A DNA stretch of 34,018 bases from Verrucomicrobiota bacterium (GTDB lineage Bacteria > Verrucomicrobiota > Verrucomicrobiia > Limisphaerales > UBA11358). Shown piece after piece: positions 1-34,018 of the stretch (positions within the stretch are counted from its first letter, which is position 1; each line of letters begins with the position of its first letter). Under the pieces are notes generated by a model that worked only from the letters and a program-made list of their open reading frames with translations, ran no database searches and was not told the origin of the DNA. The position numbers and the translations under genes are program-made. The stretch is taken from assembly GCA_021324235.1 (NCBI GenBank), contig JAJPJM010000030.1, positions 1-34,018 of the forward strand. The letters run 5' to 3'.

Positions 1-185
1 CACCGAAATGTCGGGGCTGTCTGTTTTCTGTGGCACTGTCCGTCGGAAACTCTCTCGACTTTCCGCCCGCGTATATCCCAATCGAACAGACCTGGGTTAC
101 ACGGCATCGCGCCCTTTGGTGTTCGGACTTTCCTCCCCCGTCCTGCAAAACAGGACGGAAGCGATTCTCCACCCTTCCAAAACCA
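1..185 (-). ncRNA. rnpB: RNase P RNA, bacterial type (3' part cut off by the window edge; 5' end approximate)
   Basis: Minus strand reads GGACGGGGGAGGAAAGTCCGAACACC, the conserved GAGGAAAGTCCG core, followed further on by AGTGCCACAGAAAACAGACAGCC, a conserved RNase P RNA segment. Confidence 0.88.
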
Positions 186-198
186 CTCATACTATAAA

Positions 199-226
199 GT
201 GACAGGTGACGGGTGACAAGTGACAA
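199..226. repeat. degenerate heptamer tandem repeat, GTGACRR x4
   Basis: GTGACAG GTGACGG GTGACAA GTGACAA read directly. Confidence 0.75.
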
Positions 227-270
227 GAAACCGCGGGCAAATGAGCGAAAGGCCCACCACACGGTGTGGC

Positions 271-1020
271 TTACTCCGCCGCGGCCAATTCCATATCACG
301 CGTGTAATACAAAATCCGGCCGCAGTTGATGCAACCGACAATTTCCGACTGCGAGCGGCAGGTGACGAGAATCTGCGCGGGCAATTTCATGTGGCAGCCG
401 CCGCAAACGCCGTGCTGCACGCCCACGACCACGTTATCGCCCTTGCTCTTGTAAAGCCGTTCGTAGCGGGTCCGCGCCGTTTCCTCCACCGCCGCCGCCA
501 GTTCGGCGCGTCCGGTTTGCAGTTCGGCGAGTTCCTGCTTCAAATTGGCCTCGCGCTGGTCCAGTTGCGTGACCTGGCTTTCCACCTGCTTCCTGGCCTC
601 GTTGGCTTCCAGAGTCGCGCGGGTGACCTCCCGTTGCGCCACTTCACCCTGTTCCATCAAAACGATTTCCTCATCTTCGATCTTGACGATGGCTTCCTTG
701 CAAAGCTCGATTTCGTGGGCGAGTGCGCGATATTCCTCGTTCTTGCGCGTCTGGAGCTGTTGATTGGCGTATTTCTCAATCTGTGATTTTTGCCCCTCCA
801 CATCGAGTTCCAGCCGCTTACGGTCAGATTCGATTTGTTTGACGCGATTTTTGGCGACATCCAGCTGCGTCTGCGTCGTGGCCGCCTTGGTGCGGAGGGT
901 TTCGCGTTCCGGCCCAATGTGGCCCAACTCCTGTTCGACGCGGCGGATGTTCCGGTCGCGATCCTGTAGTATCAGAAGTTTCTCAATCGGCTCAAACATT
1001 GAACTGTGAATGGTAACCAT
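271..1020 (-). CDS. coiled-coil protein with C-terminal C4 zinc ribbon (DUF164-like)
   Basis: Long coiled coil ending in CGGCHMKLP...CINCGRILY, a C4 zinc-ribbon signature. Confidence 0.85.
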   Translation of the reverse strand: MVTIHSSMFEPIEKLLILQDRDRNIRRVEQELGHIGPERETLRTKAATTQTQLDVAKNRVKQIESDRKRLELDVEGQKSQIEKYANQQLQTRKNEEYRALAHEIELCKEAIVKIEDEEIVLMEQGEVAQREVTRATLEANEARKQVESQVTQLDQREANLKQELAELQTGRAELAAAVEETARTRYERLYKSKGDNVVVGVQHGVCGGCHMKLPAQILVTCRSQSEIVGCINCGRILYYTRDMELAAAE

Positions 1021-1053
1021 CCCTGGCGCTCAAGTCAATGCAGGGCTGGGCGC

Positions 1054-1102
1054 ATGACGAGCGACCCGTGTCCGGTGACCGGGGTCCGATCGCCCGTCAC
1101 TC
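1054..1102. repeat. degenerate heptamer-phased repeat
   Basis: ATGACGA GCGACCC GTGTCCG GTGACCG GGGTCCG ATCGCCC GTCACTC in 7-nt register. Confidence 0.5.
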
Positions 1103-1152
1103 CAACGGCAAATTCATTTTGCAGTTTCGGGTTTCGCCGCTAACCTGTGGCC

Positions 1153-2205
1153 ATGCGTTTCATCGGCAACGTCATTGAAAAATTGCAGCGGCATCCCAAA
1201 CGGGTGGTCTTTCCGGAGGGCGAGGAACCGCGCATCCTGCAGGCGGCCCGGCAGTTTTATGCCCTGCGGCTGGGCGCCCCCATTGTGCTCGGTGACGCAG
1301 CCAAAATAAAAGCCGTCGCGGACGGGCTGAATATTCCGCTCGAGGGCATCCGGGTCATCAATCCTCCGATCAGCGAGGAACTGGACAATTTTGCCAACCG
1401 CTTTTTCCGGTTGCGCCGGGAAAAGGGCGTCCAGGCGCTGGAAGCGCGTGAGGCCATGTTGCAACCGAATTATTTCGGCACCATGATGCTGGCGATGCAT
1501 CAGGCCGACGGTGTGATTTCCGGCGCTTCGCACATCACCAGCAGCCTGCTGCGGCCGCTGTTTCAAATCATCAAACCTGCGCCGAACATCACCACGGCAT
1601 CGAGTTGCATGGTGATGGAAGTCGAGGACACGCGCATCGGCGAGCAGGGAGTGCTGTTCATGGCTGATTGCGGCGTTATTCCGGATCCGACCGTGGATCA
1701 ACTGGCCGACATCGCCGTTTCCACCGCGCAGCTTGCCCGCCACATGCTGGGGGTGCGTTCACGCGTGGCGTTGCTGTCCTTTTCCACCAAAGGCAGCGCG
1801 GCGCATCCGTCCGTCGGCAAGGTCCAGGCCGCGACGGCGATGGCCCGGCGCAAGGCCGAACAAATGTTTCTGGAGGCCGATTTCGACGGTGAATTGCAGG
1901 TGGATGCCGCGCTCGTGCGGGAGATTGCCGACCGCAAACTGCACGAAAGCAAGGTGGCCGGGCGGGCGAATGTGTTGATTTTCCCCGACCTCAATTCGGG
2001 CAACATCGCCAGCAAACTGGTCCGGCTGGTCGGCCACGCCAATGCCTACGGCCAGATTTTGCTGGGCCTGAACCGGCCCGCCGCGGACGTTTCGCGCGGT
2101 TCCAGCGCGCACGACATCCTCGGTGTCGCCGCCATCGTCGGCGTTCAGGCCATTGATTACCAAAAACTTTATCCGGGCGCGGATGCGCATCTGCCCGGCG
2201 AATGA
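1153..2205 (+). CDS. pta: phosphate acetyltransferase, catalytic PTA_PTB domain
   Basis: KRVVFPEGEEPRILQAA, DGVISGASHITSSLLRP, ALLSFSTKGSA, LIFPDLNSGNIASKL, all Pta catalytic-domain motifs. Confidence 0.92.
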   Translation: MRFIGNVIEKLQRHPKRVVFPEGEEPRILQAARQFYALRLGAPIVLGDAAKIKAVADGLNIPLEGIRVINPPISEELDNFANRFFRLRREKGVQALEAREAMLQPNYFGTMMLAMHQADGVISGASHITSSLLRPLFQIIKPAPNITTASSCMVMEVEDTRIGEQGVLFMADCGVIPDPTVDQLADIAVSTAQLARHMLGVRSRVALLSFSTKGSAAHPSVGKVQAATAMARRKAEQMFLEADFDGELQVDAALVREIADRKLHESKVAGRANVLIFPDLNSGNIASKLVRLVGHANAYGQILLGLNRPAADVSRGSSAHDILGVAAIVGVQAIDYQKLYPGADAHLPGE

Positions 2206-2213
2206 CTCCATTT

Positions 2214-2286
2214 TTAATCTTGCCCTTAATCCTCACCGTGATCACAAGGTAGATTAAGAGTAAGATTGCGATTAAGATTACGATTG
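2214..2286. repeat. intergenic inverted repeat made of hexamer TTAATC/GATTAA units
   Basis: Arm 2214-2231 TTAATCTTGCCCTTAATC pairs with 2252-2269 GATTAAGAGTAAGATTGC over about 17 positions (one mismatch, two G-U); GATTAA-like hexamers continue to about 2286. Confidence 0.7.
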
Positions 2287-2288
2287 AA

Positions 2289-3383
2289 GTGAACACTGAA
2301 ACTCCCCGCGTTTTCATCGCCGCCACCCGCCAGAACGACGGCAAAACCACCGTGTCGCTCGGTCTGATTGCCGCCTTGCAGGAACATTTTCCGCGCATCG
2401 GCTACATCAAGCCGGTCGGCCAGCGGTTCGTTGAAATCGAGGAGCAGAAAATCGATGAGGACACCGTGTTGATGGACGCGGTGTACCCGATGAACTGCCC
2501 GCTCGTGGACATGAGCCCGATTGCCGTGGAACCGGATTTCACGCGCAAATATCTCCAGGGCTCGAACAACGAGGCGCTCGTCAAAAGGATCCAGAAGGCA
2601 TTTGACCGGGTCGCCTGGGAAAAGGATTTTGTACTGTGCGAAGGTTCCGGACACGCCGGCGTCGGTTCCGTGTTTGATTTGTCCAACGCGCAGGTGGCGA
2701 AAATCCTCGGTTGCAAGGTCATCATCGTCACCCAGGGCGGCATCGGCAAACCGATTGACGAGGTCGCGCTCAACCAGGCGTTGTTTGAAAAGGAAGGCGT
2801 CGAGATCATGGGCGTCATGCTCAACAAGGTGTTGCCGGAAAAGGTGGACTACATCGCGGATTTTGCCCGGCGCGGTTTGAAACGCAAGGGGCTGGAGCTG
2901 CTCGGCGTTCTGCCCTATGAACAAATCCTGGGCAATCCGTCCGTGGACCTGATCCGTGAGGAACTGCACGCCGAATTGTTGAACCAGCCGGCCACGCTGA
3001 ACACCCTCGTGGACGACGTCATCGTCGGCGCCATGGGCGCGCACAACGCCATGCAGTTTTTCAAACGCGGGGTGCTGCTGATCACGCCCGGCGACCGCGA
3101 AGACATCCTGCTGGCCGCCGGCGCGGCCACGATGCCGCAAAGCGACGACAAAATGGCCGGGATCGTCCTGACCGGCGGCCTGCGGCCCAACGAAGCCATT
3201 CTGAAAGCCCTGCAAACCCTGCCCATCCCCGTGTTACTGGCCAAGGCGGAAAGTTATCAGGTCGCGTCCAAGGTCCACAATCTCACCGTCAAAACGCGGC
3301 CGAACGACGCGGAAAAGATTTCGGTCATTCGCAACCTGATTGCCCAAAACGTGAACGTGAAAAAGATCATAGATTCTCTATGA
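2289..3383 (+). CDS. P-loop (BioD/CobB-like) plus DRTGG-domain protein, equivalent to the Pta N-terminal regulatory region
   Basis: RVFIAATRQNDGKTTVSLGL P-loop; VIIVTQGGIGKPIDEVALNQALFEKEGVEIMGVMLNKV; C-terminal DRTGG-like GDREDILLAA...GIVLTGGLRPN. GTG start assumed. Confidence 0.82.
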   Translation: MNTETPRVFIAATRQNDGKTTVSLGLIAALQEHFPRIGYIKPVGQRFVEIEEQKIDEDTVLMDAVYPMNCPLVDMSPIAVEPDFTRKYLQGSNNEALVKRIQKAFDRVAWEKDFVLCEGSGHAGVGSVFDLSNAQVAKILGCKVIIVTQGGIGKPIDEVALNQALFEKEGVEIMGVMLNKVLPEKVDYIADFARRGLKRKGLELLGVLPYEQILGNPSVDLIREELHAELLNQPATLNTLVDDVIVGAMGAHNAMQFFKRGVLLITPGDREDILLAAGAATMPQSDDKMAGIVLTGGLRPNEAILKALQTLPIPVLLAKAESYQVASKVHNLTVKTRPNDAEKISVIRNLIAQNVNVKKIIDSL

Positions 3384-3384
3384 T

Positions 3385-3417
3385 AATTTTAAGTTTTGAA
3401 TTTTTAGTTTCTAGTTG
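3385..3417. repeat. left arm of imperfect inverted repeat flanking the four-helix-bundle gene
   Basis: Reverse complement CAACTAGAAACTAAAAATTCAAAACTTAAAATT matches 3783-3815 at 25 of 33 positions by hand count. Confidence 0.65.
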
Positions 3418-3432
3418 CAGCATCCGTCCGGC

Positions 3433-3810
3433 ATGAAATCCAGCATCGTCAAAGACAAAAGTTATGCTTTTGCCCTGCGAACCATCACGCTGGCAAGATG
3501 GTTGAAAGCGCAAAAAGAGTTTGAGATTGCAGGACAGATTTTGCGTTCCGGCACGGCCATTGGTTCAAATGTCGAAGAAGCCCTGGCTGGAATCAGTCGG
3601 GCGGATTTTATCGCCAAGATGTCCATCGCCTCAAAAGAAGCGCGGGAAACCCACTATTGGCTTCGTCTGCTCCGCGATTCAAACATCGTGGCGAACACAA
3701 GAATCACGCCATTAGAAAACGAGAATTTGGAGTTGATTCGCGTTTTGACCGCAATCGTCAAAACGTCCCAGGCGACTTCAGTCAACTCAAAATTAAGAAT
3801 TAAGAATTAA
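3433..3810 (+). CDS. four-helix-bundle protein (S23/23S rRNA intervening-sequence protein family)
   Basis: FALRTITLARWLK...AGQILRSGTAIGSNVEEALAGISRADFIAKMSIASKEARETHYWLRLL is the family core; C-terminus SKLRIKN is encoded by the flanking repeat. Confidence 0.9.
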   Translation: MKSSIVKDKSYAFALRTITLARWLKAQKEFEIAGQILRSGTAIGSNVEEALAGISRADFIAKMSIASKEARETHYWLRLLRDSNIVANTRITPLENENLELIRVLTAIVKTSQATSVNSKLRIKN

Positions 3811-3815
3811 AAATT
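3783..3815. repeat. right arm of inverted repeat; AATTAAG heptamer repeat
   Basis: CAACTCAAAATTAAGAATTAAGAATTAAAAATT. Confidence 0.65.
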
Positions 3816-3817
3816 TG

Positions 3818-4909
3818 ATGAGCCTGCCACTTTCTCCATTCCTTAAAACACTTCCCACGTACCAGCCGGGCCGGCCGATTGAGGAAGTCGCGCGCGAACT
3901 GGGCCTGCCCGCCGCGGACATCATCAAACTCGCGTCGAACGAAAATCCGTTCGGGCCGTCGCCGCTCGCGCTGGCCGCGATGCGAGAGGCCGCCGCCGGC
4001 GTGAACCTTTACCCCGACGGCAACGCGTTTTACCTCAAACAAAAGCTGGCCGCCAAACTCGGCGTCGAACCGGCAAATCTCATCCTTGGCAACGGCTCGA
4101 ATGAAATTATCGAATTGGCGGGGCACGCACTACTCACGCCGGGCACCGACGTGGTGGTTTCACGGTATTGCTTCGCGGTGTATCCCATCGTCACGAAATT
4201 GTTCGGCGCGAACCTCATTACGGTGCCGGCAAAGAATTACGGTCATGATTTATCGGCGATGCTCCGCGCCCTCACACCGCACACGCGCATCGTGTTTGTG
4301 GCCAACCCCAACAATCCCACTGGCACGCTCGCGCCGCGCGAGGAGATCATCCAATTTGTCAACGACGTGCCGGACGACGTGTTGCTGGTGATGGATGAAG
4401 CTTACCTGGATTTCCTGGATGACCCGCTGGATCTGGTCCCGCTCGTGCGTCGGGGAACCAGGCCGAATCTGATTTTGATGCGGACGTTCTCAAAAATTTA
4501 CGGGCTGGCCGGCTTGCGCATCGGTTATGGCATTGGCAATCCCGAATTCGTTGCCGCGCTGGAAAAAATCCGGCAGCCGTTCAATATCAACTTGCTGGCG
4601 CAAACCGCCGCGCTCGCCGCGTTGGACGACGTCGAACACGTCCGCAAAACCCGCGCGAACAATTTTGCCGGGCTGAAAACCTTCGAACAGGCGTTCCGCA
4701 AACTGAACCTCGAATACGTTCCGTCGCATGCCAATTTCATTCTGGTCCGCGTCAACGACGGTCAGCGCGTGTTCGCAGAGCTCCAGAAGCAGGGCGTAAT
4801 TGTGCGACCGATGGCCGGCTACCAGTTGCCGGAGTGGATTCGCATCTCCATCGGCACGCCGCCGGAAAATGAGCGTTGCCTCAGCGCGTTGAAAACGGTG
4901 TTGAAATAA
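3818..4909 (+). CDS. hisC: histidinol-phosphate aminotransferase
   Basis: KLASNENPFGPSP, VFVANPNNPTGT, DEAYLDF, TFSKIYGLAGLRIGYG, PLP class I/II HisC motifs. Confidence 0.93.
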   Translation: MSLPLSPFLKTLPTYQPGRPIEEVARELGLPAADIIKLASNENPFGPSPLALAAMREAAAGVNLYPDGNAFYLKQKLAAKLGVEPANLILGNGSNEIIELAGHALLTPGTDVVVSRYCFAVYPIVTKLFGANLITVPAKNYGHDLSAMLRALTPHTRIVFVANPNNPTGTLAPREEIIQFVNDVPDDVLLVMDEAYLDFLDDPLDLVPLVRRGTRPNLILMRTFSKIYGLAGLRIGYGIGNPEFVAALEKIRQPFNINLLAQTAALAALDDVEHVRKTRANNFAGLKTFEQAFRKLNLEYVPSHANFILVRVNDGQRVFAELQKQGVIVRPMAGYQLPEWIRISIGTPPENERCLSALKTVLK

Positions 4910-4923
4910 TCGAGGAGTTCCCG

Positions 4924-5502
4924 CTAGGACGTCGCAAAATCCACGTTTGGCACGTCCCGGACCGACGGCGGCACGCTGAAAAAGTCGCCCTCCGATTTGA
5001 AACCGAACGCCTTCGCCACCAGATTGCTCGGGAAGGTTTCACATTTGTTGCGATAGTCGCGCACGTTGCCGTTGTAAAACCGGCGCGCGGCCTGGATCCG
5101 GTCCTCGGTGTTGACGAGTTCCGTCTGCAGCTTGAGAAAATTCTGGTCGGCCTTGAGTTGTGGATAATTTTCCACCACCGCCAGCAGTTGTTTCAGCGAG
5201 TCCACGAGCTGGACCTCGTCGCGGGACTGGTCGGCCACCGTGCCATTATTGGCAGCGCAGCGATTGCGCAGCTCGGTCACCCGCTCCAGCGTTTCGCGTT
5301 CGTGCGCGGCGTAGCCCTTGACCACGGACACGAGGTTCGGAATGAGGTCGTAACGGCGTTTCAATTCCACATCCACGTCACTCCACGATTCGCGGATATA
5401 ATTGCGCAGGGCGACGAGCGCGTTGTATTGCGCCAGCACATAGACGGCCGGCAACAAAATGACGACCGCGCAAACAATAAGTGTGAGAATTTGTGGACTC
5501 AT
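4924..5502 (-). CDS. LemA family protein
   Basis: N-terminal TM; YNALVALRNYIRESWSDVDVELKRRYDLIPNLVSVVKGYAAHERETLERVTELR. Confidence 0.92.
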   Translation of the reverse strand: MSPQILTLIVCAVVILLPAVYVLAQYNALVALRNYIRESWSDVDVELKRRYDLIPNLVSVVKGYAAHERETLERVTELRNRCAANNGTVADQSRDEVQLVDSLKQLLAVVENYPQLKADQNFLKLQTELVNTEDRIQAARRFYNGNVRDYRNKCETFPSNLVAKAFGFKSEGDFFSVPPSVRDVPNVDFATS

Positions 5503-6191
5503 GCGGTTTGGGTGAACAGGTATTCGGGCAGGCGCGACCGGATTTCCACCAGCCGTTGCAAATTGGCTTCAATCTGTTCAACGGACAGGCGGGTGTTGAA
5601 GGCCAGCGCCAGCGCCTGAAATTCGATTTCAACGCTCAAATCGCGGTTGGCCAGCAGGTATTCCATCATCTGCGCGTTGCAGACGTCGTAGGCGAATTTT
5701 TTGTCCGGCGACCGCACACAGAAGGCCTTGGAGAATTCGGCGGACTCAAACTTGATGTCCTGGTAGCCGAACACCTCGACGACTTTCGTGATCAGATTTT
5801 CGCGCCGGATGGTCAAATCGGGGAAAATCGCCGGGAGCGACAAAATGAAAAAGGAAAACCAGTGATGGTGCGTCTGGCGTCCACCTTTGCCTTCGGTATA
5901 GGTTTCATAGTGATAATCGAACGCCAGCACCTGGTTTCGCTGAAAGGTCCCGGAAAGGACGTTGCAGGCGTAACGGTTTTCGCCTTCGGCCAGTTGTTTG
6001 AGAAAGCCGTAGCGGTCGGCGATTTCGCGATCTTCCGCCGCGCCGAAATCCAGACCCATCCGTTGCGCCAGCTCAAACAGTCCCTCCTGCCGCTTGCGCG
6101 ACTGAATCACCCCGTAAATGGTGCTGATCACGATGATGACAAACACCGCCACAATCACAAATGGCATGATGAATGGCATTTGGATTTGCAC
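5499..6191 (-). CDS. membrane-anchored hypothetical protein, LemA partner
   Basis: N-terminal TM segment, then a soluble domain; 4-nt overlap with the lemA start (ATGA). Confidence 0.7.
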   Translation of the reverse strand: MQIQMPFIMPFVIVAVFVIIVISTIYGVIQSRKRQEGLFELAQRMGLDFGAAEDREIADRYGFLKQLAEGENRYACNVLSGTFQRNQVLAFDYHYETYTEGKGGRQTHHHWFSFFILSLPAIFPDLTIRRENLITKVVEVFGYQDIKFESAEFSKAFCVRSPDKKFAYDVCNAQMMEYLLANRDLSVEIEFQALALAFNTRLSVEQIEANLQRLVEIRSRLPEYLFTQTA

Positions 6192-6361
6192 AGGATTGTT
6201 CTAAACCAAAGTCGCCTGCCGGGCCATTATAATTTCGACCACTTTCCATATACCCACGACTCGCTGGCAGGTGAAACCCACTTTGGGCAATAAATAATTA
6301 TTTGAATCCCGCCGAAAAACGAATACTTGTTGGGCGTTGCCGATTGAATGATTAGCCAAAC

Positions 6362-7642
6362 GTGAAACCGACCGACCTGCGGGGCATCCTGCAATACATT
6401 CCGCAATTCCGCGACAAGACGTTCATCCTTGCGATTGACGGCGCGATTGTCACCGACGAGAACTTTGCCACGCTGCTGCTGGACGTGGCGGTGTTGCGGT
6501 CACTGAACATCCGCGTCGTGCTGGTGCACGGCGCATCGGCGCAAATCAAGGCGCTCGCCGAGGAGCAAAATATTCCGGCGTCCAATCTCGATGGCTCCGG
6601 CATCACGGACGCCGCCACGCTCAAGCTCGCCCTCAACGCTGCCAACCGGCTCACGCACGAAATCCTTGAAGGCCTTTCGGCCAACGACCTGCGCGCCGCC
6701 AGCACCAACGTCATCATCGCGCATCCGGTCGGCATCATCCAGGGGGTGGACCAATTGTTCACCGGCAAGGTCGAGCGCGTGGATGCCGCGCTGTTGCAAA
6801 CGTTGCTGGCGCAGGACGTCATCCCCGTCATTCCGCCGCTCGGGTTCGACGGCGACGGCAAGACGTATCGCGTGAATTCCGACGGCGTGGCGGTGGCCGT
6901 GGCCGAGGCGCTTAAGGCCATCAAGCTCATTTTCATCACGGCGCAGGACGGTCTGGGCTACAATCACCAGCTCATCCGGCAGATGCTGGTGTCGGAGTTG
7001 CAAAATCTCCTGCAACAAAACAGCCCCGGATTTGTTCCGGAAATCCTGTCCAAGGCGCAGCATGCCGCCCTGGCCTGCAAGGCCGGGGTGCCGCGTGTCC
7101 ACATTATTAATGGCAAGGTGGACGAAGGTCTGCTGGCGGAGGTGTTCTCCAACGACGGCATCGGCACGCTCATTTACGCGAACGAATACCAGCAAATCCG
7201 GCCCGCGCGGAAAAAGGACGTGCGGGCGATCCAGTTGTTGACCAAGAAGGCGGTGGAAACGGACGAGCTGGTCAGACGGAGCAAGACGGCCATTGACAAA
7301 AATCTGGGCGATTATTTCATTTTTGAAATTGATAAAAATCCGGTGGCATGCGTGGCGTTGCACGTTTATCCCGAACAGAAAAAGGGTGAGCTGGCGTGCC
7401 TTTATGTGGACTCGTCGCACGAAAACCAGGGCATCGGACGGAAGTTGATCCAGTTTGTCGAAAACAAGGCACGCGAAATGGGGTTGGGAGAACTCATCAC
7501 CCTCTCGACCCAGGCCTTCACCTATTTTCAATCCAAGGGTGGCTTTGCCGAAGGCACACCCGATGATTTGCCGCCCGCCCGCCGCGAAAAATACGAGCAG
7601 AGCGGCAGAAATTCGAAAGTGCTCGTAAAGAAACTGAAATAA
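6362..7642 (+). CDS. argA: amino-acid N-acetyltransferase (AAK kinase-like domain plus GNAT)
   Basis: VVLVHGASAQIKALAEEQ, kinase-like fold, C-terminal GNAT LACLYVDSSHENQGIGRKLIQFVENKAREMG. Confidence 0.9.
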   Translation: MKPTDLRGILQYIPQFRDKTFILAIDGAIVTDENFATLLLDVAVLRSLNIRVVLVHGASAQIKALAEEQNIPASNLDGSGITDAATLKLALNAANRLTHEILEGLSANDLRAASTNVIIAHPVGIIQGVDQLFTGKVERVDAALLQTLLAQDVIPVIPPLGFDGDGKTYRVNSDGVAVAVAEALKAIKLIFITAQDGLGYNHQLIRQMLVSELQNLLQQNSPGFVPEILSKAQHAALACKAGVPRVHIINGKVDEGLLAEVFSNDGIGTLIYANEYQQIRPARKKDVRAIQLLTKKAVETDELVRRSKTAIDKNLGDYFIFEIDKNPVACVALHVYPEQKKGELACLYVDSSHENQGIGRKLIQFVENKAREMGLGELITLSTQAFTYFQSKGGFAEGTPDDLPPARREKYEQSGRNSKVLVKKLK

Positions 7643-7664
7643 GCTTCTGCAATTTTAACGCCGG

Positions 7665-7734
7665 AACGCAAAGACGCAGAGGCAGAACGACCGCCAAATG
7701 AATTGATCCCATGAACTTCTCCGCGTCTACGCGT
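7665..7734. repeat. imperfect inverted repeat (ACGCAAAGACGCAGAG / CTCCGCGTCTACGCGT)
   Basis: Arms near 7666-7681 and 7719-7734 match at 13 of 16 positions; the right arm overlaps the transpeptidase ORF 5' end. Confidence 0.55.
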
Positions 7735-8259
7735 CGCGGCGGCAATTTCTTCACCGCTTGCAAAAAATACGGGTTTGCGCCAACCCGATTCCTACTTGCC
7801 GTCAGCATCGCCGATCAAACCGTTTCGCTTTTTGAGAAATTCTCCGGATCCTGGCATTCCGGCGGCAAAATGCGCTGCTCCACTTCGCGCTTTGGCATCG
7901 GGCAGACAGAAGGCTCTAATGGCACGCCGCTCGGTTTGCATCGGATTGTGGAAAAGATCGGCGGCGGCTGGCCGGCCGGAACGGTTTTCAAGGGCCGCCG
8001 GCCGATGGGCTACACCTGGCGGGGAATGCCGGAGGCCAAAATCACCACGCGCATCCTCTGGCTGGAAGGGCTCGAACCCGGGTGCAATCGCGGCGGCAAC
8101 GTGGATTCGCATGCGCGCTACATCTACATTCACGGCACGGCGGACCAAATGAGCATTGGCAAACCTGCCTCCTGCGGGTGCATTCACCTGGCCGACGCGG
8201 ATTTGATTCCACTCTTTGACTGGCTGCCGGGCGGAACATTGGTATGGATTGAACCGTAG
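7711..8259 (+). CDS. L,D-transpeptidase (YkuD)
   Basis: YIYIHGTADQMSIGKPASCGCIHLADADL, the YkuD H...S/C-G-C active-site signature. Confidence 0.87.
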   Translation: MNFSASTRRGGNFFTACKKYGFAPTRFLLAVSIADQTVSLFEKFSGSWHSGGKMRCSTSRFGIGQTEGSNGTPLGLHRIVEKIGGGWPAGTVFKGRRPMGYTWRGMPEAKITTRILWLEGLEPGCNRGGNVDSHARYIYIHGTADQMSIGKPASCGCIHLADADLIPLFDWLPGGTLVWIEP

Positions 8260-8261
8260 CT

Positions 8262-8678
8262 TTACCGGTCCGGAATGTTCTTGTCCGGCCATGCCTGTAC
8301 GGTTCTGACGTGGGAAAAAATTCGCCGGACAAAATCGGGCGCGTCCAACGGTTTATCAAGGCAATCAGCGGCACCCAGTTCACGCGCGCGCCGGCGGTTC
8401 TCCTCATTCCAATGATCAGAGATAAAGATAATGGGTGTCCGACTGTAGCGGAAATCCCGCTTCAGCCGGGTAAATACCTCGAAGCCGTCCTGTCCCGGCA
8501 GGTTGACGTCCAAAATAACGAGATCAAATTCCTCCGTCTGCGACAGCCGGATTCCATCCCTGCCGGTCTGTACGCCGAAGACACCAAACCCCGCGCGCTC
8601 CAAGGAAAGTATCATCGCCATCAGGAGCTCGGCCTGATCCTCGATGATAAGAATTTTCCGCCTGACCGTAATTTTCAT
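8262..8678 (-). CDS. single-domain response regulator
   Basis: ILIIEDQAELL, LVILDVNLPGQDGFEVF, PIIFISD, CLDKPLD. Confidence 0.85.
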   Translation of the reverse strand: MKITVRRKILIIEDQAELLMAMILSLERAGFGVFGVQTGRDGIRLSQTEEFDLVILDVNLPGQDGFEVFTRLKRDFRYSRTPIIFISDHWNEENRRRARELGAADCLDKPLDAPDFVRRIFSHVRTVQAWPDKNIPDR

Positions 8679-8848
8679 TTTTCGGCGACACCTCCTGGTG
8701 GCGACAGTTTTTCACGGATGGCGTTGCGAACGAACTTGGACCGGTCCGAACCCTCTCTTTTGGCGCCCTCATCCAGACGGGTCAACAACGCCGCGGAAAC
8801 CCAAACCGAAAGCAGTTTGCCCTTTTGCCTTTTCCCGGACCGCTTCAT
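8675..8848 (-). CDS. short ribbon-helix-helix (CopG/Arc-like) protein, 57 aa, absent from the ORF track
   Basis: Translated by eye: MKRSGKRQKGKLLSVWVSAALLTRLDEGAKREGSDRSKFVRNAIREKLSPPGGVAEK*. RHH pattern; stop overlaps the response-regulator start (ATGA). Confidence 0.75.
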   Translation of the reverse strand: MKRSGKRQKGKLLSVWVSAALLTRLDEGAKREGSDRSKFVRNAIREKLSPPGGVAEK

Positions 8849-8933
8849 AAGCCAGGTGTATATATCCAGTCTATAATCCCGTCAATGGAAATTTTTGTTT
8901 TTTGGGGTGGCGGGAAAGGTGTATAGAAAGGGC

Positions 8934-9230
8934 GTGCCAAATCAACGTGCGGTGGGTCAAAAATTGCTGCCGATCGCAGTGGACGAAAAGTTCCTGCGCG
9001 AACTCGACGCCGGGCTCGCCCAGGCGGGTTGCCGGAACCGCTCGCAATTTATCCGCGATGCGATCATCGAGAAGTTGACGCGAGCCGGCATTGCCATACC
9101 CAAGGAACTGGCACTGCCGCCCCGCCGAATCGGCAAAAGCACGGAGACAAAACCCCATTATCCGACGCACCGGCCGTCCCGGTATGAATTGAACGAAAGA
9201 ACCGAATCGAAAAAACGCCGCGCAAAATAA
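8934..9230 (+). CDS. ribbon-helix-helix (CopG-like) protein
   Basis: QKLLPIAVDEKFLRELDAGLAQAGCRNRSQFIRDAIIEKL is an RHH domain; GTG start chosen (ORF track starts at a TTG at 8895). Confidence 0.78.
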   Translation: MPNQRAVGQKLLPIAVDEKFLRELDAGLAQAGCRNRSQFIRDAIIEKLTRAGIAIPKELALPPRRIGKSTETKPHYPTHRPSRYELNERTESKKRRAK

Positions 9231-9398
9231 TTGAAGCGCCCGACGCCGGCGTGGACTTCCCTGTTTTCAATACTTTTTGCCGGAGCCGGCTTGTGGCACC
9301 GGTGATGTTCCAACCCGGCTTGAGCCATCTGTTTGGGCCCAACGTGGTGGTTTTGACATCCGGGTGGATTCGTTTAGTGTGTCTGCGACTTTACCGCC

Positions 9399-10685
9399 AT
9401 GAATCTCACGGAACAAATCACGCAACTGGCCAAACAGGCCCGGGCCGCGTCGCGCGAACTTGCGAAACTGACCGCCCGTGAGAAGAACGATTGTTTGCTG
9501 GCCATGGCCGACGCGCTCGAGAAAAATTCCGATGCGCTCAAGGAAGCCAATACGCGGGACATGGACGCAGCGGCGGAAAATGGCTTGTCCCCGGCCATGC
9601 TGGACCGGCTGAAGCTGGATGACAAGCGGGTCGCGGCCATGGCCAAAGGCTTGCGTGAAGTCGCGGCGCTGCCCGACCCCGTCGGGAGAATCCTGGACGA
9701 ACGCGTCCGGCCGAATGGCTTGAAACTCCAAAAGATTTCCACGCCCATCGGCGTCGTCGTCATCATTTATGAATCCCGGCCCAACGTGACGGCGGACGCC
9801 GCCGGCCTTTGCTTCAAATCCGGCAGCGCCACGATTTTGCGCGGCGGCCGGGAGGCGATGAACTCGAACCAGTTCATCGCGAAAACGATGATTGAGGCGG
9901 GAAAAAAAACGCTCGCAAAATTTCCCGGGCACGGAATTCAGGTCGTCCCCGTGACCGACCGCGAGGCGATCCCGATTCTGCTTTCGCTCACGCAATACGT
10001 CGATTTGTGCATGCCGCGCGGTGGCGAAGGGCTGATTCGCGCCGTGGCCGAATGCTCCCGGGTGCCGGTCATCAAACATTACAAGGGCGTTTGTCACGTC
10101 TATGTGGACGCCGACGCGGATTTGAAGATGGCCGAGGAAATTGCCTTGAACGCAAAAGTCCAGCGCCCGGCGGTCTGCAATGCCATGGAGACCCTGCTCG
10201 TGGACAAAACCATCGCGGCGCGGTTTTTACCCGTCGTGGGCCAGCGACTCAGCGAAAAGAGGGTGGAGTTGCGCGCCGACGCTGATGCCGAAGCCATTTT
10301 GAAATGCTCGATCCACAACACCAAATCCGCCATCAAACGGGCGACCGAACAGGACTGGTTCACCGAATACAACGACTACATCCTGAACGTCCGCGTTGTG
10401 AATGGTGTGCAGCAGGCGATTGATCACATCAATCATTACGGCTCGGCGCACTCGGACAGCATCGTCACAAAAAATGAATTGCATGCGCGACAGTTCCTGA
10501 ACGAAGTGGATTCGGCGACGGTGTATTGGAACGCCTCGACGCGGTTCACTGACGGCGGCGAGTTCGGCATGGGCGCGGAAATCGGCATCAGCACCGATAA
10601 AATTGGCGCGCGCGGTCCAATGGGTCTGGAGGAATTGACCAGCTACAAATGGATCGGCATCGGCAACGGGCAGGTGCGAACCTGA
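9399..10685 (+). CDS. proA: gamma-glutamyl phosphate reductase
   Basis: PIGVVVIIYESRPNVTADAAGLCFKSGSATILRGG; VQRPAVCNAMETLLVD; DGGEFGMGAEIGISTDKIGARGPMGLEELTSYKW. Confidence 0.95.
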   Translation: MNLTEQITQLAKQARAASRELAKLTAREKNDCLLAMADALEKNSDALKEANTRDMDAAAENGLSPAMLDRLKLDDKRVAAMAKGLREVAALPDPVGRILDERVRPNGLKLQKISTPIGVVVIIYESRPNVTADAAGLCFKSGSATILRGGREAMNSNQFIAKTMIEAGKKTLAKFPGHGIQVVPVTDREAIPILLSLTQYVDLCMPRGGEGLIRAVAECSRVPVIKHYKGVCHVYVDADADLKMAEEIALNAKVQRPAVCNAMETLLVDKTIAARFLPVVGQRLSEKRVELRADADAEAILKCSIHNTKSAIKRATEQDWFTEYNDYILNVRVVNGVQQAIDHINHYGSAHSDSIVTKNELHARQFLNEVDSATVYWNASTRFTDGGEFGMGAEIGISTDKIGARGPMGLEELTSYKWIGIGNGQVRT

Positions 10686-10764
10686 GGCGGAAGGACCCGG
10701 CGGGCGAGGATGAATCCTTCGGGGTCAAATCCAGCGGTGTCCCCAATGTGTCCCCAGTATTGAT

Positions 10765-10802
10765 TACATCTGGGAGAGTGCATTGGCACTCTTCCTGATG
10801 TA
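10765..10802. promoter_or_regulatory. strong stem-loop between proA and the GH44 gene
   Basis: TACATCTGGGAGAGTGC-ATTG-GCACTCTTCCTGATGTA: 17-position stem with one mismatch and one G-U. No clear T-tract. Confidence 0.65.
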
Positions 10803-10818
10803 GACTTTGCCATCTACT

Positions 10819-13158
10819 ATGCAAAGACCGTGTTTTCAGTACCGGGCGGGCGGGCAATTATGTCTGCTCGCAGCATTCCTTTTCACCTTGGCCGCCCGCG
10901 CCGACCAAATCGTTTACGACGACGCACTGGAGAATGGCTGGCAGAACTGGGGTTGGGCCACCTTGAACTATACCAACCCGTCGCCGATCCACTCCGGGAG
11001 TGACTCAATCAGTGTTACGATTTCCGGCGCGTGGCAGGGAATCCAAATCTGGCATCCGGATCAGGATTCGACGCCTTACGCGAGCCTCAACTTTTGGCTG
11101 AATGGCGGCTCGAGTGGCGGACAAAAATTGCAGGTTTATGGTTTGCTCGATCTGGGTGGCACCAACAATTTTGCCGCCGGCGCCCATTACCCACTCAGCC
11201 CGCCGGCAGCCGGCGGCTGGCAGCAATTCGTCGTGCCGCTTTCGGCGCTGGGAGTCGCCGGCTCAAACAACTTCACCGGTTTCGTGATTCAGGATTCACA
11301 GGGAACACCCGAACCGACGTTTTATTTGGATGACATTTCACTGGTCGCCGGCGCCGTCACGTCCGGCACCAACACGCCGGTCGCCATCACCGTCAATGCG
11401 CTGGCCAATCGTCATGCGATCAGTCCCTTGATTTACGGCACGGCCTTCGCATCGTCGAATGACCTGGCCGATTTGAATTTCGCCATAAACCGGTCGGGGG
11501 GAAACAACGAGACGCGCTACAACTGGCAACTCAATGCCCACAACCTCGATTTTGACTGGTATTTTGAAAGTTATCCGGACTCCAGCGCCACCCCCGGAGC
11601 CACGGCGGATGCGTTTGTCGCCAACAGCAAGGACGGCGGTGCGCAACCGATGATCACCATACCCATGATTGGCTGGATGCCCAAACTGGGGTCCGGCCGC
11701 ACCATTCTCTACAGTTATTCCACCAACCTATACGGTCCGCAAACTTCGACTGATCCCTACCGGCCCGCCGCCGGCAACGGGATCAGCACCACCAACAACA
11801 CCCCCATTACCTGGAATAATCCGAACGACGCCAACTTCCCCACCAATGTCACCTTTCAACAAAGTTACATTCAACATCTGCTGGGTCAGTGGGGCGCCTC
11901 GACCAACGGCGGGGTGCGCTATTACATCATGGACAACGAGGAAAGCATCTGGTTCTCAACGCACCAGGACGTTCATCCGGTTGGCCCGACGATGCAGGAA
12001 ATTCGCAACGATTTTTTTACTTATGCCAGCATGGTAAAGTCCAACGACCCCAATGTGTTGGTTTGCGGACCGGAGGAGTGGGGTTGGGGCGGCTATCTCA
12101 ACAGCGGCTACGACCAGCAATGGTCCGGCCAGCACAACGATTACAATCCCGCGGATTATCCCGATCGTGGCACCAACGGCGGCTGGGACTATATGCCGTG
12201 GCTGCTGAATCAGATTCACCAGCATGACGTGGGTACCGGCCAGCGGTTGCTCGATTATTTTACTCTTCATTGTTATCCCCAGGAAGGAAGCGTCAGTGGA
12301 AACGCGACTGACACCGCCACGGAACTGCTGCGCAACCAGTCCACGCGCGTGTTTTGGGACAGCAACTACGTCGACCCCAGCTGGATCAACAGCGTCATCA
12401 TGTTAATCCCCCGCATGAAAAGCTGGGTGGCGACCAATTATCCCGACACGAAGATTGGCGTTACCGAATACAATTGGGGGGCGGAAACCGACATCAACGG
12501 CGCGGACGCCCAGGCGGATCTGCTCGGCATTTTCGGCCGGGAAGGACTCGATCTGGCGACCCGTTGGACCACACCGGCCAACACTTCGCCCACCTACAAC
12601 GCGATGAAACTGTATCGCAACTACGACGGCAATAAATCCACGTTCGGCGATACCAGCGTTTTGACCACGGTGCCCAATCCGGACAATCTTTCGGCCTTTG
12701 GCGCCGTGCGAACCAGTGACGGCGCGATGACACTCATGGTCATCAACAAGAACCTTAACAACGCCACGCCGATTACGGCGAGCCTGACCAACTTTAACGC
12801 CGTCGGAACGGCCCAACGCTGGCAGTTAACTTCAGCCAATACCATCAACCACCTCGCGGATGTGGCGCTCGCGAACGGGGTTCTCAGCGATACGCTCCCG
12901 GCCCAGAGCATCACGCTTTTTGTGATGCCGGCAACGAACACCTTCAACCTGCAAATCGGCAACAATAATCCGCCCGGACAACTGGGTGTCTGGCTCAATG
13001 GCCAGGCCGGGCAGAGTTACCTGCTCCAATCGTCCACTGATTTGGTTCATTGGTCGGCCGTCAACAGCAACCTGCTGGCGAGCAATGCGTTTGAGTTTTT
13101 CATGCCCATGACCAACGCGATGCAGATGTTTTATCGCGGGCTATTGAACAGCCCATGA
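10819..13158 (+). CDS. secreted glycoside hydrolase, GH44-like (endoglucanase/xyloglucanase), with N-terminal carbohydrate-binding-like domain
   Basis: Signal peptide; NRSGGNNETRYNWQLNAHNLDFDWYFESYP; YYIMDNEESIWFSTHQDVHP (acid/base region); KIGVTEYNWGAETDINGADAQADLLGIFGREGLDLATRWT (nucleophile region). Confidence 0.82.
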   Translation: MQRPCFQYRAGGQLCLLAAFLFTLAARADQIVYDDALENGWQNWGWATLNYTNPSPIHSGSDSISVTISGAWQGIQIWHPDQDSTPYASLNFWLNGGSSGGQKLQVYGLLDLGGTNNFAAGAHYPLSPPAAGGWQQFVVPLSALGVAGSNNFTGFVIQDSQGTPEPTFYLDDISLVAGAVTSGTNTPVAITVNALANRHAISPLIYGTAFASSNDLADLNFAINRSGGNNETRYNWQLNAHNLDFDWYFESYPDSSATPGATADAFVANSKDGGAQPMITIPMIGWMPKLGSGRTILYSYSTNLYGPQTSTDPYRPAAGNGISTTNNTPITWNNPNDANFPTNVTFQQSYIQHLLGQWGASTNGGVRYYIMDNEESIWFSTHQDVHPVGPTMQEIRNDFFTYASMVKSNDPNVLVCGPEEWGWGGYLNSGYDQQWSGQHNDYNPADYPDRGTNGGWDYMPWLLNQIHQHDVGTGQRLLDYFTLHCYPQEGSVSGNATDTATELLRNQSTRVFWDSNYVDPSWINSVIMLIPRMKSWVATNYPDTKIGVTEYNWGAETDINGADAQADLLGIFGREGLDLATRWTTPANTSPTYNAMKLYRNYDGNKSTFGDTSVLTTVPNPDNLSAFGAVRTSDGAMTLMVINKNLNNATPITASLTNFNAVGTAQRWQLTSANTINHLADVALANGVLSDTLPAQSITLFVMPATNTFNLQIGNNNPPGQLGVWLNGQAGQSYLLQSSTDLVHWSAVNSNLLASNAFEFFMPMTNAMQMFYRGLLNSP

Positions 13159-13216
13159 AGACCAATCGCCCCGCGAAACCGGGCCGACGGTCCGTCCTCG
13201 GGCACTGTCCCAATAT

Positions 13217-13263
13217 GTAGGCGACGAGGTGACGAGTCGTTTGGACCGGCACTCGTGCCCTAC
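13217..13263. repeat. intergenic palindromic element GTAGGCGACGAG...CTCGTGCCCTAC
   Basis: Terminal 12-mers are inverted repeats with 10 of 12 matches. Confidence 0.5.
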
Positions 13264-14685
13264 CACCAAATCAGGCCTGCCTGTCCTCGTTCTATTTTGA
13301 CGCTGAACGTTTTGAAGCTTACTGTCTTCGGCGTGGATGCTGTCTCTTCCAACGAAAAATCCGCGGCGGACGTCGCGCATTTTATTCACGGGCAAACCCC
13401 GGTTGACGGGCTCTTTGCCGGACTGGACTGGCGGATTTCACCGGTACCGTTCCCGCTGGGTGACAGTCTGGCGAAGGATATCGAATCGCTGGGCCGCGTA
13501 TTGCTGCAGTTTTATCGCGCAGTCAACCTGCTCTATCGGCGCAGCGTGGAAGGCAAGCAACCGGCGTGGGTTGCCGAACTGCTGGACCGCGGCAAACCCG
13601 CAGAATTGATCGCGCAACAACGCTCACCCGCGTTCAAGAACGATGTGCCGCGCGTCATTCGGCCCGATATCTTATTGACGGAAACCGGCGTTAGCATCAC
13701 CGAACTGGATTCCGTGCCCGGCGGCATCGGCCTGACGGCATGGCTGAACGCAACTTACGCCGCCGCCGAAGGTCGGGAGTCGAAGGCTGAAAGCAAAATC
13801 ATCGGCGGCGCCGACGGCATGATTCGCGGGTTTGAGTCCATTTTTGGCGACACGCAACAGGTTCACATCGTGGTTTCCGAAGAAGCGGCGACGTACCGGC
13901 CGGAAATGGAATGGTTGGCAAGCCAGGTTCAAGGTTCAAGGTTCAAGGTTCAAGGTTCAAAGTTTGACGGTTTCGCCGACGGCGACGCGGTTTACCGTTT
14001 TTTTGAGCTGTTTGACCTCGCGAACGTTCCGAATTCCGGAAGAATCTTCGAACTGGCCGCGGAGAAACGAATCCGGCTGACCCCGCCGCCAAAGCCGCTG
14101 TTCGAAGAGAAAATGTTGTTCGCACTGTTATGGAACCGGAATTTGCGCGACTTCTGGCGGGCGGAACTGGGGGAAGGCTTTTTGTCGCGCCTGCAAAAAC
14201 TGATTCCCTACACGTGGGCGGTGGATCCGACACCACTGCCGCCGCACGCGGCGATTCCCGAACTGAATCTCACCGACTGGCAGCAGCTGAAAACGCTGTC
14301 GCAACGCCAGCGTGAATTGATTTTGAAGGTATCGGGTTTTTCCGAACACGCCTGGGGCGCGCGGGGCGTCTATCTGGGCAGCGACCTGTCGCACGCCGAT
14401 TGGAGCGCGGCGGTGGACCGGGCCCTGGCCGGTTTTTCCACCTCCCCGTTCGTGCTGCAGCGTTATGAAAAACCGAAAACCGTCGAAACCAGGTGGTTTG
14501 ATTTTCAGAAAAACACGGTCGAATCGATGAAGGGCCGGGTCCGGTTGTGCCCGTATTACTTCGTGGCCGGCGAAGGCGACGCGGCGCGCCCGCAATTAGG
14601 CGGTGCGTTGGCAACCATCGTTCCCGCTGATAAAAAGATTGTCCATGGTATGGCCGATGCGGTTCTGGTACCGTGTGTGGTTTAG
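13255..14685 (+). CDS. uncharacterised protein, possibly ATP-grasp/glutathionylspermidine-synthase-like; start uncertain
   Basis: Long ORF on the coding strand ending 36 nt before mtaB; RPDILLTETGVSITELDSVPGGIG and C-terminal RLCPYYFVAGEGDAARPQLGGALATIVPADKKIVHGMADAVLVPC resemble ATP-grasp segments. Confidence 0.6.
   Translation: MPYHQIRPACPRSILTLNVLKLTVFGVDAVSSNEKSAADVAHFIHGQTPVDGLFAGLDWRISPVPFPLGDSLAKDIESLGRVLLQFYRAVNLLYRRSVEGKQPAWVAELLDRGKPAELIAQQRSPAFKNDVPRVIRPDILLTETGVSITELDSVPGGIGLTAWLNATYAAAEGRESKAESKIIGGADGMIRGFESIFGDTQQVHIVVSEEAATYRPEMEWLASQVQGSRFKVQGSKFDGFADGDAVYRFFELFDLANVPNSGRIFELAAEKRIRLTPPPKPLFEEKMLFALLWNRNLRDFWRAELGEGFLSRLQKLIPYTWAVDPTPLPPHAAIPELNLTDWQQLKTLSQRQRELILKVSGFSEHAWGARGVYLGSDLSHADWSAAVDRALAGFSTSPFVLQRYEKPKTVETRWFDFQKNTVESMKGRVRLCPYYFVAGEGDAARPQLGGALATIVPADKKIVHGMADAVLVPCVV
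13925..13966. repeat. five perfect AGGTTCA heptamers plus one degenerate copy, inside a CDS
   Basis: AGGTTCA x5 then AAGTTTG; encodes QVQGSRFKVQGSKFD. Confidence 0.9.
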
Positions 14686-14688
14686 AGA

Positions 14689-14712
14689 GTTGCTCCGCTC
14701 TTCGGATGCAAC
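14689..14712. promoter_or_regulatory. hairpin immediately upstream of mtaB
   Basis: GTTGC-TCCG-CTCTT-CGGA-T-GCAAC, 9 bp with a single bulge; ends 9 nt before the ATG. Confidence 0.55.
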
Positions 14713-14721
14713 CCCACTTTT

Positions 14722-16101
14722 ATGAACCGCTTTAATAAGCTGGCCATTGACCATCCGGCCGACCTGCGCTTCGGAATCGCCCCCAAACCGTTGACGACCC
14801 GGCAGGGCCTGAAACTGGGCGGCGGAATCGTCTATCCCGAATTAAACTTCACCCTGCCGCCCATGTTTGTGGATGAATCCACGATGCCGGAAGTGCGGGA
14901 GCAGTACCGAGGAATCATTCAGGGCGCCCTGGCCCGCGCGGCGGAACTGGAGGCGCCGGGATTGGTCGTCGAGTTTGAAACCCTGCCGCCGATGACCGAG
15001 CATCCGGCCTGGGGCATCGAGTTGACCCGCATTCTGCTCGACGGCATGGCGGAAGCGCACGCCCGGCACGGCCTCAAAAGCGTTTTGCGCATCACACCGA
15101 ACGACACGCGTGAAATGGAACGCCCGCCCCGGATGCGCAGCGGACCGTTGTTTGAGGCCATGCTGGCCACCTTTGACGGCTGCGCGGCCGCGGGTGCGGA
15201 GTTGTTGAGCATCGAATCGGTCGGCGGCAAGGAAATCCACGACGAGGCACTGATGATGGGCGATCTGCGCGGCGTCCTGTTCGGACTTTGCGTGATGGGC
15301 GTGCGCGACATGCGCTTCCTCTGGACTGAACTCCAACGCATCGCGGACAAACACGGAGTCCACTGCGCCGGCGACACCGCCTGTGGCTTCGGCAATACGG
15401 CGATGGTCCTGGCCGGGCAACAGATGATCCCGCGCGTCTTCGCGGCCGTGGTGCGGGCCATCAGCGCCGTGCGAACGCTCGTGGGTTACGAATGCGGTTG
15501 CGTCGGGCCCGGCAAGGATTGCGGTTACGAAAACCCGATTCTCAAGGCCATCACCGGTTTTCCGATGGCCATGGAAGGCAGGACCGCCGCCTGCGCGCAT
15601 TCGAGTCCGCTGGGCAACATTGCGGCCGCCGCGTGCGACACGTGGAGCAACGAATCCGTCCAGAACATCAAACTGCTCGGCGGCATGGCGCCGACGGTTT
15701 ACGTCGAGCAACTCATTTACGACTGTCGCGTAATGAACCAGGCGCTGGCGGACGGCCGCGACGCGGCCTTGCAGTATCGCAAATGGCTGGTGGCTTCCGA
15801 TGCGGCGCTCGATCCGCAAGCGTATGTGCTCACGCCGGAAAGCGCCGTGGCCATCGCCCGGGTCATCGTGAACGCGCCGAACCATTACGCCGCCGGCCGG
15901 GCCGCCGGCCTGACCGCCGTCAAATTGTTGCGCGACGCGCACCGGGACGGACAGGTCAAAATCCTCAAACGCGAATTGCCATGGCTGGAGCGGATGCAAA
16001 AAACGCTGGAAAGCCTGCCGGCCGGTGAAAACCAGTTCATCGACGAGATGATGGGCGTGGTGGATACCAGCAAGTTCGTCGCGGCCGATTACGAACTGTA
16101 A
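14722..16101 (+). CDS. mtaB: methanol:corrinoid methyltransferase-like protein (MtaB family)
   Basis: FGIAPKPLTTRQGLKLGGGIVYPELNFTLPPM; SIESVGGKEIHDEA; CAGDTACGFGNTAMVLA; VGYECGCVGPGKDCGYENPILKAITGFPMAMEGRTAACAHSSPLGN. Zn-ligand-type Glu/Cys contexts present. Confidence 0.88.
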   Translation: MNRFNKLAIDHPADLRFGIAPKPLTTRQGLKLGGGIVYPELNFTLPPMFVDESTMPEVREQYRGIIQGALARAAELEAPGLVVEFETLPPMTEHPAWGIELTRILLDGMAEAHARHGLKSVLRITPNDTREMERPPRMRSGPLFEAMLATFDGCAAAGAELLSIESVGGKEIHDEALMMGDLRGVLFGLCVMGVRDMRFLWTELQRIADKHGVHCAGDTACGFGNTAMVLAGQQMIPRVFAAVVRAISAVRTLVGYECGCVGPGKDCGYENPILKAITGFPMAMEGRTAACAHSSPLGNIAAAACDTWSNESVQNIKLLGGMAPTVYVEQLIYDCRVMNQALADGRDAALQYRKWLVASDAALDPQAYVLTPESAVAIARVIVNAPNHYAAGRAAGLTAVKLLRDAHRDGQVKILKRELPWLERMQKTLESLPAGENQFIDEMMGVVDTSKFVAADYEL

Positions 16102-16201
16102 TCGCCAAAAAACGGCATGTTAAAACCAACCCTTGGTTGGCGATCGGGCCGCCGATGCGGTTTATTCAAATTGAACCAACATCACGTTTGAACCCCAGCC
16201 T

Positions 16202-16834
16202 ATGGACGACCATCAACCACTTTATGAAGCCATCCTGATCGGTGATGGCAAAGCCGCCCGGGCCGCCACCGAGCAGGCGCTGGCGGCCGGCATGGATCCC
16301 TTGAAACTTGTGCAGGATCATATGATGCGCGCCATGGCGGAGGTGGGGCGGCGTTTTGAGTGTCACGACTATTTCGTCCCGGAACTGCTGCTCGCCGCGC
16401 GCGCCATGAAAAGCGCCCTCGAACCCATCCGTCCGCTGCTCAAAAACCAAAGCATCGGACCGTCCGGATGCGTTCTCATCGGGACCGTCACGGGTGACCT
16501 GCATGATATCGGCAAGAACCTGGTGATCGCGATGCTGGAAGGTGCCGGTTTTGAGGTGGTGGACCTCGGAGTCAACGTGCCGCCGGGACAATTCGTCCAG
16601 AAAATCAAAGAAAAAAATCCTCACATCGTCGCCATGTCGGCCCTCCTGACCACCACCATGCCGGCCATGAAGACCACCATTGACGCCCTGAAACAAGCCG
16701 GGGTGCGCAATCAGGTAAAGATAATCGTTGGGGGCGCGCCGATTACGCAAAAATATGCCGATGAGATCGGCGCCGATGGCTACACCGAGACGGCTTCGGG
16801 CGCGGTGGCGCTGGCGCGCAAAGTCATGGCCTAA
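16202..16834 (+). CDS. mtaC: corrinoid (B12-binding) methyltransferase protein, MtaC-like
   Basis: GTVTGDLHDIGKNLV (DxHxxG lower cobalamin ligand motif), ALLTTTMPAMKTTIDAL, IIVGGAPITQKYADEIGADGYTETASGAV. Confidence 0.9.
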   Translation: MDDHQPLYEAILIGDGKAARAATEQALAAGMDPLKLVQDHMMRAMAEVGRRFECHDYFVPELLLAARAMKSALEPIRPLLKNQSIGPSGCVLIGTVTGDLHDIGKNLVIAMLEGAGFEVVDLGVNVPPGQFVQKIKEKNPHIVAMSALLTTTMPAMKTTIDALKQAGVRNQVKIIVGGAPITQKYADEIGADGYTETASGAVALARKVMA

Positions 16835-16951
16835 GCATGTTTGCAAAAATGAACGCCGGGAGCACCAGTCTTTCCGCAATGATAATTCCGCCCACGCCGA
16901 TTTTATTGACTGGCGCGCAGGCGTTTTAGGTTTTATTGTCGGGAAAGCCAC

Positions 16952-17827
16952 ATGCCTCCCAAAATCCAGAGTGGTGATTCGAAAGCGACGGCGCCGGAAC
17001 GCCGCCACGCCGCGCTGCTTAATCTGCTGGCGGACGAAAACGCGGAGGTTTATCAGGCGGTGCGCGGGCAAATTCTGGCCGAAGGCAGCGCTGCCAGTGA
17101 ATGGCTCAAACCCCACGCCTTGAGCAACGACCCGTTGTTGCGCCGGCGCGTCCAGGAAATCCTTCGGCACGTCGACAAACAGGCGGCCGACAATCGCTTT
17201 CTCACGTTCTGCCTCAACCACGGCGAGGAATTTGACCTGGAACTGGCGGCCTGGCTGCTGGCGCAGACGCAGTTTCCCGAAATCAATGTGGAGGCGTACC
17301 AGGCGCTGCTCGACGGCTACGCGAACGCGCTGCGCGAGCGCACGGACCGTCACGGGCGCGCGAATGCAGTGTTGGGAAAAATCAGCGACTACCTTTTTAG
17401 CGAACTCGGTTTCAAGGGAAACGAACAGAATTATTACGAACCGGACAACAGCTACCTGAATCGTGTGCTCGACCGGCGGACGGGCAATCCCATCACGCTC
17501 TGCCTGTTTTATATGCTGCTGGCGCGGCGGCTGCGGCTGCCGATTGTCGGCATTGGCCTGCCGGGACATTTTATCTGCCGCCACCAGTCCGCGTCCGGCG
17601 AGATTTACGTGGACGTCTTCAATCGCGGCCGGCTGTTGACCAAGGCCGACTGCGTCCATTATCTCGTGCGCGGCAATTACGATCTGCGCGAGGAATATCT
17701 GGCCCCGGTCAGTCCGCGCCGGATTTTTCTGCGGATCTGCAGCAACCTGCACCAGATTTACCTCGAACTGGGCCAGAAGGAAGACGCGACGCGCGTGCAA
17801 CGCTACCTCGTGGCCCTCGCGCGTTGA
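16952..17827 (+). CDS. SirB1 / transglutaminase-like family protein
   Basis: NSYLNRVLDRRTGNPITLCLFYMLLARRLRLPIVGIGLPGHFICRH. Confidence 0.85.
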   Translation: MPPKIQSGDSKATAPERRHAALLNLLADENAEVYQAVRGQILAEGSAASEWLKPHALSNDPLLRRRVQEILRHVDKQAADNRFLTFCLNHGEEFDLELAAWLLAQTQFPEINVEAYQALLDGYANALRERTDRHGRANAVLGKISDYLFSELGFKGNEQNYYEPDNSYLNRVLDRRTGNPITLCLFYMLLARRLRLPIVGIGLPGHFICRHQSASGEIYVDVFNRGRLLTKADCVHYLVRGNYDLREEYLAPVSPRRIFLRICSNLHQIYLELGQKEDATRVQRYLVALAR

Positions 17828-17868
17828 CTTGCCAAACCGCCGCCTGCCGCGTAATAAATGACGTTGGC

Positions 17869-17943
17869 GCCAGCTTAGCTCAGTGGTAGAGCAACGGTTT
17901 TGTAAACCGTCGGTCGTCGGTTCAATCCCGACAGCTGGCTCCA
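17869..17943 (+). tRNA. tRNA-Thr (anticodon TGT), CCA encoded
   Basis: GCCAGCT...AGCTGGC-T-CCA acceptor; D arm TAGCTCAGTGGTAGAGC; anticodon arm ACGGT-TTTGTAA-ACCGT; T arm GTCGGTTCAATCCCGAC. Confidence 0.96.
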
Positions 17944-18008
17944 CTCTTCATCGAGCTTGTCATTGCGCCGTCGGCCAATTTCGGAAACACTTCACCCGGA
18001 AGAATTCC

Positions 18009-19292
18009 ATGCCTCGCAAAACTTCAAAACGGTCGGGCCCGGTGGCGTCAGTCATGATTCTCGGGGTCGGCTCGTTCGCGCACAGCCTCGGGCAGGCGCT
18101 GGCAGATGCCGGTACCACCGTCTCCACGTATCTCACGCGCAATTACGGCCATTTCCCGCCGTCGCTCGTTGGGCCAACCTTCTCGCGCGACGCGTTTTCC
18201 AGCCCCGTTCCGCTCATCAAGAAAAATGGCGTGGAGGTGGTCATTCCGCAATCCATTGATTGGGCGCTCGCGCCGTGGGCGAAGGATTTGTTGAAATCCG
18301 GCGTCGGCATCTTCAGCCCCACGCGCGAGGCGATGCGAATCGAACGCGAACGGGATTTCGCCCGGAAACTGTGCGCAGATTTCAAAATCCCGTTTCCGCA
18401 GGCGTATGTGGCGTCGAACCGGCTGGAGGCCGAAAAAATCCTGGCCGGCCATCCGCAGCCGTTTGTCATCAAAAACCCGCTCTGCTCGCCGAACAGCCCG
18501 ATTCACACGATTTTGTGCGAAACCGTCGAGGACACCCGCGCGTGGTTGCGGCACGTCAATTATGCCGAGGGCGTCTTTTTGCAGGAATATCTCGGACGCG
18601 CCGAGGCCGGGCACATCGCGCTCGTGAGTGGCGGAGAGATTTATTCCCTGGTCACCAATCAGGAATATAAATACGCCTTCAACGGCAATCAGGGCATTGT
18701 GGCCGGGGCGCCGCTCGGCGGCCTGGTCGAACGCGATCCGGACGACCAATACAGCCTGGCCCGGCAGCTCATCCATCCGCTGTTGCCATGGCTGCGCAAA
18801 GTCAGATTCAACGGGCCGTTGCAAGTCACCGCTGTGAAGCGCGGCGGCCAATGGCACGTCATCGAATACAATATCCGCATCGGCGTCACGTCCGGTCCGA
18901 TGATTTTGCGGATGCTCAAAAACCCGGTGGAAACCGTTTTGAAAACCGCGCGCAATGAACAACTCGATCCACAGTTCAAGTCCGGACTGAATTTCGGCTG
19001 CTCGCTGACGCTGGCCGGTTACGGTTATCCGTTCACACAGGTCCGCAGTCCGCATCTGCCGCTGGAAGTGGCAGGCCCGTTCGATTGCGACGTGTGGTGG
19101 AACGAAGTGGCGCAGGGCACGGACGGCCAACTTGTCTCCACGGGCCATCGCATTGCCGATGTGATTGCGCTCGCGCCGGCATTGGATGCCGCGATTACAA
19201 GAGCCTACGCCAACATCCGCAAAATCCGGGTCGTGGGCAGCTATTTCCGCACGGACATTGGCCGAAGCCTGTGGCCGCCGGGCAGGATTTGA
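18009..19292 (+). CDS. phosphoribosylamine-glycine ligase-like ATP-grasp protein
   Basis: VMILGVGSFAHSLGQALADAG; PFVIKNPLCSPNSPIHTI; QVTAVKRGGQWHVIEYNIRIGVTSGPMILRML. ATG at 18009 preferred over the ORF start lying in the tRNA. Confidence 0.75.
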   Translation: MPRKTSKRSGPVASVMILGVGSFAHSLGQALADAGTTVSTYLTRNYGHFPPSLVGPTFSRDAFSSPVPLIKKNGVEVVIPQSIDWALAPWAKDLLKSGVGIFSPTREAMRIERERDFARKLCADFKIPFPQAYVASNRLEAEKILAGHPQPFVIKNPLCSPNSPIHTILCETVEDTRAWLRHVNYAEGVFLQEYLGRAEAGHIALVSGGEIYSLVTNQEYKYAFNGNQGIVAGAPLGGLVERDPDDQYSLARQLIHPLLPWLRKVRFNGPLQVTAVKRGGQWHVIEYNIRIGVTSGPMILRMLKNPVETVLKTARNEQLDPQFKSGLNFGCSLTLAGYGYPFTQVRSPHLPLEVAGPFDCDVWWNEVAQGTDGQLVSTGHRIADVIALAPALDAAITRAYANIRKIRVVGSYFRTDIGRSLWPPGRI

Positions 19293-19414
19293 CGCGATTT
19301 TCCTGCTTTTCAGGGATGCTTGTTCATTTTTTAATCGAAGATGAATTCGTGAAATCCGGCTCCAATTTTCCGTGCCATTTGGCATGATTCGTGGTTAAAC
19401 AGTCTCAATGTTTT

Positions 19415-20599
19415 ATGAATTTCGATTCGACCAGTTTCCCCTTGCGGCCGGCATGGACCGAGATTGACCTCGGCCGGTTGCGAAACAACCTGCGGCTCAT
19501 CCGCCGCGACCTGCCGAAGCACGTCCGGCTGCTCGCCGTCGTGAAGGACGAGGCCTACGGCCACGGCGCACTGGACGTGGCACGCATTGCGCTTGAGGAA
19601 GGCGCATGGGGTTTCGGCCTCAGCACGCTCGAAGAAGCGATGGCACTTCGCGATGCCGGGATCACCGAGCCGCTGCTGTTGCTGGGCGAACGGCAGGAAG
19701 CCGAACTCCCCTGGTGTGTCGAGCACGACCTGACCATCTGCGTAAACGAGCCGCACGCCGTGCGCAAGCTCGCACAGATCGCCGCCGCCCATGGCAAACG
19801 GGTGCCGGTGCACGTGAAAATTCACACCGGCATGAGCCGCTACGGCGTGCGCTGGGATGAAGCCCTGCCGCTTCTTGAACAGATTGTGGCCGAAAAATCG
19901 TTGCTGCTCGAGGGCGTGATGACGCATTTCGCACAATCGGATGAAACGGACAAAACCTTCGCCAATCTCCAGTTCTCGCGCTACCGCGAAGTTTTGCATG
20001 CGCTCGAGCAACGGAAAATTCCCGTGAAGCTGCGTCACACGTGCAACAGCGGCGGTTTTCTGGATCTGCCGCAGGCGCATCTCGACATGGTCCGGGTCGG
20101 CATTTTGCTGTATGGCGTTTTTCCATCGTCGGTTTGCCGCCGGATTTCCGGCATTGAACCGGTGATGTCGGTCAAGGCACGCATCGCGGCGATTCAAAAG
20201 CTGAAACCCGGTGAAGTGGTCGGCTACGGCATGCGCTATGCCGCGACATCGGAGCGGCGCATCGCGATTCTGCCCATCGGTTATGGTGACGGTTTCCCGC
20301 GCGTCCGTAATCAGGGCGGCGCGCTCATTCGCGGCAAACGCGCCCCGCTCATTGGCGGCATCGCCATGGACGCGTTGATGGTGGACATCACGGACATTCC
20401 CGAGGCGCAAATGTGGGACGAAGCCGTCATCATGGGCCGCCAGGGCAACGAGGAAATCACCGTGCATGATATGGCCAAATTGAAAAACTCGGTGAGTTAT
20501 GACGTCTTGACGAACTGGCGGCTGCGCCTGCGGAGAAAATCGGTGAATGGCAAATCGGCGCCGGCAAAAGTCGAGGTCGAAACCGCTGCCGCGAAATGA
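19415..20599 (+). CDS. alr: alanine racemase
   Basis: VVKDEAYGHGALDVARIALEEGA; VKIHTGMSRYGVRWDE; HTCNSGGFLDLPQAHLDMVRVGILLYG; LPIGYGDGFPR; GGIAMDALMVDIT. Confidence 0.95.
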   Translation: MNFDSTSFPLRPAWTEIDLGRLRNNLRLIRRDLPKHVRLLAVVKDEAYGHGALDVARIALEEGAWGFGLSTLEEAMALRDAGITEPLLLLGERQEAELPWCVEHDLTICVNEPHAVRKLAQIAAAHGKRVPVHVKIHTGMSRYGVRWDEALPLLEQIVAEKSLLLEGVMTHFAQSDETDKTFANLQFSRYREVLHALEQRKIPVKLRHTCNSGGFLDLPQAHLDMVRVGILLYGVFPSSVCRRISGIEPVMSVKARIAAIQKLKPGEVVGYGMRYAATSERRIAILPIGYGDGFPRVRNQGGALIRGKRAPLIGGIAMDALMVDITDIPEAQMWDEAVIMGRQGNEEITVHDMAKLKNSVSYDVLTNWRLRLRRKSVNGKSAPAKVEVETAAAK

Positions 20600-21399
20600 A
20601 ACTCCTGTTCTCCGAGCAAAACTCCGACTACGAACATTACCAGTTTCCGTATGCCATCTGGGCCGTACCGGAGGCGGACGAATCGCCGGCGGACATTTTT
20701 GATGCGGGCTTCCTGCCATCCTCGCGCAATCTCGACCGTTTTTACCTCTGCCGCCAGGTGCGGGTGAACCTGGCAAGGTTCCAGCCGTCGTCCGAGAACC
20801 GCCGCATCTTGCGCAAGGGCGCGGGCATCGAGGTGAAACTCGTGCCTCGCGATAAATATGATTACACGCCCGAACGCCGCCAGTTTTTCAAGACCTACGC
20901 CGACATCAAATTCGGCAAGGACGTGATGACCTTTGAACGGCTCGACGCGCTGTTCGCCTCGCCCATCATTTCACATCTGCTCGTGTTCACGGACGCGAAG
21001 ACGGGCGGTGAAATCGGCGCAGCCACTCTCTACCTCGAAGGCAAGGCGCTGGCGTTTTATTACTACGCGTTTTACGACCTGAATTATTACGCGCGCAACC
21101 TCGGCATGTTCATGATGACCTCAGCGGCGGCGTTGTTCGCCGAACGCAGCTTAAAATACCTTTACCTGGGCACCTGCTATTCGCAGACGGCGTTGTATAA
21201 GACGCAGTTCGCCGGCGCGGAATTTTTCAACGGGTTCCGCTGGTCGGATGATTTGGACGAACTGAAATTCATCATCCAACGCGACCAGAAGGACTTGACC
21301 CAGCACCTGCTCGAAACCGACGATTACCGCGACGAATTCTACGGTGGCGACCTCGGCAAAATTGCGGATGCCAGCGCGTTTCACATCAAAACGAAGTGA
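20596..21399 (+). CDS. arginyl/leucyl-tRNA-protein transferase-like (Ate/Bpt) GNAT protein
   Basis: Bpt-type FLPSSRNLDRFYLCRQVRVNL; C-terminal YYAFYDLNYYARNLGMFMMTSAAALFAERSLKYLYLGTCYSQTALYKTQF; 4-nt overlap with alr. Confidence 0.7.
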   Translation: MKLLFSEQNSDYEHYQFPYAIWAVPEADESPADIFDAGFLPSSRNLDRFYLCRQVRVNLARFQPSSENRRILRKGAGIEVKLVPRDKYDYTPERRQFFKTYADIKFGKDVMTFERLDALFASPIISHLLVFTDAKTGGEIGAATLYLEGKALAFYYYAFYDLNYYARNLGMFMMTSAAALFAERSLKYLYLGTCYSQTALYKTQFAGAEFFNGFRWSDDLDELKFIIQRDQKDLTQHLLETDDYRDEFYGGDLGKIADASAFHIKTK

Positions 21400-21428
21400 G
21401 ACATTTTCGGGATTGGGAACGCCGCCGG

Positions 21429-21881
21429 TTACGGGTTACGCGAAGACCTCTTGTATGAACGGGAACCCTCGGGCTTCAATTTCGGTTGGTCGGACTTTCG
21501 GGAAGTGGTGGAGAGATGTTTCAACAATTCTTCCACTTTCGAAATCAGTTCCTCTGGAAGATACGGCTTGGTGAGGAAAACGTTGATGCCGGCCTCAAAT
21601 CCCGCCACCCGGGTAAAGTAGCTGTCCATGCCGGTCAGCATGATCACCGGAATCGAAGCGGTCGCGGGATTTTCCCGCAACGTCCGGCAGATATCGAGCC
21701 CGTTCAACCGGGGCAACATCAAATCCAGCACAATCAAATCGGGCAATACCGAACGGGTTTTCACGAGGGCGTCAACTCCGTTGGAGGCGGTGCCGATGGC
21801 AAAACCGGCGTTTTTCAGGTTCCCGCGAATCGCTTCCAGTTGATCCGGATCATCTTCGACGACCAATATTTTTCTTAGCAT
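21429..21881 (-). CDS. response regulator, single REC domain with basic tail
   Basis: KILVVEDDPDQLEAI, LIVLDLMLPRLNGLDICRTL, PVIMLTGMD, FLTKPYLPEEL; start placed at MLRKI. Confidence 0.88.
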   Translation of the reverse strand: MLRKILVVEDDPDQLEAIRGNLKNAGFAIGTASNGVDALVKTRSVLPDLIVLDLMLPRLNGLDICRTLRENPATASIPVIMLTGMDSYFTRVAGFEAGINVFLTKPYLPEELISKVEELLKHLSTTSRKSDQPKLKPEGSRSYKRSSRNP

Positions 21882-22082
21882 AAGGATGGGTTTGATCCAT
21901 ACGCAAACAGGCAACAGCACCGCGGTACGAATAAAACACTCCCCGCCAATCAGCACAAACGATGCCGCCTCGAACCTTTCACTTTCTCGATAAACCAAAG
22001 AAAACGCAGGACTCAGACTGGCGAGCACCGCGCAAAATTCACCGATGGTAACCCCGGCTAATAGAGCAGGTAAATCGAACCG

Positions 22083-23099
22083 TCAAAACGCTGTCGGCAA
22101 ATCCAGGGGCATTTCCGAAGCAGTTGGCGGCTCCAAAGTCAGCAGCTGGTCGTGGTCCAGGGAGTTTTCGCAGACGCGGAAGAAGTCCGCCGTGGTCGCC
22201 ACGCGGCGGATGTCGTGCAGGAAACTTCCTTCCACGCCTTCGCCGATGAAGTTCATGAATTTCTTCATCCGTTGCACCTGCGCCGATTCCTGCAGGCTTG
22301 GCGCAATTTCACTTTCCCAAAGCTCGCGCACGTAAGCCAGCACGTCGCGGCCGGCTGGTAATTCGATTTTTTCGCCGCGCAGTTCGGCACGAATCTGATC
22401 GAACAACCACGGGTTACGGATCGCGCCGCGTCCAATCATCAACCCGCGCACGCCGGTTTCCGCGAGCAGTTGTTTCGCCTGCGCCGCGCTGTATACGTTG
22501 CCGTTGGCCAGCACCGGACATTTCAATTCCCGCGCCGCCAGCGCAATCAAATCGTAGCGCACGCCGGGCCGGTACATCTGCTTGACCGTGCGCGCATGAA
22601 TCGTGAGTAAATCAATCGGATGCTTGGCGAACAACGGCAAGAGCTCGTCAAACTCGGCGGGCGACTCGAAACCGATGCGCGTTTTGACCGTGAACGGAAC
22701 CGTCACGGCGTCGCGCAGCGCGCCGAGGATGGCGTCAATGCGTTCCGGCTCACGCAACAGCCCGCCGCCTGCGCATTTGCGATAAACGACCGGTGCCGGA
22801 CAGCCGAGATTCAGATCAATCGCGGCGACGGGATATTTTTGGAGTTGCTTTACCGTGCGGACGAGGGCGGGGATATCATTGCCAATGAGCTGGGCCACAA
22901 CGGGTTGTCTGGTCGGATTCTCGGTGATGGACTGGAGTATCCATTTATCCAGGCGCGAATCACCGTGAACGCGGAAGTATTCCGTCCAATACGCATCCGG
23001 CCCACCGTAACGCGCGATGACACGCATGAAGCTGAGCGTGGTCACATCCTGCATCGGCGCCAGTGCCAACAAAGGCGCGTCGCCGCGGAGCCGGTTCAA
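22083..23099 (-). CDS. dus: tRNA-dihydrouridine synthase
   Basis: LALAPMQDVTTLSFMRVIARYGGPD; AAIDLNLGCPAPVVYRKCAGGGLL; TVKTRIGF; IHARTVKQMY; GLMIGRGAIRNPWLF. True start ambiguous (TTG 23099 or CTG 23120). Confidence 0.92.
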   Translation of the reverse strand: MNRLRGDAPLLALAPMQDVTTLSFMRVIARYGGPDAYWTEYFRVHGDSRLDKWILQSITENPTRQPVVAQLIGNDIPALVRTVKQLQKYPVAAIDLNLGCPAPVVYRKCAGGGLLREPERIDAILGALRDAVTVPFTVKTRIGFESPAEFDELLPLFAKHPIDLLTIHARTVKQMYRPGVRYDLIALAARELKCPVLANGNVYSAAQAKQLLAETGVRGLMIGRGAIRNPWLFDQIRAELRGEKIELPAGRDVLAYVRELWESEIAPSLQESAQVQRMKKFMNFIGEGVEGSFLHDIRRVATTADFFRVCENSLDHDQLLTLEPPTASEMPLDLPTAF

Positions 23100-23128
23100 A
23101 AATGTTTCGGACGGAGTCAGAAATTAAA

Positions 23129-23389
23129 TCAACCTCGGAATTTGTTGTAATCCTCGTGGCTACCGATCCAAATCCATGTGAATTCATCCGGTTTGGAAAA
23201 ATATCCGACGGCGCGATGATGGTCACCAATCCGGACAGAATATAAACCTCGATAAAATGGTTTGAATTGAATGGACGGGTGGCGCGAATTTTTCAGCCAG
23301 AGCAAATAATTTTTGTGGGCCAATTCCTGAACGTGCTGCGGTAATTCGTAGAATTGTTTCCAAAACCGCGCGGAGACTTTGGAAGTCAT
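23129..23389 (-). CDS. RelE/ParE-like toxin
   Basis: FWKQFYELPQHVQELAHKNYLLWLKNSRHPSIQFKPFYRGLYSVRIGDHHRAVGYFSKPDEFTWIWIGSHEDYNKF, RelE-superfamily fold; overlaps the antitoxin stop. Confidence 0.8.
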   Translation of the reverse strand: MTSKVSARFWKQFYELPQHVQELAHKNYLLWLKNSRHPSIQFKPFYRGLYSVRIGDHHRAVGYFSKPDEFTWIWIGSHEDYNKFRG

Positions 23390-23604
23390 GGTTTGCGCGG
23401 CTTCGGAAAATCGCGCAATTTACCGGCGCGCCGCTCGGCGGCGGCTTCGTCCTTGAGCCTGTCGAACTTGCCCGCCGCTGCGTCGGCCTGCATCTCGCGG
23501 TCCCAATCGTCGTCCGTGCGCGGATGCAACAGCGCCTCCAGCTCGCACCGTTCCCGGGGCGAGAGTCGCTCAATCGCTTCTTTGATTTCCGCAACCGTGC
23601 TCAT
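23386..23604 (-). CDS. antitoxin of type II TA pair
   Basis: Short acidic/charged MSTVAEIKEAIERLSPRERCELEALLHPRTDDDWDREMQADAAAGKFDRLKDEA; ATGA overlap with the toxin. Confidence 0.75.
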   Translation of the reverse strand: MSTVAEIKEAIERLSPRERCELEALLHPRTDDDWDREMQADAAAGKFDRLKDEAAAERRAGKLRDFPKPRKP

Positions 23605-23614
23605 ACCGGTTAAT

Positions 23615-23791
23615 CTACCAAATCATTGGAAAATCAGCAAGCGACTGTAGTGCGATAACGTGCATGAAGTTGAGCGTGGTCACGTCCTGCATCGGCATTA
23701 GCGCGAGCGCGGGCCTTCGCCACGAGGCTTCGGCCCCGCAAGCTGGCGCATCACTGCGGAGCAGGCTGGAAAATGTTTCGGACGGCGTCAC
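23615..23791 (-). pseudogene. diverged 5' remnant of dus, now a 58-codon ORF upstream of the TA module
   Basis: VTPSETFSSLLRSDAPACGAEASWRRPALALMPMQDVTTLNFMHVIALQSLADFPMIW* versus intact copy (L)TPSETFLNRLRGDAPLLALAPMQDVTTLSFMRVIARYGG. Confidence 0.82.
23709..23739. repeat. small palindromic insertion inside the dus remnant
   Basis: GCGGGCC-TTC-GCC-ACGA-GGC-TTC-GGCCCCGC; absent from the intact dus at the equivalent site. Confidence 0.65.
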
Positions 23792-23990
23792 GCGGGCGAG
23801 TTTTGGGTAAAGATGAAGGATCCTTTGTCAGGGATAATCTTCGAATTCTAAACCATCAATATGGCACTCAAAAAAACAGGCAAGGCGTTGCATGACCTCA
23901 TATAAGTTCCCAATGCCCACGCGGTCTAGCGCAGGTAACGTCGGCTTGCGACCTTTTTCTTTGTTGTGACAGGATATCGCTTTTGTTCAG

Positions 23991-24019
23991 TTGAACTTGG
24001 CGGCGGCATCGGCTATGGT
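23991..24019 (+). promoter_or_regulatory. candidate sigma70-type promoter for leuC
   Basis: TTGAAC - 17 nt - TATGGT, 8 nt before the ATG. Confidence 0.3.
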
Positions 24020-24027
24020 GTCACTCT

Positions 24028-25404
24028 ATGACTTTGACGGAAAAGATCCTCGCCCGGGCGGCTGGCAAGTCGCGCGTGCAGGCCGGCGACAACATCTGGG
24101 TGAACGCCGACGTGCTCATGACGCACGACGTTTGCGGGCCGGGCACCATCGGCGTGTTCAAACGCGAGTTCGGCAAGGACGCGAAGGTCTGGGACAAAAC
24201 CCGGATCGTCATCATTCCCGACCATTACATTTTCACCGCCGACTCCAAGTCGAACCGCAACGTGGACATTTTGCGCGACTTTGTGAAGGAGCAGGACATC
24301 CCGTATTTTTACGACGTGATTGACGACCCGAACGGCCACTGGGTTTTCGATCCCAAAAAGGGAATGTTGAACCGGCAATACGGTTCGCAATACGCAGGCG
24401 TCTGCCACACGGCGTTGCCGCAAAAGGGCCACACGCGGCCCGGCGAAATTTTGTTCGGTACGGACTCGCACACCTGCATGGCGGGCGCGTTCAACCAATT
24501 CGCCACCGGCATCGGTAACACGGACGCCGGCTTCGTGATGGGCACGGGCAAGTTGCTCATCAAGGTTCCCGAGACGATGCACTTCCGGCTTGAAGGCAAA
24601 TTGCAGCCGGGCGTGATGGCCAAAGACGTGATCCTTCATTGCATCGGCGAAATCGGCTTTGACGGCGCGACGTACCGGGCGATGCAGTTCGATGGATCGG
24701 GTGTAGCGTCGCTTTCCATTGATGACCGCATGACCATCGCGAACATGGCCATCGAAGCGGGCGGCAAGAATGCCATTTTTGAATTTGATTCACGCACGCA
24801 GGAATACGTGGACGCGCGCGTGAAATTGAATGGCACCAAATCCAGTTACACGCCGGTGGAACCGGACAAGGACCAGAAATTTGTTTACGAATTGGTCGTG
24901 AATCTTGACAAGCTCGAACCGACGGTGGCGTGTCATCCCGATCCGGGCCAGCGCAAAAAGGCGAAGGAGATGGGGCACATCAAATTGGACCGCGCCTATG
25001 TCGGCTCGTGCACCGGCGGCAAGACGAGCGATTTCGTGGAGTTTGCACGCGTGTTGCGCGGGCATCATGTGGCGATTGACACGTTCGGCGTGCCGGCGAC
25101 ACCGGAGATTGTACGCGATTTGCAGACGACCTACTGGGGCAAGCAGACCGTCTGGGACATCCTGGTGAGCGCGGGTGTGCAGATGACGGAAAACGCCGGG
25201 TGCGCCGCGTGCCTGGGCGGGCCGGTGGACACGTTTGGCCGCATCAACAAGGCGGGCATCAAATGTATCAGCGCGACGAACCGCAATTTTCCAGGCCGCA
25301 TGGGCGACAAGGAATCACAGGTGTTTCTCGCCTCACCCATGACCGTGGCCGCCAGCGCGATTGCCGGCAAGATTGTGGATCCGCGCGAGTATTTGGGGAA
25401 TTGA
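24028..25404 (+). CDS. leuC: 3-isopropylmalate dehydratase large subunit (aconitase superfamily)
   Basis: GEILFGTDSHTCMAGAFNQFATGIGNTDAGFVMGTG; YVGSCTGGKTSDF; NAGCAACLGGPVDTFG; SATNRNFPGRMGDKESQVFLASPMTVAASAIAGKI. Confidence 0.88.
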   Translation: MTLTEKILARAAGKSRVQAGDNIWVNADVLMTHDVCGPGTIGVFKREFGKDAKVWDKTRIVIIPDHYIFTADSKSNRNVDILRDFVKEQDIPYFYDVIDDPNGHWVFDPKKGMLNRQYGSQYAGVCHTALPQKGHTRPGEILFGTDSHTCMAGAFNQFATGIGNTDAGFVMGTGKLLIKVPETMHFRLEGKLQPGVMAKDVILHCIGEIGFDGATYRAMQFDGSGVASLSIDDRMTIANMAIEAGGKNAIFEFDSRTQEYVDARVKLNGTKSSYTPVEPDKDQKFVYELVVNLDKLEPTVACHPDPGQRKKAKEMGHIKLDRAYVGSCTGGKTSDFVEFARVLRGHHVAIDTFGVPATPEIVRDLQTTYWGKQTVWDILVSAGVQMTENAGCAACLGGPVDTFGRINKAGIKCISATNRNFPGRMGDKESQVFLASPMTVAASAIAGKIVDPREYLGN

Positions 25405-25443
25405 TTCGCCGGGACGCTCGTTTCCACCTCGCAGACCCACGCC

Positions 25444-27201
25444 CTATTTTCCAGCGTCGGGTGTGCCGGTCGTGGCTGACGTCGGGTGCGGCGTTTGTTT
25501 TTCAGCGGCCTGCATCAGCTGTTTCTCCAGCGGGTGTTCGTGTTTCTGCCATTCCTCGGAGACGCGGCCATCCCAACACGCCGGGTTCAACGGATAGACG
25601 TCGGGGTCGAAAATCACATGATAGAAGTGCCAGACGACAATGGCCAGGCACGCCAGCAGCGCCTCGTAATAATGAATGGTCAGCGCCACATCCACAATCC
25701 AGCGCGGCAGGAAAGCGGTCACGTCCATCTTGAACCAAATCATCAGGCCGGTAACCCCCATGATGACGGTGCCCCACACCACGGCCCAGTATTCCATTTT
25801 CTCCGCGTAGCCGAATCGGCCGATTTTTGGTTTCTCCCGGCTCCAGCCGGTGAGATAACGCGCGGCGCACCACAGATCGGCCAGATCTTTTTTGACCGGG
25901 AACAAATCCTTCACCAGTTGCCGGCCGTCCCTCGTCATCAGCAGATAAATCAGATGATAAGCGCCGGCGAGCAACAGCACGATGCCGGCGATACGATGCG
26001 TCCAGCGGCGAAACGATTCATTGGCGCCGAGTAATTTGGCCAGCCACGAATCCGGGAATTTCAAGGCAAAGCCGGTGACGGCCAGAACGATGAAACTGGA
26101 CGCGAGCACGACGTGCTGCCAGCGTTGCGAAAGGCTCATGCGCAAAACCGTCCGGGCGCCGGCGTGATACCGCGCGGCCGTTTTTCTCAAAAATAACAGC
26201 GCGTTGTGGATGAACATCGCGCCCACAACACCGAAAATCAGCGTCAGATAAACCTGCCGTACCCACCAGTTGATTTTTTCCGACAGGTCCCGTTCCCCGG
26301 ACGTGGCGGTGAGGTCCACGTGGATTTTGCCGCTCACAAACATCCGGTTCGCGCCCGGATGACACTGGCCGCAGGTGGTGACCAGGTGGTTCGTGTTGAT
26401 CGTGGAATCCGGATCGGAGGAAGGCAGGATTTTATGGTAACCGTGGCAACTGGCGCAATCGGCGACCACGGTGGAACCGTATTGCGCGGCCAGACCATGA
26501 TAACTTTCGACGTAGGTCTTCACCCGGTCTGCCGGGAGATTGTACCGGGAATCCAGAGTCACAGAGGCATGGCACCGGCTGCACACGCCGGAAATTTTCA
26601 GTGCCGAGTCGCCTTTCAACGCCTCGATTTGATGCTCGGTATGACAATCGGTGCAGGTCGGCGCATCGCGATTGCCCGCCGCCACCGCCCGGCCGTGGAC
26701 ACTTTTGGCCCAGTCCGCGGCCTCCTGGACATGGCATTGACCGCACGTTTTAGCCTGCTGCGAAAAATACAACGGCGAAACGGGTGAGCTGGGCGGGAGG
26801 ATGTCATGTGAATCGTGGCAATCCTGGCAGGTGGCGGCGGTCTCATCACCGGCCTTCATCGCAAGACCATGAACACTCGTTCCATAGCTGGCAGTTTGTT
26901 GGGGGTGACAAATGGCGCAATTGACCGGCAGCACGGGCCGGTTGTCGTCGGGATGCGCCGCCGTGATGTCCGTGTGGCAACTGACACAGGCGTTTGTTTT
27001 GTGGACCGAAGCGGCAAGTCGGGTCTTGTCGACGAACAATGAAATGACCCGGCCGGCGGGGTTGGTCACGGTCAGGGTATTGTCGGCGTGGCAGACCAGG
27101 CAATCGTCATCCGACATCACCGGTGCGGCCATGGCGCCAGCGGCAAGAACCAGCCAGAGCCCGGTCAATGCCATTTTCAGCGTTTGTTGGCCACTGCCCA
27201 T
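25444..27201 (-). CDS. multiheme cytochrome c (9 CxxCH) fused to membrane cytochrome b domain
   Basis: CLVCH, CVSCH, CAICH, CQDCH, CGQCH, CTDCH, CSRCH, CASCH, CGQCH, then several TM segments with His, b561/HydC-like. Start likely MGSGQQ. Confidence 0.9.
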   Translation of the reverse strand: MGSGQQTLKMALTGLWLVLAAGAMAAPVMSDDDCLVCHADNTLTVTNPAGRVISLFVDKTRLAASVHKTNACVSCHTDITAAHPDDNRPVLPVNCAICHPQQTASYGTSVHGLAMKAGDETAATCQDCHDSHDILPPSSPVSPLYFSQQAKTCGQCHVQEAADWAKSVHGRAVAAGNRDAPTCTDCHTEHQIEALKGDSALKISGVCSRCHASVTLDSRYNLPADRVKTYVESYHGLAAQYGSTVVADCASCHGYHKILPSSDPDSTINTNHLVTTCGQCHPGANRMFVSGKIHVDLTATSGERDLSEKINWWVRQVYLTLIFGVVGAMFIHNALLFLRKTAARYHAGARTVLRMSLSQRWQHVVLASSFIVLAVTGFALKFPDSWLAKLLGANESFRRWTHRIAGIVLLLAGAYHLIYLLMTRDGRQLVKDLFPVKKDLADLWCAARYLTGWSREKPKIGRFGYAEKMEYWAVVWGTVIMGVTGLMIWFKMDVTAFLPRWIVDVALTIHYYEALLACLAIVVWHFYHVIFDPDVYPLNPACWDGRVSEEWQKHEHPLEKQLMQAAEKQTPHPTSATTGTPDAGK

Positions 27202-27299
27202 ACTTACCAATATCAGGCGGCCCGAACCGAACCACTCTACACGGCTTGGCATTTGTTGCGCCTATTTTGACGAAGACGGGCACGAGGTTTTCGTCCGCC

Positions 27300-29498
27300 T
27301 CAATGCGTCAGGCGCGTGGTCATGGCGTAAATGATCAGCAGCAGCAAAAGGATGCCCAGGCCAAAGAAGAAGTAGCCAAACGAGCGCGCGATGTTCTTCC
27401 AGCGTTCCCATTCGTCCTTCACGCGATGTTCGTCCAGTTTGCCTTCCGCCACCAGCCGGTCGTACCAGCGTTTGCGCTCATGCAGCATCTCGGTTTTGGA
27501 AACGCGGCCGGAGAAAATGACCGTGTCCATCGGGAATTTCTCGAGGCGGAAATGCGTGTTGAAGAAATGAATCGAGAAAATAAAGCCCGCGGCCAGCAGC
27601 GCCTCGTCCGAGTGCAGAATCAGGGCCACATTGATGATCCAGCCCGGCAGGTACCGTGTAAAAAATTCCGGGAACCACATGATCAGGCCGGAGGCGCCGA
27701 TGATGGCCACGCCCCAGAACACGGCGAAGTAATCGAATTTCTCCCAATACGTCCAACGATCGAACTCGGGCTTCGGGCCCCGGCCAAAGAACCATTTGTT
27801 GTGCGCCACCAAATCGCGCCAGTCCTGGAACGTGGGCACCATGGAGTCGGGACCGAACAGCGTCTTCCAGAGCCGGTTGAATTGGAACCGGCCGCTGGCC
27901 GGGTCGCGCAATGATTTCCGTCCCTTCCACGCCTTGCCCGTCAGCGCCGTGAGATGCAGGCCGAAATAGAAGAAGGTAACGATGGCGCCGAGGCGATGCA
28001 ACGTCCGCGCGGTTTCCGGGCCGCCGAGGATGTGGAAAATCATTTTGGCCCAGTCCGTATAGTAGAATTTCAACGGCATGCCGGTAATCACCAGCAGCAG
28101 GAAACTGGTCACGACCAGGAAATGCAGAAAGCGCTCGAACGGTGAGAAACGCGTGAACCATTCGCCGTCCACCTGCGTTTGAATCTTGGCTTCGCGGAAT
28201 TTCTTCGTGTCATGCAGGTACAGATAAACGGCGCGCACCAGCCAGCCGAGGGTGTGCAGGCCGAAGAAGGCGAACGTGCCGATGAGCAGGCCGGTCATGC
28301 CCAGAAACACCGCATGGAGCAACGGGTAATTTTTCCCGTCCAGCGGATTGGCATGGGGTTGGTATTGCGTGAACTTGATGGTGGCGCCGGGATGACATTG
28401 CTGGCACGTGGCCAAAATGTTGGTTGGGGACAGGTGTGACCGCGGATCGGACGGCGGTTGGACGTCATGATAACCGTGGCAGTCGTAACAGGCCGCCACC
28501 ATGGGGGCCACGTTGGGCCGGCCCAACGCCACGGCCTTGCCGTGGTAGGTGTCCCGGTAATGCGCCAACCGGTCTGCGTGGCACTTGCCGCAACGTTCAT
28601 CGCTGACGGCTTTGAAATTATTGCCCTCCGGGTTCACGATGTCATGCGCGGTGTGGCAATCCGTGCAGACCGGCCCGCGGGGATCGCCTTTGGCCAGCAA
28701 TTGTCCGTGGATGCTCTGGTCGTAGGTTTTCTCGACGCCGATGTGACATTTGCCGCAGGTTTTGGCGACGTTGGCGTGGTTGATGGGCGAATCGCGGTCC
28801 ACTGCGCGCTTGATATCATGCACGCCATGACAATCGTCGCAGGACGGCGCGACGATGAGACCCATTTTAAGCAGCGCGCGGCCGTGGATGCTTTCCATGT
28901 ATTGGGCCGCGGCCTCAGGATGATTGATTTCGTATTCCTTCGTCAGACCGGCGTTGCTGTGGCATTTCGCGCAGGTGAAGGGGAGGTTGAGCTTGAACAC
29001 CGGCGAGGCCGGGTCCTTGACCGGCAAAATGCCGTGCGACCCGTGGCAATCCCAGCAATTCGCCGCGCCGGAGGCGCCCAGCATGTGGCTCACGCCGTGA
29101 ATGCTGGTGGCGTATTCCCCGGCCTCCTTCGCGTGGCAAGGGGTGCAACTGGGCGGTCCCAGCGGGTCGTGGACGAGGTCCTTGATGCCGGTATGGCAAT
29201 CCACGCAAGCGAGGCTGGCGTGAACCGATTTTTGAAAGTCATTGGTGGGGAAAACCAGCGATTCAGTCTTCCCGTTGACCACGCGCGCGGTGTTGGGGTC
29301 GAGATGACAGGCCAGACAATCGCTGTTGGCAAATTTCTCGGGCGCGTTGGTGGAGACGGTTCCCTGGGCGCACGCGGTGGCCCCCGCGAACCAAACCCAG
29401 GCCAGCAGATAAATCCACACTGGCGCGGCGATTCGCGACCGGCTCGCCACCGCGCGGCGGCGGAGTCCCGGCGCTGGACAAGTGTGGTTGGTTGTCAT
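27300..29498 (-). CDS. multiheme cytochrome c (11 CxxCH) fused to membrane cytochrome b domain
   Basis: CLACH, CVDCH, CTPCH, CWDCH, CAKCH, CDDCH, CGKCH, CTDCH, CGKCH, CYDCH, CQQCH, then a b-type TM domain similar to the 25444-27201 protein. Confidence 0.9.
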   Translation of the reverse strand: MTTNHTCPAPGLRRRAVASRSRIAAPVWIYLLAWVWFAGATACAQGTVSTNAPEKFANSDCLACHLDPNTARVVNGKTESLVFPTNDFQKSVHASLACVDCHTGIKDLVHDPLGPPSCTPCHAKEAGEYATSIHGVSHMLGASGAANCWDCHGSHGILPVKDPASPVFKLNLPFTCAKCHSNAGLTKEYEINHPEAAAQYMESIHGRALLKMGLIVAPSCDDCHGVHDIKRAVDRDSPINHANVAKTCGKCHIGVEKTYDQSIHGQLLAKGDPRGPVCTDCHTAHDIVNPEGNNFKAVSDERCGKCHADRLAHYRDTYHGKAVALGRPNVAPMVAACYDCHGYHDVQPPSDPRSHLSPTNILATCQQCHPGATIKFTQYQPHANPLDGKNYPLLHAVFLGMTGLLIGTFAFFGLHTLGWLVRAVYLYLHDTKKFREAKIQTQVDGEWFTRFSPFERFLHFLVVTSFLLLVITGMPLKFYYTDWAKMIFHILGGPETARTLHRLGAIVTFFYFGLHLTALTGKAWKGRKSLRDPASGRFQFNRLWKTLFGPDSMVPTFQDWRDLVAHNKWFFGRGPKPEFDRWTYWEKFDYFAVFWGVAIIGASGLIMWFPEFFTRYLPGWIINVALILHSDEALLAAGFIFSIHFFNTHFRLEKFPMDTVIFSGRVSKTEMLHERKRWYDRLVAEGKLDEHRVKDEWERWKNIARSFGYFFFGLGILLLLLIIYAMTTRLTH

Positions 29499-29613
29499 GG
29501 CAGTTATTTCATTCGCAGCCGTCGGGTATTTCTGCGCCGAGCCAGGCCAAGGACCATTCGTTCGCGGGCTTCATTTGCACGCCGCGTGGCGTAAATCGCG
29601 GTTTCTGACGGCG

Positions 29614-29943
29614 CTACTTCTTAAAAGTCCGCAGGTAGGCCACCAAGCCCTTGATTTCGTCGTCCGACAAATTTTGGGCCGGCCGCATCACGGTTTTGCC
29701 GTCTTTGTCCTTGAACCCTTCCTTGATGGCCTTGAACGCAGCGTCATCCGTCAATGCGGCCTGAACCGCCGCGTCACTGTAGTCCTTGGCGTTGAGCCGG
29801 TGGCCCATGTTGGTATCGCCCTTCCCATCCGCGCCGTGGCAGCGGGCGCAGGAATTTGCCCAGGTTTCCTTTGGTTCGGCGGCCGAAACCGCCAGGGCGG
29901 CGGCGAAACCGATGATGCCCGCAAGCAGAATTGTTTTATTCAT
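29614..29943 (-). CDS. monoheme class I cytochrome c, exported
   Basis: Signal peptide MNKTILLAGIIGFAAALAVSA; CARCHGADGKGDT; MRPAQNLSDDEIKGLVAYLRTF. Confidence 0.92.
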   Translation of the reverse strand: MNKTILLAGIIGFAAALAVSAAEPKETWANSCARCHGADGKGDTNMGHRLNAKDYSDAAVQAALTDDAAFKAIKEGFKDKDGKTVMRPAQNLSDDEIKGLVAYLRTFKK

Positions 29944-30138
29944 CGTCATTGCTCCGTTTTGTTGGTGTATGGTCGGCGCAACCATTCGCGCCTTTTCAAG
30001 AGATAACCTCGGTGAAAAGGTCGGAATCCACTACCCATGTTTTGGCCAACGAAGCGCATTTTTTGCGTCGATAGACAGGAAATATCTGATGGAAACCGCC
30101 GCGAAGAACCAGCTGGAGCAGGAAAGCCTTTTTTATTC

Positions 30139-30155
30139 ACCGTTCGGCGAACGGT
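30139..30155. promoter_or_regulatory. 17-nt near-perfect palindrome, ACCGTTCGGCGAACGGT
   Basis: 8-nt arms perfectly complementary about a single central base; between the kinase gene and cytochrome c gene. Confidence 0.5.
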
Positions 30156-30186
30156 TATTTCTCAAACGGATGCCTGCAGCTGCCGT

Positions 30187-31488
30187 TTATTTCGGCAAAT
30201 AGGCGCCGGGCAGATAAATGGTGAAGGTGGTGCCCTCACCCGGCTGGGTGTGGACGTGCAAAGCGCCGTTGCCTTCCTTGATCAACCGGTGAACGATGCT
30301 AAGGCCGAGCCCCGTGCCCTGCCGCGGTCCCTTGGTGGTGAAGTAAGGTTGGAAAATTTTTGGCAGCACTTCCGGCGGGATCCCGAGGCCATTGTCACGC
30401 ACCCACAATTTGACCAGGGGCGACGCGTTGTCCGCGCATTCGATGTTGAGCAACCGGTCGTTCGGGGTGTCCTTGAACTTTGAAAGGTCCAGCGGCGTCC
30501 GCAGCATTTCGCCGCCGACTTCCACGCGATGCTTGTGCGGCACGCATTGAAAGGCATTCACGGCCAGGTTAAGCAGAATCTGGATGAGATCGGTGCCGTT
30601 GACCTTGACACTCATGTCCTCGGCGAGCGGCGTGATGCTGAACTCATTCTCCTGCACGCTGGGATGCACGCGCATGAGTTGCTCCAGGTCCTTCAGCAGT
30701 TGATTGACGCTGACCCGCGGGGCGTGTTCATCCGACTGACGGCGGAGAAAACCGAGGTAGCGCCGGGAAATTTCAATGCAGTTGCCCACCTGCCGCGAGA
30801 TGATGCGCAGGCGATCCTTGATGAATTCCGAGTCCTCCACTTCCAGGTGCGCGTTGCGGTTGAGCCGCTGGTTGAGCACCTGGACGAAACCGGAAATGAC
30901 CGTCAGCGGGCCGTTGATGTCATGAATGATGCTGGCATAAATATCACCGCGCGTCTTGGCGATTTGCTCTTCGATGCGCTGGTTTTGCAGTTCGGTCAGC
31001 AGCTCCTGGACTTTGTCGGCGCTGCTGTGAATTTCGCCTTCCAGGATCCGGCGTTGCATGGCCTGCGCGACGGCGGCGCGAATGGTCGCGATGTCGAACG
31101 GTTTGTTGATGTAGTCGCATGCGCGGAGCCGCAAGGCCTGCCGGATGGTGTCCGTCGTCTCGAAAGCGGTAATCATGATCGCCTCGATTTCCGGGTTCAC
31201 GAATTTGAGGCGTTCCAGGGCTTCGATGCCCGACATGCCCGCCATGCGGATATCCAGCACCGCCACGTCCACCGGATGTTTTTGCGCCAGCTCAATTGCG
31301 GTCGGACCGTCCTCGGCCATCAGTAAATCGTACTCATCCTTGAAAATAACCCGCAACGACTGGCGCGGCCCGTCCTCGTCGTCCACGATCAACAGCAGAC
31401 CGCGACGCTTTGCGGGTGATGGTTCGACGACTTCGGCGATGGCCGTATCCAGCTCTGCCAAGGGATCAGCGGTCGAGATCATATTCAA
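30187..31488 (-). CDS. REC-histidine kinase hybrid (receiver N-terminal, HisKA/HATPase C-terminal)
   Basis: LLIVDDEDGPRQSL, VAVLDIRMAGMSGIEAL, ASIIHDINGPLTVISGF (H-box), NLAVNAF, VRDNGLGIPPEVLPKIFQPYFTTKGPRQGTGLGLSIV. Confidence 0.93.
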   Translation of the reverse strand: MNMISTADPLAELDTAIAEVVEPSPAKRRGLLLIVDDEDGPRQSLRVIFKDEYDLLMAEDGPTAIELAQKHPVDVAVLDIRMAGMSGIEALERLKFVNPEIEAIMITAFETTDTIRQALRLRACDYINKPFDIATIRAAVAQAMQRRILEGEIHSSADKVQELLTELQNQRIEEQIAKTRGDIYASIIHDINGPLTVISGFVQVLNQRLNRNAHLEVEDSEFIKDRLRIISRQVGNCIEISRRYLGFLRRQSDEHAPRVSVNQLLKDLEQLMRVHPSVQENEFSITPLAEDMSVKVNGTDLIQILLNLAVNAFQCVPHKHRVEVGGEMLRTPLDLSKFKDTPNDRLLNIECADNASPLVKLWVRDNGLGIPPEVLPKIFQPYFTTKGPRQGTGLGLSIVHRLIKEGNGALHVHTQPGEGTTFTIYLPGAYLPK

Positions 31489-31580
31489 AATTTAGTTGTT
31501 CGGTTCAGTTCCACTGAAAACGTCTAATAACGCCATTCTACCCCAAACGCTTCCACCCTCAAGCGCAAACCGTGCCAGAT

Positions 31581-32111
31581 TTACAGTTGCGCAAGCAACC
31601 ACGCGAGCGCCTGTTGCACCGTAACTTCCTTGAACGCCATACGGTCACCGGCATTTAATTTGCGTTCAACCAGGGTGCCGGACGGGCCGGCCAACGCGAT
31701 GAAAACCGTTCCGACCGGTTTGCCCTTCGTACCCCCGGCCGGCCCGGCAATGCCGGTGATCCCCAACGCGAAGTCCGCGCCGAACTTTGCCCGCGCGCCC
31801 TCGGCCATTTCGCGCGCGACGGCTTCGCTCACCGCCCCGTGTGACGCGAGCGTTTTTGCCCGGACGCCCAGAAACTTCCGTTTGACGGGATTGCTGTAGG
31901 CGACCACTCCGCCCAGGAAGGCCGCCGAAGCGCCCGGCACGTTCGTAAGCCGGTGCGCCATGCCCCCACCGGTGCAGGATTCAGCCAGGGCGAGTGTCTG
32001 TCTGCGCTCTGCGAGCAGCCGGAGAACCTCCGCTTCCAATTCGAAGCCCATCCGGGCGTTGACTTTCTTTTCAGCCAATGGTGCAGGCGCGGTCGGACGG
32101 CGGCGCTTCAT
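31581..32111 (-). CDS. CinA C-terminal family, nicotinamide-nucleotide amidase-like
   Basis: LALAESCTGGGMAHRLTNVPGASAAFLGGVVAYSNPVKRKFLGV; SEAVAREMAEGARAKFGADFALGITGIAGPAGGTKGKPVGTVFIAL. Confidence 0.9.
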   Translation of the reverse strand: MKRRRPTAPAPLAEKKVNARMGFELEAEVLRLLAERRQTLALAESCTGGGMAHRLTNVPGASAAFLGGVVAYSNPVKRKFLGVRAKTLASHGAVSEAVAREMAEGARAKFGADFALGITGIAGPAGGTKGKPVGTVFIALAGPSGTLVERKLNAGDRMAFKEVTVQQALAWLLAQL

Positions 32112-32932
32112 GGCGGAAAGCGCGGCTGGCCGTTTCGAATCTCCGCGGTGAAGGTTCCCGCAATGCAGCTTTTGGCTTCATCCGGCAGACAAAGATAAAT
32201 CTTCCCCGGCAGTTGATTGCTGAAAACCGTTCCAAATTCAAGTTTCATCGCGAAGCCGTTGGTGAACATTTCCGCGATTCGCATGTCCCCCTCCCGCCAG
32301 AACAACGATACTCCCGGTGCGAAACCGGAATGATTCGTGGTCACGTCAAAGCTTTTTCCGCCGGGGACCTCGATGGCATTTGTGGAAAAACCGTTCGTGA
32401 CGACAAAGACATTGACGGCCGCCTCCACTTCCCGACCCGGACTGGACCGCAACATCAGCAGGCCGTTTTGATAAACCGCGCGCCGGCAGACAAAATCCTT
32501 GCCATGAATTTTACCCGCCGCCGTCTGGTCGGGAAAGACCGTGTTCGTCAAATTCAAGGTCCAAAGCGGGCTGACCGCGCCGGAAACGGCCTTGGGGGTG
32601 CCGGCCGCTGCCGGCGCCAGCCGCGATCGAATGATCTTTTCCCGGAGGAACAACGCCGTCACGGCGGCAAACGCCAGAATCAACGCGAAAATGAGCACCG
32701 CGGATTTTCGTTGATGCACCACCGGTGGCGGCGCGGGTGCCGGCGACGGCGGGAGGAGGATGGGTTTGATGTACTGCGTCGCGGACAACTGATATTTTGA
32801 GCCCTCCGCCGGCGCCTTGGGCACGACAATAATCTGGAAACAGGTGGGGCATTCCACTTGCGCACCGCTTGCGCTCGAATCCACCGCCATACGTTGGCCG
32901 CAAACCGGGCAGGCAAATTTGAACTCGCTCAT
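32108..32932 (-). CDS. membrane protein with N-terminal zinc ribbon, function unknown
   Basis: FACPVCGQRMAVDSSASGAQVECPTCFQII (CxxC...CxxC), single TM segment; 4-nt overlap with the cinA gene. Confidence 0.75.
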   Translation of the reverse strand: MSEFKFACPVCGQRMAVDSSASGAQVECPTCFQIIVVPKAPAEGSKYQLSATQYIKPILLPPSPAPAPPPVVHQRKSAVLIFALILAFAAVTALFLREKIIRSRLAPAAAGTPKAVSGAVSPLWTLNLTNTVFPDQTAAGKIHGKDFVCRRAVYQNGLLMLRSSPGREVEAAVNVFVVTNGFSTNAIEVPGGKSFDVTTNHSGFAPGVSLFWREGDMRIAEMFTNGFAMKLEFGTVFSNQLPGKIYLCLPDEAKSCIAGTFTAEIRNGQPRFPP

Positions 32933-33076
32933 GGCCTTGGGGGAAACATTTCACATCCGCGCCGGGGCGGCAATCAGCATTTTAAGCGATTTTAATCCGT
33001 CTTTGGGATTGAATTTTGCCGCCGCATCTCAAAATCTGTGCTTATCCGCGTCCAGCAGCGCGGTTGGTCAAAGCGC

Positions 33077-34018
33077 ATGAAAAAAATCTCTCCCGTTTCC
33101 CGCAGTGGACGCTTCGCCCGCGGCCCCGGCGCGGACGTCGCGCAATTCACCGAATCCATCTCGTTCGACCGGCGGCTCTGGCGGCATGACATTCTCGGCT
33201 CGCTTGTCCACGCCGAGATGCTCCACAAGATCGGCGTGCTTTCGCGCGCGGAACGCAACGCCATCGTACATGGCCTCAAGACCATCGCCCGGGAGATTGA
33301 AGCCGGGAAGTTCCGGTGGAAGCCCGAACTCGAGGACGTGCACATGAACCTCGAAGCTGAATTGACGCGGCGCGTGCCCGCCGGCGCAAAACTGCATACC
33401 GCCCGGTCGCGCAACGACCAGGTCGCCCTCGACCTGCGGCTCTGGCTGCGCGACGAAATCGTACTGCTGCTCGGTGAAATCATTCAGCTGCAGCGCGCGC
33501 TCGTCGGCCTCGGCGAAAAAAATGCCGACGTGTTGATTCCCGGCTATACGCACCTGCAGCGGGCCCAGCCGGTCTATCTCGCGCACCATCTGCTGGCTTA
33601 TGTGGAAATGCTGGAGCGCGACGGCGAACGATTCTGGGACGGTTATTCGCGCGTGAACGTCTGCCCGCTCGGCAGTGGCGCGATGGCCGGCTCCACGCTG
33701 CCGCTCGACCGCGTCCTCGTCGCCAAACTGCTCGGCTTTGTGAACGCCAGCGGCCAGCCGCAACTCACGCAAAATTCCATGGACGCGGTGAGCGACCGGG
33801 ATTTTGCCGTTGAATTTTGCGCCGCCGCCGCGTTGCTCGCCGTCCACCTGTCGCGGCTCGCGGAGGATTTAATCCTTTGGACCAGCGCCGAATTTAATTT
33901 CATCAAAATCGCCGACGCCTACACCACCGGTTCGTCGCTGATGCCGCAGAAGAAAAACCCCGACATCGCCGAACTCGCGCGCGGCAAATCCGGCCGCGTC
34001 ATCGGCAACCTGGTTGCG
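33077..34018 (+). CDS. argH: argininosuccinate lyase (3' end beyond window; absent from the ORF track because no stop is reached)
   Basis: Translated by eye: [108 protein letters not shown]. Confidence 0.95.

Follow-up and report, generated by a model that had tools for sequence, protein, structure and literature searches.

Insertion coupled to a long duplication of the target has been described for restriction-modification (RM) systems, which can insert with target duplications of variable length, in the order of 100 bp, unlinked to mobile elements (PMC3874152; PMC3031569); the cases are those of Nobusato (2000) and Furuta (2010), as given in the passages of these two articles that summarise them. 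Another kind of insertion occurs at dus genes themselves, where the dusA-associated islands, which are driven by an integrase, are typically 30–60 kb long and have attachment repeats of 19–28 bp and use a semi-conserved 21-bp attachment sequence in dusA, enter the 5′ end of the gene (PMC4482086). In Microcystis, a ParE/ParD-like toxin-antitoxin (TA) pair is fenced by two 152-bp direct repeats (PMC7935541). The movement of chromosomal TA modules that are not accompanied by a visible mobile element is, by comparison, an old question.

The locus described here, in which a putative type II TA module lies between two copies of a dus 5′ end, has something in common with each of these systems. It resembles the RM cases, in the passages cited above, in being a solitary addiction-type pair with no mobile element and with long, variable target duplications, but the unit here, about 500 bp long, is a type II TA module, so that the dus case would work like an RM insertion without itself being one. 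With the dusA islands it shares the insertion at the dus 5′ end, the displacement of the old 5′ end and the reconstitution of the gene, but it has no integrase, measures 0.5 kb and carries a repeat of ~106 bp. With the Microcystis pair it shares long direct repeats flanking a TA; in Microcystis, these repeats contain an inverted repeat of 16 bp, and PMC7935541 does not present them as a terminal part of an adjacent gene. The mobility passages of the RM review report no such insertion for TA modules, and a full-text literature search, with most subscription papers outside its coverage, returned no TA insertion with a long target duplication. What appears to be new is thus the extension to TA modules of a mode of insertion already known for RM genes, which would place TA modules beside RM genes as addiction units inserting by long target duplication. 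The footprint gives a direct handle on TA movement, since the repeats let one read the boundaries of the unit, the choice of target, the relative age of the insertion and the joining step, and it would explain why housekeeping genes such as dus, an argA-like gene and purL have as neighbours a toxin and a decayed duplicate of one of their own ends.

A TA module between two copies of a dus 5′ end

The window, i.e. the whole stretch of 34,018 nt that was analysed, is a contig of a draft genome of which 3.09 Mb are assembled. The features of the locus, all on the minus strand, are the following:

23791 (−): GTG start of the remnant, with the native upstream sequence kept
23652..23790 (−): left copy of the direct repeat, i.e. 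the dus 5′ remnant, repeated at 23014–23119; its upstream DNA resembles that of relatives
23711..23743 (−): in-frame 33-nt insert within the remnant (codon view), homologous to the dus inserts of G058 and G005b
23605..23651 (−): upstream end of the TA unit, presumed promoter/operator, between the repeat edge and the antitoxin start; non-homologous to dus, and comparable to a segment of ~45 bp conserved in other TA copies
23386..23604 (−): antitoxin, 72 aa, unnamed family; ORF with homologues adjoining related toxins
23129..23389 (−): toxin, 86 aa, PF24732 ParE-like (26.6 bits, cut-off 24.4)
23014..23119 (−): right copy of the direct repeat, i.e. the intact dus 5′ end; DNA repeat with the remnant
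22083..23120 (−): intact dus, tRNA-dihydrouridine synthase family (PF01207, 172 bits; motifs aligned to 1vhn)

The minus-strand order reported by the first-pass annotation, namely dus 5′ remnant, antitoxin, toxin and full dus, is correct, all four parts being present. The repeat copies are separated by 532 bp, which comprise 47 bp 5′ of the antitoxin, the two genes, overlapping by 4 nt, and 9 bp past the toxin stop, and the TA unit measures ~530 bp. Reading of the ORFs in these 532 bp revealed no gene except the TA pair and no transposase or integrase, and the TA unit of the window was found to have no terminal inverted repeat.

The full gene matches PF01207 with E = 1.7e-50; among the solved Dus structures the best match is 1vhn (E = 6.5e-33), the GCP motif (with its cysteine) and the VKTR and IHxRTV motifs are conserved, and the scores lie under the NCBIfam cut-offs of DusA, DusB and DusC, so that the assignment stops at the family. 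The toxin passes the curated cut-off of PF24732 (ParE_like). For the antitoxin, no family in Pfam, NCBIfam or PADLOC scores above cut-off; homologues of it are neighbours of the toxin in the majority of the first 30 related loci. The gene pair is a type II TA module, putative in activity, which has the toxin family, the antitoxin-toxin order and the overlapping genes of ParDE-type modules and differs from them in its antitoxin of unnamed family. When its own genome was searched for further copies, this TA was found as a single copy only, and multi-copy spread within the genome is rejected on this ground.

The resemblance of the remnant to the start of the intact gene holds good: the two share a block of 46 nt (83% identity, 671-nt spacing) and a second of 74 nt (77% identity, E = 1.7e-12), a match that is not due to chance, and the Dus protein search also recovers the remnant (E = 1.5e-4). 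Its length had been put at 58 codons; the start is indeed homologous to dus, but the homology covers only 36 of these codons, whereas 11 correspond to the 33-nt insert and the last ~11 to DNA upstream of the TA. The repeat is 106 bp long at dus and 139 bp in the remnant when its insert is counted, and the intact copy lies flush behind the TA. At DNA level the homology between the two begins at base 2 of the GTG start codon of the remnant. The intact copy starts with CTG ACT CCG (23120), where relatives have GTG or ATG followed by ACT CCG or similar, and dus reads CTG because the junction cuts inside the start codon. The start codon of the remnant is preceded by TCGCCCGC, as in G003 and G005a, and because of this agreement of the upstream DNA the remnant is taken as the old start of dus, still in place.

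The dus reading frame is open from the CTG at 23120, the first conventional start being the TTG at 23099. The distance of about 30 nt between toxin and dus given by the first-pass annotation is right for the first in-frame ATG/GTG/TTG (29 nt from the toxin stop), but is reduced to 8–9 nt if the CTG is the start. A GAGG motif lies in the end of the toxin gene, ~12 nt ahead of the CTG, by means of which translation of toxin and dus could be coupled. On the dus strand, a scan of the toxin-dus gap called no terminator and found consensus promoters not beyond chance.

dus and its surroundings in related genomes

In about 30 relatives dus is single-copy and is not adjoined by a complete TA, and most same-genus genomes searched carry this dus, with 65–86% identity to that of the window. 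G022 is both syntenic and empty. It has leuC, the response regulator and the acetyltransferase in common with the window, with synteny on both sides, and between leuC and dus it carries another gene, no TA and no remnant. This gene is kinase-like, ROK-type by eye; the window is without it and has ~200 bp of unrelated DNA in that position (23800–24020). The dus genes of G022 (L030) and G023 (L032) have a ~35-codon C-terminal insertion near codon 280, which the gene of the window is without.

In the tree of the dus body, the window's gene groups with those of G022 and G023 (support 100/99), which makes a foreign whole dus unlikely. Two options had been left side by side by the first-pass annotation, a duplication on TA insertion and a replacement of the native dus by an incoming segment; the replacement of the whole gene by a xenologous one is rejected by body tree and synteny, whereas the duplication is better supported, by the native upstream DNA at the remnant, the flush intact copy, the empty relatives and the recurrence at unrelated genes that is described below.

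The two copies are diverged, as had been noticed, with a p-distance of 0.219, which equals that between the remnant and G022 (0.219). Of the 320 genomes searched, 3 have the 33-nt insert pattern; apart from the remnant it is confined to the dus genes of G058 and G005b (L041, L039), at the same dus codon, and the intact copy, G022 and G023 lack it. The equal distances and this distribution suggest that the event at dus is an old one. An origin of the insert from a dispersed palindromic element was rejected, as the genome of the window shows no enrichment of the motif (49 occurrences versus 72 of its reverse, with one mismatch) and the pattern is otherwise found in two dus genes only. Remnant, intact copy, G022 and G023 have in common a CTCA(A/G)C state that is rare elsewhere, and the distance of the intact 5′ end from G022 and G023 is not unusual considering the body distances; the tree of the 105-nt dus 5′ ends, taken alone, did not separate duplication in situ from import.

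In G008 (L038, G008:C301), the dus start is directly adjoined by a fragment (~110 bp 5′ of dus) that is similar to the 5′ end of the antitoxin gene and to the DNA preceding it; this may be what is left of a further TA insertion at dus. G005 has two dus genes, one of which (L040, G005:C173) shares its 5′ end and its distance from leuC with the dus of G017 (L056, G017:C36), for which reason one of these two metagenome-assembled genomes (MAGs) may contain foreign contigs.

Direct repeats around other TA modules of the order

Relatives of the toxin were sampled at 117 distinct loci in Limisphaerales (Verrucomicrobia), nearly all of the genomes compared being draft MAGs; a single-protein scan of the named genome collection gave 13 loci, in Limisphaerales or Verrucomicrobia subdivision 3. 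In 30 of 115 loci the left flank of the TA matches its right flank with at least 35 bits, against 5 of 13,340 cross-locus pairs, and at the same threshold the far-flank controls match in 2/115 (far-right) and 5/115 (far-left) cases. With wider windows and at least 40 bits, repeats flank 30/116 PF24732-like, 10/29 PF05016 ParE and 4/29 PIN loci. For the three toxin families together, direct repeats are thus present at 44 of 174 TA loci versus 0 of 119 control places (YbaB/EbfC genes, 0/30; dus flanks of relatives, 0/31; pseudo-units near TAs, 0/58; Fisher p ~1e-11 for all TA versus all controls). Dispersed elements or tandem TAs account for some of the repeats, so that the true fraction of target duplications is below 44/174. 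No flanking repeat is seen at about three quarters of the TA loci sampled; either repeats decay or other routes exist.

In about 20 loci the repeat was read as the end of a gene, and in the identified cases it is the end of the neighbouring gene. Intact targets confirmed by Pfam are ilvD (L240), thyA (L239), dapF (L149), ebfC (L175), rmuC (L207), purL (L353), an argA-like kinase-acetyltransferase (L143), an aminotransferase (L250), a hexapeptide protein (L164) and a nucleotidyltransferase (L257). The argA-like gene of the window itself is the TA-free counterpart of the site occupied in G017 and G021. Away from dus the repeats range from tens to about 400 bp, with identities between copies of up to 100% over 55 bp (L164). 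In the co-directional cases that were read, duplication of a gene start leaves the intact gene 3′ of the toxin and duplication of a gene end leaves it 5′ of the antitoxin, a placement that is expected if the only survivors are insertions sparing the gene. The dus locus is one case of a pattern that recurs in the order.

The extent of the mobile unit can be read from one TA subfamily, which has nine copies (L310–L318) at about seven sites, L310 and L311 being at one site and L315 and L316 at another. Conservation among the nine copies begins ~45 bp ahead of the antitoxin ATG and ends with the toxin stop, the sequences beyond being otherwise unrelated. In repeat-flanked cases, with some exceptions, the left repeat ends mostly 0–80 bp before the antitoxin and the right repeat starts mostly 0–45 bp past the toxin stop, so that the repeats usually abut the TA unit. 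These boundaries, the abutting repeats and the lack of a terminal inverted repeat at the window's unit indicate that the mobile unit is the TA itself.

Origin of the repeats and stacked modules at purL

The reading that we consider probable is that the insertion of a solitary TA unit is accompanied by a long target duplication, variable in length, which regenerates the target gene, the molecular route being one that we can only propose. At dus, a solitary type II TA of ~530 bp would have inserted at the native 5′ end and duplicated ~106 bp of its target; the upstream copy, with the old start codon and the region preceding it, would have been left as a remnant that then decayed, and the downstream copy would have kept dus whole behind the TA, the junction costing the first base of the start codon (GTG to CTG). 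As a consequence dus would presumably depend on the TA transcript, by co-transcription. The repeats may arise at insertion itself, for example by the filling in of long staggered ends, or else the joining step could be template switching during break repair. The TA would then persist because its excision by recombination between the repeats would release the toxin, post-segregational killing discouraging its loss by this path. Since the same footprint is found at many other genes, TA modules of this order would commonly insert with long duplications, and TA gene pairs seem to move on their own. Three features of the RM type are found, i.e. a long variable repeat on both sides, a solitary unit and an empty single-copy target in relatives. 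Common descent of both repeat copies is supported at purL of G017 and by the near-identical repeats, the dus 5′ ends standing at the p-distance given above.

At dus, two points count against target duplication on insertion: the remnant is as far from the intact copy as from G022 and has its insert in common with G058 and G005b, and the neighbourhood has changed too, the gene between leuC and dus of G022 being missing in the window. The equal distances and the 33-nt insert, which neither the intact copy nor G022 and G023 have, are also what keeps some weight on a smaller import, in which the TA and the dus 5′ end would have come from a related strain, by a crossover inside the native dus on one side and an illegitimate join on the other, and in which the native 5′ end would survive as the remnant and the intact gene would have a foreign one, xenology being confined to that end. 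We nevertheless regard such an import as unlikely, because the intact 5′ end is not unusually far from G022 and G023 given the body distances, because it shares the rare CTCA(A/G)C state with the remnant and both these relatives, and because repeats of 95–100% identity at other TA loci would be left unexplained. That the module is what remains of an integrase-borne island, which entered the dus 5′ end, supplied a new one and later lost everything but the TA, would fit the place and the outcome known from PMC4482086, but is very improbable: there is no integrase between the repeats, these measure ~106 bp as opposed to the 19–28 bp of dusA islands, and inserts of the same TA size are found at dozens of unrelated genes, between repeats of various lengths. 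Even less credit is given to a tandem duplication of the dus start that came first, with the TA entering between the copies later as an unrelated event; the sequence of the dus locus alone is compatible with it, but no relative has a duplicated dus start lacking a TA, and repeats adjoin about a quarter of the sampled TA loci compared with none of the 119 control places.

The purL 3′ end has been struck repeatedly by TA modules, namely ParE, DUF4160-type and BrnT. In G026 (L353, G026:C63, 1053–4690), purL is followed by a ParE TA, a 3′ remnant, a pair made of DUF4160 and a 97-aa gene, and a second 3′ remnant. The same 97-aa gene is found in G006 and G017, its DUF4160 partner in G006 being read as an ORF, and G001 carries a BrnT module; in all three genomes a purL 3′ remnant comes after the module (stacked purL modules: L353, L355, L356, L357). 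The two purL copies of G017 are 98.2% identical to each other, compared with 83–91% to other species, which fits a duplication within the genome. The pattern suggests either that insertion took place more than once or that TAs were exchanged by way of the duplicated ends, and part of it may be one old, vertically inherited insertion, because the DUF4160-type module is as diverged as purL between genomes. On a wider reading, which we put forward tentatively as a possibility, type II TAs of many families would be recombinase-free mobile cassettes, and the long duplications at gene ends would serve as homology arms for TA exchange and stacking; the purL 3′ end, with its ParE, DUF4160-type and BrnT modules, two of them in tandem in G026, is an example to which it would apply. 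In G006 (L354, G006:C95), purL 3′ fragments at 6161–6853 and 14871–14945 adjoin ParE toxins on a contig without purL; these fragments may continue an array, or the TAs may have moved together with a fragment.
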